Part shown: one piece after another, positions 1 through 64,000 of the stretch
How the letters are laid out: the number at the start of each line of letters is the position of its first letter
How positions within the stretch are numbered: the stretch's first letter is position 1
NCBI RefSeq assembly: GCF_017310505.1
Contig: NZ_CP065957.1
Location: forward strand, 1,736,001-1,800,000
Direction: 5' to 3'
DNA length: 64,000 bases
DNA from: Methylacidiphilum caldifontis
Lineage (GTDB): Bacteria > Verrucomicrobiota > Verrucomicrobiia > Methylacidiphilales > Methylacidiphilaceae
The notes under the pieces: generated by a model
Seen by the model: only the letters and a program-made list of their open reading frames with translations
Told to the model about the DNA's origin: nothing
Database searches by the model: none
Translations under genes and position numbers: made by a program

Positions 1-421
1 CCAGGATATAGAGAATTTTCAATTTCACACCGCCATTGCTAAGCTGATGACTTTTGTTAATGAGTTAACAAAAGAAAAAAAAAGGTGGAAAAGTGTTCTT
101 GAAAAACTTCTGTTGCTCCTCTCTCCTTTTGCTCCCCATATCTGTGAGGAGCTGTGGCATAATATAGGTCATAAAGACTCTCTTGCTTACGAACCTTGGC
201 CTGAATATGATCCAAAATTTTTGGAGGAAGAATGGGTAGAAATCATTGTTCAAATTGATGGAAAAGTTCGGGGACGGCTGAGAGCAAAGAAAGACGCTGA
301 TAAGGATGAGCTGACAACGAAGGCTACAGATATTCCTGCAATTGCTAAATGGCTTGAAAACCGGGTTTGTTCAAAAATAGTCTATGTCCCTAATAGGCTT
401 ATCAATTTTGTCCTTGAATGA
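1..421 (+). CDS. leuS: Leucyl-tRNA synthetase, C-terminal fragment
   Basis: This is the 3' end of a class I leucyl-tRNA synthetase, which charges tRNA-Leu in the cytoplasm. The reading frame is open from base 2, so the gene starts upstream of the window. The visible part is the anticodon-binding helical domain (FHTAIAKLM, then LLLLSPFAPHICEELW) followed by the small C-terminal domain (VQIDGKVRGRL and the closing KIVYVPNRLINFVL). These are family hallmarks and the protein ends where LeuRS normally ends. The downstream neighbour is convergent and 37 nt away. An internal ATG at 47 is not the true start. Confidence 0.95.
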   Translation, partial: QDIENFQFHTAIAKLMTFVNELTKEKKRWKSVLEKLLLLLSPFAPHICEELWHNIGHKDSLAYEPWPEYDPKFLEEEWVEIIVQIDGKVRGRLRAKKDADKDELTTKATDIPAIAKWLENRVCSKIVYVPNRLINFVLE

Positions 422-458
422 GAATAGAAAGCTGCGCCTTTCAACTATAAATAGACTT

Positions 459-1802
459 TTAAATAGCTTCAGAGGCAGAAGAAAAATTAAAATCTTTGAC
501 TAACAAGGGGGGAACAACAGCAGGAAATTCGTCTATTTCACTCCCTATAGCAGAAAGTGGTTTCCCCATGGCTATAACATTTTGAAGCATTTTAATAGGA
601 CTTTGATTGAATCGAAAATTATTTAGCGCTTTACTTATTTTTCCTTTTTCAATGAGAAATGTTCCATCTCGCGTAAGACCCGTATAAATAAGCGATTGGG
701 GATCCGCTTCCCTTATATACCAAAGCCTTGTAATTAAAATGGCTTTGTCGATGGATTGGATTAGTTCATCAAGAGATAGTGGACTCCCAGACATGATTAT
801 GTTGGAAGGTTCAGCAATGGGTTGTTTATTTTGCTTTTTTGCCCAAAATCTGGAATAAATAAGTTGACAAAGAACCCCATTCTGTATCCAAGGAGTTCTC
901 AAGCAGGGAAGCCCCTCTGTGGAAAAAATGGATCCTGGTGTTCTTGGGTCAGAGGGATCAGAAATGATAGTTATATTATGGGGGAATAAAAGTTCTCCAA
1001 TGCGATTACCTCCTCCAGGTTTAGAAAAAACGCTTCTTCCCTCGTCCGCCATCCGGCCATCCATGGAGAATAACATAAGTCCAACAAGATCCACTGCGGC
1101 CGAAGGTTCGAGAAGAACGGTATAATGGCCGGGATCCAGGGAAATTTTTTCCCTGCCTGCAATAGCTTTACGTATTGCAGATTCTATGAGTTTCTCTGGA
1201 TTGATATCCGAGGGATGAAAAACAAGAGCGCCTGCCCAACCCGAACCTTTGCCATCATGAGTTCTGGCTGTAGCGGTCAGTTGTAGATTAGCAAATTTTT
1301 GATAGCCAAAAAGCCCGCTTGTATTAGCTATGGCTATAAAATATTTTTGCCATTTAACATAACAACTGATGTCTATACCCGAAGATTTCTCTCTGGAAAG
1401 CATATCCATGGCATGGGCAATCATCCTACCTAGGTCTTCTATTGAAAGATTCCCCATCTCTTCAGCGTAAGAAAAACTATGGGGATAGAATTGAGGCCCA
1501 AGAGGAGGAAGAAATTCAGGATCAGGAGGGGCAACCTTTGCAAGCCTTTCGCAATACCTTAATCCCTGTTCTATTTCCGCTTTTCTTAGCTGATTTAATG
1601 TGTAACTTGCAGTTCTATTGCCGAACGCTGAATTTAGCGTTAACTTCAAAGATTTTTCTGTGCCGTTAGTATTCAAGGAATTCTTGCTTATGCGGATATT
1701 TGTGGACAGCCCTCCTCTTGCCTCCAAAACCAAACTATCCGCTTTGGATAATGAAATGATGGATCCTAAAAGATCTTTTGTTTCAGTTTCAGTAAGAATC
1801 AT
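459..1802 (-). CDS. tldE: TldE/PmbA-like metalloprotease subunit
   Basis: This 447-residue protein is the non-catalytic partner in the TldD/TldE (PmbA) peptidase pair. In studied bacteria that pair degrades unfolded or modified peptides and matures some ribosomally made peptides. It has the family architecture and a C-terminal region rich in Gly and Pro, but no HEXXXH zinc motif, as expected for TldE. The start codon overlaps the stop codon of the upstream tldD by four bases (ATGA), so the two are translationally coupled and probably made in a 1:1 ratio. No peptide substrate gene is evident nearby. Confidence 0.85.
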   Translation of the reverse strand: MILTETETKDLLGSIISLSKADSLVLEARGGLSTNIRISKNSLNTNGTEKSLKLTLNSAFGNRTASYTLNQLRKAEIEQGLRYCERLAKVAPPDPEFLPPLGPQFYPHSFSYAEEMGNLSIEDLGRMIAHAMDMLSREKSSGIDISCYVKWQKYFIAIANTSGLFGYQKFANLQLTATARTHDGKGSGWAGALVFHPSDINPEKLIESAIRKAIAGREKISLDPGHYTVLLEPSAAVDLVGLMLFSMDGRMADEGRSVFSKPGGGNRIGELLFPHNITIISDPSDPRTPGSIFSTEGLPCLRTPWIQNGVLCQLIYSRFWAKKQNKQPIAEPSNIIMSGSPLSLDELIQSIDKAILITRLWYIREADPQSLIYTGLTRDGTFLIEKGKISKALNNFRFNQSPIKMLQNVIAMGKPLSAIGSEIDEFPAVVPPLLVKDFNFSSASEAI

Positions 1803-3382
1803 GAATGCAAACGGATATTGAGGACATCGATGTTTCTAAATCGAGCGGGAACAGCGCCATGTGAAACGGGAGCTAATTGAGAAGGTTCCCCTTTGCCGCA
1901 GAAAAGGGTTCCGCAAAGCTGATATTCATCTTTGCCACAAATCCCGTCACAGGATTTCCAAAAAGATTGTGTGTTACCTTGATAAACAACATCCCGAAGC
2001 ATTTGACCGATTTTTCCGTTTTTAATTTCATAAAAAAGCTGACCTCCAAATTGAAAATTATATCTTTGCTGATCTATGCTCCAACTCCCATCACCCATGA
2101 TGTATAGGCCGTCATCTACTCCAGAGATAAGATCCTCTAAACGTTCATTTTTTTCACTTGGGATAAGAGAAATATTAGGCATCCGTTGGATGGGAAAATA
2201 ATTATAATTTTGAGCATAACTGCAACCGTTAGATTTCTCTTTGCCGATCCATTGAGCTTGTCCGATAGACATTTGAAAGTTTTTAAGTATCCCTTTTTCG
2301 ATAATGAAGAAATCCGCCCAACTTGAAGGTATGCCATCATCGTCGTAACCTGCAGTGGCAAGTCCACCAAGTTGGGAGCGATCTGCTCTTACAGAAACGA
2401 TAGGGCTTGCAAAATCAAACCGATTTAATTGATCGGGTTTGAGAAATGAGGTTCCGGCATAGTTTGCTTCAAGGCCCATAATTCTATCCAGCTCTGTAGA
2501 ATGACCTATGGTTTCATGAATGGTCAGCCAAAGGTTTGTAGGGTGGATAACGAGGTCTTTTTTGCCGGGGCGAACCGGTTTAGCATGCAGTTTTTCTTTT
2601 GCTTGATCTGTAGCTTCCTCTACTTCTTTAAGGAAAGCTTTTTTATCAACAACCTCCATACCCCCTGATCGGGGAGAGGCCAGGCTTGCCCTGGTCTCAA
2701 ATTTCCCTTCCTTACTATCTACGACCGTGATGATAAACCGAGGGTACGTTCTCAAAAAAGTTTGTTCTATCCAGGACCCCAAGGAGGAAGCATATACTCG
2801 TAATTCTTTGTGAAAGAGCAAAAAAGATCGACAAAAATGTGCACCCGATTTAGCTGCTTTATCATTAAGATCAAGTAAAAAATGGGTTTTTTCTTCCAAT
2901 GGCATTTCAAAAGGATCAACAACCACTTTTTGATGCCATGCTCCTTGTATAGAAGGTAGATTTTCTAATTCTACTCGCCTGGTGTTGAATTTTCTGCAAT
3001 GTTTAGCTAGTTCTATAGCTTCTTTTGTCTTTTCTTCAGCTTCTTTAGATTCAAGAATATTTGAAGAGGCAAACCCCCAGGTTCCATCGAAAAGAACTCT
3101 TATGCCCATTCCGCAATCAAAACTTCCTCCTAGTTCTTCAATCCTATTTTCTCTGGATAGAATTCTCTCTTTTTGAGACCAAACTATGCGGATATCACAA
3201 AACTGACAACCGTAAATTCTAGCCGTATGCAGAGCGGTTTCAGCAATAAGTGTGGCCAACCTTTTGCTCTGTTCTCTTTCCCAGAATTCGATGGGCAGGG
3301 AAGCAGATAAAACAGGAGACATCTTTATGGTAAGCAAACTCCCCGCTAACTTTTTAATAAAATTTCTTCGATCGCAGTTCAA
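1799..3382 (-). CDS. tldD: TldD-like zinc metalloprotease with Tat-like N-terminus
   Basis: This 527-residue protein is the catalytic member of the TldD/TldE pair. The zinc motif HETIGH (HEXXXH) lies near residue 289 in a typical TldD context. The N-terminus carries DRRNFIKKLAG followed by an uncharged stretch ending in SASLP, which looks like a twin-arginine signal or its remnant. Most TldD proteins are cytoplasmic and lack this. If the signal works, the complex could act outside the cytoplasm, but TldE shows no equivalent signal and might be carried along. It is first in a two-gene operon with tldE. Function of the family is known; localisation is inference. Confidence 0.88.
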   Translation of the reverse strand: MNCDRRNFIKKLAGSLLTIKMSPVLSASLPIEFWEREQSKRLATLIAETALHTARIYGCQFCDIRIVWSQKERILSRENRIEELGGSFDCGMGIRVLFDGTWGFASSNILESKEAEEKTKEAIELAKHCRKFNTRRVELENLPSIQGAWHQKVVVDPFEMPLEEKTHFLLDLNDKAAKSGAHFCRSFLLFHKELRVYASSLGSWIEQTFLRTYPRFIITVVDSKEGKFETRASLASPRSGGMEVVDKKAFLKEVEEATDQAKEKLHAKPVRPGKKDLVIHPTNLWLTIHETIGHSTELDRIMGLEANYAGTSFLKPDQLNRFDFASPIVSVRADRSQLGGLATAGYDDDGIPSSWADFFIIEKGILKNFQMSIGQAQWIGKEKSNGCSYAQNYNYFPIQRMPNISLIPSEKNERLEDLISGVDDGLYIMGDGSWSIDQQRYNFQFGGQLFYEIKNGKIGQMLRDVVYQGNTQSFWKSCDGICGKDEYQLCGTLFCGKGEPSQLAPVSHGAVPARFRNIDVLNIRLHS

Positions 3383-3497
3383 TTGTGCTTAGGCTATATA
3401 AAAGCATAAGAACGGATATTCTCAAATCAAAAAGCTGTTTCTATGTACAAAGATATGACTTGTTTATGTTTGGTCAGCTGATTATAATTTCAATTTT

Positions 3498-4739
3498 ATG
3501 CCTAATGAAACGACAGAATGGATTTCTAAAAATCGGGAAAGATTATTTTTTCTTCTAGAAAATCTTATTCGTATTCCTACCGTTAATCCTCCTGGAGAAA
3601 AATATTTAGAAATCGTGGAGTTTTTGGATAAAGAGTTTCGCCGTTTAGGATTGGATACGCAAATTATCGCTGTGCCAGATGAGATTGTTAAAAAGCAGCT
3701 GGGAACGGCTACCTATCCCAGATATAATTTTATAGCACGGTGGAATATAAAAGCGCAAAAAACTGTTCTTTTTAATTCTCATTTTGACGTTGTCCCTGTA
3801 TCTGGAAAGTGGAGACACGATCCGTTTAAAGGTTATAGGGATGAAAAATGGATATTTGGTAGAGGCTCTGTGGACATGAAAGGACCACTAGCAGCCAGCA
3901 TCTTTGCCATCGAGGCGATTAAGGAATTAAAAATCGATCCTGTTTTTAATGTGGAATATGCACTGGTTGCAGATGAAGAAATTGGAGGGGAGTTGGGTTC
4001 AGGATATATCATCAAAAATAAGTTTGTGGATCCAGATTTTGTTATCGTTTGTGAAGGAGGATTAGGAAAAAAAATTGGAATTGGGCATAATGGTATTCTC
4101 CAACTTAATATTACGGTATTAGGTAAAGCCTCACATACGGCTTATCAGGAAAAAGCTTTGAACTCTTTTCTGGAAATGGTGAATCTGGTTGAGTATCTTG
4201 AGGGTTTTTTTAAAAAGAAAATAGGAGAGGCCAAAAGAGTATTTATAACTCCATCTAGAGAAAAGCTCAGGCCAATTGTCAATATGGGTGGAGTGATCTC
4301 ATCTGGAGCTGGAGCAAAAATAAATATTGTTTCGGCGCAATCTTCTTTTACTCTTGACCGACGATTGACACCATCTGAGAATTTGGAGGAAGTTGAAAAA
4401 GAGATTAGAGACGCGATAGGAAAATGGACAAAAAAAAGAGGCACCAAAGTAAGGATAGAAGTCATTCATAGGACTGAACCATGTGCTATTGGGTATCAAT
4501 CAGCTTTTACGAAGTCTTTTAAACGAGCCGTAGAGAAAATAAAAGGGAAAAAGGCGGTTTTTACGATAAGCAAAGGAGCTACAGATATGCATTTCTTTGT
4601 TAAGGAGAAAAATTGTGAAGCTGTGGGTTATGGTGTTGATGGCAAAGATATTCATGCGATCGATGAGAAAGCATCCCTAGATGATCTTGTCAAAACAGCA
4701 CAGGTTTACGCTGAGTTCCTTTGTTCTCCTTGTCCATAA
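3498..4739 (+). CDS. M20 family metallopeptidase (ArgE/DapE/ACY1 type)
   Basis: This 413-residue protein is a zinc-dependent amidohydrolase of the M20 family. Metal-binding motifs appear in order: SHFDVVP at about residues 94-100, GRGSVDMKG at about 122-130 and the general base pair in ADEEIGG at about 158-164. A late ATDMHFF near residue 365 supplies the last histidine ligand. An insertion between these holds the dimerisation (lid) domain. Members remove acyl groups from amino acids (DapE, ArgE) or split dipeptides, and the exact substrate cannot be read from sequence. It is a single gene and no good ribosome-binding site precedes the ATG. Confidence 0.85.
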   Translation: MPNETTEWISKNRERLFFLLENLIRIPTVNPPGEKYLEIVEFLDKEFRRLGLDTQIIAVPDEIVKKQLGTATYPRYNFIARWNIKAQKTVLFNSHFDVVPVSGKWRHDPFKGYRDEKWIFGRGSVDMKGPLAASIFAIEAIKELKIDPVFNVEYALVADEEIGGELGSGYIIKNKFVDPDFVIVCEGGLGKKIGIGHNGILQLNITVLGKASHTAYQEKALNSFLEMVNLVEYLEGFFKKKIGEAKRVFITPSREKLRPIVNMGGVISSGAGAKINIVSAQSSFTLDRRLTPSENLEEVEKEIRDAIGKWTKKRGTKVRIEVIHRTEPCAIGYQSAFTKSFKRAVEKIKGKKAVFTISKGATDMHFFVKEKNCEAVGYGVDGKDIHAIDEKASLDDLVKTAQVYAEFLCSPCP

Positions 4740-4785
4740 GTTCTTCTAAGGTGCAAAATTGAGATATTTTAAAAAATGCTGAATT

Positions 4786-4859
4786 TGCACCCGTTGGGAA
4801 TTGAACCCAAAGCCTTCGGCTCCGGAGGCCGACGCTCTATCCTATTGAGCTACGGGTGC
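4786..4859 (-). tRNA. tRNA-Arg (anticodon CCG)
   Basis: The reverse strand folds into a full cloverleaf: acceptor GCACCCG paired with CGGGTGC, D-stem GCTC/GAGC, anticodon stem TCGGC/GCCGA with loop CTCCGGA, and a T-arm containing GGTTCAATTC. The anticodon is CCG, reading CGG (Arg). The CCA end is not encoded. A GGTGCAAA copy in inverted orientation lies about 30 nt past the 3' end and could make a weak hairpin. Confidence 0.95.
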
Positions 4860-4935
4860 ATTTATGGGTGATAAAAAACTATAAGGACAAAATAGATAAA
4901 AAAAGAATATAAAAAGCAAGACTAGCGCAGGGGGC

Positions 4936-5484
4936 CTAATCTTTACTTTCGTCCATGGAAAGCCCTTCGGTTAATTCCTTTTCTTTAACACGACCCTTCC
5001 GCGCTAAATAATCTTCTACGAGCATGATTTGCTCTTTGCCTGCCCGTTGGATCATTTTCAAGAGTTGATCCATGATCGTTACTTCTTCCAGTTGTTCTTT
5101 CACAAACCATTGCAAAAAGTTATCAGAGGTGAAATCCTTTTCTTCTTTTGCTAGCCTAACTAACTCATGGATTTCCTTTGTGACATTAATTTCTCTTTCA
5201 AGAGATAACCTGATGGCTGATTCAGGATCTTTAAAAGAAGAATCTGCAGCCGGGATGGGGGGAATATTCACGGGTACATCGTTATCGATCAGAAACCGAA
5301 TGAATTTTAATGCATGTTGTCTTTCCTCGTCGGCTTGTTGAAAGAAAAAAGAAGCCAGTTCGGGAAGAGCTTCTATTTCGAAATAAGAACCAATGGCTAA
5401 ATATAAAATAAAAGCCTGGAATTCGCTGCCTATTTGTTTATATAGAGAGGGAATAATTTTTTGACTAATGATCATACTTAACAT
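4936..5484 (-). CDS. Bacterial non-haem ferritin
   Basis: This iron-storage ferritin of 182 residues oxidises Fe(II) at a di-iron centre and stores it in a 24-mer shell. Ferroxidase ligands are visible: the first-helix Glu in IGSEFQAFILYLAIG, the second-helix EExxH in ADEERQHALKF, and later glutamates in EINVTKEIHELVR and WFVKEQLEEVTIMDQ. The C-terminal tail is longer than usual and highly charged. An alternative start at the fourth codon (Met) is possible and neither has a clear Shine-Dalgarno. It lies 56 nt downstream of the ParA gene on the same strand. Confidence 0.9.
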   Translation of the reverse strand: MLSMIISQKIIPSLYKQIGSEFQAFILYLAIGSYFEIEALPELASFFFQQADEERQHALKFIRFLIDNDVPVNIPPIPAADSSFKDPESAIRLSLEREINVTKEIHELVRLAKEEKDFTSDNFLQWFVKEQLEEVTIMDQLLKMIQRAGKEQIMLVEDYLARKGRVKEKELTEGLSMDESKD

Positions 5485-5540
5485 GTAATGAAATTGAGAT
5501 AAAATAAAAGAAAAATCCTTTTTCTTTTTAGAGGGATGAC

Positions 5541-6305
5541 TTATTTTGCCCTTTCAAGAAATTCCATTGTAAATTTCCTGTAACTTACACAACCACTACA
5601 AGAAGGATCATAAAGAGTAATGGGCTTGCCATAACTGGGTGCCTCCGCTAAGCGGACCGTCCTTGGTATAATGGTATCAAAAACAAGATCCGGAATATGT
5701 TTGCGCACATCCTCGACAACCTGCTTGCAGAGGTTGGTTCGACTATCATACATGGTCAAAAGAATGCCTAAAATACCCGGAGGGAAAGGGACCATTTTTT
5801 TGAGGTTTTCCAGCAGTTTAAACATTTTTGCTAATCCTTCTAAGGCATAGTATTCACACTGGATAGGAATGATGAGCCAATCCGCAGCAACCATGGAGTT
5901 AACCATGAGAAGTCCTAGGGCAGGGGGACAATCAAGAATAACATACTGATAGGATGTGTCTGCTAAGGAATCCCTGAAGATCTTTCTGAAAAAGGAAAAA
6001 GAATCAGATCCTTCTAATGTTTCGTTTTCCCAATTTGCAAGTTCCAAGTTTGACGGAATAAGATCGAGGTTCATATAGGGAGTTGAGATAATCTGGTCTT
6101 TAAGCGGTTTTTCTCCTGTTAAGACAGGGAAAAGGCTCTTTCCTGAATCAAGGGAAAAACCTATGCCACTGGTGGCATTAGATTGCGGATCTACATCAAT
6201 GAGTAGGGTTGAAAATCCTTTTTCAGCAAGACAAGCAGAAAGGTTAATCGCGGTTGTAGTTTTTCCTACTCCTCCCTTCTGATTTGCAATTGAAATAAAT
6301 TTCAT
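5541..6305 (-). CDS. ParA/Soj family ATPase
   Basis: This 254-residue ParA-family P-loop ATPase carries the deviant Walker A KGGVGKTT at residues 10-17. It also has DVDPQSNAT and the Walker B-like VILDCPPALG, plus the C-terminal TIIPRTVRLAEAPSYGKPI typical of chromosomal Soj. Such proteins partition chromosomes or position cargo together with a ParB-like partner. No parB is seen next to it; the neighbours are ferritin downstream and a divergent ABC transporter. Its partner may be elsewhere, or it may position something other than the chromosome. Confidence 0.88.
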   Translation of the reverse strand: MKFISIANQKGGVGKTTTAINLSACLAEKGFSTLLIDVDPQSNATSGIGFSLDSGKSLFPVLTGEKPLKDQIISTPYMNLDLIPSNLELANWENETLEGSDSFSFFRKIFRDSLADTSYQYVILDCPPALGLLMVNSMVAADWLIIPIQCEYYALEGLAKMFKLLENLKKMVPFPPGILGILLTMYDSRTNLCKQVVEDVRKHIPDLVFDTIIPRTVRLAEAPSYGKPITLYDPSCSGCVSYRKFTMEFLERAK

Positions 6306-6431
6306 GGGTATTTAACCCTAAGTAAAAAAACTAAATTATCAATTTGTTCATTTTGAGCTAGAATGAAAGTCTAATATTTTTAGTTTATCTTTCTTTCTGC
6401 AATGCAAGATCATACATAAGAATAGAGAGAC

Positions 6432-6461
6432 TTGACATTTTTTATAATGTTTTAATATTAA
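6432..6461 (+). promoter_or_regulatory. Candidate sigma70-type promoter for the ABC transporter operon
   Basis: TTGACA at 6432-6437 matches the -35 consensus exactly. TATTAA at 6456-6461 with an 18-nt spacer is a plausible -10 box. A perfect TATAAT at 6443 is too close to this -35 to pair with it. The ATG at 6474 follows closely with no Shine-Dalgarno, so the transcript could be nearly leaderless. In AT-rich DNA this is only suggestive. Confidence 0.35.
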
Positions 6462-6473
6462 ATTCTCTTTTTC

Positions 6474-7412
6474 ATGATCAAGGTTGAGAATCTAGTAAAA
6501 ACCTATTCGGGTTATACAGCCCTTAACGGGATAAGTTTTGAAGTTAAAAAAGGAGAAATTGTCGGATTCCTTGGACCCAATGGGGCCGGGAAAACGACAA
6601 CTATGCGTATCTTGTCGTGTTATCTTCCTCCAACGAGTGGAAAGGTTGAAGTTGCCGGCTACGATGTTCTCCAAAAGCCTCTTGAGATTAAAAAAAGAGT
6701 GGGCTATATGCCTGAAAACGTTCCACTTTATACCGATTTGAGAGTAATTGAATATTTAAAGTACAGGGCAAAACTGAAGGGAATTAGAGGCAAAGAACTG
6801 ACCGAAAGAGTTCAATCAGTGCTGAAGCTTTGTCATATCGAAGAAGTGGCTTCAAGTATTATTGGAAATTTATCTAAAGGTTATCGTCAAAGGGTTGGCC
6901 TTGCCGATGCTCTTATTCATGATCCGGATCTTCTTATTTTGGATGAGCCAACTATAGGGCTTGATCCCAATCAGATTCGGTCCGTTAGAGAACTGATACG
7001 CAATTTAGGTCAACGCCATACGATCATTCTTTCATCTCATATTTTGAGCGAAGTGGAAGCAGTATGTACGAGAGTTTTGATCATAAACAAAGGCAAAATA
7101 GAGGCGGCAGATACTCCTGAAAACCTTTCGAAACTTGTTAGAGGTGGCAGTGTTGGAGCGCTTAGGCTGGAGATACTCTGTAAGCCTTCAATAGCTAAAG
7201 AAGAATTTGAACTTATTGGAGATGTCGATGAAGTGGAGATATTAGAAGAATATCCGGATGGATGGATAGTTATTCAACTTTGGCCTAAACTGGGCAGCGA
7301 TATAAGGGATAAGGTTTACAATGTTATACAGAAAAAGGGTTGGAAACTCAGGGAGATGTCAAGGGTAAAAGCCACTCTGGAAGATATCTTTGTGGAATTG
7401 ACACAGGATTAA
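6474..7412 (+). CDS. ABC transporter ATP-binding protein (GldA-like)
   Basis: This 312-residue ATPase of the ABC-2 type has Walker A GPNGAGKTT near residue 34, signature LSKGYRQRVGLA and Walker B LLILDEPTIGLDPNQ. The C-terminal accessory domain is typical of GldA/NatA/CcmA-like proteins. It energises the permease encoded next. With the following three genes it forms the four-gene set GldA, GldF-like permease, GldG-like protein and DUF4340 protein, found in many non-gliding bacteria where its substrate is unknown. A candidate promoter lies just upstream. Confidence 0.92.
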   Translation: MIKVENLVKTYSGYTALNGISFEVKKGEIVGFLGPNGAGKTTTMRILSCYLPPTSGKVEVAGYDVLQKPLEIKKRVGYMPENVPLYTDLRVIEYLKYRAKLKGIRGKELTERVQSVLKLCHIEEVASSIIGNLSKGYRQRVGLADALIHDPDLLILDEPTIGLDPNQIRSVRELIRNLGQRHTIILSSHILSEVEAVCTRVLIINKGKIEAADTPENLSKLVRGGSVGALRLEILCKPSIAKEEFELIGDVDEVEILEEYPDGWIVIQLWPKLGSDIRDKVYNVIQKKGWKLREMSRVKATLEDIFVELTQD

Positions 7413-7477
7413 AATCTTCACTGCATATTATGTCAAATGACAGTTTTAAATAACAGCTTGACGGTCGAGGAATCACT

Positions 7478-8227
7478 ATGGCTCTTATGACTTTGCTTCA
7501 GAGAGAAATTAAAAGTTTCTTTGTCTCACCTATAGCCTATATCCTTCTTTTTTCCTGTTCCTTGATTAATGGAGCTAGCTTTGTTTTCTGGCTCAATTAC
7601 ATGACCATCAACAACATAAAGGAATTTACTCTTTTGCAAGCCTGTATGAATGCCTTTTTTTTCTGGTTTCTGCTTCTTGTACAGATACCTGTTTTGACCA
7701 TGAGATCATTTTCAGAAGAATATAAACTAGGAACTATCGAGATGATACTGACGGCTCCGGTTAGGGAATGGGAGTTGGTTCTTTCAAAGTTTCTTGGATC
7801 TGTCTGTTTTTTTTCTATCCTTTGGCTACCTATGATTTTATACTTGGGTGTTTTACGTATAGTTTACGGTCATTCTTTAGGCATGAGTGTGGGCATGATT
7901 GTTCTGCCTTTTTTGATGTTGCTTCTCATTGGGATGTTTTTCATATCCATTGGAATATTTGTTTCTTCCCTTACAAAAAATCAGATTGTTGCTGCAATTC
8001 TTTCCTTCGCTTTTATTTTTCTTATCTTTTCGTTAAGTTTCCTCATTTATCTCGGAATTGCAGGGCAAACCCGGGAGATGATCTCTTATCTGTCTTTCCT
8101 GGACCAGATGGATACCTTTTCACGAGGTATCTTTGACTCACGGCCTGTGGTGTTGTTGCTTTCAACAACTTTCTTGTTCTTATTTCTGACGGAGAGAATT
8201 TTAGAATGGAGACGGTTGAGAGGATAA
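7478..8227 (+). CDS. ABC-2 type permease (GldF-like)
   Basis: This 249-residue integral membrane protein has about six hydrophobic segments and the pattern MRSFSEEYKLGTIEMILTAPV, which is characteristic of ABC-2/GldF/NosY permeases. It is the membrane component for the upstream ATPase, 65 nt away. It is likely a half-transporter that dimerises. In Bacteroidetes GldF takes part in gliding and secretion, but no other gliding genes are visible here. Confidence 0.88.
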   Translation: MALMTLLQREIKSFFVSPIAYILLFSCSLINGASFVFWLNYMTINNIKEFTLLQACMNAFFFWFLLLVQIPVLTMRSFSEEYKLGTIEMILTAPVREWELVLSKFLGSVCFFSILWLPMILYLGVLRIVYGHSLGMSVGMIVLPFLMLLLIGMFFISIGIFVSSLTKNQIVAAILSFAFIFLIFSLSFLIYLGIAGQTREMISYLSFLDQMDTFSRGIFDSRPVVLLLSTTFLFLFLTERILEWRRLRG

Positions 8228-8267
8228 CTCACGAACAGAATAATAGGAAGAAAAGAGAAAGGCGGAT

Positions 8268-9746
8268 ATGAAGGGAGTTATGGTTTCTCATCCATTAAGA
8301 TTTCAACTTCGAATTAATAATATACTGACTATTCTGTTGATGTTTGCCATCGTGTGGATGGTTAATTATTTAGGATACAAATATTATTTTCGAAAAGATT
8401 TATCTAAAGGAGGATTATATACTCTTTCTTCTAAAACAATCAATCTTTTAAAGTCTTTACCAGAGCCTGTTAAAATAATCGTTAGTTTGACTAACTCAAA
8501 ACTCCAATCCGATATCGATAATCTTCTTAAAGAATACAAATATTATGGTGGCAATAAAATAATTATAGAACATATAGATCCTGCCTTGAACCTTGAGAAA
8601 GCCGAAGCCTTAGCGAAAAGGTTAAAATTTGATCTTCAAGAAAATGTTGTTATTTTCGAATACAAAAATTTTCATAAGTTTGTCAGTGATAATCAACTGG
8701 TGGAATATGATAATTCAGTGGCCATGTTAGGCCAAGCTCCTTCGATTAAATCCTTCAAAGGAGAACAACAGTTTACTGCAGCTATCTTATCTGTCGTGGA
8801 GGGGAAACCTTCAAAAGTCTATTTCCTTACAGGTCATGGAGAACGAAATATAGATAATTACACTCAACCTGGAGGCTATGGGATTATTGCTGCTCAGATA
8901 AGAAAAGAAAATATGGAACCTCTTACTCTTAATTTGCTTGAAACGGGAGCTGTTCCCGATGATGCTTCGATTCTTGTTATTGCTGGGCCAAAAAATCCCC
9001 TTTCTTCTTCTGAAATTCAAGCTATAACCCGTTACTTGGATGCCAAGGGAAAGCTTATCGTTCTTGAAGGGGCCAATTCAAATTCGGGCTTGGAACCGTT
9101 ACTTTCGACTTACGGAATAGTTTTTCAAAACGATAAAGTGGTTGCCATTGGCAGGCTTGTTGGCGGTATTGGTGGGGAAATGATTATCGACAAAGCAGCG
9201 GGCACCCATTTTGCTGATCATCCTGCGGTAAAAGCCATGATGGGGTATACATTGCAACTTCCTGATTGTCGTTCTATCAGCTTATCTAACGATCAATCCA
9301 ATCCTAATGTCAAAAAGCTGACAGCTCTTGTAAAGACCCCTGAGGGGTTTTGGGGAGAAGTGAATTGGAAAAAGGAGGAAAAGCCTAAGTATGATCCAAC
9401 TGAAGACATTGCAGGTCCTTTAATCCTTGCAGCGGTGTATGATGGAGGTGAGGTCCCAGCGAAAGAAGGGATTCATGTTTATGGGACAAGGATAGCCGCG
9501 GTTGGTTCATCGGCATTTCTTGCTAATCAATATATAAAGCCAGATGGTGTTGATTTTTTTATAAACTTGCTTAATTGGATGCTTCAAAAAGAAATGGCAT
9601 TGGGTATTGCTCCAAAATCTGTTCAAGAATTTGGACTCAGTGTTCCAGCCTCTCAAAGACAAACTGTGGCTATGATTTGCCTAGTTACAATTCCCTTTGC
9701 TTTCTTGGTGATGGGTGTAGGTATGTATTTTTCAAGGAGAAGATGA
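8268..9746 (+). CDS. GldG-like ABC transporter auxiliary protein
   Basis: This 492-residue protein has one N-terminal membrane segment (about residues 16-36), a large extracytoplasmic region and a C-terminal membrane segment (about 463-487) followed by SRRR. The KVYFLTGHGERNI motif and the following Rossmann-like stretch (ILVIAGPKNPLSSSEI) are typical of the GldG/ABC_transp_aux family. It probably works as the periplasmic partner of the permease. It is placed 40 nt after the permease and 18 nt before the DUF4340 gene. Substrate unknown. Confidence 0.85.
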   Translation: MKGVMVSHPLRFQLRINNILTILLMFAIVWMVNYLGYKYYFRKDLSKGGLYTLSSKTINLLKSLPEPVKIIVSLTNSKLQSDIDNLLKEYKYYGGNKIIIEHIDPALNLEKAEALAKRLKFDLQENVVIFEYKNFHKFVSDNQLVEYDNSVAMLGQAPSIKSFKGEQQFTAAILSVVEGKPSKVYFLTGHGERNIDNYTQPGGYGIIAAQIRKENMEPLTLNLLETGAVPDDASILVIAGPKNPLSSSEIQAITRYLDAKGKLIVLEGANSNSGLEPLLSTYGIVFQNDKVVAIGRLVGGIGGEMIIDKAAGTHFADHPAVKAMMGYTLQLPDCRSISLSNDQSNPNVKKLTALVKTPEGFWGEVNWKKEEKPKYDPTEDIAGPLILAAVYDGGEVPAKEGIHVYGTRIAAVGSSAFLANQYIKPDGVDFFINLLNWMLQKEMALGIAPKSVQEFGLSVPASQRQTVAMICLVTIPFAFLVMGVGMYFSRRR

Positions 9747-9764
9747 CCTAATGCTCGAGGTAAG

Positions 9765-11570
9765 ATGAAAAATTTTCGCTCTACCCTACTTCTTTTTATT
9801 GTTACTGCTTTGTTGATCGTTTACATCTCTTTTTTCGATAAGCGAATAAAATCTACAGAGGAACGACAACGAACAGAGAACGAGCTTTTTCATGTAGAGT
9901 CAAGTGATATAAACTGGTTACAGATCAAATCCCCAACGGAAACTGTCATACTGGAGAAAAAGGATAATCAGTGGAAAATTACCTCTCCTCTACGCGTTGA
10001 TGCCGATGAAAGAACGATTGATCGCTATTTGATTGATCTTCAGTACCTTGAAGTACGAAGAAAGATTTCCCAGAATGAGATTCCTAAAGAGGATATTTTA
10101 AAACAATGGGGGTTTTCTAATCCTTCTTTGGAAGTCAGTTTCAGGACATCGAAAGAGAAATACGATTTAATCATTGGAAGAAAAACGGCTGTCAGCGAGT
10201 TGGTTTATGCTAAGACTTCTATGGGTACAAATTCCCCGATTTATCTGATCAGCTCTAGTATTGCCGACTCCCTAAAGAAAGGATTGGATGATTTACGTAG
10301 CCGGGTTGTATTTCATTTCAACCCTTTTAATATAGAAAAATGTGGGATAAGACAACTCAGTGGTCCTTCTTTTTCAGATTATGTGGTACTAAAGAAAGGA
10401 AAGCAGTGGGAGCTTCAAAAGCCGGTTTTAGCAAGGGCCGATGGCACAAAATTAGAAGAATGGTTTAACGAACTTCTTTCTTTGCGCATAGACAAGTTTG
10501 TTTCTGATGACGGATCGAATCTAAACCAATATGGATTAGATAGTCCAAAGTATCAGATATGGATTGGACAGACGGGGAAAAAAGAGGAAGATAAGCTTCT
10601 CATCGGAAATAGTGTCTCTTCGAATTCGAAAGAAATATACGCGAAAATGGCTTCAAACAATTCTGTTTTTATCCTCCAAACAGATTTAATCACTAGAGTT
10701 GTGCAAAATTTTGTAGATATAAGGGACAAGCATGTATTTCCTGCATTTACTGAAGACCAGGTTGATAAGATAGGGTTCCAAGCCAAGAATTTGAAATTGT
10801 TTTATGTTAAAAAAGCCAACGAGTGGCAAGCTGAAGAAGCTGGAAGGGAGATGATGTTGGCTAATAAAAATAAGATTAAAGATTTCATAGAGTCCTTGCA
10901 TAATTTGGAATCACATGAAATTAAGCAGGAACAGATGGAAAATAAAGGCTATGGGTTGGACAATCCCGAAGAGACAATAGAAATGGAGTTCAACCCGGGG
11001 ATAACTTCGGATAAAGCCCAAAAAGTAGCTCTTTATCTAGGGAAAACCGAAAATGGATTTGTTTATGCTAAGAATTCAATTGAACCTTTTGTCTATACTC
11101 TCAAGGAAGATTTTATTAAAAACCTACCGAAAACACCATGGGATTGGAAAGATTTGTCAGTTATTCAATTAGATCCCCAAGAAATCACCCAATGGGATGT
11201 TTCCTCCGCTCTTCAATCCTTTTCTGTAAAAAGAAAAGAGGGGAAACTCGTATCTACAGGGATATCGGATATGGATGAGGAAAAACTCAAGGATTGCCTG
11301 GAGTTTCTTTCACATCTCAAAGCGGTAAGATGGTTAGGTCCTCCCACTCAAGGAATGGAACTCTCTAAACCTCAGGTAAAAATTACCATCCATGCCAAAA
11401 AGAACTATGTGCTGCTTATTGGACTCTCTTTACCGACAGGGGGTAGATCAGCCTTGATAGAAGGAGAACCATTGGCTTTTGAATTAGACGAATCGATTTA
11501 CAAAATACTTGTATCCCCTAAAAGCACACCCAACCCTTCACAAGAAGCCCAGCCCCAAGCTTCGAGATAA
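9765..11570 (+). CDS. DUF4340 domain protein
   Basis: This 601-residue protein has an N-terminal membrane anchor (residues 6-24) and repeated beta-rich DUF4340-type units. Each unit has a W/K..I..P pattern (for example WKITSPLRVDADERTIDRYL and WELQKPVLARADGTKLEEWF) followed by an LxIG strand. This family regularly follows GldG-like proteins in ABC-2 operons and is presumed to be a periplasmic component. The tail is Pro/Gln/Ser-rich. It is the last gene of the operon and ends 2 nt from a convergent gene. Confidence 0.82.
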   Translation: MKNFRSTLLLFIVTALLIVYISFFDKRIKSTEERQRTENELFHVESSDINWLQIKSPTETVILEKKDNQWKITSPLRVDADERTIDRYLIDLQYLEVRRKISQNEIPKEDILKQWGFSNPSLEVSFRTSKEKYDLIIGRKTAVSELVYAKTSMGTNSPIYLISSSIADSLKKGLDDLRSRVVFHFNPFNIEKCGIRQLSGPSFSDYVVLKKGKQWELQKPVLARADGTKLEEWFNELLSLRIDKFVSDDGSNLNQYGLDSPKYQIWIGQTGKKEEDKLLIGNSVSSNSKEIYAKMASNNSVFILQTDLITRVVQNFVDIRDKHVFPAFTEDQVDKIGFQAKNLKLFYVKKANEWQAEEAGREMMLANKNKIKDFIESLHNLESHEIKQEQMENKGYGLDNPEETIEMEFNPGITSDKAQKVALYLGKTENGFVYAKNSIEPFVYTLKEDFIKNLPKTPWDWKDLSVIQLDPQEITQWDVSSALQSFSVKRKEGKLVSTGISDMDEEKLKDCLEFLSHLKAVRWLGPPTQGMELSKPQVKITIHAKKNYVLLIGLSLPTGGRSALIEGEPLAFELDESIYKILVSPKSTPNPSQEAQPQASR

Positions 11571-11572
11571 TT

Positions 11573-12157
11573 TTAGGGTTTGGAGTCCTGTGAAGAACAG
11601 GAGTTATTTAGCTCTTTTTCGGTTTCTTTAGCTTTTTGAATGTCCTGATATTTTTTTATGCTTTTAAAGATGATGCAATAGGCTACCACAGCAATAGGCA
11701 GACCAATGACAAGTGAGCCAATAAACATTGGCCATCCTATATGATAAAGTTCTTTCCAGCTTATCAATTGCCTCAGTTCAAGGTGTCTAAGTTTAGGTAG
11801 AGTCTTTTTGAGCTGATGAGTATCGGTGCCAAGCAATATTAACCCTATTTTGTATTCCAACCACATCAGTCCTGGGATAAAAGGTAAAATCACATCATGA
11901 GCAGCAACCCCTATTGCTGCAGCAACTTTACTTACCCGGATGACCCAAGCTGAAAGTATAGCTAGAATAGTTTTGAATCCCCAAAAAGGAGTAAATCCAT
12001 AAAAGACACCTATCGCAAAACCCAGGGCAATGGAATGAGCGGAAACAGGTAATTTTTTAAGTGTACTATGACTTTTCTCGAAATGATGGATGAAAAATGA
12101 AAAACAACTCTTTTTTTGGGTCACTTGTTCAGAAATAGTTTTAGAAGACTTTTCCAT
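11573..12157 (-). CDS. DUF2062 domain membrane protein
   Basis: This 194-residue membrane protein carries the DUF2062 pattern: SAHSIALGFAIGVFYGFTPFWGFKT, then a hydrophobic AILSAWVIRVSKVAAAIGV and further segments near residues 85-105 and 135-160. Function of the family is not established, although it is often found near glycosyltransferases. Charged, Ser- and Lys-rich tails flank the membrane part. It is a single gene, convergent with the ABC operon. Confidence 0.75.
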   Translation of the reverse strand: MEKSSKTISEQVTQKKSCFSFFIHHFEKSHSTLKKLPVSAHSIALGFAIGVFYGFTPFWGFKTILAILSAWVIRVSKVAAAIGVAAHDVILPFIPGLMWLEYKIGLILLGTDTHQLKKTLPKLRHLELRQLISWKELYHIGWPMFIGSLVIGLPIAVVAYCIIFKSIKKYQDIQKAKETEKELNNSCSSQDSKP

Positions 12158-12231
12158 ATTAATAACTTAATAGCAACAAACACCGACAGGAAACATTAAG
12201 ATTAGCCAAGCAAAAATAACAAGCAAAGAGT

Positions 12232-12852
12232 TTATTTTTTCTTTTGGACTACGCCATCGAGAAAAATTTCAATAAAATTATCTATGATCTCGTTTTCTTG
12301 GATCTGACGGTCATCAAGTTCGAAAAGAGTATTAACAACAAGGTAATGGGAGATAATTCCAATGAAAGCACTCGATATAAGGTATGGATTTAATCTCTTA
12401 AAAATATTCCTCTCGATCAGATGGGAAACATAATCTTCAAGCCTCTTGCGGATTTCTAAAACAAAACAGTTGCAGAACATTTTTGATAATTCGTGCCGTT
12501 CGAGAGCACTGAAATAAAGGAGTCGAAGAAAATCCGGGTCGTCTTTGACTGAGCTAAAGAACTGTATGGCTATATTTTTTAGAAATTTAGGGATACTTTC
12601 AGGATTTTGTTCAGGATGGGCAAGATTTTCGGTCAAAATATTCAGCTCCTCAATTTTCAATCGAATAATTTCTGAATAGAGGTCTTTTTTTGTTGGGTAA
12701 TATCGATAGATTAAAGCCTCGTTCACATGAGCAGCTTGGGCAATCATTCGGGTTGTTGTACCCTCAAACCCTTTCTGAGCGAAAAGCCTTTTTGCTGCCG
12801 CTAATATTTTAATTTTTCCTGTTGGGATTTCTCGCGCCTTATCCATTGACAA
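12232..12852 (-). CDS. TetR/AcrR family transcriptional regulator
   Basis: This 206-residue regulator has an N-terminal TetR helix-turn-helix (residues 12-58: KILAAAKRLFAQKGFEGTTT, then MIAQAAHVNEALIYRYYPTK). The C-terminal ligand-binding part is all helical and of variable sequence. It is divergent from the HlyD-like gene with 90 bp between, the usual arrangement when a TetR repressor controls an adjacent efflux gene. A perfect AT-rich palindrome lies in that gap. The ligand cannot be read from sequence. Confidence 0.9.
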   Translation of the reverse strand: MSMDKAREIPTGKIKILAAAKRLFAQKGFEGTTTRMIAQAAHVNEALIYRYYPTKKDLYSEIIRLKIEELNILTENLAHPEQNPESIPKFLKNIAIQFFSSVKDDPDFLRLLYFSALERHELSKMFCNCFVLEIRKRLEDYVSHLIERNIFKRLNPYLISSAFIGIISHYLVVNTLFELDDRQIQENEIIDNFIEIFLDGVVQKKK

Positions 12853-12899
12853 GTGTATTAAGATAAGTAAGTAATCACATACTGATTTAGATCAAGCAC

Positions 12900-12913
12900 T
12901 TATTTTAAAATAA
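12900..12913. promoter_or_regulatory. Palindrome TTATTTTAAAATAA, possible TetR operator
   Basis: This is a perfect 14-bp palindrome in the 90-bp gap between the divergent tetR and hlyD-like genes, which is where a TetR-type operator is expected. The sequence is pure A/T in an AT-rich region, so a chance match is quite possible. Confidence 0.3.
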
Positions 12914-12942
12914 TTTAAAAATAGAGATTCGAAAAGAAAATA

Positions 12943-13986
12943 ATGAACTCTAGTCTTTGGGATGGGTTACGAAGCCCAAACAATAGAGAACTAGCCTCAA
13001 CGTTGACTGAAGATCAGAAACAAAAAGAAGGCAATTCAATAGAAATGCCTCCTGCTGAGAAAAAGGAAAAACCCAGAGGGTTTTTCACCTATCAGACTCT
13101 TTTCTATGGCTTGAGTTCAGGTTTAGCTTTTTTGCTCACTTATCTCTTTTTTGGTTATTTTTTATCTTTTGAAACAACCGATGATGCTTTTATTGCTGGA
13201 CATATCATCCGCATTTCTCCCAAAGTTGCTGGTCATGTGGTAGGCTATTACATCGATGACAATATGGATGTAAAGAAAGGTCAACTTTTAATTGAGATCG
13301 ATCCAAGAGATTATCAATCCCGGGTCGCGCTTGCTCAAGCCAATAGGGATTTGGCCGAAACAGAATGGAAAAGAATGAAAGAAATTCTTAGGTCTTCAGC
13401 TGTGTCACAGCTGCAGGTTGATGCGGCTTGGGCAATAAAACTATCAACAGAAGCCTATCTGCGGCTTAATGAGCTTCAGCTAGGATATACAAGAATCTAT
13501 GCGCCTGAAGATGGAAGAATAACAATGAGGACTGTCGAAAAGGGTCAATATGTTGAAGTAGGCCAAACCCTTTTTGATATTGTTCCTCCGGAACTCTGGG
13601 TTGTTGCAAATTATAAGGAGACCCAGATTACGCATATGCGAGCAGGTCAACCTGTCAGGATTCGTATAGATGCTTACCCTCATCATAGATATAAAGGCCA
13701 TGTTGACAGCATACAAAGGGGAAGTGGCGCACAATTCAGCCTTCTTCCTCCTGAAAACGCAACGGGTAATTATGTTAAAGTTGTACAGAGGGTGCCTGTT
13801 AAGATCCTGTTTGATGAGCCTCTTGATAAAGAGGAAATTGTTGGTCCAGGTTTTTCCGTGGTTCCTACCGTCGAAGTAAAAAAGTTTAAAGTGGATATTT
13901 TATGGTCTATTGCTCTATTCTGCGCCGGCTTTGGAGCAGGCATGCTTATGGCTTTTATCCTTAAGTGGAAAAAGAAAAAGCGATAG
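12943..13986 (+). CDS. HlyD/EmrA-family membrane fusion protein with extra C-terminal membrane segment
   Basis: This 347-residue periplasmic adaptor of the HlyD/EmrA type has a membrane anchor at about residues 50-72, after a polar 45-residue cytoplasmic head. The first biotinyl-lipoyl half follows (VGYYIDDNMDVKKGQLLIEI), then a short alpha-hairpin (about 125-175), the second lipoyl half (IYAPEDGRIT) and a beta-barrel domain. A second hydrophobic segment near residues 320-340 followed by KWKKKKR is unusual for the family. Neither an MFS/EmrB pump nor a TolC gene is adjacent, so its partner must be elsewhere. It is likely controlled by the divergent TetR regulator. Confidence 0.85.
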   Translation: MNSSLWDGLRSPNNRELASTLTEDQKQKEGNSIEMPPAEKKEKPRGFFTYQTLFYGLSSGLAFLLTYLFFGYFLSFETTDDAFIAGHIIRISPKVAGHVVGYYIDDNMDVKKGQLLIEIDPRDYQSRVALAQANRDLAETEWKRMKEILRSSAVSQLQVDAAWAIKLSTEAYLRLNELQLGYTRIYAPEDGRITMRTVEKGQYVEVGQTLFDIVPPELWVVANYKETQITHMRAGQPVRIRIDAYPHHRYKGHVDSIQRGSGAQFSLLPPENATGNYVKVVQRVPVKILFDEPLDKEEIVGPGFSVVPTVEVKKFKVDILWSIALFCAGFGAGMLMAFILKWKKKKR

Positions 13987-14308
13987 CTTTCTTCGATATT
14001 TTTTCTCATCAATGTGGTCATTTCGCTTGAATTCTCTTTTCTATAATCTTAGAAAGGATTCATGAAATTGAAGAAATAAAAGGGAAGATAATTGTTTAAT
14101 AATCTTCTTTAGTTCCGTTTGTTTCTTAGAATCATGAAAATAAAAGCTTTTTTCTATTGAAAATAAAATATACAGAAGGGGATGTTAGCCTTTAGGCAAG
14201 ATTTTTATCGAGTGCATCTGATCGATTGATGGCGTCATTAAAGAGAAGGTTTGGAAAAGGAAGGATAACAGAGGGTGTCGAATTTGTTTAAAAGGAACAG
14301 GAAAAATA
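13987..14308. other. Gene-free stretch with one weak hairpin
   Basis: I find no credible gene in these 322 bases. An imperfect 9-bp AT-rich hairpin (GAAGATAAT and ATAATCTTC, 14084-14107) followed by TTT could be a weak terminator for the HlyD-like gene. The rest is presumably the promoter region of the glycosyltransferase gene. Confidence 0.4.
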
Positions 14309-16120
14309 ATGTGGTTTTTTCGCTTTAATAAGGTCAACGAAGAGGAGATAGAACAAAGTTCTTTATCCTTTTTGAAATTATCTTCTCCGTTTCCATCATT
14401 TCCTTTGGCCTCTATCTTTTTTCTTTTGGTGCTTACTTTTTTTTATATCGAAGAGAGCCGCGGTCCAGTGATTTTTGACGATAATGAAGGATTATATGCG
14501 GGTGCGGCAAAAGAAATGATTCAAAGAAATGATTGGATTTTGCCTACCGTAAACGGAATTCCAAGGCTTCAAAAGCCTCCCTTGGTTTATTGGTGCATTC
14601 TTATATCCTACAAGATTTTCGGAATAAATGAGTTTGCTGCAAGATTTCCAGAAGCCCTTGCCACAATAATCTGGGTTATGGGTGTCTACATTCTTGGGTG
14701 TGTCATAGGAGGAGAAAAACTCGGTCTTTTAGCTAGCCTTATGCTGGCTAGTTCTTTTGGTTTTTATATTTTTACTCACATTTTGATGCCTGAACCCTTC
14801 TTTTCTGCTGCGGTTACCTATGCTTTCCTTTTTATCTATCTTGGGGTAAGAAGCGGGAAAAGAAGGTATTTTATTGCAGCTTGGATCGTTATGGCTTTAG
14901 GATCCCTTGCAAAGGGTCTGCATGCTGTTTTGTATCCTCTTTTATGCAGTGGGCTTTCCGTTTTATTTTTCCCAAAGATAAGGAAAAGATGGTTAAATTT
15001 GTTTTGGTGGCCGGGAATTGTTCTTTTTCTGCTGATTCTAATTCCATGGTATGTAACTATTGAGTTTCGACTTCCGGGATTCCTTCAGGAGCATTTTTTT
15101 AATGAACAATTTGGTCATGCTCTTAATCATCGGAACCCGCCGGATGCAGGAACTGTCCCTATAACACAGTTTTATCTTGAACACCTCATTTTTCTTCTTC
15201 CGTGGACTTTATACATTGGAGCCCTATGGGAGCTAAGAGATAGACCCTTGTTTGATTGGCAGAATGTTCTGCTGCTCAGTTGGATAGTTATAACCTTTTT
15301 GTCAGTAACCTTTTCTTCCCTTCAAGACTATTATGCGATGAGTTGCTGGGGCGCGATTGCTCTTATTCTAGCTAAACCCTTTTGTCTGGAAGATAATGAT
15401 AAAACTATGTCTTTATATCTTAATCTTGCTTCACTGGTCATTGTTTTTTTAGGCTTAAGCGGGATTTTAGCCGCCCTCTTTATTGATCATAGTGCAGATT
15501 TTCATCCTATTTGGGCAAAACCGTTAGAAAAAAGAGATACTTTTCTGTCCGCCATTTTCGGGTTTTCTTTTAGTACATGGAAAAATTTTGTTCCTTTGTT
15601 ATATAGAGCTTCATTGAGTTTTTTTATTGGGGGAATTGTAGCCTATTGGTTCTTTTCGAAGAAAGAGAGGTTTCTTGCAGGAGTATTTCTAGCCCTGACG
15701 ATGATCTATCCGCTACATCAGGCCGGCCAAGGTTTTAGTTTCCTAAGTGATTATTTTTCTTCAATGAAGTTAGCAAAAAAAATTAATTGTTTTGTGACAA
15801 AGAATGATATGGTTATTTCCGACAGCGAGCCCAACTTTGCTTCGGGATTATTTTTTTATTTAAATCATTCTCCTATCTTGTGGGTACATGCTAACCCCAA
15901 AGCTGAGTTTGCTCAAAGAATTCTTAAACTAGGTCAGGAATATTATATTACAGAAAGCGATGTTGAACGTTATTGGAAGAGCGATCGAAAAGTTTTTTTG
16001 ATTACCGAAGAGGTTTCGTTGCCTTCGTGGGCTCGTCTTTTTAAAGAAGATCCCTCTCAACTCGTTCCTATTGAAAAAAGTGGAACTCGAGTATTACTTG
16101 TCAACAAGGAGGTTAATTAA
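14309..16120 (+). CDS. ArnT/PMT-like glycosyltransferase (GT39/GT83 type)
   Basis: This 603-residue polytopic membrane glycosyltransferase of GT-C fold has about a dozen hydrophobic segments. The first periplasmic loop carries the acidic FDDNEGLYAGAAKEM, followed by PPLVYW and FGINEFAARFPEAL, the hallmark of ArnT-like and PMT-like enzymes that use polyprenyl-phosphate sugars. A soluble C-terminal part starts near residue 490. It may decorate lipid A or other envelope sugars, given the lipid A and heptose genes elsewhere in the window. The acceptor and sugar are unknown. A purine-rich AAAAGGAACAGG lies upstream of the ATG. Confidence 0.85.
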   Translation: MWFFRFNKVNEEEIEQSSLSFLKLSSPFPSFPLASIFFLLVLTFFYIEESRGPVIFDDNEGLYAGAAKEMIQRNDWILPTVNGIPRLQKPPLVYWCILISYKIFGINEFAARFPEALATIIWVMGVYILGCVIGGEKLGLLASLMLASSFGFYIFTHILMPEPFFSAAVTYAFLFIYLGVRSGKRRYFIAAWIVMALGSLAKGLHAVLYPLLCSGLSVLFFPKIRKRWLNLFWWPGIVLFLLILIPWYVTIEFRLPGFLQEHFFNEQFGHALNHRNPPDAGTVPITQFYLEHLIFLLPWTLYIGALWELRDRPLFDWQNVLLLSWIVITFLSVTFSSLQDYYAMSCWGAIALILAKPFCLEDNDKTMSLYLNLASLVIVFLGLSGILAALFIDHSADFHPIWAKPLEKRDTFLSAIFGFSFSTWKNFVPLLYRASLSFFIGGIVAYWFFSKKERFLAGVFLALTMIYPLHQAGQGFSFLSDYFSSMKLAKKINCFVTKNDMVISDSEPNFASGLFFYLNHSPILWVHANPKAEFAQRILKLGQEYYITESDVERYWKSDRKVFLITEEVSLPSWARLFKEDPSQLVPIEKSGTRVLLVNKEVN

Positions 16121-16129
16121 ATTATTAGT

Positions 16130-16312
16130 ATGATTTCTCAACAGGAATTTAATAAAGCCATAGAATTGTTTGAAGAAGAGGATCAAAAATGGAAAGAATA
16201 TTACGAAAAGATGTCTTATACTCAAAAATTACAATTTACATTAGCCGTTGAAGATAAATGGACACATGAAATTCCGGGAGGAGAGAGACTAGAGGATGAT
16301 CCAGAGGATTGA
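16130..16312 (+). CDS. Small acidic hypothetical protein
   Basis: This 60-residue protein is highly charged, predicted helical and rich in Glu, Lys and Trp/Tyr, with a Pro/Gly-containing acidic tail. I do not recognise it. It follows the glycosyltransferase by 9 nt and is probably cotranscribed. A good AAGGAGG at 16106-16112 lies 17 nt before the ATG, which is too far. ATT codons at 16121 or 16124 would be better spaced, so a non-standard start or a poor ATG start is possible. Balanced codon use and the position support a real gene. Confidence 0.5.
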   Translation: MISQQEFNKAIELFEEEDQKWKEYYEKMSYTQKLQFTLAVEDKWTHEIPGGERLEDDPED

Positions 16313-16369
16313 TTTCATGTATATTTTAAAGCAAAGATTTTAAAAAAAATCCCTTTTATACACAGTGTT

Positions 16370-16816
16370 TTAATCTTTTTTATTTTCTCTATCCTTTAAA
16401 AAGGAGCCGATTAAATCATTTGCCCAATCCAGAATAGGGATTAGATGGATAGGAAGAAGTTTTTTTGCATCTTCGTAAGATGACCAGCGCCATTCATGAT
16501 GTTCAGGCCTTCCAAGTTCTGGACTGGGTAGAAGTACGGGTTCTCCTTCTTTTAGTTGAGCAATAAAAAATTTTCCGATTTTACCTTTTGAATATACCTC
16601 TGTTTCTTTTGAGTTTTGATTAAAAGGAAATTCAAAATTTATCAGCCCTGTTTCTTCTTGAGTTTCTCGCAGTGCGGCCTGAAAATCAGACTCTCCATTT
16701 TGGACTGTTCCTTTAGGGAAATCCCAATTCCTGTAAGCCCTGAGGAGAAGGTAGAAAGGTTGGGCATTTATTTCCTTATAAATAACCAATCCCGCTGATC
16801 GGATGATTTTTTTCAT
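16370..16816 (-). CDS. Nudix hydrolase, Ap4A-hydrolase-like
   Basis: This 148-residue Nudix protein has a complete Nudix box, GTVQNGESDFQAALRETQEETGL (residues 36-58). It is preceded by YLLLRAYRNWDFPKG, the context seen in bis(5'-nucleosyl)-tetraphosphatases and related enzymes that hydrolyse dinucleoside polyphosphates or mRNA 5' ends. The C-terminal WRWSSYEDAKKLL is also typical. It is a single gene; the substrate is inferred only from family resemblance. Confidence 0.85.
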   Translation of the reverse strand: MKKIIRSAGLVIYKEINAQPFYLLLRAYRNWDFPKGTVQNGESDFQAALRETQEETGLINFEFPFNQNSKETEVYSKGKIGKFFIAQLKEGEPVLLPSPELGRPEHHEWRWSSYEDAKKLLPIHLIPILDWANDLIGSFLKDRENKKD

Positions 16817-17378
16817 TTTTTTTAGGGCTCTATTGTTACCTTCTCAAGACTGACCATTTCTATTTATGAAATGAAGAAAAATCACGTTCAAAGAACATTT
16901 TTTTAAGCTTTAGGAAGCATGGGAGTTCCATAATGTTGAGTACAAGAATAAAATGCAAGTTTTGGTTTTGATTGTAACTTATAGTTAAATTTCCAGTATT
17001 ATTCGGTGACAAACAATTGTTTTGTTCCGTTATTAAGCAAGGATTGTATGCAAAAAAAGAAAGGATTGGATCAAGGATATCTTCTCATAGGAAAAAAGAA
17101 TAGTTCAAGGGGAACCGTCTGGCGGGCAAAAGGATGAGAACGGTCAGTGATCACCGTATAATTGGATTGAAAAGAGCGGCCAACTACTTATAAGCTATTT
17201 CGTTCTTTATTGTTAATGAAATATTCTATTTCCTTGACTAGGACCATTCATTTTTTCAATCGAGTCAGTAGATTGCCAAAAATTTGGTTATCCAGCTAAA
17301 TAATAAAAATAAAAGGAAAATTTTTTTGAATCTAAACCTTAAACGATAAGATACAGAAGAAAAAAGCAGAGAAAAGAG
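16817..17378. other. Long gene-free stretch
   Basis: I see no protein gene or recognised RNA in these 562 bases. The part around 17100-17200 is less AT-rich and holds short complementary blocks: ACCGT at 17114, ACGGT at 17140 and ACCGT at 17153. These could form alternative small hairpins. A TTGACT near 17235 may be a -35 element for the downstream gene, but no good -10 box is paired with it. Confidence 0.35.
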
Positions 17379-17972
17379 ATGAGTCAAAAAGTTCAGTCTT
17401 CACAATTAAAAAAAGCTAGTCATTGGATATGTGGGAAACGTAGTTTGAAAATAAAACAGCAAGACTCTTTTTTTGCTTTTTCTATAGGAGGCAGAAATAA
17501 AATTTTATCAGCGATTATATTTCTTATTCCCGTCTGTCTTTTAGCTCAAACTGCACCTATTCCCCAAGTCAAAGATTTGCCTCCATTGCGCATAACAAAA
17601 GAACCTAATGCTGCTCAACCCATTCCAGAGCTTAAAGTTCCTATCGAAAAATTTTTTAATCAAATGCTTCAAGGAGACATTGAAAGGGCTTTTCAGGAAC
17701 TTTTGGTGAATAGCCGACTTGCTTCCAGGCATGAAAACATAAACATGCTTATGGATAAAACAAGCCAGGCAATGTCCTACTATGGGAAAGCAGATTCTTT
17801 TGAAATCTATGATTCAAGATCCTTTGGAAGCCGACTTTATGTAATTACCTATTTATTAAATCTAGAACTGCAGCCGTTGCGCTGGAGATTTGTTTATTAT
17901 AAACCTGATAAAGTATGGAAACTCATTGATATCAGAGTGGATGATTCCCTGGAGGACTTAATCAGTAAATAA
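17379..17972 (+). CDS. Hypothetical exported protein
   Basis: This 197-residue protein has a hydrophobic segment at about residues 42-57 ending in LLAQTAP, which resembles a signal peptide set unusually deep. A Shine-Dalgarno-like AGGAGG at 17486-17491 lies inside the gene and precedes an in-frame ATT at 17502, but a start there would remove the positive charges a signal peptide needs, so I keep the ATG. The mature part is about 140 residues of mixed helix and strand. It ends with LRWRFVYYKPDKVWKLIDIRVDD, suggestive of a small NTF2-like fold. Its 3' end overlaps the convergent coaD by 15 nt. No function assigned. Confidence 0.6.
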   Translation: MSQKVQSSQLKKASHWICGKRSLKIKQQDSFFAFSIGGRNKILSAIIFLIPVCLLAQTAPIPQVKDLPPLRITKEPNAAQPIPELKVPIEKFFNQMLQGDIERAFQELLVNSRLASRHENINMLMDKTSQAMSYYGKADSFEIYDSRSFGSRLYVITYLLNLELQPLRWRFVYYKPDKVWKLIDIRVDDSLEDLISK

Positions 17973-18500
17973 CTTTTTATCATGACGAACAGGCGATGTG
18001 ATAGGCCCGGAGTTCCTTTTCATATTTTTTTGTTGGAGAGCCTGCATAACTACCTCTGGAACAAAGGCAGATATTTCACCTCCTAATCTACTAATTTCCT
18101 TGACGAGAGAAGAGCTCAGATAAATATGGTTATCTTCAGGCATAAGAAAAATAGTTTCAATTTCAGGCTTAAGCCTCCTATTCATCAAGGCGAGCTGGAA
18201 TTCACTCTCGAAGTCAGATACTGCGCGTAAGCCTCGAATAATGGCACAGCAATTAAGTTCCTTTGCAAAATCAACCGTAAGCCCAGAATAAGGAAGGGCA
18301 GTGGCATTAGAGAATGGCAGGGTTTTTAAAGTCCTTTCTACCAGGTATATTCTTTCGTCCAGCTTAAATAATGTTTCTTTTGGAGTTTGACCGGAAACCC
18401 CTATGATGACCTCGTCAAATAGACGGACCGCTTTGGCTATAACATCGACATGTCCAAGGGTAATCGGATCGAAAGTTCCAGGATAAAGGACCCTTTTCAT
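17958..18500 (-). CDS. coaD: Phosphopantetheine adenylyltransferase
   Basis: This enzyme makes dephospho-CoA from 4'-phosphopantetheine and ATP, the penultimate step of CoA synthesis. The N-terminus YPGTFDPITLGHVDVIAKA contains the nucleotidyltransferase TxGH motif, and YLSSSLVKEISRLGG is the second family motif. At 180 residues it is slightly longer than usual because of a basic tail. It overlaps the murA stop region by 4 nt and ends the long minus-strand operon. CoaE, the next enzyme of the pathway, is encoded separately in this window. Confidence 0.95.
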   Translation of the reverse strand: MKRVLYPGTFDPITLGHVDVIAKAVRLFDEVIIGVSGQTPKETLFKLDERIYLVERTLKTLPFSNATALPYSGLTVDFAKELNCCAIIRGLRAVSDFESEFQLALMNRRLKPEIETIFLMPEDNHIYLSSSLVKEISRLGGEISAFVPEVVMQALQQKNMKRNSGPITSPVRHDKKLFTD

Positions 18501-19762
18501 ATTTTTGAATAAACTCTGCTAATATGGGCTCCAACAGAAGACAGTTTTTGATCAATTTTTTCATATCCCCTGTCTATGTGATAAACGCGATGAACTTCTG
18601 TGGTGTTTTCCGCGACCAGGCCTGCAAGAACAAGAGCAGCAGATGCCCTCAGATCAGAGGCCATAACGGGAGCTCCACTCAACCGTTCTATGCCATGTAT
18701 AATGACTTCGCTTTGATAAAACTCAATGTTGGCTCCCAGCCGCTTGAGTTCACTAATGTGCATGAATCGGTTGGGAAATATATTTTCGACAACTTTGCTT
18801 GTTCCCTCCGCAATGGTTGCCATGGCACAGAATTGTGCCTGCATATCGGTTGGGAAACCTGGATAAGCCGCAGTCACAATTTCAAAAGCTCTCAAAGGGC
18901 CAGATCGTGATACTCTTAGACCGGTATTTTCTATTTCTATACTTACCCCACAGTCTTTAAGCTTTTCAAGGACACTTTTCATGTGTTGGACAGGAGCTTG
19001 TTCAAGAAGCAAATTGCCTTTTGTCATCGCTGCAGCTACAGCAAACGTTCCCGCCTCAATTCTATCAGTAATAATGGTGTATTCACAACCATGGAGTTCT
19101 TTTATTCCTTCAATAACTAACCGTTGGGTACCCATGCCACTAATTTTGGCTCCCATTGCAGAGAGAAAATGGGCTAAGTCTTCAACTTCAGGCTCACAGG
19201 CTGCTCCTTCAATTATTGTTGTTCCTTCAGCCTGACATGCAGCCATCATCACGTTATCCGTACCCAGAACCGTTGATCCATATTTTCCTTTCAAGTTAAT
19301 CGATGTTCCCTGCAGTTTCCCTCCATGAGCTACGACATCTCCTTTGATAATCTCTATGTCAGCGCCTAGTTTCTGTAGCCCCATGATATGGAGATCGATA
19401 GGCCTGTCCCCAATTACGCATCCTCCCGGTAAAGAGACTCTTGCTTTTCCACAGCGGGCAATCAAAGGTCCAAGGATGCAAATGGAAGCTCTCATTTTCC
19501 GTACTAGATCGTAAGGGGCTGTTGAATTTACAATCTTGTTCTTTACCCTGACTGTACCTTTGTCGTAATGAACTTGGGCTCCAAGGAATTTTAGAATTTC
19601 TAACATGTAACGGATGTCGCTTAGGTTAGGAACCCGATGAATAACACATTCCTCTGGAGTCAACAACGTTGCTGCAAGAATAGGTAGAGCGGAATTTTTC
19701 GAACCACTAATGGTAATCTTTCCAGATAAAGGATTCCCGCCTTTAATAATGAATTTCTCCAC
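18497..19762 (-). CDS. murA: UDP-N-acetylglucosamine 1-carboxyvinyltransferase
   Basis: MurA transfers enolpyruvate from PEP to UDP-GlcNAc, the first committed step of peptidoglycan synthesis. It has the expected length of 421 residues. The active-site loop LPGGCVIGDRP places the catalytic Cys at position 115, matching the fosfomycin-sensitive form rather than the Asp variant. Other landmarks are GSKNSALPILAA near the start and the C-terminal DLRASAALVLAGL. The start is GTG at 19762, chosen because it gives the standard N-terminus MEKFIIKGG. The first 20 nt overlap the prmC 3' end. Confidence 0.96.
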   Translation of the reverse strand: MEKFIIKGGNPLSGKITISGSKNSALPILAATLLTPEECVIHRVPNLSDIRYMLEILKFLGAQVHYDKGTVRVKNKIVNSTAPYDLVRKMRASICILGPLIARCGKARVSLPGGCVIGDRPIDLHIMGLQKLGADIEIIKGDVVAHGGKLQGTSINLKGKYGSTVLGTDNVMMAACQAEGTTIIEGAACEPEVEDLAHFLSAMGAKISGMGTQRLVIEGIKELHGCEYTIITDRIEAGTFAVAAAMTKGNLLLEQAPVQHMKSVLEKLKDCGVSIEIENTGLRVSRSGPLRAFEIVTAAYPGFPTDMQAQFCAMATIAEGTSKVVENIFPNRFMHISELKRLGANIEFYQSEVIIHGIERLSGAPVMASDLRASAALVLAGLVAENTTEVHRVYHIDRGYEKIDQKLSSVGAHISRVYSKI

Positions 19763-20582
19763 AGCTTTTTCCTACTATAACTCTCTCCATTTGGGAAAGA
19801 TCTTTTTTTACTTGGATAATAGAAAATTGATGATCAAGCAAAAATTGATTGACTTTTGAAAACTGTCCATCTCCAATTTCAAGGATAATATAGCGGCATC
19901 TGTTTTTTGCTTGAGATATTAATTTCTTAATAAGCTCTAATCCCTCGTTTCCTCCATCTAAAGCTAAAGCTGGTTCAAATTGTATTTCGGCAGAAAGTTG
20001 AGGAAGCATTTCAGTGGGGATATAAGGAAGATTAGCAACAATGAGCTCAAAAAAATCCACTGGAGGATTGTTTAACAGGTCATCTTGATAAAAGAAAAGA
20101 TTGTTTAAATTCTTCCCATTTTTTTTTGCAATATCAATCGCTTCACTACTTATATCTGTTCCATAAAAAGATAGCCCTGGACAAAATTTTGCCAGTGTAA
20201 CAACTATTGCCCCACTTCCAGTTCCTACGTCTAGGATTGGACCCCTAATTTTAGGCATCAGGTTTAAAGCAGCTTCCACGACATATTCGGTTTCAGGCCT
20301 GGGAATAAGCACAGCGGGGCTAACATGGATTTTTTCCCCATAGAACGAGCTATAGCCAAGGATATAACTAACGGGCTCTCCAGTAGCCCTCCTTTCTATC
20401 CTTTCCCAAATTCGATCAGCAGTCTGTGGGTCTATAGACAGCTTAGGTAATATATACAAAGAAAGCCTGTCAATATTGAGAGAGTCTGAAAAGATAAGTT
20501 CACAGGAGAGTCTTGGAGAGTCAATTTTTTTTTCTTTTAGGTATTCCAAGGCTTTCTTAAACAGTAAGCGGCTTTCCACCAT
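19743..20582 (-). CDS. prmC: Release factor glutamine methyltransferase
   Basis: PrmC (HemK) methylates the Gln of the GGQ motif in release factors using S-adenosylmethionine. The 279-residue protein has an N-terminal helical domain, the SAM-binding motif ILDVGTGSGAIVVTLA and the catalytic tetrapeptide as NLPY (in VANLPYIP) instead of the commoner NPPY. Variation at that second position is tolerated in some phyla. It overlaps prfA, which encodes its substrate, by 26 nt, so coupling is expected. Confidence 0.94.
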   Translation of the reverse strand: MVESRLLFKKALEYLKEKKIDSPRLSCELIFSDSLNIDRLSLYILPKLSIDPQTADRIWERIERRATGEPVSYILGYSSFYGEKIHVSPAVLIPRPETEYVVEAALNLMPKIRGPILDVGTGSGAIVVTLAKFCPGLSFYGTDISSEAIDIAKKNGKNLNNLFFYQDDLLNNPPVDFFELIVANLPYIPTEMLPQLSAEIQFEPALALDGGNEGLELIKKLISQAKNRCRYIILEIGDGQFSKVNQFLLDHQFSIIQVKKDLSQMERVIVGKSCGEIHY

Positions 20583-21690
20583 CTTTTGATAATTCGAACC
20601 GATTGTCTTCTTCAGCTAGTTCATGGGCAATTCTCAACTCCATTTCTTTCTGAATGAGTTGATCGACTATCGGGTCAATATCTCCATCCATAAAAGATTG
20701 CAAGTTATAAAGAGTAACCGGTATTCTATGATCGGTAACGCGGCCTTGAGGAAAGTTATAAGTCCTAATTTTTTCAGTTCTTTCCCCACTACCAATCATG
20801 CTTTTTCTTTCTAGGGCACGCTTCTGGGCCTCTTCTTCTTGCTTTTTTGAAAGGAGCCTAGCTTTAAGAATTTTTAAGGCTTTTTCTTTGTTTTTTATTT
20901 GAGATCTTTCATCCTGGCATCTGACCATGATTCCTGAAGGGATATGGAAAATCTGTACAGCTGAATCGGTCGTATTAACTCCTTGCCCTCCTGGTCCGCT
21001 TGCTCTACAAACTTCTATTCGCAGATCTTCAGCTTTTAGATCTAATTCAACTTCCTCGGGTTCTAGAAGCACAGCAACGGTTGCTGTCGAAGTATGGATT
21101 CTTCCTTGTGATTCTGTTGCAGGAACCCTTTGTACTCTATGAACCCCAGATTCAAATCTCATTTTCTTAAAAGCATCTTTGCCTTGAATAGAAAAAATAA
21201 TTTCTTTTACTCCACCTAGATCACTGGGGCTGAAATGAAGCAATTCGAGTTTCCACCCTTTTTTTTCGATATATTTACTATACATCCTATATAAATCGGC
21301 TGCGAAAAGAGCAGCTTCTTCGCCTCCTGTTCCCGCTCGTATTTCAATAATTACGTTTTTCGAATTTTTATTTTCTTCAGATGGAAAAAGGTTGGAGAGG
21401 ATATCAATAGTCAGATCGTGTATTTTCTGTTCGAGTTTAATGATTTCTTGTTGGGCCAACTCTTGGATTTCTGGATCAACACTTTCTTTGATTAAACTTT
21501 CTACAGAGGACTTAGCATTCCTAATTTTTTCCAACTCTTTATAAAGATCAAGAGTTTCTTTGAGCCGAGTATGCTCTTTTGCCATCTCAATGGCTTTGGA
21601 TGGATCAGTGTAGATCTCTTCTCTAGAGAGTTCTGTTTGAAGTTTGTCGAACTTTGTTTGGATTTTCTTGATGTACTGATCTAATTGCAT
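20557..21690 (-). CDS. prfA: Peptide chain release factor 1
   Basis: RF1 terminates translation at UAA and UAG. The GGQ motif is in ASGPGGQGVNTTDSAV, and the stop-codon recognition motif PAT is in RVQRVPATESQGRIHTST. This identifies RF1, not RF2. At 377 residues it is slightly longer than the E. coli protein. It is followed by prmC with overlap, a widespread arrangement. It lies 60 nt after rpmE. Confidence 0.96.
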   Translation of the reverse strand: MQLDQYIKKIQTKFDKLQTELSREEIYTDPSKAIEMAKEHTRLKETLDLYKELEKIRNAKSSVESLIKESVDPEIQELAQQEIIKLEQKIHDLTIDILSNLFPSEENKNSKNVIIEIRAGTGGEEAALFAADLYRMYSKYIEKKGWKLELLHFSPSDLGGVKEIIFSIQGKDAFKKMRFESGVHRVQRVPATESQGRIHTSTATVAVLLEPEEVELDLKAEDLRIEVCRASGPGGQGVNTTDSAVQIFHIPSGIMVRCQDERSQIKNKEKALKILKARLLSKKQEEEAQKRALERKSMIGSGERTEKIRTYNFPQGRVTDHRIPVTLYNLQSFMDGDIDPIVDQLIQKEMELRIAHELAEEDNRFELSKDGGKPLTV

Positions 21691-21750
21691 GAACCCGAAA
21701 AAGAGGAAAGCTATTAAAAAAAGATATAAAAAGAGATATAAAGAAGAAGT

Positions 21751-21993
21751 TTATTTCGACTTCTTCTTTCTTTTTGATGATTCACCAATAAGAGAAACTT
21801 TACCAAAGCGTCTTGCAAATTTTTCGACTCTTCCCGCAGTATCGACAAATTTTTGCTGACCTGTAAATAAAGGATGGCATGAAGCACATATGCCAATTCG
21901 AATAGAGGGCTTTGTTGATTTAGTCGTATACACGGCACCACAGGCACAACTAATTGTGGTTTCTTGATATTTGGGATGAATGTCTTTTTTCAT
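21751..21993 (-). CDS. rpmE: 50S ribosomal protein L31
   Basis: This is L31 with [11 protein letters not shown] at its start and four zinc-binding cysteines (CAC and CASC) followed by HPLFTG, the zinc-bound (C+) form. The basic tail KRKKKSK is longer than usual. I start at the ATG at 21993 because MKKDIHP is the conserved N-terminus. An upstream TTG at 22002 would add only three residues and neither has a clear ribosome-binding site. The rpmE-prfA order is common in bacteria. Confidence 0.94.
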
Positions 21994-22025
21994 TAAAATC
22001 AAAGAAATATAATATTAATTTATAC

Positions 22026-23270
22026 TTATTCAAATCTTTTTATTATTATACAGGCATTGTGCCCGCCAAAACCGAAGGAATTGTTCATGGCAATTTTTAC
22101 TTTTTGTTCACGGGCTACATTCGGAACATAATCGAGATCGCATTGTGGATCGGGTTCTTCTAAATTTATTGTAGGGGGAATAACTCCCTCTTCCATTGTT
22201 TTTATACAGGCTATAAGTTCTACCGCTCCTGCTGCGCCTAAAAGATGACCTGTCATTGATTTTGTCGAACTTATCGGTATTGAATAAGCATGTTTACCCA
22301 AAGCTTGTTTAATGGCCATGGTTTCGCAAACATCTCCAGGGATAGTGCTAGTGGCATGAGCATTAATATAGTTGATTTCTTCGGGGTTAATTTGGGCTTT
22401 TTTTATAGCCATGACCATTGCACGGGTTGCTCCTTCCCCGGAAGGATCTGGGGCAGTAATATGGTGAGCATCAGCCGAAAGCCCATATCCAATTATTTCT
22501 GCATGAATAGGACCATTTCTCTTTTTAGCATGTTCCATCTCTTCTAGCACGACAACTCCAGCCCCTTCACTTAAAACAAAGCCATCACGGTTTTTATCAA
22601 AGGGCCGAGAAGCTCTTTGAGGATCGTTATTCCTAAGGCTTAAAGCCTTCATGTTTGAGAATCCAGCAAGTCCTAAAGGAACAATAGAGGCTTCAGAACC
22701 GCCAGCAATGATGATATCGGCATCCCCATCCATAATAATACGGTATGCCTCACCGATTGAATGAGCTGCAGAGGCACAAGCGGTGACAATTGAAAAATTG
22801 GGTCCTTTTAAATTATATTCAATGGCAATCATTCCTGATGCCATATTGGAAATCATCATGGGGATCATAAGAGGGCTGCATCGAGATGGTCCTTTAGTCA
22901 GAAGAACGCTATGCTGATCCTCTAATGTCTTTAAACCACCGATTCCTGAGCTAACAATGACCCCAATTTTTGTACTATCCTCCTTGTCAAAATCTATGCC
23001 ACTGCTTTCAATGGCTTCTTTGCCGGCAGCCATGGCGAATTGAACAAAGCGGTCGGCTCTACGGGCGTCTTTAGGGTTTTTAAAGTATTTTGTAGGATTA
23101 AAATTGCGTACCTCTCCTCCGAATTTACAATCAAAATCAGCTGTATCAAAAGCGGTAATTATCCCTATACCACTTTTCCCATTTTTCAAACTATTCCAGA
23201 ATTCCTGGACATTGTTTCCGTTGGGACTAATGATCCCCATCCCGCTAATGACCACTCTCCTTTTGCTCAT
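22026..23270 (-). CDS. fabF: 3-oxoacyl-ACP synthase II
   Basis: FabF condenses malonyl-ACP with acyl-ACP in fatty-acid elongation. The Cys-His-His triad is complete: Cys165 in VTACASAAHS, His305 in INAHATSTIPGD and His342 in MTGHLLGAAG. Length (414) and N-terminus (RRVVISGMGIISPNG) are standard. It follows acpP by 34 nt in the fabD-fabG-acpP-fabF cluster. Confidence 0.96.
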   Translation of the reverse strand: MSKRRVVISGMGIISPNGNNVQEFWNSLKNGKSGIGIITAFDTADFDCKFGGEVRNFNPTKYFKNPKDARRADRFVQFAMAAGKEAIESSGIDFDKEDSTKIGVIVSSGIGGLKTLEDQHSVLLTKGPSRCSPLMIPMMISNMASGMIAIEYNLKGPNFSIVTACASAAHSIGEAYRIIMDGDADIIIAGGSEASIVPLGLAGFSNMKALSLRNNDPQRASRPFDKNRDGFVLSEGAGVVVLEEMEHAKKRNGPIHAEIIGYGLSADAHHITAPDPSGEGATRAMVMAIKKAQINPEEINYINAHATSTIPGDVCETMAIKQALGKHAYSIPISSTKSMTGHLLGAAGAVELIACIKTMEEGVIPPTINLEEPDPQCDLDYVPNVAREQKVKIAMNNSFGFGGHNACIIIKRFE

Positions 23271-23304
23271 AGATTACAGCCCGCTTTGTTGGCTTCCCTC
23301 CAAT

Positions 23305-23562
23305 TTATTCACTTTCTTCTTCGAGATTTTCTTCAATATATCGAATTACATCCCCAACGGTTTGCAATTTTTCAGCTTCTTCATCTGGAACTTCAACATT
23401 GAATTCCTCTTCAAAAGCCATGACTAGTTCAACGGTATCTAGGGAGTCAGCGCCTAAATCCTCAATAAACCGTGCTTTAGAAGTAACCTGTTCGGGATTT
23501 ACTCCAAGCTGTTCAACAATAATATTTTTTACTCTTTCTTCGATCGATTTTTTTTCTGCCAT
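23305..23562 (-). CDS. acpP: Acyl carrier protein
   Basis: This acidic protein of 85 residues carries the 4'-phosphopantetheine arm on Ser40 in the motif [13 protein letters not shown]. It shuttles acyl chains in fatty-acid and lipid A synthesis. The ATG at 23562 is preferred because GGAGG lies 5 nt upstream. A GTG at 23574 would overlap that ribosome-binding site. It is placed between fabG and fabF, as in many bacteria. Confidence 0.96.
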
Positions 23563-23650
23563 ATTTTCCTCCACTATGAAAATTTTCCTCCAGTTTATGA
23601 GATATTCTTTTTAATCATCTAAAAAGTTTTTGCAATTTCGTATGTAAAGT

Positions 23651-24391
23651 TTATGCAAGTAATCCTCCATCAATGACAAAAGTTTGTCCAGTGATATAAT
23701 CACCACCTGGACCCAACAAGAATGCTGCTAGTTTTGCTACTTCTTCGACTTTCCCAAATCTTCCTAAAGGAATTTCTTTGAGAATTTTTTCTTTTCTTTC
23801 AAGAGAAAGACCCTCAGTCATATCCGTCTCTATAAAACCCGGACAGATCGCATTGCAGGTTATGCCTTTGGGTCCAAGTTCCTTGGCTACTGTTCGAGTT
23901 AAGCCAATGAGTCCAGCCTTGGATGCAGAATAATTGGCCTGCCCAGGAATTCCGATTAATCCAGAAATAGAACTGATGTTCAAAATCCTGCCAAATCCTC
24001 TTGAAAGAAAGTGTTTTCCTACCCATTTTATTAGGAAAAAGGAAGCCTTCAAATTCGTGTTTAATACCTTATCCCAATCTTCCTCACTCATACGCAATAG
24101 CAATCTGTCTTCTGTTATCCCCGCATTATTAACCAAGAAATCTAATTGTCCAAATTCTTTCAAAATTTCATCGATAGTTTTTTTCAACTGAGAAATTGCA
24201 GAAATGTCAAGAGCATATCCTTTGGCATGAACTCCTAGATTTTTTAACATTTTTTCTGTTTGTTCTAAATGGGAAGGATTTTTACTTATAAAAGCAATAG
24301 AGGTTCCCTGTATAGCTAATTCTGTTGCTATAGCTTTCCCTATGCCTCGACTCGCTCCTGTAATGAGAGCAACCTTATCTTTTAAGCTCAT
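23651..24391 (-). CDS. fabG: 3-oxoacyl-ACP reductase
   Basis: This is the NADPH-dependent short-chain reductase of fatty-acid elongation, 246 residues. It shows the cofactor motif TGASRGIGKA (residues 11-20), NNAG, and the catalytic Ser near 141 with Tyr154 and Lys158 in YSASK. The C-terminus ITGQTFVIDGGLLA is typical. Its start overlaps the fabD end by 17 nt, which implies coupling. Confidence 0.95.
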   Translation of the reverse strand: MSLKDKVALITGASRGIGKAIATELAIQGTSIAFISKNPSHLEQTEKMLKNLGVHAKGYALDISAISQLKKTIDEILKEFGQLDFLVNNAGITEDRLLLRMSEEDWDKVLNTNLKASFFLIKWVGKHFLSRGFGRILNISSISGLIGIPGQANYSASKAGLIGLTRTVAKELGPKGITCNAICPGFIETDMTEGLSLERKEKILKEIPLGRFGKVEEVAKLAAFLLGPGGDYITGQTFVIDGGLLA

Positions 24392-25301
24392 ATTTTAACT
24401 CACTCAATGCCTCCACTTTCGATATGCTCAGACAACGTGAATGGGGATTTATTTTTTTCAAGAAATTTCCAAAAATTTTTCTTGGAGAAATTTCAATAAA
24501 GAGTTCTATGCCCCAATCAAGCATAAAATGCAAACTTTCTTCCCAAAGAACAGCGCTACAAATCTGTTTGCTCAAAGTATAGCGGATTTCATCAACATTA
24601 TGTGCTGTTGATGCATTTAGATTTGATATTACTGGTACTGAAGGCATCTTCAGCTCTATTTCTTTGAGGAAATCGTAGAACGCCTTTGATGCTCCAGTCA
24701 TAAAAGAGCTATGGAAAGCTCCAGATACATCCAGGGGGATTATTTTTTTAATGTTTTCTTCACGGGCTATTTGAATAGCCTTTGAAATAGAATCATGAGA
24801 GCCGCTCAGAACCTGTTGATCGGGACTGTTGTAATTAGCCAGCTCGCATCCTGATTTAAAAGCGATTGATTCAGTTTGTTTTCTTGATGAACCAATGAGA
24901 GCAACCATTTTGCCAGGATTCTTTTCTGAGGATTCTTGGATGAGCTGGGCTCTTCGTTTAACAAGCTTAAGACCGGTTAGAAAATCAAAACTTCCGCCTG
25001 CTGCATAAGCTGTAAGTTCTCCAAGAGATAGCCCAGCCAACACCAATATATCTATGCCCTCTATTTCCTTACACAAAATTTTATATACAGCATATCCATA
25101 AACGAAAAGAGCGGGTTGACAGTAAAGAGTTTGGGTTAACTCCTTTTCTGGGCCGTAGAACGATAATTGGGTTAATGGGAAATTGAGTTCTTTTTCCGCT
25201 TCCAGGTACAAATCCTTAACAAGAGGGTAACATTCAAAAAAATCTTTACCCATCCCTACCTTTTGGGCTCCTTGTCCACAAAACAATAATCCAATCCGCA
25301 T
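24375..25301 (-). CDS. fabD: Malonyl-CoA:ACP transacylase
   Basis: FabD loads malonate from CoA onto ACP. The 308-residue protein has the N-terminal FCGQGAQKVGMG, the nucleophile Ser92 in AGLSLGELTAY and the catalytic His in SGAFHSSFM near residue 198. It is the first gene of the fab cluster and lies 55 nt after nth. Confidence 0.95.
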   Translation of the reverse strand: MRIGLLFCGQGAQKVGMGKDFFECYPLVKDLYLEAEKELNFPLTQLSFYGPEKELTQTLYCQPALFVYGYAVYKILCKEIEGIDILVLAGLSLGELTAYAAGGSFDFLTGLKLVKRRAQLIQESSEKNPGKMVALIGSSRKQTESIAFKSGCELANYNSPDQQVLSGSHDSISKAIQIAREENIKKIIPLDVSGAFHSSFMTGASKAFYDFLKEIELKMPSVPVISNLNASTAHNVDEIRYTLSKQICSAVLWEESLHFMLDWGIELFIEISPRKIFGNFLKKINPHSRCLSISKVEALSELKYELKR

Positions 25302-25356
25302 GATAGATGAAAAAATAGAGTACAGATGTTTTTGGTCAAATCTTATTGCTAGGAAA

Positions 25357-26055
25357 TTATTGACTTACTCCTATTTTGGGACAGATGGGGTTAAGTTCGC
25401 AATGAGGGCAATCGGGATTTCTAGCTTTACATCTTTTTCTTCCGTGCCAGATCAGCTGATTACTAAATTCAGCCCATTGTTCTTTAGGGATACAGCGCAT
25501 CAAGTCAACCTCTATCTTTTCTGGTTGTTTTTCTTTTGTCAATCCCAACCTGAAAGCCACTCGGCTAACATGGGTATCTACCACAACGCCCTCGTTTATT
25601 CCAAAGGCATTGCCTAGAACCACATTAGCGGTTTTCCGACCTACCCCAGGTAATTCGACAAGCATATTCATTTGGGAAGGGACTTTGCCATTAAATTTTG
25701 AACAAATAAGGCTACAAGCATTCTTAATATTTTTTGCTTTCGTTTTATAGAATCCAAGGCTATGGATCATCTCCTCTAATTCTTCTATAGGAGCAGAAGC
25801 GTAATCTTCAGCTGTTCGATATTTATGAAACAGCTTCTTGGTGACCAGATTAACCTGTTCATCGGTACATCGTGCAGAAAGAATGGTGGCAATAAGTAAC
25901 TCTAAGGGGTTTGTATATAAAAGAGCAGGTTTTGAGTCAGGATATGTATTTTTTAGAATAGCCAGAATTTTTTCTATTCTTTCTTTTTCATTCAAATTGA
26001 TTTGGCTATTAGCTAAAGAAACAGTGTCCTTTGAACGTAGCTGGTTTTTTTTCAC
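25357..26055 (-). CDS. nth: Endonuclease III
   Basis: This bifunctional DNA glycosylase/AP lyase removes oxidised pyrimidines. The helix-hairpin-helix LPGVGRKTANVVL holds catalytic Lys141, and Asp160 lies in VVDTHVSRVAFRLGL. The 4Fe-4S ligands Cys209, 216, 219 and 225 follow the C-x6-C-x2-C-x5-C pattern. A 20-residue polar N-terminal extension precedes the conserved core. It lies 14 nt after rimO on the same strand. Confidence 0.95.
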   Translation of the reverse strand: MKKNQLRSKDTVSLANSQINLNEKERIEKILAILKNTYPDSKPALLYTNPLELLIATILSARCTDEQVNLVTKKLFHKYRTAEDYASAPIEELEEMIHSLGFYKTKAKNIKNACSLICSKFNGKVPSQMNMLVELPGVGRKTANVVLGNAFGINEGVVVDTHVSRVAFRLGLTKEKQPEKIEVDLMRCIPKEQWAEFSNQLIWHGRKRCKARNPDCPHCELNPICPKIGVSQ

Positions 26056-26069
26056 AAGCCATCCTTATC

Positions 26070-27407
26070 TTATTGGGCAATCAGGTCGTATTCTTTAAAC
26101 CCTATAATTTTAACTTCTGCAAAATGACCAGCAGGAAGAGAATAGGGAACATGAACAAGACAATCTATGTCTGGGGCATCCCATTCGGTTCGAGCTAAAC
26201 CAGGAGCATCAACCAATACCTTTAGGGATCTTCCCACAAGCCCTTTGTTTTTTTCCTCAACGATTTGTTTTTGGAGTTCCATAATTTTCTTTGCCCGTCT
26301 TTTTTTTATGGCTTCAGGAATTTTGCCGATCATTTTTTCAGCTTTTGTTCCTTCTTCAGCAGAGTAAGGGAATACACCAAGCCTGTCAAATTTGAATGTA
26401 GAAATAAACGAATAGAGTTTTTGAAAGTCTTCTTCTGACTCTCCAGGAAATCCTACTATTAATGTTGTTCTTATAGCCGCATTTTTAACTTTACTGCGGA
26501 TTTCTGAAAGAAGTTCTTGAATATAGGATTCTTCTGTTTTTCTCTGCATTCTCTGTAGGATAGGATCAGAAATATGCTGAATGGGAATATCTATATATTT
26601 TGTGATTTTTGAAGAGTTGCTAAACTTTTCTATTAAAGAGGTTGTCCAATGGGCGGGATGGGTATAAAGAAGCCGAATCCAGAAATCTCCATCAATGGCT
26701 TCCAAACTGTCTAATAAATCTACAAGCAGAGAGGATCTGTCAGGGGATAGATCCTGTCCATAGAAAGTCGTATCTTGAGAAATCAGGATGATTTCTTTGA
26801 TCCCTCTCTGGATCATGGACTCTGCTTCTGCAACCACTGACTTTATTGATCGACTCCGATATCGACCTCTAATTTTTGGAATAATACAAAAGGTACATGG
26901 ATGATTACATCCCTCGGCGATCTTTATATAGCCAAAGTGCAAGGGAGTGAGTTGAAACCGTGGATGATCAAAATCAGGAATAAATCGGGGAGATATATTT
27001 AATGAGGGATTTTTTTTACAGTCAGAATTTTTATCAAGCAGTTGTTTTAAATGGATGTCGATTTTAGGAACTTCATCAAGCCCCAAAAAGAGGTCTACTT
27101 CAGGGAGTAAAGTTGAAAGCTCTTCACCGTATCGTTGGAAAAGGCAGCCTGTGACCACTATTTTTTGTTTTTTGGCAACAGTGTCTCTTCTATGAATGGC
27201 ACTGAGAATAGTGTCAATCGATTCCTTTTTAGCGGGTGATATAAAACCACAGGTATTGATTAACAAAATATCAGCGTGATGGGCAGAAGGGGTTAAAACA
27301 GCACCCGCTTCAAGCAGTTTTCCAAGCATGACCTCTGAATCAACGAGATTTTTAGAGCATCCCAAAGAGATCATTGCCACAATTGTACCAGAAAGATCAG
27401 CTTCCAT
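26070..27407 (-). CDS. rimO: Ribosomal protein S12 methylthiotransferase
   Basis: This is a radical SAM methylthiotransferase that modifies an Asp of ribosomal protein S12. The radical SAM cluster motif is Cys167, Cys171 and Cys174 in [21 protein letters not shown]. The second cluster uses Cys17, Cys53 and Cys88 of the N-terminal domain. A C-terminal TRAM-like domain binds the substrate. The N-terminal [20 protein letters not shown] distinguishes RimO from the tRNA enzyme MiaB. Length (445) is standard. Confidence 0.94.
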
Positions 27408-27479
27408 AAAAACAAGGTTTATTTTTCAATAAGCTAAAAGAAAAGAGGGCAATAAAACAGAATCATAAGTGGATGGTTA

Positions 27480-28565
27480 TCATGGGGTTGCGGGCAAGAT
27501 AATGTCCTGTGGTGCTTCTCCAGCAGAAGCCACCGAGATACTTTTGCCATCTAAAATAAATTCAACCTGGGAAATATTTGAAGCACGAATCTGGAAACGG
27601 GGGCCGACAAATTCTTTTTGTTCCCCTTTATGGAGAACTCCAGAAAAAACCTGTTTAGGTTTGCCACCTTCAATGACTTGAATGAAAATCCAGGAATCTT
27701 TCCTGGCCTGTACAACCAGCTTATAATTTTTTTCTGCAAAAGAGACAGCAGGTTCATCCGAGTTGTCTTCATCGGCAGAATCAGCATCTGATTCAATTTC
27801 TCCTGATTTTGTTCTCGGATGATCTTCAAGATTAGGAACGGGTTCAGGACTGACGGGCAAGGCGCGCATAATCTTGACATTTTCAGTATTGGAGTTTGCT
27901 TGTTGGTCTACTGCAGTTGGGGGAGGAGCAGACGCAGAAGTAGATTGTTGTTGGGGCTTTTCTTCAACCTTGAGGGGATTGATAGGGGTTGCTCTTTTTA
28001 CGGTCATGTTTTCTATCTGGGAAGGAGTGCCTTGGGCTCCTTCGGTTGGTTGCTCTTTAGTAACAGGCTCTAGAATGGAGGGTTTAAGTTCCGGGCTTTT
28101 CCTTATCTGTTCTTCTTGAGAGGCTATTTTCCCTGGTGCATGGCGGAAAGAGGTAACTTGATAAATCCTATATACCCCGATTCCACACATAAGAACAAAA
28201 AGAAGGAAAGCAAAGAAAAAGGCGATTTTTTGGGGAGTAAAAAAGGGTTCTTTTTGAACCGTTGAGTCGACATACTTTACAGGAAGAGTGATTAATAAGT
28301 TTTTGTCTTCTTCTCTAAAACCAAAAAGGTTATCCAGTTCATCCAATAGAGGTTTTTCATCCATCCCTAGAGTTCTAGCATAAATTCTAACAAATCCTCG
28401 AACTTGAGTTGAGGCTGGAATTTTATCGTATTGGTCTTGTTCTAATGCAGCAAGTTGTTCAGGAAGAATTTTTGTTATTTTTGATACGGTTTGCAAAGAT
28501 AGGCCTTGGGCTTGCCTTGCAGCCTGCAGCCGTTGGCCTATGGTTTGTTTCATTCCCTGTTCCAT
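27480..28565 (-). CDS. RodZ-like helix-turn-helix membrane protein (DUF4115)
   Basis: This 361-residue protein combines an N-terminal HTH_25 domain (about residues 8-75, GQRLQAARQAQGLSLQTVSK) with one membrane segment near 112-134. A long Pro/Gln/Glu-rich linker and a C-terminal beta-rich DUF4115 domain (about 275-355) follow. This is the RodZ layout; RodZ links MreB to the cell wall machinery. No mreB is nearby and the linker is low-complexity, so the exact role is inferred. A strong GAGGAGG lies 10 nt before the ATG. It is 18 nt downstream of ftsK. Confidence 0.8.
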   Translation of the reverse strand: MEQGMKQTIGQRLQAARQAQGLSLQTVSKITKILPEQLAALEQDQYDKIPASTQVRGFVRIYARTLGMDEKPLLDELDNLFGFREEDKNLLITLPVKYVDSTVQKEPFFTPQKIAFFFAFLLFVLMCGIGVYRIYQVTSFRHAPGKIASQEEQIRKSPELKPSILEPVTKEQPTEGAQGTPSQIENMTVKRATPINPLKVEEKPQQQSTSASAPPPTAVDQQANSNTENVKIMRALPVSPEPVPNLEDHPRTKSGEIESDADSADEDNSDEPAVSFAEKNYKLVVQARKDSWIFIQVIEGGKPKQVFSGVLHKGEQKEFVGPRFQIRASNISQVEFILDGKSISVASAGEAPQDIILPATP

Positions 28566-28583
28566 AATTTTTGCTCCTCCTCA

Positions 28584-31034
28584 TTAAATATGGGGAATAG
28601 GTCCATTAAGATCAGCAAGTATTTCTCGTGGCTTAGCACCATTTTCAGGACCCACAATACCCTTTTCTTCAAGAAGGTCCATTATCCAAGCAGCTCTATT
28701 ATATCCCAACCTAAGTCTTCTTTGAAGGAGGGAGGTGCTAGCCCTTTTTTCTTGCCAAATGATTTCTAGACATTTCTGAACCAGTTCTCGATCGCTTTCG
28801 GAAAGCTTTATCTGTTGGTCTTCATTTTCGATAGCATCTTGGACTTGGGGCATGACAGCTGGAGGATACTCTTTTTTAATGTAATTGACCACTTTGTAAA
28901 CTTCCTCTTCAGATACGTAAGCTCCTTGACCGCGTAATACTTTGGAAGTAGCGGGAGGAAGAAACAGAAAATCTCCTTTACCTACAAGATTCTCTGCACC
29001 GTTTTCGTCAAGAATCACCCGAGAATCAAGAGAACTGGCTACCTGAAAAGCAATTCGGGAAGGGATATTGGCTTTAATTACCCCTGTAATCACTTCCCTG
29101 CGTGGAGTTTGAGTGGCGACTATCAGATGAATCCCTGCGGCCCTAGCTTTTGCAGACAGCCTAGCTATGGCCACTTCCACTTCAGCAGGAGTAGTCTGCA
29201 TCAAATCAGCAAGTTCGTCGATAACGACGACAATCCATGGCAGTTTTTCCTTAATTTCTTTCTTGTCTTCTCTTTCCATAGAGAGCAGCTCTAACTTTGC
29301 ATTGTATGCTATGATATTGCGGCTACCTGCTTCTGCAAGTAAACTGTAACGCCTTTCCATTTCTTGAACCACCCACTTAAGCCCATTGATAACTTTTTTA
29401 GGATCTACGATTACCGGAACAATCAGATGAGCTATTCCATTATAGGCTTGGAGCTCGACTTGTTTGGGATCCACCAAAATAATCTTCAACTCTGAAGGAC
29501 CAAATTTGTAGAGCAAGCTAAGGAGCATTGCATTAATACAAACAGATTTTCCAGAGCCTGTTGCTCCTGCAATAAGAAGGTGAGGCATTTCAAAAAGGTC
29601 AGTAATAAGAGGCTCCCCATAAACGTCTTTTCCCAAAGCAAGAGGAATCTTTGCTTTTGTATTAATCCAAGTAGAATTTTCCATTATATCTCGCAGATAA
29701 ACTGGAATTTTCTTTGCGTTGGGCAGTTCAACCCCAACGCTATCTTTGCCAGGAATAGGGGCCAAAATGTTTACTCTTTCAGCACGCATGGCTCGAGCTA
29801 TGTCTCTTTGAAGGTTCTTTATTCGATCTACTCTAATACCAGGCGCTGGATAAAGTTCGAAACGCGTGATCGTTGGTCCATAAGTGATTGAACCGGGACT
29901 GACTTCTATACCAAAACTGGATAAGGTTTCTATGAGCAGCTTTGCCTGATTGCGCAAATCAGCCTCAGGTACAATAACCCTGTCTAGAAATGGATTTTTG
30001 GGCAGAAGATCAAGAGGAGGAGCTGTATATTCAGAAGAATAAAAAACAGGTGGTTTTTTTTCAGATTTTAAACTCTCTTTCAAAGAAGAGTTTATGGGGA
30101 GAGGAGTAGATAACTCTTCTGGATTAGGTTGGAGAGGAGGAGTTTTCTCAGTTGAGAGGTTTTCAGGATTTTTAGAAGGTGTATCGACCAATGGTTTTTG
30201 TTCTTCTTTTTCTTTTTTTCTATTATTTAGCAAGTGAAGTTTTTCTAGAAGAGATGGTTTTTTTATAGAAGCTAGGGCATTTCCAGTACCCTTAAGATTA
30301 GTTAAGGAGAATAAATCCTTTTTTGTGTTGCAAACCTCTTCCGGGCGCAAAGGATTTATTGGCTGTTTTTTTAAAGCTTTTTGAATTTCCTTTTCTTCTT
30401 TTGTGAGTTTCTTATGTGCGATCTCTAGCTTTCCAGAAAGGCCTTTTTGTTGCAAAAGTTTTTCATGATAAGCTTCCCATTTGGTTTTAACATACAAGGC
30501 AAATCTGATTAAACTCCTAATAGGTTCAGTTTCATATAAAAGAACAAAAAAAAGAATGAGGAAGGTGATGAGCAAATAAAAACTGCCTGTTTTACCCAAA
30601 AATCGAACCAAGAAGTACCGATCAAGAATATCACCGATGAGACCTCCAGGAGTAAAAACTTCTGGATTATGCTCGGTCATTTTTATTAGGGATGGTTGGA
30701 GTTCTAATAGAGCAGCCAAAGATATAAGAAGAAGAACACTCAAGGGAAGTTTTTTCCACCAACGTACTCGGGCGTGGAGACTTACAGCCATTCCTGCAGT
30801 AATCAAAAGGATAGGGACGCAATAGGCTCCAAAACCAAAAAGAGTAAAAAGAAAAAAAGCGCAGTAAGCTCCAAGAGGACCTACAGCATTTGAGGTAACA
30901 GTTTTGGGTGGCCATTGGTTAAAAGCAACATCGGTAGCATGGAAAGAAGAAAGGCTTAGAATGAGCAAAATGGACAAACCAAAGAAGATGATGCTTAAGA
31001 GTTCGAAGAATAGTGAACGGCGGACTGTAAACAT
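28584..31034 (-). CDS. ftsK: DNA translocase FtsK/SpoIIIE
   Basis: This 816-residue septal DNA pump clears chromosome ends during division. Four or five N-terminal membrane segments lie within residues 1-180. A charged Pro-rich linker follows, then the motor with Walker A GATGSGKSVC, Walker B IVVVIDELADLM and the ATQTPRREVITGVIKANIPSR region. A C-terminal gamma winged-helix domain (about 750-816, SLLQRRLRLGYNRAAWIMDLLEE) reads KOPS-like sites. It starts the long minus-strand cluster. Confidence 0.95.
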   Translation of the reverse strand: MFTVRRSLFFELLSIIFFGLSILLILSLSSFHATDVAFNQWPPKTVTSNAVGPLGAYCAFFLFTLFGFGAYCVPILLITAGMAVSLHARVRWWKKLPLSVLLLISLAALLELQPSLIKMTEHNPEVFTPGGLIGDILDRYFLVRFLGKTGSFYLLITFLILFFVLLYETEPIRSLIRFALYVKTKWEAYHEKLLQQKGLSGKLEIAHKKLTKEEKEIQKALKKQPINPLRPEEVCNTKKDLFSLTNLKGTGNALASIKKPSLLEKLHLLNNRKKEKEEQKPLVDTPSKNPENLSTEKTPPLQPNPEELSTPLPINSSLKESLKSEKKPPVFYSSEYTAPPLDLLPKNPFLDRVIVPEADLRNQAKLLIETLSSFGIEVSPGSITYGPTITRFELYPAPGIRVDRIKNLQRDIARAMRAERVNILAPIPGKDSVGVELPNAKKIPVYLRDIMENSTWINTKAKIPLALGKDVYGEPLITDLFEMPHLLIAGATGSGKSVCINAMLLSLLYKFGPSELKIILVDPKQVELQAYNGIAHLIVPVIVDPKKVINGLKWVVQEMERRYSLLAEAGSRNIIAYNAKLELLSMEREDKKEIKEKLPWIVVVIDELADLMQTTPAEVEVAIARLSAKARAAGIHLIVATQTPRREVITGVIKANIPSRIAFQVASSLDSRVILDENGAENLVGKGDFLFLPPATSKVLRGQGAYVSEEEVYKVVNYIKKEYPPAVMPQVQDAIENEDQQIKLSESDRELVQKCLEIIWQEKRASTSLLQRRLRLGYNRAAWIMDLLEEKGIVGPENGAKPREILADLNGPIPHI

Positions 31035-31231
31035 ATTCTAAATTTCGAGATCAAAAATAAAATCATTTGAATGTGCTCATTTTTACAATATCAAAAAAAT
31101 AATTAAAAAAAAGAAATCATTTTATTCTTGTCGAAGGTGTTGTTTTTTTAATAGAAAGACTCAATCCCATCATATTATTCTACTTATAAGAGAGTGGGCA
31201 AAATTCTTCAATTTTAAAAAGGAGGTCGATA

Positions 31232-31867
31232 ATGGCTTATCAAATACCCCCGTTACCTTATCCTTTTGATGCACTCGAACCTTATATCAATACATTGACA
31301 ATGGATTGTCATTATAATGGCCATCATAAAGCTTATGTGCAGAACTTAAACAAAGCTTTAGCAAATTATCCAGACCTTCAGCAAAAAAGGCCTGAAGACT
31401 TGCTTGTTTCTCTCCATACTCTTCCTGAGTCTATAAGGACAGCAGTCCGAAACAACGGTGGGGGCCATGTTAATCATTCTTTTTTCTGGAAAATAATGGC
31501 TCCAAAAGCTGGAGGCAAACCACAGGGTAAACTCTACGAGGATATCCTTTCTCATTTTGGAAGTTTTGAGTCTTTTCAAGAAAAATTTGAAGCTGCGGGT
31601 CTAGCTCGTTTTGGAAGCGGTTGGGTTTGGCTAGTGGTTAACAAAGAAGGAAAGCTTGAGATTCTTTCTACACCCAATCAAGATAATCCTCTTTCTGATG
31701 GACATCAGCCCTTTTTGGGCTGTGATGTTTGGGAACATGCCTATTATTTAAAATATCAATTTCGAAGAGGAGAGTGGCTGAAAGCTTTCTGGAACGTGGT
31801 TAATTGGACTGCGGTAGAGGAATTTTACTCTCAAGCTTTGAATAAAAATCTTTCTTTCTGTCCCTAG
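31232..31867 (+). CDS. sodA: Superoxide dismutase, Mn type
   Basis: This 211-residue enzyme dismutates superoxide. Metal ligands are His27, His82, Asp165 and His169 (DVWEHAYYLKYQ). The residues that separate metal types favour manganese: GGGHVNHSFFW, and Gln150 in STPNQDNPL at the position where iron enzymes have a Gln elsewhere. A cambialistic enzyme cannot be excluded. A perfect AAGGAGG (31219-31225) precedes the ATG by 6 nt, stronger than at most genes here. There is no signal peptide. Confidence 0.93.
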   Translation: MAYQIPPLPYPFDALEPYINTLTMDCHYNGHHKAYVQNLNKALANYPDLQQKRPEDLLVSLHTLPESIRTAVRNNGGGHVNHSFFWKIMAPKAGGKPQGKLYEDILSHFGSFESFQEKFEAAGLARFGSGWVWLVVNKEGKLEILSTPNQDNPLSDGHQPFLGCDVWEHAYYLKYQFRRGEWLKAFWNVVNWTAVEEFYSQALNKNLSFCP

Positions 31868-32164
31868 TTAAAAAGCTATTATTATATCACTCTCAACAAT
31901 TAAATCAGCCAGAAGCCCAAGCCCTCCATAAGTCGCCTTTTCGATGATGGGTAGGCTTCTGGCTTGAGTGGCATAAGCACAGCCAAAAACAGCAATTCCT
32001 TTGAAAAGTGAAGTCAAGGAGTCTATTTCCTTAACCCCTTCATCGAGGCAGAAAACATAGATTTGATATCCTTTGTCTTGATAAAAATAAAGCTTTTCTA
32101 GAAATTGCTGAAACTTTGTGTCTTCTTTTGACACAGTAAGAATAAAGGTAAGGATTTTAGCCAT
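31868..32164 (-). CDS. DsrE-like small protein
   Basis: This 98-residue protein has a fold pattern like the DsrE/DsrF sulfur-relay family: an N-terminal strand KILTFILTV, a helix, then GYQIYVFCLDEGVKEI, a small-residue stretch VFGCAYATQARSL and a final strand SDIIIAF. Two cysteines (in VFCLD and FGCAY) could carry sulfur. No other sulfur-relay genes are nearby. It is convergent with sodA and the stop codons abut. The family assignment is by pattern only. Confidence 0.55.
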   Translation of the reverse strand: MAKILTFILTVSKEDTKFQQFLEKLYFYQDKGYQIYVFCLDEGVKEIDSLTSLFKGIAVFGCAYATQARSLPIIEKATYGGLGLLADLIVESDIIIAF

Positions 32165-32798
32165 TTCTTTAATGTTTTGATTAAAAATCTGTTTTCAAAA
32201 AAAATATAAAAATATAATAGATGAGGTTGAAAAAAGAACGGGGATGTTGGTGAATGGGGTTTTCCGCAAGGGAAAGGGTTGCTGGATGGGTAGAGAAGAG
32301 AGAGGGATAGATATTAACTCCTAGAAACACTTGCTAGAGCTCATTCGACCATGAAAGAGGGGAAGATAAGAAAAGGAGCTTTTTTCTCAACGGCTCAGCT
32401 CTTGGCCAATTCCGTTTGAGTGTAGCGGAATTGTTCAGGGTTATTTATAGCTGGGTGATGTGAAAATATTTTTCTAGGCATAGCTAAGGTTGGGGAGGCT
32501 TAACCAAGTGCGGAGTTGATTTCTGATTGTCGAAGGAGAAGCAACCGGCAAGAGGGGTTGACCCTTTAAAAGTTGGAACCGACCATTTCTCAAAGAGAGA
32601 TAGCCCCTTTTTAGCAAGGCTCTGGAGAGATATGAGCACAAGCAAGAGCCCTAGAGAAGAAAAACGTTAGCCCGCTTGGATTCCCCGTTGCTTTAGCCAT
32701 GGAGTAGTTCAGTATGTGACTTTGCAAAGGTTTTAATTTCAACTCGGCAACAAGCTGTTGTTGGAGTACCTATTTTGGATAAAAAAAGAGGAAGTGGA
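32165..32798. other. Gene-free, hairpin-rich stretch; possible decayed IS605-type element or structured RNA
   Basis: This roughly 630-base stretch has no intact gene. It is visibly more G-rich than neighbouring spacers. Inverted repeats include AATTCCG/CGGAATT (32408-32414 and 32426-32432) and GGCTCT/AGAGCC (32618-32623 and 32645-32650). At 32679-32711 a hairpin with a CTTTAG loop region is followed by GTAGTTCA, which resembles the right end of IS200/IS605-type elements. No RNase P, tmRNA or SRP RNA signature was found. The last part contains the promoter region of the DUF192 gene. Confidence 0.35.
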
Positions 32799-33272
32799 GT
32801 GAATAAATTTTTTTTGTTGATCATATTTATATTTTTTTTCCCTTGGTTGATTAAAGGTGAAGAATCTGTTAGGACAGTTACATTAGTAGGTAAACTGCCC
32901 TACCAGCGCCTTTTGGCTGAGGTGGTCTGGAAAAGTGAAGATCTGAGACGGGGTTTAATGTATAGAGAAAAATTACCAGAGGATAGGGGCATGCTTTTTG
33001 TGTTACCTTACGAACAAAAAGCTGTTTTTTGGATGAAAAATACCCGCATACCTTTATCCATTGCTTTCATGGACAAAACGGGTATGATCCTTGAAATTTA
33101 TTCTATGAAACCTTTTGATTTAACTCCACTGCCTAGTCGTTCTTCATCGGTCAAGTTCGCATTAGAAGTCAATGAAGGATGGTTTCAAAGACACAAGATT
33201 ACTGCTGGAGATCAACTTAATCCCTTGGATATATCTTGGGATAAACTTCTTAATTTATTAACCAGTAACTAA
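32799..33272 (+). CDS. DUF192 family exported protein
   Basis: This small protein has a signal peptide (NKFFLLIIFIFFFPWLIKGEE) and a DUF192 domain, with landmarks RRGLMYREKLPEDRGMLFV, VFWMKNTRIPLSIAFMD and the closing ITAGDQL. The function of the family is unknown. The GTG at 32799 is chosen as start because GAGG lies 6 nt upstream and the signal peptide then begins properly. A TTG at 32775 would add eight residues. It is followed after 5 nt by the PHP phosphatase gene. Confidence 0.8.
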   Translation: MNKFFLLIIFIFFFPWLIKGEESVRTVTLVGKLPYQRLLAEVVWKSEDLRRGLMYREKLPEDRGMLFVLPYEQKAVFWMKNTRIPLSIAFMDKTGMILEIYSMKPFDLTPLPSRSSSVKFALEVNEGWFQRHKITAGDQLNPLDISWDKLLNLLTSN

Positions 33273-33277
33273 GCTTT

Positions 33278-34066
33278 ATGAAAATATTTGCCGATTATCA
33301 TATGCATCCTCAAGGGCACAAACTGCAGCCCTATACCCATCAATTGCTTGATCCATGGGCTGAAGCTTGTATCCAAAAAGAAATTGGCTATTTCTGCTTT
33401 ACTGATCACGATAGATATAGAGAAGGCGTCGATTTTAGCCTCTTTAGAGAATGGAAACAGAAATATCCAGGTTTAAATATTGGCATAGGTATAGAAAGAG
33501 ATAACGATCCGCTTACAGGTAAATCGGGGTTGGCTTGGGTAAGGGAAAATTGGGAAAATCTGGATTTTGTTCTTGGATCTGTTCATTTTATTGGGGATTG
33601 GCCTTTCGATAGGGTTGGTTACGAAGCAGGGTTTTCAAAAAGATCTATTGAAGAGATTTATCGAGATTATGTGGAAAATTTATGCAGTTTAATTGACGAA
33701 GGCTTTATTGATTCCGTGGCCCACTTAGATCTCATTAAAATATTTAATTATAAACCTGCCGGTAAAATCTTAGATTTCTTTCTACCGGTTTTAGAAAAGA
33801 TAAAGGAAAAAAATTTATGCTTAGAGATTAATGTTGCTGGATTGCGCAAACCTGTAAAAGAGCAGTATCCATCTGAAGAAATTCTTTTTAAAGCGGTTGA
33901 ACTCAAAATTCCTTTTTCTATAGGCTCTGATGCTCATTCCTGGGCAGAAGTAGGCAAAGGGTTTACCCAAATTACAGATCTTCTAATCAAGCTTGGAATT
34001 GAAGAGGTGGTTGTTTTTAGAGGACATTCTAGGCAAGCAATGCCTCTCAATGGGATGAAAGGTTAA
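33278..34066 (+). CDS. PHP-domain phosphatase, histidinol-phosphatase-like
   Basis: This 262-residue PHP-fold metal-dependent hydrolase shows the metal-binding motifs DYHMHPQ at the N-terminus, FTDHDRY, GIERD, LGSVHFI, SVAHLDLI and SDAHSW. These match the HisK-type histidinol-phosphate phosphatase family, the last phosphatase step of histidine synthesis. No other his genes are nearby, so another phosphoester substrate is possible. It overlaps the convergent hpnC-like gene by 4 nt. Confidence 0.78.
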   Translation: MKIFADYHMHPQGHKLQPYTHQLLDPWAEACIQKEIGYFCFTDHDRYREGVDFSLFREWKQKYPGLNIGIGIERDNDPLTGKSGLAWVRENWENLDFVLGSVHFIGDWPFDRVGYEAGFSKRSIEEIYRDYVENLCSLIDEGFIDSVAHLDLIKIFNYKPAGKILDFFLPVLEKIKEKNLCLEINVAGLRKPVKEQYPSEEILFKAVELKIPFSIGSDAHSWAEVGKGFTQITDLLIKLGIEEVVVFRGHSRQAMPLNGMKG

Positions 34067-34971
34067 GCTTTTATATAAAGAGTCTTATCCCTCTGGCTTT
34101 TCTCAGAAATAGTTCTTAATGCTTTGATAAGCAGAAGAAAAAAATCTGTATAGTGTAGTTTGGGTCTAAACTTTAGGGTGTTGTATCCTACCTTCTCTAT
34201 TTTATCCAATATCCTTTTGCCTCCATGCCAGGTTAAGGCAATCTCTAGTTTCAGAGGAAAAGGCAGCGTATTAATCAAAGCTTTTCCCTTTTCAAAGAGA
34301 TTAGATGTTCTTTGAACTTGAAAAGAAAGCAGCTCTTTAAAATTAGAGTTGAAGTTTCTTTTGAAAAGATCAGCTTCGGAAACTTTGAATTGTTCCATTT
34401 CCTGCCTAGGTAGATAAATCCTATTTTTCCCCAGATCTATGGAAATGTCTTGCCAAAAATTGGCAAGTTGAAGGGCAGTACAGATACAGTCAGAACAGAA
34501 AAACTGAAATTCAGCAGTTTGGTGATGGAGATAGAGAACTAACCTTCCAATGGGATTTGCACTTTTTTTGCAGTAATCGAGTACTTCTTCAAAATTTTCG
34601 TATCTATTTTTTAAGACATCCTGTCGAAAAGCATCCAGCAGGTCTGTGAAAAGTTTAATAGGAAGATCGAATTTTTGAATCGTATCATGAAGAGCTAGAA
34701 AGACAGGATTTTTATGGTTACATTTTGTATCCAGAAGATGAGACTGCCATCGATTGAGTTTATCGAGTCTTTCTTTTCTTTTTTGTTCATTTTCTATTTC
34801 ATTTCCTTTTAAAAGATAGCCTTCGTCGGCGTAATCATCGGCTATCCGAGAAAAGGCATATATGGCATGAACATGGGGTGCAAGATCTTTTCCAACAAGC
34901 AAACCCACAGGAAAATTTTCATAATGGGAAGCGATCTTCTTGCAGTATAGGTAAGCTTCCTCAATATTCAT
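34063..34971 (-). CDS. hpnC: Squalene synthase HpnC-like
   Basis: This 302-residue trans-isoprenyl diphosphate synthase has the first Asp-rich motif in AFSRIADDYADEG and the second in FWQDISIDLGKNRIYLP. The N-terminal YENFPVGLLV and the sequence around the first motif are typical of HpnC. With HpnD and HpnE, HpnC makes squalene for hopanoids. HpnD and HpnE are not in the window. Phytoene synthase is the main alternative but fits the N-terminus less well. Confidence 0.75.
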   Translation of the reverse strand: MNIEEAYLYCKKIASHYENFPVGLLVGKDLAPHVHAIYAFSRIADDYADEGYLLKGNEIENEQKRKERLDKLNRWQSHLLDTKCNHKNPVFLALHDTIQKFDLPIKLFTDLLDAFRQDVLKNRYENFEEVLDYCKKSANPIGRLVLYLHHQTAEFQFFCSDCICTALQLANFWQDISIDLGKNRIYLPRQEMEQFKVSEADLFKRNFNSNFKELLSFQVQRTSNLFEKGKALINTLPFPLKLEIALTWHGGKRILDKIEKVGYNTLKFRPKLHYTDFFLLLIKALRTISEKSQRDKTLYIKA

Positions 34972-35105
34972 AAAAAGATCCGATTGTTTTTTTAAAAATA
35001 AATTACACGGTTAATACCATTTTTTGATTTTTTTTGATTTAACGACAAGACTTTCTTCTCACAAGTCCTTAATTTTATATTTGAATAAAAAGCAATAATC
35101 GTAAA

Positions 35106-35750
35106 ATGGATTTCATATTGTGGTCTATGAACTATTTTGGTCTAACTGGAGGAATAGGGTGCGGGAAAACAACTTTGTCTTGTTTTTTTATGAAAGAAGG
35201 ATTTGAGATTATTGATACGGATATGATTAGCCAAGAACTCCTTCAACCGGGAAAAGAAAATTGGAAAAAAGTAGTTGACGAGTTTGGAAAAGAAATCTTA
35301 AATAAAGATAATACAATAAATCGTAGATTATTAGGTCAGCTAGTTTTTCAGAATCCTGAATTATTGGATAGATTAAACAAAATAACTCATCCATCGATAC
35401 GCCAACAGTGGAAGAAAAAAGCGTCAGAAATTAAAGATAAAGATCCTGAAAAACAAATAATAGTTGTTATACCTCTTTTATTCGAAGAAAAGCTCGAAAA
35501 GGATTTTGATAAGATTCTATGTATTGGCTGTTCTCCATCGGTGCAGTACAAAAGACTTTTAGATAGGGGACTAAGTTTTCAAGAAATAAAGAACAGAATA
35601 GAAAGTCAGTGGTCTTTAGAAAAAAAAATGGAGTTAAGTGATTTTGTTTTTTGGAATGACGGATCCATTCAATTACTTTATGACCAGGGTCATATTTTTT
35701 TGAATAAGCTACAGTCTGATAAAACGGGCTCATCCTTTTTAGGGAAATGA
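35106..35750 (+). CDS. coaE: Dephospho-CoA kinase
   Basis: CoaE phosphorylates dephospho-CoA, the last step of CoA synthesis. The 214-residue protein has the P-loop GLTGGIGCGKTT, the acceptor-site IDTDMISQELLQPG and the VVIPLLFEEKLEKDFD motif. A second in-frame ATG at 35127 lies just before the conserved NYFGLTGGIG and is equally likely as start, because neither has a Shine-Dalgarno. It lies 95-134 nt upstream of rho on the same strand and may share its transcript. Confidence 0.92.
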   Translation: MDFILWSMNYFGLTGGIGCGKTTLSCFFMKEGFEIIDTDMISQELLQPGKENWKKVVDEFGKEILNKDNTINRRLLGQLVFQNPELLDRLNKITHPSIRQQWKKKASEIKDKDPEKQIIVVIPLLFEEKLEKDFDKILCIGCSPSVQYKRLLDRGLSFQEIKNRIESQWSLEKKMELSDFVFWNDGSIQLLYDQGHIFLNKLQSDKTGSSFLGK

Positions 35751-35884
35751 TTTGATTTTCAGAGTTGAGGGAAACTTAAAACCAATTTAATCGAGGATAT
35801 GAACCTTTAAGTTGTTTTATTTAGTGTAATTTCCATAATTTAAAAATGAGATCACCAAAAAAAAATCATTTAGAGGGAGTTGCG

Positions 35885-37339
35885 ATGAAATCGCAAGAAA
35901 CTTTTGATCCGGGTAATGATTTGCCATCTTCAATGAAATCTGAGAATGAAGGAGCAAAGAATATCAGTGAATATCCTGAACATGAACAAAAAGAAGAAAA
36001 TATGGAAATGAGAAAATCTGTCCAAGAAGGGATAACACAGTCCAAAAACAATGGAGTGGACGAACCCATGGCTATGGGACCTGCCTTGGATTTAAGCAAA
36101 CTCCAACAATTATCTTTTTCTGATCTTCAAGTAAAAGCTGCAGAATATCAAATTGAAAACCCTGGGCTAATGAGGAAACATGAAGTGATTTTTGAAATCT
36201 TACGTAGAAATGCCCAAAAAAATGGCGCGATTTACGGGGGTGGCGTTTTAGAAATATTGCCTGAAGGATATGGTTTTCTGAGATCAGAGGCTTATAATTA
36301 TTTCCCTTGCCAGGAAGATGTCTATGTGTCTCCGGCATTAATAAGAAAATTTGGTCTTAAGAAAGGAAACCTAGTTTCTGGACCAATCCGCCCACCTAAA
36401 GAAAAGGAAAGGTATTTCTCCCTCCTCCAAGTTGAAAAAATAGAGAACGAGGAACCTGAGAAAATTCGAGGAAGAATTATTTTCGATAATTTGACACCGA
36501 TTTTCCCTAATCGGAGAATTTTCCTGGAGGGGAAAACGGGAGATCTTTCTATGCGGGTGATGGATCTGATAACCCCTATTGGTTTTGGTCAAAGGGGTTT
36601 AATCGTTGCTCCTCCCAGAACAGGCAAAACGGTTTTGATTCAAAAAATTGCTAATGCGATTACCGAAAATCATCCTGATGCCCACCTGATTGTGCTGCTT
36701 GTGGATGAGCGACCAGAAGAAGTCACTGACATGGAAAGATCGGTCAAAGGAGAAGTGATTAGTTCGACCTTTGATGAAACTCCTGAAAGGCATGTTCAGG
36801 TCGCCGAAATGGTTATAGAAAGAGCAAAGAGGATGGCTGAAAACAAGATAGATGTGGTTATATTGTTGGATTCTTTAACTAGACTTGCACGAGCCTACAA
36901 TACCTTACAACCTCATAGTGGGAAAATCTTGACTGGGGGTGTGGACGCTAATGCACTTCAAAAGCCAAGAAGGTTTTTCGCCACAGCCAGGAATCTCGAA
37001 GAAGGGGGAAGTGTGACGATCATTGCCACAGCTTTGATTGATACAGGCTCGAAAATGGATGATGTCATCTTTGAGGAGTTCAAAGGAACGGGCAACATGG
37101 AGTTGCATCTTGATCGGGCACTTGTGGATAAGCGAATATATCCAGCAATTAATATACCAAAATCGGGAACAAGAAGAGAAGAACTACTCTATCATCCTGA
37201 CGAGCTTATTCGCATTCATGTGCTTCGACGGGCATTATCTTCGATTCCTCCTATTGAAGCCATGGAACTTTTACTCGAAAGGTTAAAGAAAACAAAAAAC
37301 AATGTTGAGTTTCTTCTTTCAATGAATTTGAAAGAATAG
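35885..37339 (+). CDS. rho: Transcription termination factor Rho
   Basis: This hexameric RNA helicase ends Rho-dependent transcripts. It has an N-terminal acidic, Asn/Glu-rich stretch, a helical Rho N domain and a cold-shock RNA-binding domain ([17 protein letters not shown]). The ATPase follows, with Walker [18 protein letters not shown] and [14 protein letters not shown], and the Q/R-loop region [21 protein letters not shown] use the ATG at 35885 because AGGGAG lies 6 nt upstream. The ATG at 35846 would add 13 residues and has no such site. Confidence 0.95.
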
Positions 37340-37448
37340 GTGGATTTTTTGAAATGTTCTTCTTACAATAGAAGCTGTGTAGCTTGCCCTATTCTTTTGT
37401 AGGGACTATTTCCGATTAAGACTTTGTTTCATTCTATCGGAGTTTTCA

Positions 37449-38414
37449 TTGAAGATATTGGTTACAGGTGGGGCCGGTTATATTGGAAGCATTTGTGTTG
37501 AAATCCTCATAAATAAAGGATATCAAGTCGTTGTCTTCGATAATTTATCTGAAGGTCATATTCAGGCCGTTGATCCAAAAGCTTTATTTGTTAAAGGAGA
37601 TATCGCTGATCGGGATCTTCTTTTTTCGGTTTTTGCTGCGGAAAAACCGCAGGCTGTTATTCATTTTGCTGCGAAAGCTCTTGTTTCGGAGTCGATGAAG
37701 TTCCCCTCTCTTTATTTTCAGAATAATGTGGCCTATGGGATAAATCTTTTAGATGCTCTCGTAAAATTTGGAGTTAAAAGAATCGTTTTTTCTTCTACCT
37801 GCTCAGTTTATGGTTCTGTGAACAAAATTCCAATTGATGAAAATGTTTCGGTCCGACCCGAAAATCCCTACGGAGAATCTAAGCTCCTCTTTGAAAAGAT
37901 GCTTGAATGGTACCGGAAAATTCATGGAATTAGACCGGTCATTTTTAGATATTTTAATGCTGCAGGAGCAACCGGAAGTCATGGTGAGCACCACAGAATG
38001 GAGACTCATTTGATTCCTAGGATCTTACAAGTTGCTCTTGGTCTTGAACCAAAGATAGAGATTTATGGTCATGATTATCCCACAGATGATGGAACAGCTG
38101 TACGAGATTATATCCATGTCGTGGATTTGGTTGAAGCCCATATCAAGGCATTAGAAATTCCATTTGAAGGGGTTTATAATCTGGGAAATGCGAAGGGCTA
38201 TTCGGTTCTTCAAATTATAGAGTTATCGAGAAATATTACTTCTAGACCCATTCCTGCGGTTTTTACTTCCCGTCGAGCCGGAGATCCGCCTATTCTTGTA
38301 GCCGATTTTAGCAAAGCCTTCAAAACTTTTGGCTGGAAGCCGAAAAACGATATGAGTTCGATCATCCATAGTGCTTGGTTATGGCACAAATCCCATCCTC
38401 AAGGCTATGGCTAA
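37449..38414 (+). CDS. galE: UDP-glucose 4-epimerase
   Basis: This extended short-chain dehydrogenase/reductase of 321 residues interconverts UDP-glucose and UDP-galactose. NAD binding is by GGAGYIGS, and the catalytic Ser/Thr and Tyr-x3-Lys are in SSTCSVYG and PYGESKLLFE. YFNAAGATGSHGEHH and GTAVRDYIHVVDL are GalE landmarks. The start is a TTG at 37449 with GGAG 9 nt upstream, giving the usual MKILVTGG N-terminus. It probably supplies galactose for lipopolysaccharide. Confidence 0.92.
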   Translation: MKILVTGGAGYIGSICVEILINKGYQVVVFDNLSEGHIQAVDPKALFVKGDIADRDLLFSVFAAEKPQAVIHFAAKALVSESMKFPSLYFQNNVAYGINLLDALVKFGVKRIVFSSTCSVYGSVNKIPIDENVSVRPENPYGESKLLFEKMLEWYRKIHGIRPVIFRYFNAAGATGSHGEHHRMETHLIPRILQVALGLEPKIEIYGHDYPTDDGTAVRDYIHVVDLVEAHIKALEIPFEGVYNLGNAKGYSVLQIIELSRNITSRPIPAVFTSRRAGDPPILVADFSKAFKTFGWKPKNDMSSIIHSAWLWHKSHPQGYG

Positions 38415-39325
38415 GAAAGTTCCCTTGTTTTAGGATCTAAGGTGTCTCTTAACCATTCACCAAAAACATTTAATGACCAAAGGGTTAAGCTTAGATATAA
38501 ACCCGGAAAAAAAAGAAGCCACCAGGAGATTTTAACCGGATTTATAGCGTTTGCTCCATCTGACAATAAACTCCCAAGGCTAGAGGAAGGAGGTTCTACG
38601 CCTAATCCAAGAAAACTTAAGAATGATTCTTCCAAAATGACTGTGGGGATGGTCAAGGTTAAATAAACAACAACTAGTCCTGCTAAGTTAGGTAAAATAT
38701 GTTTGAGAAGGATATTTAAGCTGTTTTGTCCTAGAACCTTGGAAGCCTGGACAAATAAAGATTCTTTTAAGACTAATACTCGGCTTCTGACGACCCTGGC
38801 CATCGTTAGCCATTCCACAAGCCCTAACCCAACTAAGAGCAGTATAATTCGAGAATAGGGCAGAAGATAATTAAAGTGAGCTTGATAAAGAAAAGTACGC
38901 AGGGGTTTTTCAAATAAAGCTATCAGAACGATGACAAATACCAGTACGGGTAAAGAATATAGAAGGTCAACGATTTGCATCATAAGCCTTTCAATTTTGC
39001 CTCCTGCATAAGCTGCTATTGCTCCATAGGAAACACCCAGGAAAAGACTGATCAGTGAGCCACTTAATCCAACAGTAAAAGAGATCCTGGCTCCAAATAA
39101 GATCCTTATGAATAGATCCCGTCCGTGGATATCTGTTCCAAATATATGGCGAAGGCTTGGAGGATGAAGAGTTTCGTTGGTAATCTGGGAAAGGGATTCA
39201 GGGTATAACCAAGGTCCTATTATAGCCAAAAGGACAAGAAAAAAAAAGATCAAGAACGATTTGAGCGGAAATCTTCCATTTCTTTTTCTTATTTTAAAAC
39301 TATTCTTTTGTCGAAAAGAAGACAT
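38411..39325 (-). CDS. dppC: Dipeptide/oligopeptide ABC permease, DppC type
   Basis: This 304-residue inner-membrane permease has six hydrophobic segments, an N-terminal segment before HIFGTDIHGRDLFIRILFGARIS (the DppC/OppC family mark) and the EAA-type loop around VQASKVLGQNSLNILLKHILPNL. It pairs with the DppB-type protein, whose 3' end overlaps its 5' end by 37 nt. No substrate-binding protein or ATPase gene is nearby. The 3' end overlaps the convergent galE by 4 nt. Confidence 0.88.
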   Translation of the reverse strand: MSSFRQKNSFKIRKRNGRFPLKSFLIFFFLVLLAIIGPWLYPESLSQITNETLHPPSLRHIFGTDIHGRDLFIRILFGARISFTVGLSGSLISLFLGVSYGAIAAYAGGKIERLMMQIVDLLYSLPVLVFVIVLIALFEKPLRTFLYQAHFNYLLPYSRIILLLVGLGLVEWLTMARVVRSRVLVLKESLFVQASKVLGQNSLNILLKHILPNLAGLVVVYLTLTIPTVILEESFLSFLGLGVEPPSSSLGSLLSDGANAINPVKISWWLLFFPGLYLSLTLWSLNVFGEWLRDTLDPKTRELS

Positions 39326-40206
39326 AGAATGTCAGCAACTAGATTAAAAGTAATAAGTAAAACAGAGTACACCAATGTAACTCCGCTTACGAGGAAAACA
39401 TCTCGGTTAAGAACCCCATCTACAAAAAAAGAACCCATTCCGCTAATACCGAAAATTTGTTCAATAACGATGGATCCCGTCATGAGATTAGCGGCTAATG
39501 GACCGCAATAGGCAATTATAGGGGCAGCTGCAGCTTTCAAGGCATGAACAAAAACAATGGCCGACTCGTTTAATCCCTTTGCTTTAGCTGTGCGTATGTA
39601 GTCGGAATGAAGAACTTCAAGCATAGAGCTGCGGGTTAGCCGGGATACAACGCATCCATAAGGTATCCCAAGACATAAAGTGGGAAGAATGATTGTATTA
39701 AGAGAACCCCATCCCGCAGGAGGAAAAAGCTTTAGAAATATGGCAAAAATCAATACGGAAAAAGGGGCTATTACGAAATTGGGAATAGAAATTCCAGCAA
39801 GAGTAATGGCCTGGGTGATTTTATCTAAGGGACGGTTCCAGAAAAAAGCACTAAGAGAACCACTGACGATACCGAAAACAAGAGATAGAACAAAAGCGCA
39901 TCCTCCCAGCATTATTGATACAGGTAATGTTTGAGCGATAATTTCGTTAACTGATCGGTTACGATATCGAGTAGAGAGCATTAAATCTCCATGAAGTAGA
40001 CTAGAAAGATAATTCTCGTATTGTTCCAGCAGCGTTCCATTGAGTTTATAACGTGCCTCTAGTTCTCTTAAAATATTCGGCGGGATATTTCTTTCAGAAC
40101 TAAAAGGATTCCCAGGGGAAAGTCTAACGAGGAAAAAGGTAAGAGTAACAACTCCTATTAATATAAAAAGAGAAGACAGAATTCTCCTTATGAGGTAAGT
40201 CCACAT
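39289..40206 (-). CDS. dppB: Dipeptide/oligopeptide ABC permease, DppB type
   Basis: This 305-residue permease has the DppB/OppB N-terminus (YLIRRILSSLFILIGVVTLTF) and loop (RYKLNGTLLEQYENYLSSLLHGDL). The EAA region is YIRTAKAKGLNESAIVFVHALK. It forms the heteromeric channel with DppC. Dipeptide, oligopeptide or nickel transport cannot be told apart from the permeases alone. Confidence 0.88.
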   Translation of the reverse strand: MWTYLIRRILSSLFILIGVVTLTFFLVRLSPGNPFSSERNIPPNILRELEARYKLNGTLLEQYENYLSSLLHGDLMLSTRYRNRSVNEIIAQTLPVSIMLGGCAFVLSLVFGIVSGSLSAFFWNRPLDKITQAITLAGISIPNFVIAPFSVLIFAIFLKLFPPAGWGSLNTIILPTLCLGIPYGCVVSRLTRSSMLEVLHSDYIRTAKAKGLNESAIVFVHALKAAAAPIIAYCGPLAANLMTGSIVIEQIFGISGMGSFFVDGVLNRDVFLVSGVTLVYSVLLITFNLVADILCLLFDKRIVLK

Positions 40207-40295
40207 GGATTGAGCATAATGACTTTTTATGAATCAAAGATCGAGTTGTTTGAACATTGTTTATCGATCCAATCAATTATCTCTTTTTACAGTCA

Positions 40296-40646
40296 TTATT
40301 TTTGTTGGTTCTCTTTGTCAAGTTCTTCTATAATTCTCAGTACTTTATCTCCTCGATAAAGTGAGTCATCGATTTTAAAGGTTAATCGAGGGGTAAATTT
40401 GCTTTGTAGCCTTTTACCTATCCATTTTTGCCATTCATTTCGATGCCTGTTCAGGATATCTAATAAATTTTCATCGGAAATTGAGGCATCGAAGATGCTG
40501 ATAAATATCGAAGCTTCCTTCAGATCAGCAGTGGTTTCTACTGAAGATATGGTTAAAACCAGTCCTTCGAGTTCTACTTCACGTTGAAAGCAGAAAGAAA
40601 GTTCCCTACGGATAACCTCTGACACTCTGATCGCCCTCGAAGTCAT
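40296..40646 (-). CDS. rbfA: Ribosome-binding factor A
   Basis: This 116-residue KH-like protein helps mature the 16S rRNA 5' end. Landmarks are RAIRVSEVIRRELSFCFQREV at the start and the AxG-like central region (LKEASIFISIFD), with LQSKFTPRLTFKIDDSLYRGDKV near the end. It closes the nusA-infB-rbfA operon, 33 nt after infB, in the usual order. Confidence 0.93.
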   Translation of the reverse strand: MTSRAIRVSEVIRRELSFCFQREVELEGLVLTISSVETTADLKEASIFISIFDASISDENLLDILNRHRNEWQKWIGKRLQSKFTPRLTFKIDDSLYRGDKVLRIIEELDKENQQK

Positions 40647-40679
40647 GGCATTAATCAGAAAAAAAGATGATTAAAAATG

Positions 40680-42767
40680 TTATAAACTTTGAGCAATCTT
40701 CTCCAATTGATAACATTGGATGATGTCATCAATTTCATAATCATTGAAATTCCCAAGCCGGATTCCACACTCAAAACCCATTCTCACTTCAGATACTTCA
40801 TCTTGAAATCGTTTAAGTGAAAGAATCTCTCCATCATAAATAGGCTGTTTACCCCGCAAAATGCGGGCAAGTCCTCCTCGGACCATTCTTCCTGATTGAA
40901 CCATGCATCCAGCCACTTTATACTTGGACAAGTCAAAAACCTTTTTTATGATTGCTGTTCCGATAATGGACTCACGCAACTCTGGCTCAAGAAGCCCAGA
41001 CATAGCTTCTTTAACTTGATCAACAAGTTCATAAATTATACTGAATAGCTTGATTTGAACTCCCTCTCTTTTAGCTAATGAAGCAGCTGCCGAGTCTGTT
41101 TTTGTATTAAATCCTATGACGATCCCTTTGGAAGCCTTAGCAAGAAGAATGTCAGATTCAGAGATTGAACCTACTCCAGCATGGATGATATCTAAATCCA
41201 CTTTTTGGCTTGTAATTTTTTTCAGTTGATCGGTTAAAGCTTCTAAAGAACCTTGGACATCAGCTTTGAGTACAATATTTAAGGTTTTTTTTTGGCCTTC
41301 TTCAATGGCTTGAAAAATGTTTTCCAGGGTGACCTTGGGAACTAGGGATTCTTCTCGGGCCTTTTTAAGGGACTCCATTCTTTCTTGAACAATCTCCTTG
41401 ACCTTCTTTTCGTCTTTTTCAACAACCAATTCTTCTCCAGGTAAAGGTGCCCCATTAAGGCCTAAAATTTTTACAGGCATTGAAGGAAAAGCTTCCTTAA
41501 TGTTTTTTCCTCGATCATCGATGAGAGCGCGAACTTTTCCATAGTAAGGACCGCAGAGAACGAGGTCTCCAACTTTCAACCGTCCAGACTGAACAATAAC
41601 CGTAGCCGTAGGGCCTCTTCCTTTTTCAATTTGAGACTCGATAACTCTAGCCTTAGCCTCCCCTTCATAATCAGCTTTCAACTCGAGGATTTCACCTTGA
41701 AGTAAAATCATGTCTAGAAGGTTATCAATGCCTATATTTTTAACGGCGGATACCTCACAAAATATAGTATCACCACCATATTCCTCTGGAACAAGGCCGA
41801 TTTCTTGAAGTTGTGATTTCACTTTCAAAGGGTTGGCACCCGGAAGATCTATTTTGTTAATAGCGACAATGATGGGGACTTTAGCACTTCGAGCATGATT
41901 TATTGCTTCAAGGGTCTGAGGCATAACCCCATCATCAGCAGCAACAACAAGGACAACGATGTCCGTAATGGAAGCTCCGCGTGCGCGCATGGCTGTAAAA
42001 GCTTCATGCCCTGGAGTGTCAATAAATGTAACAGGTCGGCCTTCTTTGTTAATGGTATAAGCTCCAATGTGTTGAGTAATACCTCCCGCTTCACCTGCAG
42101 CAACTCGAGTTTGTCTTATCGCATCAAGCAAGGAAGTTTTTCCATGATCCACATGCCCCATGAAAGTCACCACAGGGGCTCGAGGTTTTATCTTGGATAA
42201 AGGTTGAACAGGAGGAGGAGGTTTAACCTTTAGTTTTGGAGGGGCTGATAAAATTGACTGGGGATGCCTTTCTTTTTTTTCTGTTTGGATGATTACGCCA
42301 AGTTTATTGCAGACATTGTGAATTACCGCTTCGTCAAGCAATTGAGTCATGGAAGCAAAAATATTCATTTCCATCAAATGATGGATAAGCTGAAAGGGTT
42401 TGATTCCGATTAAAGAAGCTAATTCTTTAACGGTGACAGGGCCTTTTATAAAAATTGTTTTTTCTAGGGCCTCCTTGTTAGAGGCAGCAGAAGGTTTTTC
42501 TATCGTCACTGCGGTTTTTGACTCTTTTTTAGTTGTTTGTTCTATTGAAGAAGGATGGGGAAGGGAGGTCTCCTTTTTTTCTTCTTTTTTAGCTTTATCT
42601 TTAATTTCATCAAGAACCGCAACCGATTTCGTTTTTTTTTCTTGAGAAGAAAGCGAAAAATCCACCTCTTTAGAGGCTTTTTTTGACTTATCTAAAGAAA
42701 GCCTGTTTGAAGAATTGTTATTGAAAGTTTTAAGTTCAGTTGATGGAGAAAGTTTTTTTGAATTCAT
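40680..42767 (-). CDS. infB: Translation initiation factor IF-2
   Basis: IF-2 positions initiator tRNA on the ribosome. A low-complexity Lys/Ser-rich N-terminus (about 100 residues) is followed by an IF2N domain ([20 protein letters not shown]). The GTPase comes next with [29 protein letters not shown] and NKID, then domains III and IV, ending in GMECGIR-type sequence ([16 protein letters not shown]). At about 695 residues it is short for the family because of the reduced N-terminus. I use the ATG at 42767, not a TTG six bases upstream. Confidence 0.95.
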
Positions 42768-42801
42768 GCACAATAAATTAAACGCGCTTTATATTCTGAT
42801 T

Positions 42802-44058
42802 TCAATTTGTTTTTCCTACAAGATGAGCTGCTTCCTTTAGACGATGAATTAATTGAGGATCAAGTTCAGGAAGAGCGGACATAAGATCTTCTTCCTCGCT
42901 TTCCGCTACGGCTTCAGGATTTATGAACCCAGCCCGAACAATCTGCTCAGCTACACTTTGATCTATAGCTAAAGAAGAGGCCATTTCTTCTGCAGCTTTC
43001 GCAATCTTTTGGCTAAAGTTATCCACTACCGAAGAAGGCTCTTTGACGACATCGATATCCCAGCCCACAATTTTGGAAGCAAGCCATGTATTTTTTCCTT
43101 TCTTACCAAGAGCTATGGAATAATTTTCTTCATCGACGGTTACCTTTACACGATGATTTTCTCGATCCAATTCAACCTTTTTGACTCTTGCGGGTTTGAG
43201 AGCCTCGATGGTGAGTTCTTCAACATTTGGAGACCACTTAAACAGATCAATTTTTTCGCTATGAAGTTCTCTAACAATGTTCTTGACCCGTGCTCCACGC
43301 ACACCAACACATGAACCCACAGGATCAATTTTAGGATTGTTAGTCCAAACAGCTATTTTTGTACGGAATCCAGGTTCCCTGGCAATAGCTTTTACTTCAA
43401 CGATCTTGTCAGCAACTTCACTTACCTCTAGTTCAAGCAGACGGAGTATAAAATTGGGATGGCTACGGGAAAGGATAATCGTCGGCCCATGAGGTGTGTC
43501 TTCGACTGACAGGACATAAGCTTTTATCCTTTCTCCTACAACATATTCTTCGGTAGGTACTCTTTCTTTAAAAGGCATTATCCCCTCATATCTTCCTAAA
43601 TCGATAATGATATCGGATCTTTCTATCCTTCGTATTGTCCCACTGACAATAGTGTTGATGCGGTCTTTGAATTCGGATAAGACCATTTTTCTTTCAATAC
43701 CTTTTAAAGCCTGATTAATCGTTTGCTTAAAGACTTGAGCTGCAATGCGTCCAAAATCCTTGGGAGTAACTTCTACTTCGATAAAGTCGCCAACATTTAC
43801 ATTGGGATCGATTTCCCTCGCTTTTTTGATGGAAATTTGATCATGACTATTCTTGACTTTTTCTACCACTTCAAGTTTCGCCCGAACATTAATCCGTCCT
43901 GTTTTGGGATGAATCTCTACCCTAAGATCTCTGGCAGGGCCGATGCTTTTTTTTGCTGCTGCAAGCAAAGCCGACTGCATCGCTTCAATAAAAACCTGCC
44001 TGTTGATCCCTTTTTCCTTTTCCATGTATTCCATGATGGCTAGGACTTCCTGATTCAT
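42802..44058 (-). CDS. nusA: Transcription elongation/termination factor NusA
   Basis: NusA binds RNA polymerase and nascent RNA and controls pausing, termination and antitermination. The N-terminal RNAP-binding domain (MNQEVLAIMEYMEKEKGI) is followed by S1 (SGTIRRIERSDIIIDLGRYEG) and two KH domains (DPVGSCVGVRGARVKNIVREL). A short C-terminal helical region contains a single acidic repeat-like segment. The ATG at 44058 has AAGGAG 7 nt upstream and gives the standard N-terminus. A longer frame to 44124 would run through the leader hairpin. It heads the nusA-infB-rbfA operon. Confidence 0.95.
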   Translation of the reverse strand: MNQEVLAIMEYMEKEKGINRQVFIEAMQSALLAAAKKSIGPARDLRVEIHPKTGRINVRAKLEVVEKVKNSHDQISIKKAREIDPNVNVGDFIEVEVTPKDFGRIAAQVFKQTINQALKGIERKMVLSEFKDRINTIVSGTIRRIERSDIIIDLGRYEGIMPFKERVPTEEYVVGERIKAYVLSVEDTPHGPTIILSRSHPNFILRLLELEVSEVADKIVEVKAIAREPGFRTKIAVWTNNPKIDPVGSCVGVRGARVKNIVRELHSEKIDLFKWSPNVEELTIEALKPARVKKVELDRENHRVKVTVDEENYSIALGKKGKNTWLASKIVGWDIDVVKEPSSVVDNFSQKIAKAAEEMASSLAIDQSVAEQIVRAGFINPEAVAESEEEDLMSALPELDPQLIHRLKEAAHLVGKTN

Positions 44059-44083
44059 GGCTTTCTCCTTAATTTTTAAAGAA

Positions 44084-44115
44084 AAAAGTGGAAACCTTCT
44101 TGAGTTTCCACTTTT
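44084..44115 (-). terminator. Terminator-like hairpin in the nusA leader (attenuator candidate)
   Basis: On the minus strand a 12-bp perfect stem (AAAAGTGGAAAC with GTTTCCACTTTT, loop TCAAGAAG) is followed at once by further T residues, the form of an intrinsic terminator. It lies 26 nt before the nusA ATG and downstream of a candidate promoter. No minus-strand gene lies upstream that it could terminate, because lpxI is divergent. It most likely acts in the nusA leader as an attenuator. Confidence 0.65.
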
Positions 44116-44142
44116 ACATATCAATAAAAACAGTGGTATGAT

Positions 44143-44171
44143 AATGTAGACTTATCGTTTTCTGTGGTCAA
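44143..44171 (-). promoter_or_regulatory. Candidate promoter of the nusA-infB-rbfA operon
   Basis: On the minus strand, TTGACC (44171-44166) and TACATT (44148-44143) are separated by 17 nt, fair matches to sigma70-type -35 and -10 boxes. The predicted start lies about 20 nt before the leader hairpin. Confidence 0.45.
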
Positions 44172-44214
44172 GATTTGATTTTCTTTCTTCTTTCTCTTTC
44201 TATAAAAATATATT

Positions 44215-45078
44215 TTGTGTTTAAAAATATATATTGTGATTGATAACATTCAAAAAAAACCTCTTTTTGATCTGGATTATCCTCTTGGTATTATAGCTGG
44301 CCGAGGGGTTTATCCTCTTTTGGTTGCCGAAGGAGCAAAAAAAGCGGGGATAGAAAAAATTTTTTCAGTTTGTTTTATTTCTGAAACAGATCCCAAGATG
44401 GAGTCCTTGTCAGCCTCGGTAGAGTGGATTCGGGTTGGACAGCTATCAAGAATGCTTCATTTTTTCAAAAAAAATGAGGTGAAAAAAGCGATAATGGCAG
44501 GAGGGATCGCTCCTTCTCATCTTTTTGAGTTAAGACCTGATATTAAAACTATTCTTCTAATAGCAAAACTCAAGGAAAGAAACGCTCATACCCTCTTTGG
44601 AGCTGTCGCTGGGGAACTTGAAAAAAATGGGGTTTTACTTTTAAAGGCAACAACATTTCTGGAAGATCAACTTGTCCCTTCTGGGCATTTTGGAGGACCA
44701 CCAATTAAAAAGAGAATTTGGGGGGATGTTGAATTTGGTTTTAAAATGGCTAAAGAAATAGCCCGACTTGATATTGGTCAATCTGTCGTAGTTAAAAATG
44801 GAACAGTACTTTCCGTTGAAGCTTTTGAGGGAACAGATGAAACGATGAAAAGGGGTGGAGAGTTGGCTAAAGGAGGGGCTATGCTTGTAAAAGTCAGCAA
44901 ACCCGATCAGGATTTCAGGTTTGATGTCCCTGTGATAGGCTTAAAAACAATTGAAACCGCTTCAAGAAATGGAATTGGAATCATTGTTTGTGAATCTTTA
45001 AAGACACTTGTTTTGGAAAAACAAAAAGTAATTGAGATGGCTAATTTGGAAAAGATAAGCCTTGTTGGATTTCCATAG
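44215..45078 (+). CDS. lpxI: UDP-2,3-diacylglucosamine pyrophosphatase LpxI
   Basis: LpxI (DUF1009) hydrolyses UDP-2,3-diacylglucosamine to lipid X, the step done by LpxH in enterobacteria. Landmarks are LGIIAGRGVYPLLVAEGAKKAG, the IMAGGIAPSHLF segment and the C-terminal LVKVSKPDQDFRFDVPVIG and TIETA region. The start is unclear: TTG at 44215 or GTG at 44236, both leaving the conserved domain intact. It is followed by a Gfo/Idh gene and lpxB, a lipid A cluster order also seen in deltaproteobacteria. Confidence 0.9.
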   Translation: MCLKIYIVIDNIQKKPLFDLDYPLGIIAGRGVYPLLVAEGAKKAGIEKIFSVCFISETDPKMESLSASVEWIRVGQLSRMLHFFKKNEVKKAIMAGGIAPSHLFELRPDIKTILLIAKLKERNAHTLFGAVAGELEKNGVLLLKATTFLEDQLVPSGHFGGPPIKKRIWGDVEFGFKMAKEIARLDIGQSVVVKNGTVLSVEAFEGTDETMKRGGELAKGGAMLVKVSKPDQDFRFDVPVIGLKTIETASRNGIGIIVCESLKTLVLEKQKVIEMANLEKISLVGFP

Positions 45079-45090
45079 GAATGTTTAGCA

Positions 45091-46017
45091 ATGAACCCAT
45101 TAAAAGTTGGAGTTATAGGTATAGGTCATATAGGAAAGCATCATGCTCGGCTGTATGCACAAATGGAAGATATAAATTACGTAGGTTGTTATGATATCGA
45201 AAAAACTGCTGCAGATGCTTTGTCTAAAAAAATAGGAGGAAAAGCTTTCGACTCTTTAGAAGATTTATTAAAAGAAGTAGATGCCGTTTCAATCGCTACC
45301 CCAACAGCTACTCATTTTGAAATTGGTCTACGATGCTTGGAGTCAGGTGTTCATGTTTTGATCGAAAAGCCAATAACAGCGAGTCTGGAAGAGGCAAAGG
45401 TTCTTGTAGCAAAAGCAAAGGACAAAAAGGTCGTTTTACAGGTGGGCCATGTTGAGCGATACAATCCCGCATTTAGGGCTCTTGAAGAATACTTAAGCTG
45501 CCCCCGCTTCATCGAATGCCACCGGCTTTGCCCCTATCCGGGACGAAATACAGAGTTGGGAGTGATACTGGATCTGATGATTCATGATTTAGAAGCTATT
45601 CTCCATTTAGTGCGTTCAGAGATACAATCTGTTGATGCGGTTGGCGTTTCTGTTTTAAGCCCTACTGAAGACATTGCCAATGCAAGAATCAAATTTAAAA
45701 ATGGAGCTATAGCCAATGTAACGACCAGTCGCATCAGCCCAGAGAAAATGCGTAAGATTCGAATTTTTCAAGATGATGCTTATATTTCTTTAAATTATCT
45801 CGACCAAAAAGGGGAAATTTATAGAAAAAAGGATAGTCAGATCGAATGTTGCCCTATACCTATTCAAAAAGGAGAACCTCTATTTTTTGAGCTAAAATCT
45901 TTTATTGATTGCATCAACTCCAGGAACAGCCCACTTGTAGGAGGAAGCGAAGCGGTTGAAGCTTTGAAGCTTGCCATGCACATTACCGAGTTGGTCCACT
46001 TGGCTATTAGCAAATAG
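45091..46017 (+). CDS. Gfo/Idh/MocA family oxidoreductase in lipid A cluster
   Basis: This 308-residue NAD(P)-dependent sugar oxidoreductase has the Rossmann motif GVIGIGHIGKHHARLY, the EKPI motif (HVLIEKPITAS) and the substrate-domain sequence VGHVERYNPAFRALEEYL. It sits 12 nt after lpxI and 5 nt before lpxB. GnnA, which oxidises UDP-GlcNAc on the way to a 3-amino lipid A precursor, belongs to this family and also occurs in lipid A clusters, so a GnnA-like role is possible. The partner aminotransferase GnnB is not seen here. Function is inference. Confidence 0.8.
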   Translation: MNPLKVGVIGIGHIGKHHARLYAQMEDINYVGCYDIEKTAADALSKKIGGKAFDSLEDLLKEVDAVSIATPTATHFEIGLRCLESGVHVLIEKPITASLEEAKVLVAKAKDKKVVLQVGHVERYNPAFRALEEYLSCPRFIECHRLCPYPGRNTELGVILDLMIHDLEAILHLVRSEIQSVDAVGVSVLSPTEDIANARIKFKNGAIANVTTSRISPEKMRKIRIFQDDAYISLNYLDQKGEIYRKKDSQIECCPIPIQKGEPLFFELKSFIDCINSRNSPLVGGSEAVEALKLAMHITELVHLAISK

Positions 46018-46022
46018 GAAAA

Positions 46023-47207
46023 ATGACCCAGTTTAGGCAATCCAAAACCAAATTCCTGCTTGTCGCAGGAGAAACGAGCGGAGACATTTATGGAGCATTA
46101 TTGATAGAAGCTCTTCGCAAGTTTTGTCCTGATGCAATATTTATGGGATTAGGTGGACCTCGAATGGCTGCTGCTGGGCAAATTCAACTTTACGATCTTT
46201 CTCAGTTAGCCGTTGTAGGACTTGTAGAAGTCTTCAAACATTTAGGAGAGATCAGAAAAATTTTTAAAGATCTTATCCATTGTGCGATCGTAGAAAAACC
46301 TGACTTCCTCATCTTAATCGATTATCCAGGGTTCAATTTGAGACTTGCATCTAAAATTCGAAAAGAATTACCTGCAACCAAAATTGTGTATTATATTAGC
46401 CCCCAGGTTTGGGCGTGGAATAGCCAAAGAGCTGAGAAATTCGATACATTTATCGATCTGATGTTAGTTATCTTTCCTTTTGAGAAACCATGGTATGAAA
46501 AACGGGTTCCTCGGCTTCATGTTGAATGGGTTGGCCATCCGCTAATGGATCGACTCCTTCCCAACAGATTGCCTGTATCCTCTTCGGGTTCTTATAAGAT
46601 TGCCTTGCTTCCGGGCAGTAGGAAGGCAGAAATCATCAGGCATTTGCCAATACTTTATAAATCAGCTTGGAAAATGGTGATGCAAGGCAAAGATTATGAA
46701 TTTGTATGGATTGCCCCTAATGAAGAGCTTGTTAAGTTGGGTTTGTCTTTGTTAGGACTGAAAACCTTGCCAGAATGGTTGAGGATACATATTGGCTATC
46801 CTCTTTCTCACATCTCTCGGTGCAGGTTGGCTATATTAGCCTCTGGTTCAATATCTCTGGAGTGTGCTTTGTTCGGAATTCCTCAGATAGTCATTTATAA
46901 GACCAACCCTTTGACCTATCAGGTTGGCAAAAGGCTTGTCAAAGTTCCTTATCTCAGCATTGTCAATGTCTTGGCCTCAGAACAGGTTGTGCCTGAATGC
47001 ATCCAGGAGGAAGCCCAACCGGATCAAATTAGTTCTTTAGCGATAAAGTTAATTCATGACGAAGAACTGAGGATCGCAATGAAGAACAAAATGGAGGAAA
47101 TTGTTAAAAAACTGGGACCAGCGGGTGCTAGCCAGAAAGCGGCAAAATTGATTTTAGCATTGTCTAAAGAAGAGAAAAAAGAAGAAAAACAACCCGTTAC
47201 ATCTTAG
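46023..47207 (+). CDS. lpxB: Lipid-A-disaccharide synthase
   Basis: LpxB (GT19) joins lipid X and UDP-diacylglucosamine to form the lipid A disaccharide. The 394-residue protein has the N-terminal LVAGETSGDIYGALLIEAL and the central FNLRLASKIRKELPATKIVYYISPQVWAW. The UDP-binding C-terminal half contains LLPGSRKAEI and ILASGSISLECALFGIPQIVIYK. It is the third gene of the lpxI-Gfo-lpxB operon and overlaps a convergent gene by 11 nt. Confidence 0.95.
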   Translation: MTQFRQSKTKFLLVAGETSGDIYGALLIEALRKFCPDAIFMGLGGPRMAAAGQIQLYDLSQLAVVGLVEVFKHLGEIRKIFKDLIHCAIVEKPDFLILIDYPGFNLRLASKIRKELPATKIVYYISPQVWAWNSQRAEKFDTFIDLMLVIFPFEKPWYEKRVPRLHVEWVGHPLMDRLLPNRLPVSSSGSYKIALLPGSRKAEIIRHLPILYKSAWKMVMQGKDYEFVWIAPNEELVKLGLSLLGLKTLPEWLRIHIGYPLSHISRCRLAILASGSISLECALFGIPQIVIYKTNPLTYQVGKRLVKVPYLSIVNVLASEQVVPECIQEEAQPDQISSLAIKLIHDEELRIAMKNKMEEIVKKLGPAGASQKAAKLILALSKEEKKEEKQPVTS

Positions 47208-48225
47208 GAATCAAACCTGGTAACCGGGTAAGGAGTTCGGGTGGATCTGCAATTTGATCTTGTAGCTGTCCGCAATAGAAAATACGGATGATGTAACCAT
47301 AAAACTTCTGGTTTTGAACAGGTCGTTCCAGTTTATAATTTATGCGTAGAATCTCTGTTTGATGAATGGTCCATGTAGGAAGGGGATTTTCAAAAGCGCT
47401 GGTGATCTTTGCATTTGATTGAAGAATTATGCCCTTGTCTATCTCATCATAGATATAAATTTGATAACGGATCTGTTTGGGATCTATCCGTATGGAAGGA
47501 TCAGTCAAAAGAATAGGTATCCGTAGCGTAACTTCTTGACCCCATGGAGAATTGGATAAATTACTCTTCTCCACTCGAATTTTTTCTAGGCTTAACGTTT
47601 TGCCTATACCATAGCTACCTTTAAGAGAAGAAGGAATAAGGGATGGGGCTAAAGGATCTTTTTTAGTCTGGTTTTTTAGAGCTGAAATCTTTTGATGAGC
47701 TGTTTTATATAACAAATCTGATTTTTTGTCCAGATTAGCAATCTTGCTCCAATAGATATAAGCTCTTTCGCTGTCTTTTTGACGTTCAGCAAGTTGAGCT
47801 TGTCTCATAAGTACCTCAAAATTTTTAGGATCTACTTCTTCGGCACTGTTAAGTGCATCATGAGCAAGATTAAGATCCCCTTCTTTTTCAAAACGTTCAG
47901 CATCTTTAATAAAAGCATCGAGTTTTTCCTCTTTGCTTTCTTTGACTAAATTAGAAAAATCTTTTTTGAGTTCTTTATAGTGGATTGCAGGTAAATCAGG
48001 CGGTTTGGGAGAAAGAAATGTAGGTAATTGGAAAGATCGGTTAGAGGCTAGCCGATCTTTTTTGGAAACATGATCGAAAACATAATGTCTTAACCAAAAT
48101 ATGGATAGAAGAGAAAAGACCTGAATAAAAACAACTATGATAACAAGCCTAACCGCCCAAGCATATATGGGAGGTGATAGATGCTTGGAATTCCTTTCTT
48201 TGGAAGATTGCTTAACTGCAGACAT
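47197..48225 (-). CDS. Single-pass membrane protein with TPR-like region
   Basis: This 342-residue protein has one membrane segment near residues 25-47 (VRLVIIVVFIQVFSLLSIFWL), placing the rest outside the cytoplasm or in a periplasmic loop. Residues 100-190 form a TPR-like helical stretch (AERFEKEGDLNLAHDALNSAEEVDPKNFEVLMRQ). A beta-rich C-terminal domain (about 220-335) follows, ending in an Ile/Tyr-rich sheet pattern. I do not recognise the family. It is divergent from the sigma factor operon, and a link to it is only positional. Confidence 0.65.
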   Translation of the reverse strand: MSAVKQSSKERNSKHLSPPIYAWAVRLVIIVVFIQVFSLLSIFWLRHYVFDHVSKKDRLASNRSFQLPTFLSPKPPDLPAIHYKELKKDFSNLVKESKEEKLDAFIKDAERFEKEGDLNLAHDALNSAEEVDPKNFEVLMRQAQLAERQKDSERAYIYWSKIANLDKKSDLLYKTAHQKISALKNQTKKDPLAPSLIPSSLKGSYGIGKTLSLEKIRVEKSNLSNSPWGQEVTLRIPILLTDPSIRIDPKQIRYQIYIYDEIDKGIILQSNAKITSAFENPLPTWTIHQTEILRINYKLERPVQNQKFYGYIIRIFYCGQLQDQIADPPELLTRLPGLIPKM

Positions 48226-48394
48226 GAATTGGGCCGAATTTTATGGATAAAACGAAAAAAAGGCAAGTATCTTTTCTTTTTTCAGTATTTTTATCCTTAT
48301 AATCCTTTTTTTCTTAAGCTTGAAGAAAAATTATGACTTGATTTCTATATGTTGTCTATTTTAATCTATAAAAAACTTACCCAATATTGAGATA

Positions 48395-49009
48395 ATGGAA
48401 AAAGCCATCCCTGAAGTCGGAGCACGCTCGCCTACTGATCAGGAGCTTATCCTGAGGATGAAATCTGGAGAATTAGAAGCTTTTGATGTTTTAGTCGAGC
48501 GATATCAAAAAAGATTGTACAGAGTTATTTATGGAGTTTTGCTCCACCATGAAGATACCAGTGATGTCTTAATGGAGACTTTTCTCAAGGCATATAAAAA
48601 TATCGGTAGTTTTCGTATAGGTGCTTCTTTTTACACATGGATTTATCGGATAGCGATAAATACGGCTATTAGTTTTAAAAGGAAAACGAAATTTTCACCC
48701 CAACCCTTTCCTTATTTTCCCGATGACGAAGAAGGACAGTTAGAAAAAGAGTTTGTTGATTATCGCTCTGGAGAACAAGCTGTAAGGCAAATGGAAATAA
48801 AAGAGTTGGGTAAAATTTTAAATGACGCTTTATCCAAGCTTTCTGAAAAGCATAGGGCCGTAGTTGTTCTGTTTGATCTTGAGGAACTAAGTCATTCAGA
48901 AATTGCAAAAATTATGGGTTGTTCAGAAGGAACTATTCGCTCTAGGTTGTTTTATGCCCATAAACAACTACAAAAGATTTTGAAAAAAGATAATAACTTT
49001 ATAACTTAA
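48395..49009 (+). CDS. ECF-type RNA polymerase sigma factor
   Basis: This 204-residue sigma70-family protein has regions 2 and 4 only, i.e. an extracytoplasmic-function sigma. Region 2 spans about residues 22-100 (FDVLVERYQKRLYRVIYG, then AYKNIGSFRIGASFYTWIYR). Region 4 spans about 140-195 (LSEKHRAVVVLFDLEELSHS, then EIAKIMGCSEGTIRSRLFYA). It is the first of four genes that include a membrane protein, an HtrA-like pseudoprotease and an OmpA-like protein. These suggest control of an envelope response. Confidence 0.92.
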   Translation: MEKAIPEVGARSPTDQELILRMKSGELEAFDVLVERYQKRLYRVIYGVLLHHEDTSDVLMETFLKAYKNIGSFRIGASFYTWIYRIAINTAISFKRKTKFSPQPFPYFPDDEEGQLEKEFVDYRSGEQAVRQMEIKELGKILNDALSKLSEKHRAVVVLFDLEELSHSEIAKIMGCSEGTIRSRLFYAHKQLQKILKKDNNFIT

Positions 49010-49053
49010 AACAAAGAGACAAGGAGAATAGTAATAATATTGGAGGCCTTGAT

Positions 49054-49587
49054 ATGGAGATGAAAAGTCAGGACAGTGTGGAGATGGAACTGCTAAAAAA
49101 AAGAATAAAAGAACATTTGGAACAGAATGTGGAAAAATATGTTTCAGCTGATTATTTCGAACATCTGCATAAAAGCCTTCATCGTCGACTCAGAGTAGAG
49201 ATGATTAAAAACAAGACCTTTTTAGAAATAGTTTTTGAGAAAATGCAAGGGTTATTTGATTCCGAAAGAATGGTCGTGTTTCGAGTAGTTTTTGCAGGAA
49301 TTTTTCTTTTTGTTAGTTTTTTAACTATCATGGATATAGGGTTTTCAAATCGATCTTCCAATCTCTCTTCTTCTCTAAGTACAAAATATTTGCTAACTAC
49401 TCATAGGAGTGAGGAACCTAAACAACCTTCACAAACTCTTTCTCCTTCTTCTCCGTCTTTAGTGCCTCCAAAACAGTCCTTAGAAGTTGAATCGACTAAA
49501 CTTTCCCCGGGTTTATCCGATTCTCAGGATCCTCAATCATTTATTCATGACAGCCTTACTCACTATGAAGCGATGGTGGCTTTTTAA
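49054..49587 (+). CDS. Putative membrane anti-sigma factor
   Basis: This 177-residue protein has a cytoplasmic helical N-terminus (residues 1-72, Lys/Glu-rich, with HLHKSLHRRLR), one membrane segment near 76-96 (VVFRVVFAGIFLFVSFLTIM) and a Ser/Pro/Thr-rich extracytoplasmic tail. I do not recognise the family. Its position 44 nt after an ECF sigma gene and its topology are those of an anti-sigma factor. It lacks the HxxxCxxC zinc motif. The 3' end overlaps the next gene by 23 nt. Confidence 0.55.
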   Translation: MEMKSQDSVEMELLKKRIKEHLEQNVEKYVSADYFEHLHKSLHRRLRVEMIKNKTFLEIVFEKMQGLFDSERMVVFRVVFAGIFLFVSFLTIMDIGFSNRSSNLSSSLSTKYLLTTHRSEEPKQPSQTLSPSSPSLVPPKQSLEVESTKLSPGLSDSQDPQSFIHDSLTHYEAMVAF

Positions 49588-50683
49588 GATTTTGTCCTTT
49601 AAGTTATCTTTGCTTTTTTTTTTCTTTTTAACATTAAGGGTTCCGGTTGTTTTAGGTTCTGAGAGCCTTTTCGATACAATTGGAAAAGAAGTCAATAGGA
49701 TTTTTGAAAATAACAAATCGGCGGTGGTTCGTGTCCGTGTCGAGAAAAGAGGGGGAGCAAAGATTTATTGTTCAGGATTTTTCATAGATTCTCAAGGGAC
49801 ATTGATTACGGCTTCTGGCGGTGGTGGTCAGGCCAGCGATGCTCTTTTCTATGTGGATTATCAAAACCAATGGCATTTGGCCAGAACGCTAGGTGTTGAT
49901 GAACGCAGTGGAGTAGCTGTTCTTCAGTTAATGGATGGGCAAAAACCTTTCCCCTATCTTAAACTGGCTAAAAATATTGATATTTCTACGGGTACGCCAA
50001 TTGTGGGTATCGGTTTTCCTTATAATCTTCCCTCCTCTCCTTCTTTTGGCTTGATTGTAGGCAAAGAATGTGAATATTTGAACCATTTTTTCCCAACCAC
50101 TCATTTGAGGGTCAACACAAGAATTAATCCTGGTCAGATTGGAGGCCCACTCATTAATTCAAAAGGTCTGGTTATTGGAATGATTTCTCTAAGTGTAAAA
50201 GATGAGGAATGGAGTTATGCCCTTCCAAGCAATGCGATTAAGAAGGTCGTTGATGATATCAATCATTTTGGAAAGGTGAGATATGGGTGGGTCGGAGTAG
50301 CCGTCACGAAACTGGGCAGAGAAGATACAGAGGGTAAGGTGGTTGTGGCTCGACTTTTCCCCAATACACCTGTTACAGGAAGTGGTTTACGTGAAGGAGA
50401 TGTGGTCGTTTCGATTAATGGTAAGAAAATAGAGAACCTGTCGGATGTGATGGATGCATCGTTTTTCGTTTCCGTGGGTCAAAGAATTCCCGTAAGGGTG
50501 ATTAGGGATGGCAAGCCTTTGCTTTTCGAATTTTTAGTTGGAGAAAGACCAATTGATACCCCTTCAGGTTCCACCATATTACCAAACAGTCCAGAGGAGT
50601 TGAAAAAAACATGGACAAATACTCTGCCTGTAAGCACAGCTCCTTTATCCTCTCCTATTGAAAAAACAACGAGTTCTCATTGA
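49565..50683 (+). CDS. HtrA/DegP-like pseudoprotease with PDZ domain
   Basis: This 372-residue protein has a signal peptide (residues 1-31), a trypsin-like HtrA domain (about 35-230) and one PDZ domain (about 245-345, GLREGDVVVSINGKKIENLS). All three catalytic positions are replaced. The His of TNNHVV is Gly85 in ITASGGGG, the Asp of TDLAVL is Gly116 in RSGVAVL, and the Ser of GNSGGPL is Ile192 in PGQIGGPL. Spacing between these sites matches DegP. It should bind peptides but not cut them. The start at 49565 gives a proper signal peptide; a frame back to 49487 is longer but poor. It probably forms an envelope sensor with the upstream sigma and membrane genes. Confidence 0.85.
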   Translation: MKRWWLFKILSFKLSLLFFFFLTLRVPVVLGSESLFDTIGKEVNRIFENNKSAVVRVRVEKRGGAKIYCSGFFIDSQGTLITASGGGGQASDALFYVDYQNQWHLARTLGVDERSGVAVLQLMDGQKPFPYLKLAKNIDISTGTPIVGIGFPYNLPSSPSFGLIVGKECEYLNHFFPTTHLRVNTRINPGQIGGPLINSKGLVIGMISLSVKDEEWSYALPSNAIKKVVDDINHFGKVRYGWVGVAVTKLGREDTEGKVVVARLFPNTPVTGSGLREGDVVVSINGKKIENLSDVMDASFFVSVGQRIPVRVIRDGKPLLFEFLVGERPIDTPSGSTILPNSPEELKKTWTNTLPVSTAPLSSPIEKTTSSH

Positions 50684-50740
50684 TTTGGTTAGAATTTTTT
50701 CTATACTTGTTGATTTTGTTTAAAGGGGTATTTTTAAGAA

Positions 50741-51670
50741 ATGGATCAAAAACCATCAATTGTTTCAGTTAAAGTACAGAGGAAAAAACAATCGGTATTT
50801 CCAGCAGGAGGGATTGGCGCGGTTTTTTTCTGGGTATCTTTAAGTGTTTTTTTGGGTGCAACTGCCATATATTTTTATGGTCAATATATTTCTTTAGAAA
50901 AGACCGTAAGAGTGCTTAAGGAGGAAGATGAGCTTTTAAAACAAGAAAATAACAAGCAAAGAGCCGTCGTCGATCAACTTCAAGCCGAGCTGGCTCAAAC
51001 GGGTAGTTTATTAAGGAGCCAGGAAGAGCTTCTTGAGAAAACAACCCAGTCTCTTAAAGCTGTTGAATCAAAAAAAGGAGAGGAAGAGGCGGTTTCTGCT
51101 AAAGAAAACTTTTCAATTATAAACGAAATCGCTCAGAAATTAAAAATGACTTTTGCAGAACAAATTCAGCAGGGAGAGTCTTTTATTATAGAACAGCCGA
51201 AAAGTATAATCGTGCGATTCAATAAAAGTATACTCTTTGGTTATGGGGGTGTTAAAATTAGCAATATAGGTAGAACTCTTCTTAAAAAATTGATAACCGA
51301 TATCAAACCTTTCTTGGATCATTCAAAAGACTTGCGAATCGAAGTTTGTTCATATACGGATAATGATCCACCTGCCCTAGAAGTCCAGAATTTTTATCCT
51401 ACGAACTGGGAAATATCAGCCATTCGATCCGCCGCAGTGATTAGAACACTTATCCAATTAAGTCAACTTCCCGAAGATATTTTTTCGCTTGCTGCTGGGG
51501 GTGAAACCAAACCCATAGCGGATAACAATGTTCCGGAGGGGAAAGAAAAAAATAGAAGGGTAGAAATTATTATTTACCCTGAAATAAGACATTCAGATTT
51601 TAAAGCCACAGTCAAGCCCACTTCTTTAGAAAAAGAAAATCCAGCCAAACTTCAGGGTAGTGGAGAATAA
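50741..51670 (+). CDS. OmpA/MotB-like protein with membrane anchor and coiled coil
   Basis: This 309-residue protein has an N-terminal membrane segment (about residues 26-48), a coiled coil at about 50-110 (KTVRVLKEEDELLKQENNKQ) and a C-terminal OmpA-like peptidoglycan-binding domain (about 165-285). The domain carries IEVCSYTDNDPP, NWEISAIRSAAVIRTLI and the closing KNRRVEIII. It is anchored in the inner membrane and would reach the cell wall, like MotB, but no motA or flagellar gene is nearby. It follows the HtrA-like gene by 57 nt. Confidence 0.82.
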   Translation: MDQKPSIVSVKVQRKKQSVFPAGGIGAVFFWVSLSVFLGATAIYFYGQYISLEKTVRVLKEEDELLKQENNKQRAVVDQLQAELAQTGSLLRSQEELLEKTTQSLKAVESKKGEEEAVSAKENFSIINEIAQKLKMTFAEQIQQGESFIIEQPKSIIVRFNKSILFGYGGVKISNIGRTLLKKLITDIKPFLDHSKDLRIEVCSYTDNDPPALEVQNFYPTNWEISAIRSAAVIRTLIQLSQLPEDIFSLAAGGETKPIADNNVPEGKEKNRRVEIIIYPEIRHSDFKATVKPTSLEKENPAKLQGSGE

Positions 51671-51729
51671 TTTATAAAGAGATTAAAGGAAATAACGCTT
51701 TCTCAATCAAAAAGTTTCAAAGGATAAAA

Positions 51730-51915
51730 TCAATAAAAGGAAGAATACAATTTCAGTCGGGCTTCTTTTGCTTTCCTTCTTCTCCGATTGCAAGGTTTTT
51801 CAAATGCTTTTCTTAGCCTTGCTTCTCTAAGCGTTCCTTCGCGATCGAGTTTTCTTTTTAATCGCCGTAAAGCTTTATCAATGGATTCTCCCTTCTTTAC
51901 TTTAACTTCTGTCAT
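51730..51915 (-). CDS. rpsU: 30S ribosomal protein S21
   Basis: This small, very basic S21 of 61 residues has the family pattern VKKGESIDKALRRLKRKLDR followed by RLRKAFEKPCNRRRRKAKEAR. S21 assists mRNA binding on the 30S subunit. AAAGGAAC lies just before the ATG. It is a single gene on the minus strand, convergent with the OmpA-like gene. Confidence 0.94.
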   Translation of the reverse strand: MTEVKVKKGESIDKALRRLKRKLDREGTLREARLRKAFEKPCNRRRRKAKEARLKLYSSFY

Positions 51916-52199
51916 ATGTTCCTTTCAGTAATCCATAACTTATCGTCATAAATAAACATTTTCAACATTCGTTATATTGAACAAAGCCATCTTAACATGG
52001 GGAAAATACTAAATGACAGATAAAACAAAAAAGGCAAGTGTTTTTGTAGTCGTTTTTTCGATTTATGCGGCAAAAAGGAATAAGATTTCCGTTTTTTTAC
52101 CTTCCTTATTTGTTAGTAATCAAACTCTGGATCAAAAAAGAAGGATTGAAAAAAGCTATGGTTTTGATACTACCTTTAGGTCTTTTGGGAAACGGTTAG

Positions 52200-53207
52200 T
52201 CAATTGCTATTGCATTGCATTGAGTTTGGTATTAAGGCAAGGGCTCCTTGTACCTTTCCTTCCCTAAGTCTTTGAAGAGCGTTATTGGCCTCGCTTAAAG
52301 GAAAAGTTTGAACTTGTGTTTGTATTTTGAGTTGCGATGCTATTTTAAAAAATTCTTCTCCATCTTTTCTAGAAAGATTAGCCACAGAAACAATTTTTCT
52401 TTCTTCCCATAAAATTTTATAGGGAAAAGAGGGTATATCGCTCATGTATATTCCTGCACATACGACTGTCCCTCCTTTTTCTATGGCACGGAGGGCTTGT
52501 GGAACTAAGGATCCTACGGGGGCAAAAATAATGGCTACATCCAGGGGAACTGGAGGCAGAGTTGTGGAGTCCCCTGACCATACTGCGCCTAAAGAAAGTG
52601 AGAAATTCTGGCTTTCTATATCTCCAGGTTTTGAAAAAGCATAAATGGCTTTTTTTTGATAATTGGCAATCTGAATTAGAATGTGAGCAGCCGCTCCAAA
52701 GCCATAGAAACCTATTCGGTCAGATTTTTCTGCATGCTTGTAGGAGCGAAACCCAATTAATCCAGCACACAAAAGAGGGGCAGCTTCTTCGTCGGTATAT
52801 AGTGAAGGAATAGGAAAGCAAAACCTTTCGTCAGCTTTTATCCATTCTGCATAGCCTCCATCCCGGGTATAACCTGTAAATTCAGGCTGATCGCACAAAT
52901 TTTCTCTTCCTGAACTACAGAATTTACATTGACCGCAAGTTTTGCCTAACCAAGGAACTCCCACCCTTTCTCCAATTGAAAATTTAGTTGCACCTGGTCC
53001 CCGTTTTCTTACAATCCCAATGACTTCGTGTCCAGGAATAAGGTTGGGCTTGGGGTTGGGCAATTCCCCATCAACTACATGAAGATCTGTTCTACATATC
53101 CCACATACAAGTACTTCTAGAAGAATTTCACCTGGACCTGGTTCAGGGATGGGAACGTCCTTTAGAACTAATGGACTTTTGGGTCTTTCAAGGACCATTG
53201 CTTTCAT
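52200..53207 (-). CDS. Zinc-dependent alcohol dehydrogenase
   Basis: This 335-residue medium-chain dehydrogenase has catalytic zinc ligands in VCGICRTDLHV and PGHEVIG and four structural-zinc cysteines in CGQCKFCSSGRENLC. The Rossmann fold starts at RIGFYGFGAAAHI, where the usual GxGxxG reads GFGAAA. It probably oxidises a short-chain alcohol or reduces an aldehyde. It is divergent from a host-attachment-family gene across a 135-bp gap that holds an inverted repeat. Confidence 0.88.
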   Translation of the reverse strand: MKAMVLERPKSPLVLKDVPIPEPGPGEILLEVLVCGICRTDLHVVDGELPNPKPNLIPGHEVIGIVRKRGPGATKFSIGERVGVPWLGKTCGQCKFCSSGRENLCDQPEFTGYTRDGGYAEWIKADERFCFPIPSLYTDEEAAPLLCAGLIGFRSYKHAEKSDRIGFYGFGAAAHILIQIANYQKKAIYAFSKPGDIESQNFSLSLGAVWSGDSTTLPPVPLDVAIIFAPVGSLVPQALRAIEKGGTVVCAGIYMSDIPSFPYKILWEERKIVSVANLSRKDGEEFFKIASQLKIQTQVQTFPLSEANNALQRLREGKVQGALALIPNSMQCNSN

Positions 53208-53250
53208 TGAAAGTTGACTACAATGTATAATTCTTACAAGAAAGGATAAA

Positions 53251-53302
53251 CAAGAGTAATTTACTCTTGCATTTTATACAATTATAACAAAAAATTACTC
53301 TT
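53251..53302. promoter_or_regulatory. Palindromic operator candidate with third half-site
   Basis: CAAGAGTAA-T-TTACTCTTG at 53251-53269 is a perfect inverted repeat. The half-site TTACTCTT recurs at 53295-53302. All three copies lie in the gap between the divergent alcohol dehydrogenase and host-attachment-family genes, as expected for a regulator binding region. The palindrome is not followed by a T-run on the minus strand, so a terminator is less likely. Confidence 0.45.
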
Positions 53303-53342
53303 TTCAAATTTCGGAACGAATAAAAGACACAAAAAGGCGGAT

Positions 53343-53795
53343 ATGCGATTAGACATAATCATTGTAGCCGATCTTGGCCAGATTAAAGCATACAAGATTA
53401 CAAAAGACGAACTTACAACTAACTCTCATGCTCAACTTATAGATGATCAGATCATTGAAATGGGTAGAAAAAAACTGAAGGACATTGATACCGACAAACA
53501 GGGGGAGTTTGCTGTAGTCAGTTATCCTTTAACCGGTGAAAGATCGGTAGGCGAAAGACATAATGAGAAACTTGAAATTCGAAGAAAATTGATTTGTGAA
53601 TTATCTAAAACAATCAACCTGATTATTAAAAAATACAATCCTGCAGCTTGGGCATTATCAGCAGGTTCAGAAATTCTGCCAAGGATTATAGAAAAGCTTG
53701 ATCCAGCGACAAAAAAAACTCTTTTAAAGACGATTCCAGCAGATTTAACTAAAATCGATAAAACCGAGATATTAGAACGATTTGGCATCAAATAA
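53343..53795 (+). CDS. Host-attachment family protein (eRF1-like fold)
   Basis: This 150-residue protein resembles the family annotated as 'protein required for attachment to host cells'. It shows IIVADLGQIKAYKI at the N-terminus, a central WALSAGSEILPRIIEKL and the closing ADLTKIDKTEILERF. The real function of this family is unclear and the name comes from one experimental system. The ATG follows AAAAAGGCGGAT, a reasonable ribosome-binding site. It is divergent from the alcohol dehydrogenase. Confidence 0.6.
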   Translation: MRLDIIIVADLGQIKAYKITKDELTTNSHAQLIDDQIIEMGRKKLKDIDTDKQGEFAVVSYPLTGERSVGERHNEKLEIRRKLICELSKTINLIIKKYNPAAWALSAGSEILPRIIEKLDPATKKTLLKTIPADLTKIDKTEILERFGIK

Positions 53796-53957
53796 GGCCT
53801 ATATTCTTTTTCTTAGAATAGAATGAAGTGCGTGTGAGTATCCTCTTCTGGGTAAAAGGATAATGCGTTTTTTTCTCTAAAAAATAGCTCCTAGGCTTTC
53901 TTGATAGATCCATAGTACCATTAATAGAGCGCGTTTAGTCCATGGAACAATCCAAAT
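53796..53957. other. Spacer before the TnpB remnant
   Basis: I see no gene or recognised site in these bases. They may be eroded sequence from the body of the inserted element, since the TnpB frame is closed by a TAG at 53925. Confidence 0.3.
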
Positions 53958-54146
53958 AGAATACAGCTTTCAGTGAGAAAGGGGATTTGCCCACACTGTG
54001 GTGAAAGCCATGACCGGGAAATGAATGTGGCTAGAAATCTTCTAGCTTATATGGCCTGGTTAGCCCAAACGGTCCTGAGGCGAGTTCTGCCAGATGTGAA
54101 ACCTGTGGGGAGGAAGACTCTGGCGCAGGTTACAAGAGCTGCGTGA
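53958..54146 (+). pseudogene. TnpB (IS200/IS605 family) C-terminal remnant
   Basis: The frame reads a short lead ending QLSVRKG, then the zinc-ribbon and nuclease end of TnpB, CPHCGESHDREMNVARNLLAY, and stops with TGA at 54144. The CxxC followed by HDRxxNxAxN is diagnostic of TnpB, the RNA-guided nuclease ancestor of Cas12. Nearly all of the protein, including the first catalytic Asp and the first CxxC, is missing. The gene is dead. No TnpA gene is nearby. Confidence 0.75.
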
Positions 54147-54306
54147 AACCGGCCTCGATGAAGCGGGAAGTCAGCTTCGTTCCTGTATGGGCAGTAATAG
54201 GCAAGGCTAGTGCAACGGCAATGACTCTGTTCGAATCCGTTTGTCTCTGGATTAAATTTTATTTTAACTGTATGACATTCAACAGCTAAAGGATGGGACT
54301 GGACTT
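54147..54306 (+). mobile_element. Probable right-end remnant of the IS605-type element
   Basis: Just past the TnpB stop, the bases around 54165-54200 (CTTCGTTCCTGTATGGGCAGTAAT) look like a decayed version of the hairpin found at the right end of such elements. In intact elements that region also encodes the guide (omega) RNA scaffold. The rest up to deoC is featureless. The boundary is uncertain. Confidence 0.35.
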
Positions 54307-54951
54307 TTATTGTAAAATAGAAAGAGCATGAGAAGTCCCAATTCGAGTGGCACCTGCTTCAATAAGATCGAGAGCAAATTGTTTAGAACGAATGCCACCA
54401 GAGGCTTTTATTCCAACTCCTGGGGGTAATATGGACTTGAGAAAATAGATATCTTTTATATCTACTCCTCGGGGACCATAACCAGTAGATGTTTTTATAA
54501 ACTTTGCTCCTCCCTGGATAGCTGCATAAGTTGCTTTTTCTATCTCAGAGGGATTGAAATATCCAGTCTCAATTATCGCTTTTAGTACTTTTCCATTCGC
54601 TACCTCGCAAATAGCTTTGACTTCTTTTTCTATGATTTCCCAACGGTTAATGGAGATTGCCCAAAGGGGAAGAACAAGATCGAGTTCATCGGCTCCATCT
54701 TTAATAGCTTCGAAAGCCTCAAGTGTTTTCACTGCAGTCTTATTGGCACCTAGAGGAAAGCCAATCACAGTAGTTATTTTGACTGGACTGTTATGGAGTA
54801 ATTGAGTAGCCACAGAAACCCAACAAGGCTGTATACAGACAGAATAAAAGCCGTATTTTTTAGCCTCTTCACAATGTTTAACGATGTCCTGATCTAAAGC
54901 ATTTGGACGAAGCAAGGTAGAATCTATAAAAGTGGCCAGCGCCGCGGTCAT
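54307..54951 (-). CDS. deoC: Deoxyribose-phosphate aldolase
   Basis: DeoC splits deoxyribose-5-phosphate into glyceraldehyde-3-phosphate and acetaldehyde in deoxynucleoside catabolism. The 214-residue TIM barrel has the Schiff-base Lys in FIKTSTGYGPRG, the ADELDLVLPL segment with its conserved Asp, and a second Lys in GVGIKASGGIRS. It lies 9 nt after an unrecognised gene on the same strand, which hints at a shared nucleoside role. The acetaldehyde product could feed the alcohol or aldehyde dehydrogenases in the window. Confidence 0.93.
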   Translation of the reverse strand: MTAALATFIDSTLLRPNALDQDIVKHCEEAKKYGFYSVCIQPCWVSVATQLLHNSPVKITTVIGFPLGANKTAVKTLEAFEAIKDGADELDLVLPLWAISINRWEIIEKEVKAICEVANGKVLKAIIETGYFNPSEIEKATYAAIQGGAKFIKTSTGYGPRGVDIKDIYFLKSILPPGVGIKASGGIRSKQFALDLIEAGATRIGTSHALSILQ

Positions 54952-54960
54952 AAAAGCCCC

Positions 54961-56001
54961 TTAGAGTTCGAGTATATCGGTATATTTTTGCCTTTTTTCC
55001 ACATTTTCCAAGTAATCAAAGAATTCTTCAGCCGTTTCGAAAAGGTGTCCTTTTTCGATGTAAGAATCCGTAGTAAAGGGAGAAAAACCTTTGGGGAAGA
55101 TCATATAACGGGTTTTCATATAATCTCGTGCATGCCCTAGTTCATCCATCATGCCCGCGGAAAGTGGAGGTCTCTCGGGATAAGGATGAATCGCAATGAC
55201 AGCATGAACCTTGCCGACATACCAATGGAGATCCCGGTGGACTGTATAGGCATAAATCACTTCCTTATCGAGGGGAGAATCAAATTCTTGGGATATCTCC
55301 ACTGTTTGGGGGTCTATAACGACCGCATAATAGCGAAGCTTGCGGATGATTTCATTAACAATTTTCCTCATATCTTCCGTAGCATGGGTCATCGAGTAGC
55401 TTGCATAGACAACCCAAGGTCTTGGGTAAGCAACTAGCTTATAAAGACTGTCGGGAGACTCATTGACGGAAATGACATAATGAGGAATATTCATGTATTT
55501 TGCCCAATCTTCAGATAAAGAAACTTCCTCGTTCATCCAGGATAGAATTTCATAAATGGTATGTTGTCGAGCCTTTAGGGCTTTAAGAAAAGGATCCTGG
55601 GAATCAATGGATTCAAGCTCTTTTTTGATTATCCACTCCGCTTCAATGAGTGTAACGATTACATCGGGTCCAATGAAGTCACGCAAAATCCTTTGGTCTT
55701 TAAATTTTCTATTTATTCTGTTCCATTCAATGGTTGCTGGAAGCCTTATTATAACGTCCTTATAGCCATTTTTCTGAATATCGAATCCAATTTTTTCGTA
55801 TTCTCTTTCCCTGGTTAATTCGAAAACGTAATCGGTTGTTCCGAGAAGTCGTTCAAGGGGTTTTTTCCCACCTTTTGTGAATTCGTGAATGGCATCATAA
55901 ACATGAATATTCCTGCCGTTGAGCTTGCCCAACTCAACGACTTTCTGGATAAAAGCCCGATCGCTCATTCCAGCGATCATTCCTGTAACTAAAACTTTCA
56001 A
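54961..56001 (-). CDS. Unrecognised protein: degenerate P-loop domain plus deoxyribosyltransferase-like domain
   Basis: I do not recognise this 346-residue protein as a named enzyme. Its N-terminus, VLVTGMIAGMSDRAF, sits where an adenylate-kinase-type P-loop would be but lacks the Lys/Thr, and NIHVYDAIHEF follows as in such kinases. The last 120 residues (about 225-340) read like a Rossmann nucleoside 2-deoxyribosyltransferase-like fold: VVIDPQTVEI, TVHRDLHWYVGKVHAVIAIHP and PLSAGMMDELGHARDYMK. A helical region lies between. It is immediately upstream of deoC and probably cotranscribed, which suggests a role in deoxynucleoside or nucleotide metabolism. That link is inference. Confidence 0.7.
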   Translation of the reverse strand: MKVLVTGMIAGMSDRAFIQKVVELGKLNGRNIHVYDAIHEFTKGGKKPLERLLGTTDYVFELTREREYEKIGFDIQKNGYKDVIIRLPATIEWNRINRKFKDQRILRDFIGPDVIVTLIEAEWIIKKELESIDSQDPFLKALKARQHTIYEILSWMNEEVSLSEDWAKYMNIPHYVISVNESPDSLYKLVAYPRPWVVYASYSMTHATEDMRKIVNEIIRKLRYYAVVIDPQTVEISQEFDSPLDKEVIYAYTVHRDLHWYVGKVHAVIAIHPYPERPPLSAGMMDELGHARDYMKTRYMIFPKGFSPFTTDSYIEKGHLFETAEEFFDYLENVEKRQKYTDILEL

Positions 56002-56110
56002 CTTGATCCTAAAGCTCTAAGTTAAAAGAAAGTATTATTATTCGCTTTGTTTATTGAAAGAAGATACCAAAAATTACAAATTTGAAAAGTCTGTCTAGAA
56101 AAGTTGGGTC

Positions 56111-56839
56111 ATGGAGCTTTATTTTTGCACAGATTATGCCCTAGGGCAGCTAGATCACGAGGAATCTCACCATTGTATTCATGTCATGCGACATAAAGTA
56201 GGTGATCTCATTGAAATATTTGACGGCAAGGGGAGCAGTTGGGTAGCGCAGATCCAAAAAATAGAGAATAACAGGGTTTTTGTTTCCTTGTTGAAAGAAA
56301 AAAGGCCGGATAGTCTTTCTAAAAAACCATTGTTTATTTTGATTCAAGCGGTGTTGAAGAACAAAGCCATGCAGTTTCTTCTGCAAAAAGTGACCGAGAT
56401 AGGCGTTGATCAGATTATTCCGGTTATTTCGGGTCGTAGCTTATTTACAAAAGAAGAAAGAAAACAATTTAAAGAAAAGAAATGGAAAGATATCCTTATA
56501 GCTGCAGCTAAGCAGAGTCAACAGAGGAAATTGCCCGAACTTTTTGAAATCTCTTCCCTATCAGATGTTTTAGAAAGGGATTTTTCTTCGTCGTTGAAAC
56601 TTGTGGCATTCCTTGGTAAAGAGTCAAAGTCTTTGAAAGAAATTGTTAAAAGCCATACCTCTGAGGATATTTCTTCTGTTGCTGTTCTGGTTGGTCCAGA
56701 GGGTGATTTAACGGATGAGGAAAAAAAATTTGCTTTGGATAGGGGTTTTATTCCTGTCAGTCTGGGGAATCAAATCCTTCGGTCTGAAACGGCTGCTCTT
56801 TTTTTATTGTCTATTCTCAATTATGAACTGAGGGTTTAA
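56111..56839 (+). CDS. rsmE: 16S rRNA m3U1498 methyltransferase
   Basis: RsmE is a SPOUT methyltransferase acting on U1498 of 16S rRNA. The 242-residue protein has the N-terminal PUA-like part (HHCIHVMRHKVGDLIEIFDG) and the C-terminal knot with LVGPEGDLTDEEKKFA and SLGNQILRSETAALFLLS. Both are diagnostic. It is followed after 40 nt by the epimerase gene on the same strand. Confidence 0.93.
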   Translation: MELYFCTDYALGQLDHEESHHCIHVMRHKVGDLIEIFDGKGSSWVAQIQKIENNRVFVSLLKEKRPDSLSKKPLFILIQAVLKNKAMQFLLQKVTEIGVDQIIPVISGRSLFTKEERKQFKEKKWKDILIAAAKQSQQRKLPELFEISSLSDVLERDFSSSLKLVAFLGKESKSLKEIVKSHTSEDISSVAVLVGPEGDLTDEEKKFALDRGFIPVSLGNQILRSETAALFLLSILNYELRV

Positions 56840-56879
56840 GAGATTTGATGTTTTAAGACTATAAAATTTGTATTAAAAA

Positions 56880-57815
56880 GTGATTATGGGAAAAAAAATT
56901 GTTGTTACAGGGGGAGCCGGTTTTATCGGTTCTAATCTTGTTTTAGAACTTTTAAATCAGCTTTCAGAGATTGAAGTGGTGGTTATAGATGATTTTTCAA
57001 GCGGTTCCTTCAAAAATATTCTTAATGCTCATTGTGACATTATTACCGAAAATCTTTATCGCTTCGATTGGTCAGATTATTTTTCTAAAAAAGAAATCGA
57101 AGTGGTTTTCCATTTAGCTTCCCTTACAGATACAACTATACTCGATGAGCGCAGGCAGATGCAAAATAACGTGGAAGCTTTTCGGTCCTTGCTCCGTTTT
57201 TTTTCAGGAACTTCTACAAAGATTATCTATGCTTCTTCTGCAGCGATCTACGGGATGCGTTCGGGAAAAAATCGCCTACAAGATGACCCTCAGCCAGCAA
57301 ATCCATATGGGTTTTCCAAATTGCAGATGGAAAGAATTGCTACGGCTTACATGAAGGAAAATCCTCAAACCAGAATAACTGGGCTGAGGTATTTCAACGT
57401 ATATGGTCCAAGGGAAGCTCATAAGAAAAGTGCTTCAAGTATGATTTTTCAATTAGCAAAACAGATTAAAGAGGGGAAAAACCCTAGACTTTTTTCTTAT
57501 GGGGAACAGAAGAGGGATTTTGTTTATGTTGCTGATGTGGTTAGAGCAACCCTTTTAACGGCAATAAAGGATTGTCCTCTACCTTTATTCAATGTTGGAA
57601 GTGGTCATGCTCGATCTTTCAATGATATCGTTCATATCTTAAATCAAACATTAAAGACAGATGCTAAGCCTGAGTATTTCCCCTGTCCTTATTCTTTTTA
57701 TCAATCGCATACTGAAGCTGACCTGGAGTTGACTCAGAAGCATCTGGGATATGTTTCAAAATATTCTTTAGAACAAGGGATTGCCGAATATTTCGACTCG
57801 GGGTGGCTCTTATAA
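56880..57815 (+). CDS. NAD-dependent epimerase, HldD (ADP-heptose epimerase)-like
   Basis: This 311-residue extended SDR enzyme has the cofactor motif GGAGFIGSNL, the catalytic SSAAIYG and YGFSK (Tyr-x3-Lys), and the segment GLRYFNVYGPREAHKKSASS followed by FSYGEQKRDFVYVADVV. That segment matches ADP-L-glycero-D-manno-heptose 6-epimerases of lipopolysaccharide core synthesis. Other sugar-nucleotide epimerases are possible. The start is GTG at 56880 or ATG at 56886, with only two residues difference. Confidence 0.75.
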   Translation: MIMGKKIVVTGGAGFIGSNLVLELLNQLSEIEVVVIDDFSSGSFKNILNAHCDIITENLYRFDWSDYFSKKEIEVVFHLASLTDTTILDERRQMQNNVEAFRSLLRFFSGTSTKIIYASSAAIYGMRSGKNRLQDDPQPANPYGFSKLQMERIATAYMKENPQTRITGLRYFNVYGPREAHKKSASSMIFQLAKQIKEGKNPRLFSYGEQKRDFVYVADVVRATLLTAIKDCPLPLFNVGSGHARSFNDIVHILNQTLKTDAKPEYFPCPYSFYQSHTEADLELTQKHLGYVSKYSLEQGIAEYFDSGWLL

Positions 57816-57881
57816 ATTCTATTTTAGATTCTTTAGCTATCCATCTTGATTTCGACTCCAGTTTTCTTCAATTTTGAATAT

Positions 57882-59420
57882 ATGGCATCTTTTATTTTCC
57901 CTGACCCCCAAGAAATGCAAAAAAGGCTTCAGGATTTCGTTAAATCTTTTGGAAATCCTTCTCCCCAGGTCTCTGAAACTGCAAAAGAGGATCAAAAAGA
58001 AAGATTCAAAGAAAAGATATTGCAATTTCAGTTTACTCCTAAGGATATTAAAGCCTACCTTGATCGGTTTGTTATTAAACAAGAGGAAGCTAAAAAAGTC
58101 CTTTCCGTAGCTGTTTGTGATCATTATAACCAAGTTAAAGAAGCCCTGATGGGCCGTGGCCCCACTCATTATGTCAAACAAAATGTGCTTCTTGTTGGTC
58201 CCAGTGGGGTGGGCAAGACTTATCTTATCCGATGTCTTGCAGATTGCATAGGTGTTCCCATGGTGAAAGCGGATGCCACCAAATTTTCTGAGACAGGTTA
58301 TGTAGGGGCGGATGTTGAGGATCTTGTGAGGGAACTTATTCAGCAAGCAGAAGGAGATATAGAAATCGCTCAGTATGGGATTATCTATTTGGATGAAGTA
58401 GACAAGTTAGCTTCTTCTCATTTCATGGGTAGGGATGTCAGTGGCAGGGGGGTACAGTCCAACTTGTTAAAGCTGCTCGAAGAAACCGATGTCCCCATTA
58501 AAGCTGCCCATGATGTCCTTGGACAGATGCAGTCTCTTTTTGACTTTCAAAGAGGCAGTAAAGCACCTCGAAAGACCATCAATACACGCTATATTCTTTT
58601 TATCTTAAGCGGGGCTTTTGAAAAACTCTCTGAAATCGTTCAGAGAAGAATCCGTAGATCACATTTAGGCTTTCAACCCCATGGTCCTGAAGGAGTCCCC
58701 TCGGATATTATTGCAGAAGCCCAGACAGTGGATTTTGTTGAGTATGGACTTGAGCCAGAGTTTATCGGAAGATTGCCTGTTCGGGTCTTTTGTCAACCTT
58801 TGGGGAAAGAAGATCTTTTTCATGTCCTTCGAGATTCTGAAGGATCTATCCTTAAACAGTATAAAAGTTCCTTTGCTGCATACGGTATAGAGTTGAAGTT
58901 TACTGAGGAAGCTCTGCATCTTATTGCCGAAAAAGCCATAGAAGAAAAGACTGGGGCTAGGGGTCTTATGACCATTTGTGAAAAAGTTTTAAGGCCTTTT
59001 CGGTTTGAACTTCCGGGCAGCGGTGTTCGTGAACTAGAGATTGATAGCTTTACAGTTTTGGATCCAGAAAAAAGGCTTGGAGAGATTCTAAAAAAGATAG
59101 AGGAAAATAAAAAAAATAAGGAAAACGAACAGATCGAACAGTTTCTCCTTGAGTTTTATAAAGCCAACGAGATCCGAATTCATTTTCATCCCGATGCGAT
59201 AGAGGCTCTTAAACAAGAAGCGCATGAAAAAGGGATTTCCGTTATCGATCTATGTAAGGAGAAATTTAAAAACTATAGTTTGGGTTTGAAATTAATTAAA
59301 AAAAATAATGGAACTAATGATTTTATATTGACTAAAGAAGATCTTCAATATCCCGAAGAAACTCTAAACCGTTGGATAGCCGCTTCTTATAAATCTGAAA
59401 CTGCCTCACAAGGGCAATAA
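57882..59420 (+). CDS. ClpX-like AAA+ ATPase lacking the zinc domain
   Basis: This 512-residue unfoldase is related to ClpX. It has Walker A GPSGVGKTYL, the pore loop GYVG (ETGYVGADVEDLV), Walker B IIYLDEVDK, sensor 2 GARGL and EFIGRLPV. In place of ClpX's N-terminal zinc-binding domain it has a 60-residue polar region. The ClpP-docking loop appears to be kept as LGF in RSHLGFQPHG. An extra C-terminal region of about 100 residues follows the usual ClpX end. No clpP is adjacent. The ATG at 57882 is preferred over an upstream TTG. Confidence 0.82.
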   Translation: MASFIFPDPQEMQKRLQDFVKSFGNPSPQVSETAKEDQKERFKEKILQFQFTPKDIKAYLDRFVIKQEEAKKVLSVAVCDHYNQVKEALMGRGPTHYVKQNVLLVGPSGVGKTYLIRCLADCIGVPMVKADATKFSETGYVGADVEDLVRELIQQAEGDIEIAQYGIIYLDEVDKLASSHFMGRDVSGRGVQSNLLKLLEETDVPIKAAHDVLGQMQSLFDFQRGSKAPRKTINTRYILFILSGAFEKLSEIVQRRIRRSHLGFQPHGPEGVPSDIIAEAQTVDFVEYGLEPEFIGRLPVRVFCQPLGKEDLFHVLRDSEGSILKQYKSSFAAYGIELKFTEEALHLIAEKAIEEKTGARGLMTICEKVLRPFRFELPGSGVRELEIDSFTVLDPEKRLGEILKKIEENKKNKENEQIEQFLLEFYKANEIRIHFHPDAIEALKQEAHEKGISVIDLCKEKFKNYSLGLKLIKKNNGTNDFILTKEDLQYPEETLNRWIAASYKSETASQGQ

Positions 59421-59459
59421 GATTTCTTCCTCCAGTAACCAAAGGGGACTAAAAAGTTC

Positions 59460-60644
59460 TCAATCCTCGGCAAGAAATGCGATGGAGGTAGAGTAGCCAT
59501 GAAGGAAATTCATCCCGCATGTAGGCCCAATCTCGCCGTTAGCAAAAAAACCGGCTTGAGCGACCCCTGGGAAAAACTTTTGAATGCTTTGAGCATCAAT
59601 AGAAGAAGTGCCAAAAAGGGTTTTCCCTCTTCCTGCACATATTGCTTGTAATACGGCCGAAGGGATTTTTCCACGAGATAGCCATTTTAATTTTTCATCT
59701 TCTAAGGATTTTTGAAGAGCAACAATAGCGGTGTGAGGATCCCTTAATTGATATTGGACTGTCTGTCCAACCCTTGGTAATGCTCCGATGGCAATGGCTC
59801 CTGTAGAAGGATCAGCACCCAAGATATTGCGGATGAGAAAATCTCCCTGTTTGAATTCTTCTAAGTATTCAGAAACAGCTAAGCCTATGAAAAGATGACC
59901 TTGAACAGCAAGCCGTTCTTGTTCTGTTAACGAGTCAAAGGCTTTGGCTAAGGCCTGGTAAGCAGTTTTTCTTCCCAGCGTATAGAGAATATTCTGGTCA
60001 GCATGGGTTATTGTATAGGGTTCTCCAATGGGTCGACAAGCTTGGGATACAATGACATCAAAGATGATATTTCCCGCAAAAGCTAAAAGAAGACATCCCG
60101 ATACAGCTCTTCGATTATAATAGATAGAGCATTCATTTTCTTTGCCACTTGTCAAGCCTCCCCAGGCAGGGACATGAGGATAAGCTTGGGTTAATCCCTT
60201 CAAAAATTTTTCTATAGGAAAGTTTATTGGATCAGCAAATACACTGAAGCCCTTGATTTCAGGAGAATCGAAGGGGAAAAGGGAGTACCAATTTTCCTTT
60301 TGATCAAGAGTTTCAATCATCTGAGGGGAAAGTACTACACCTTGGCATTTTAAATTAGGGTTATGGATAAGGAGAAGCGAGAAAGAAGCTGTTCCTTCAT
60401 TTTCTATGCCTTGACCAACAGTTCCAGAACTACCCACGACGACAAGATGCTGGAGATGGCCATAGATAGTAAGAATATCAGAAAGCTCTGCAAGGCTACT
60501 TGGATCTTGATCCAAGTAACCAGACCATGAAAAGGCAAACCCCAGCGTTGGTTCTCCGGATAGTTCCATGCGGAGTTTTGAAACCATCTGAATGATTCTC
60601 TTTTCTTCTAATGGACCGTTGTAAACACCACTTACAGCATGCAT
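59460..60644 (-). CDS. FIST domain sensory protein
   Basis: This 394-residue protein has FIST N and FIST C domains. Landmarks are an early GxVG-type segment (VVVGSSGTVGQGIENEGTAS), the mid-protein FIGLAVSEYLEEFKQGDFLI and the C-terminal QAGFFANGEIGPTCGMNFLHG with GYSTSIAF. FIST domains are thought to bind small ligands and are usually fused to or paired with signalling modules. Here the protein stands alone, 18 nt downstream of a hydrolase gene on the same strand. Ligand unknown. Confidence 0.85.
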   Translation of the reverse strand: MHAVSGVYNGPLEEKRIIQMVSKLRMELSGEPTLGFAFSWSGYLDQDPSSLAELSDILTIYGHLQHLVVVGSSGTVGQGIENEGTASFSLLLIHNPNLKCQGVVLSPQMIETLDQKENWYSLFPFDSPEIKGFSVFADPINFPIEKFLKGLTQAYPHVPAWGGLTSGKENECSIYYNRRAVSGCLLLAFAGNIIFDVIVSQACRPIGEPYTITHADQNILYTLGRKTAYQALAKAFDSLTEQERLAVQGHLFIGLAVSEYLEEFKQGDFLIRNILGADPSTGAIAIGALPRVGQTVQYQLRDPHTAIVALQKSLEDEKLKWLSRGKIPSAVLQAICAGRGKTLFGTSSIDAQSIQKFFPGVAQAGFFANGEIGPTCGMNFLHGYSTSIAFLAED

Positions 60645-60662
60645 TGGGAGCTTAATTTATCA

Positions 60663-61733
60663 TTAGCTTTTCTTAGCTCTTGTCAATAATGGGGAGAGGG
60701 AAAAATCATCTTTCCAACATTTTAAGGCAAGCTTAAAACTCTTAGAAGTCAATGTATAATTAAGATGACCAACGGGAAAAAGGTAAAGATGCTTGGTTTC
60801 CCATTTTTCTTTAATTTTTTCAAGAATCCATGGAGGGCTAATTTTATCGAAGAGGCCGCCTACAATAAGGATATTATTACCCTCAAGTTTGGGTTTTGAT
60901 AAGCTTGGACAGGCGAGTCTAAGGTGAGGAGAGGTATTTAGGGGAGTAATGCCTTGTTGAGTCAATTTTTTTCTTATTTCTTTGCCAATCGGAGAGTGCC
61001 AGATGACATGATCAAGATGAAGCAAGGGCTCTACAAGAATTAATTTTTGCAATATTTCATGGATACAGGAAAGCTGGCTGATCGTCCATGCCCCATAACT
61101 TATTCCCCATGCTGCAATATGAGGTGATCCTGCCAAACTTAGACCCTTTGTAAAAATATAAAGGTCAATAACGGATTGTCGTAATATCTCCATGGTATAT
61201 AAAAGATTAGGTTGAACGCAAGAGGAACTCGACAGGGTTAAAAAAGGAGCTTTTCGTTGAAAATGATAAGGCAAATGCATAATGGCTCCATTCCATCCTT
61301 TTTGGTTAAGCCACTTTATCCATTTGACGTAGCCTTTAAGTGAAAGAGATAAAAGTCCATGTACAATAATCATTGTGGGTGACCGGTCCCATCCTAGTTT
61401 GGAGGGAAACAGATCGAAAATGGCATAATTAGAATAACGGTCAGGTCCTCTAATAAAACTTGGGAAAACAATTTGGTTGTAACAATTAAGGCTGGAAGCT
61501 ATGTAAGCGGATATTTTTTTTTCATACCCTGGGTCAGGACTATAATAATCCTCTAGAGATGACTTTTCCCAACTTTTGATATACTGCTCTAACTGAATGG
61601 AAAAATCGGAAGGCAAAGTATGAGGTTTTTGAAGACAGTTGAACAGGAAAATAGAAAGTGCATCGCTGAGGTGTGAAAAAAGTGTTCTCAAGGTTAGATT
61701 AATGAGTTGAATTCCAATTGAAAGGTAAGCCAA
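60663..61733 (-). CDS. Alpha/beta-hydrolase-like protein
   Basis: This 356-residue protein has an alpha/beta-hydrolase core: HGLLSLSLKG as the oxyanion-strand region, the nucleophile elbow GISYGAW (GxSxG), an acidic residue in GGLFDKISPP and the catalytic His in PVGHLNYTL. About 120 residues precede the core and are partly hydrophobic. The substrate is unknown. It is likely cotranscribed with the FIST gene. Confidence 0.8.
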   Translation of the reverse strand: MAYLSIGIQLINLTLRTLFSHLSDALSIFLFNCLQKPHTLPSDFSIQLEQYIKSWEKSSLEDYYSPDPGYEKKISAYIASSLNCYNQIVFPSFIRGPDRYSNYAIFDLFPSKLGWDRSPTMIIVHGLLSLSLKGYVKWIKWLNQKGWNGAIMHLPYHFQRKAPFLTLSSSSCVQPNLLYTMEILRQSVIDLYIFTKGLSLAGSPHIAAWGISYGAWTISQLSCIHEILQKLILVEPLLHLDHVIWHSPIGKEIRKKLTQQGITPLNTSPHLRLACPSLSKPKLEGNNILIVGGLFDKISPPWILEKIKEKWETKHLYLFPVGHLNYTLTSKSFKLALKCWKDDFSLSPLLTRAKKS

Positions 61734-61840
61734 TAACAGATATTTCGGATAGAATCAAGAACAGATCATGTAATTATGGATTGATTTAGTGCAATTGGTT
61801 GGTATTATTTTCTAGACAGAAAGTTGCCAAAGGAGATTTT

Positions 61841-63364
61841 ATGTTAACAGCAAATTCGATTACAAAATCTGAGTCATCATCTTATACCTTGTTACCTAAG
61901 GTTCAGAAATTTCTGAAAACTCCAAAAAAGCTATTTATAGGTGGTCGATGGGTTGATGCGGTTTCAGGAAAAACTTTTCCGACTTATGATCCTGCCTCTG
62001 GAGAAGTCTTAGCTTATGTCGCTGAAGCCGACAAAGAAGACGTAGATAAAGCAGTAAAAGCAGCAAGAGAAGCTTTTGAAAACGGACCGTGGGCGAAAAT
62101 GTCTCCTGCAGAACGAGCAAAGTTAATTTGGAAACTTGCTGATTTGATTGAAGAAAATCTTGAAGAGTTAGCTCAAATAGAATCTTTGGATAACGGAAAA
62201 CCCATGGCCGTGGCCAAAGTTGCCGATCTTCCTTTATCCATTGATCTGTTTCGCTATATGGCGGGATGGGCTACAAAAATAGAAGGCAATACGATTCCTT
62301 TTTCTTTGGCCTCACCTGAAAAATTTGTAGCTTATACAAGGAGAGAGCCTATTGGAGTGGTTGGGCAGATTATCCCTTGGAACTTCCCTTTATTAATGGC
62401 TGCGTGGAAATTAGGACCTGCTCTTGCTACAGGATGTACGGTTATTCTTAAACCCGCAGAGCAGACTCCACTTTCGGCTTTATGGATAGGCGAACTCATC
62501 CAGCAAGCGGGATTTCCCGATGGAGTCGTCAATATTTTACCTGGTTTTGGAGAAACGGCCGGAGCTGCTATTGCGGCTCATGGGGATATTGACAAGGTTG
62601 CATTTACAGGTTCAACAGAGGTAGGTAAAATTATTGTTAAAGCGGCAACTTCAAATTTGAAAAAAGTTAGTCTTGAACTCGGAGGCAAATCTCCAAACAT
62701 TGTGTTTTCTGACGCTGATTTGTCTGTTGCGATACCGGGTGCTGCATCCGCTATATTTTTTAATCATGGACAGTGTTGTTGTGCAGGAAGCAGACTTTAT
62801 GTGGAGAAGAAAGCTTTTGATAAGGTCTTAGAGGGAATAACTGAAGAGGCAAAAAAAATCCGTCTTGGTCCTGGCCTTGATCCCTCAACAGAAATGGGAC
62901 CTCTTGTATCTCAAGAACAGTATGATAGGGTATTTTCTTACATTCGCTCCGGATTAGATGAAGGAGCAACCGTAGTCACAGGCGGTAAACGCTTTGGAGA
63001 GAGAGGTTATTTCATAAGCCCTACGATATTTAGTGGGGTCAACTCCTCCATGAAAATTGTTAACGAAGAGATATTTGGACCTGTTGTTTGTGCTATTCCT
63101 TTTGAAGATACCGAAGAAATAGCCCCTGTAGCTAACCAGACGATATATGGACTTGCGGCAGGAATATGGACCAAAGATATTTCTAAAGCTCATCGGCTTG
63201 CAGCAAAGCTCAAGGCGGGGACAGTTTGGATTAATTGTTATAATGTGTTTGATGCCTCTTTGCCTTTCGGAGGTTACAAGCAATCGGGATGGGGTAGGGA
63301 AATGGGGCATGCGGTGCTAGATAACTACCTGGAAACAAAATCTGTCTGTATCCAAATTGATTAA
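61841..63364 (+). CDS. NAD-dependent aldehyde dehydrogenase
   Basis: This 507-residue class 1/2-type aldehyde dehydrogenase has catalytic Cys313 in HGQCCCAGSRLY, general base Glu279 in LELGGKSPNIVF and Asn181 in PWNFPLLMA. The cofactor loop is FTGSTEVGK. It oxidises aldehydes to acids; the exact substrate (acetaldehyde, betaine aldehyde or other) is not readable. The ATG at 61841 has AAAGGAG 6 nt upstream and is preferred over a longer frame from 61799. It is convergent with the rpe-like gene. Confidence 0.94.
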   Translation: MLTANSITKSESSSYTLLPKVQKFLKTPKKLFIGGRWVDAVSGKTFPTYDPASGEVLAYVAEADKEDVDKAVKAAREAFENGPWAKMSPAERAKLIWKLADLIEENLEELAQIESLDNGKPMAVAKVADLPLSIDLFRYMAGWATKIEGNTIPFSLASPEKFVAYTRREPIGVVGQIIPWNFPLLMAAWKLGPALATGCTVILKPAEQTPLSALWIGELIQQAGFPDGVVNILPGFGETAGAAIAAHGDIDKVAFTGSTEVGKIIVKAATSNLKKVSLELGGKSPNIVFSDADLSVAIPGAASAIFFNHGQCCCAGSRLYVEKKAFDKVLEGITEEAKKIRLGPGLDPSTEMGPLVSQEQYDRVFSYIRSGLDEGATVVTGGKRFGERGYFISPTIFSGVNSSMKIVNEEIFGPVVCAIPFEDTEEIAPVANQTIYGLAAGIWTKDISKAHRLAAKLKAGTVWINCYNVFDASLPFGGYKQSGWGREMGHAVLDNYLETKSVCIQID

Positions 63365-63413
63365 GGATCCTCAAAAGGAAGGAGGGAAAAGAACTTCGGC
63401 TTCATCGGAGTAG

Positions 63414-64000
63414 TTAGCCTCCAGCGGAAGCTTCATCAATGTCTTTAAGAATTTCCGAAAGGCTTTGAACAGAGAGGTCTTCTTTGAAAAAAGAACTATC
63501 CAAAATGAGCGTATTAGCTCCTGCAATAACAGTCGAAGGGATTGTTTGAGCCGAAAGCCCTCCTTCCACAAGTATTTGAAAGTTCAGGTTATTCTTTTCA
63601 CGGAATTCCCTGGCTTTTTTTATCTTTGAAAGCTTGTCGGGCTGGAAAGCATGGCTTTTGGGTGGAAAATTCGTAACAAGAATAAGAAGAGCTTGAAGTT
63701 GAGAAAGATATTTGATGCTTTTCTCGAAAATGGTCAATGGATTTAAAGCTAGTCCACAGCGACAACCCATGCCATGGATAAGATTAATTGTTTTTTTAAT
63801 ATCATGATGTGATTCCATGTGCACAATGAGCAAATCAGCTCCGGCTTCAACAAAATCTCTAGCGAAACGATCGGGTTGTTGAATGAGAAGATGCACTTCA
63901 ATGGGTAGGTTAGTCATCGATCGCAAAGCAGCAATAAAATCTGGTCCGATAGAAAGGTTGGGCACAAAATGCCCATCGGTTACATCCACATGTATTGAAT
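63414..64000 (-). CDS. Ribulose-phosphate 3-epimerase-like protein, N-terminus cut by window
   Basis: This TIM-barrel epimerase of the Rpe family interconverts ribulose-5-phosphate and xylulose-5-phosphate or similar sugars. The visible start reads SIHVDVTDGHFVPNLSIGPDF, so the gene continues past 64000. A GTG at 63989 is not the true start. EVHLLIQQPDRF supplies the second His. The second catalytic Asp, normally in VDGG, is Glu in ILVEGGLSAQT, and the usual VNPGFGGQxF reads TNFPPKSHAF. It is thus a divergent member and may use another substrate or have weak activity. Confidence 0.8.
   Translation of the reverse strand, partial: SIHVDVTDGHFVPNLSIGPDFIAALRSMTNLPIEVHLLIQQPDRFARDFVEAGADLLIVHMESHHDIKKTINLIHGMGCRCGLALNPLTIFEKSIKYLSQLQALLILVTNFPPKSHAFQPDKLSKIKKAREFREKNNLNFQILVEGGLSAQTIPSTVIAGANTLILDSSFFKEDLSVQSLSEILKDIDEASAGG

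Follow-up and report, generated by a model that had tools for sequence, protein, structure and literature searches.

The window analysed here is a 64,000-nucleotide stretch of DNA from Methylacidiphilum caldifontis, whose genome is assembled as one 2.25-Mb contig, and it carries a three-gene operon on the forward strand, the strand of every feature given below. The first gene (48395-49009) encodes an ECF (RpoE-like) sigma factor with sigma-70 regions 2 and 4, as seen from matches above cut-off to PF04542 (Sigma70_r2), PF08281 (Sigma70_r4_2) and TIGR02937; the best named models, PRK11922 and RpoE_Sigma70, scored below their own cut-offs. The second gene (49054-49587) encodes a putative class I anti-sigma factor. 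The third (49565-50683), which overlaps the second by 23 bases, encodes an HtrA-like protein that we describe as catalytically dead on the basis of its open reading frame, domain matches, alignment and an AlphaFold2 model. The operon is followed by a gene for an OmpA-family membrane protein (50741-51670; Pfam OmpA, E 7.6e-10), which adjoins it in Methylacidiphilaceae only (L104-L110) and is absent from this place in the other families examined. The source genome also encodes RseP and two intact HtrAs. When the sequence ahead of the sigma gene was searched for an ECF promoter motif, GAACTT was found in 16 of 98 as compared to 5 in mononucleotide shuffles, and other patterns occurred near chance.

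The third open reading frame is genuine and rightly placed, and its product of 372 amino acids opens with a signal peptide or anchor, after which come a trypsin-like domain and a single PDZ domain; this is the domain order of the HtrA/Deg (S1C) fold. It matches Trypsin_2 (E 1.5e-15), PDZ_2 (E 1.4e-11) and the Do-family endopeptidase model TIGR02037 (E 1.5e-39), the last with 136 bits, far below the cut-off of 416 bits. All Pfam and NCBIfam matches were to trypsin/HtrA and PDZ-containing families; no MucB_RseB domain was found among them, and the MamO equivalog NF040961 scored 29 bits against a cut-off of 800. By alignment to the chains of solved structures, the nearest relatives of the protein are HtrAs of the DegP, DegQ, AlgW and DegS types. 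The AlphaFold2 model, built as a single chain with 17 orthologues, is confident for the greater part of the core, and its structural alignment with DegP, DegQ, AlgW and DegS gave Z scores of about 27-31 (DegP, 30.7; AlgW, 29.5; peptide-bound DegS, 29.1). An earlier note, made from the sequence alone, had described the fold and PDZ domain of DegP/DegS as intact, and the domain searches, the alignment to structure chains and the model all agree with that description.

The PDZ domain also has the carboxylate-binding loop of the DegS/AlgW type, G241-W-V-G-V245 (50285-50299). Within the dead family, W242 is present in 103 of 110 members and G244 in 109 of 110, and the loop is retained while the catalytic columns drift. 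Five other conserved residues, F176, R182, D231, D294 and F300, are specific to the family, being absent or less common in intact HtrAs; the stretches that hold them (176-182, 231 and 294-301) may form a new binding surface.

The columns of the catalytic triad were set by alignment to DegP-type structure chains and to the intact paralogues of the same genome. They place Gly85 (codon 49817-49819) at the catalytic His position, Gly116 (codon 49910-49912) at the Asp position and Ile192 (codon 50138-50140) at the Ser position, where GQIGGP stands for GNSGGP. Two extra Gly in the His region (ITASGGGG) mean that the true His column may lie one or two residues away, but no His lies nearby. The three replacements named in the earlier note are thus reproduced by both sets of alignments, and realignment placed no intact His, Asp and Ser elsewhere. 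The protein lacks the His-Asp-Ser triad of HtrA/Deg (S1C) proteases, a loss common to its orthologues, and it therefore has none of the catalytic residues with which a DegS/AlgW-type site-1 protease cuts an anti-sigma factor. We rejected alternative catalytic residues elsewhere in the protein, as the family has no conserved substitute set: H180, present in 86 of 108 members, has no accompanying Ser or Cys nucleophile, and S115, present in 82 of 108, adjoins the lost Asp.

An HtrA match was found in 60 of 60 genomes in the sample of relatives, and the best match was an orthologue in nearly all of them; named matches to the family profile belong to Methylacidiphilum, Methylacidimicrobium and other Verrucomicrobiota. 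The triad is absent from every aligned orthologue at the level of the order, and most sampled families of the class Verrucomicrobiae have orthologues that keep the fold without it. Among 126 aligned HtrAs, 104 have none of the three residues, 6 have the Ser only and 16 have all three. Since the intact HtrAs fall on one side of a single branch (support 100/100), with the 104 rows lacking all three residues and the 6 retaining Ser alone making up the 110 on the other, one loss of the triad at the base of the dead family is the simplest reading of the tree. Members with His and Asp gone and Ser left are L088, L089, L082, L093, L094 and L060. The HtrA matches checked outside the class are intact, save for one genome (G179) that carries the whole dead module; one outside-class row (L278, G278-type) has Glu in the Asp column and retains His and Ser.

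Within the dead family the His position varies freely, Asp is replaced by Gly, Asn or Ser, and Ser is replaced by Ile, Val, Leu, Gly or Ala. The earlier note had asked whether orthologues keep the same substitutions; the loss of the triad is indeed common to them, but the exact residues G/G/I are not conserved. Values of dN/dS within the genus are about 0.06-0.11, which indicates that the gene is under purifying selection; dS has reached or nearly reached saturation in every pair except one, for which dN/dS is 0.11. Chance or sequencing error is excluded because the loss is common to orthologues. A one-off mutation or a pseudogene was rejected on the same ground together with the low dN/dS, and we did not find this copy to be an exception among orthologues with a normal triad. 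Selection for a non-proteolytic role, as the note had supposed, is supported by the fold and PDZ loop being kept without the triad and by this range of dN/dS.

In nearly all readable loci, the operon has the same order of ECF sigma factor, short single-TM protein and dead HtrA. Of the 110 dead or Ser-only loci, 101 have an orthologous ECF sigma gene upstream in the same orientation, as compared to none of the 16 intact ones, although these counts come from related genomes and hence are not independent. The exceptions are mostly contig ends; one is caused by masked sequence, in which the end of the sigma gene and an F-ended tail are still visible, and one is real (G033). It is at this last locus (L118) that a dead HtrA has no recognisable sigma gene in about 3.6 kb upstream, the only clear break in the linkage.

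The protein of the middle gene is predicted to have N-terminal helices, one TM segment (49273-49329, from residue 74; Kyte-Doolittle maximum of 2.47 over 19 residues) and a disordered periplasmic tail. AlphaFold2 predicted helices followed by disorder with low confidence, a fold search with this low-confidence model gave no usable match, and a Pfam search with the protein gave no match. Middle proteins usually have 135-230 amino acids with one hydrophobic segment; their identity across the class is very low, and a cytoplasmic motif, LLxLKRxExPxxxYFxxFLxxFHRRxR, recurs among them. The zinc-binding anti-sigma domain zf-HC2 (PF13490) was detected in proteins at the same position in families f14 and f10; among same-position relatives, five reach or exceed the cut-off and a sixth falls just short of it. 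The zf-HC2 domain of these relatives and the place of the gene in the operon make it very likely that the middle gene encodes an anti-sigma factor. For the protein in the window the assignment is putative and rests on position and relatives rather than on a domain match, with the single TM segment and the AlphaFold2 prediction in keeping with it.

The predicted anti-sigma factor ends in YEAMVAF-COOH (49564-49584), a tail that resembles both the end of an OMP and a PDZ ligand. Of 100 distinct middle proteins, 90 terminate in F, 9 in Y and 1 in L. Position -3 is usually one of L, V, I, F or M, and Y occupies position -7 in 66 of 100; the tails follow the pattern Y-D/E-x-x-hydrophobic-x-F-COOH. 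When the proteins were clustered at less than 50% identity, 48 of 49 clusters ended in F or Y versus 9.7% of 647 long open reading frames, among which some of the tails are themselves counted. The corresponding binomial value, 1e-47, assumes independent clusters and serves only as an indication. A YVxD-like element upstream of the tail end was found in 28 of 49 versus 7.5 in shuffles, with a pattern that was written after seeing the tails. The C-termini of the sigma factors and HtrAs of the same operons have no aromatic-end bias. BamA-type proteins of the source genome and its relatives end in GYSF, GYQF or similar, and the anti-sigma tail therefore resembles an OMP end in the same organisms. 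We rejected the idea that the aromatic end merely results from the overlap of the two genes, because it is also present where about 40-115 bases separate the middle gene from the estimated start of the HtrA gene, and because it is mostly lost where no dead HtrA adjoins.

Five families (f34, f15, f19, f29 and f30) have an orthologous sigma/anti-sigma pair with no dead HtrA adjoining, and 10 of their 11 tails are non-aromatic (R, Q, P or H), the remaining one ending in Y. In Akkermansia-like genomes of family f11 (L226, L254-L256), the HtrA-like third gene is further degraded: its PDZ loop is lost and replaced by RVRLGCL, and the anti-sigma tail ends in VLIEM. A family mate of these genomes (G152) has a divergent dead HtrA with the loop RGWIGL and a tail ending in QEF. 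The exception is family f20 (L221-L225, L251 and L253), where anti-sigma factors of 268-297 amino acids end in SIKF or similar and are followed by unrelated genes, with no dead HtrA at the locus. As f20 keeps the F end without a linked dead HtrA, the F-ended tail is not read by the dead HtrA alone. In a search for a dead HtrA elsewhere in genomes without a linked one, all HtrAs checked in three f34 and several f20 genomes were intact. After removal of near-copies, 68 tails are aromatic and 1 is not in the presence of a dead HtrA, versus 8 and 9 in its absence (Fisher p 5e-7, uncorrected for relatedness). A tree-aware test gave 3 independent pairs on supported branches, of which a mean of 1.7 changed in the same way and none in the opposite way; the median p was 0.5, three pairs being too few for significance. 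The joint loss of tail and receptor is partial.

With the operon context and the anti-sigma tail, the "peptide sensing or scaffolding" proposed in the earlier note becomes a specific hypothesis. The dead HtrA is probably a non-proteolytic periplasmic PDZ receptor in an ECF sigma/anti-sigma envelope-stress module, shielding the OMP-like tail. Its PDZ domain would bind the Y-D/E-x-x-hydrophobic-x-F-COOH tail of the anti-sigma factor, and the bound tail would be shielded as RseA is by RseB. Unassembled OMPs, which likewise terminate in F, would compete with it for the PDZ domain and free the tail for a site-1 protease, possibly an intact HtrA paralogue; after this cut RseP would act and the sigma factor would be freed. 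We infer the binding, the OMP competition, the protective direction and the later proteolysis from the comparisons described above. With a receptor that has lost the means to cut and an anti-sigma factor that bears an OMP-like end of its own, the most economical view is that the dead HtrA holds the tail and that OMP ends compete. We propose more tentatively, as a real possibility, that this forms a class-wide switch in Verrucomicrobiae, in which OMP C-termini compete with an OMP-mimicking anti-sigma tail for a dead DegS-like receptor.

The tail could instead be a ligand or degron of an intact PDZ protease, such as a DegP-like HtrA or Prc, with the dead HtrA not binding the tail itself but acting on that protease as a scaffold or allosteric partner, perhaps within mixed trimers. 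MamO, another dead HtrA, non-catalytically activates the intact MamE (PMC4794232), the source genome holds intact paralogues, and in f20 the tail still ends in F where the only HtrAs found are intact. However, the five families without a dead HtrA have lost the aromatic end even though the f34 genomes checked retain intact HtrAs, and the dead family retains a conserved PDZ loop, so that we consider this explanation rather unlikely. It is unlikely, too, that the dead HtrA is an activator whose OMP-loaded PDZ domain contacts the anti-sigma factor and loosens its grip on the sigma factor, in the manner of DegS but without cutting. The retained fold and PDZ domain would suit such a role, as would the closest solved relatives, among which are OMP-peptide complexes of DegS and MucE-peptide complexes of AlgW, but the OMP-like C-terminus found in 99 of 100 anti-sigma proteins would be left unexplained.

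HtrA proteins such as DegP have an established chaperone activity, and stress operons often carry chaperones; a protein with the HtrA fold, as demonstrated by structural alignment, might thus be a general periplasmic chaperone that merely lies in the operon of its controlling sigma factor. We find this very improbable, given that strict linkage is a class-wide property of the dead form alone, with none in 16 intact loci, and that losses are shared with the anti-sigma tail.

DegS and AlgW are the site-1 HtrAs of the sigmaE/RseA and AlgU/MucA pathways. The dead HtrA resembles them in its HtrA fold, its single PDZ domain of the type that reads OMP C-termini, its predicted periplasmic location and its link to an RpoE-like ECF sigma factor and a single-TM anti-sigma factor, but it has lost all three catalytic residues and sits in the sigma operon. 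By means of the PDZ domain, DegS and AlgW recognise C-termini of the YxF or WVF type, and this activates them to cut the anti-sigma factor (PMC8545111), whereas here the OMP-like C-terminus belongs to the anti-sigma factor itself. RseB and MucB shield the anti-sigma factors RseA and MucA (PMC7593790), and a similar shielding of the periplasmic anti-sigma part, until a signal displaces it, is proposed here for the product of a third sigma-operon gene, although the folds are unrelated (HtrA with PDZ here, not MucB_RseB). The mycobacterial sigE-rseA-htrA locus has the same gene order of sigma factor, anti-sigma factor and HtrA, but its HtrA is active, being described as an essential serine protease, and its RseA is under phosphorylation and redox control (PMC10027907), in contrast to the dead form described here. 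Dead HtrAs are known in magnetotactic bacteria, where MamO likewise combines a non-catalytic HtrA fold with remaining intact paralogues; MamO, however, keeps His and Asp with Thr for Ser, and has di-histidine metal binding, a TauE-like domain and no sigma operon (PMC4794232).

We did not find the module described in the openly accessible literature searched on dead HtrAs, on ECF/anti-sigma/HtrA in Verrucomicrobia, on Akkermansia and on PDZ/anti-sigma, and text searches of this literature found no description of a sigmaE-type pathway in Verrucomicrobiae. Our results suggest an envelope-stress switch whose sensing relies on binding rather than on cleavage. To the dead HtrAs of magnetosomes they add a further clade, one that is large and old. 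If the proposed mechanism is true, a PDZ domain can sense OMP C-termini ahead of an ECF sigma factor in a receptor that is no protease, and a non-protease version of the best-known envelope-stress logic would span a major bacterial class.
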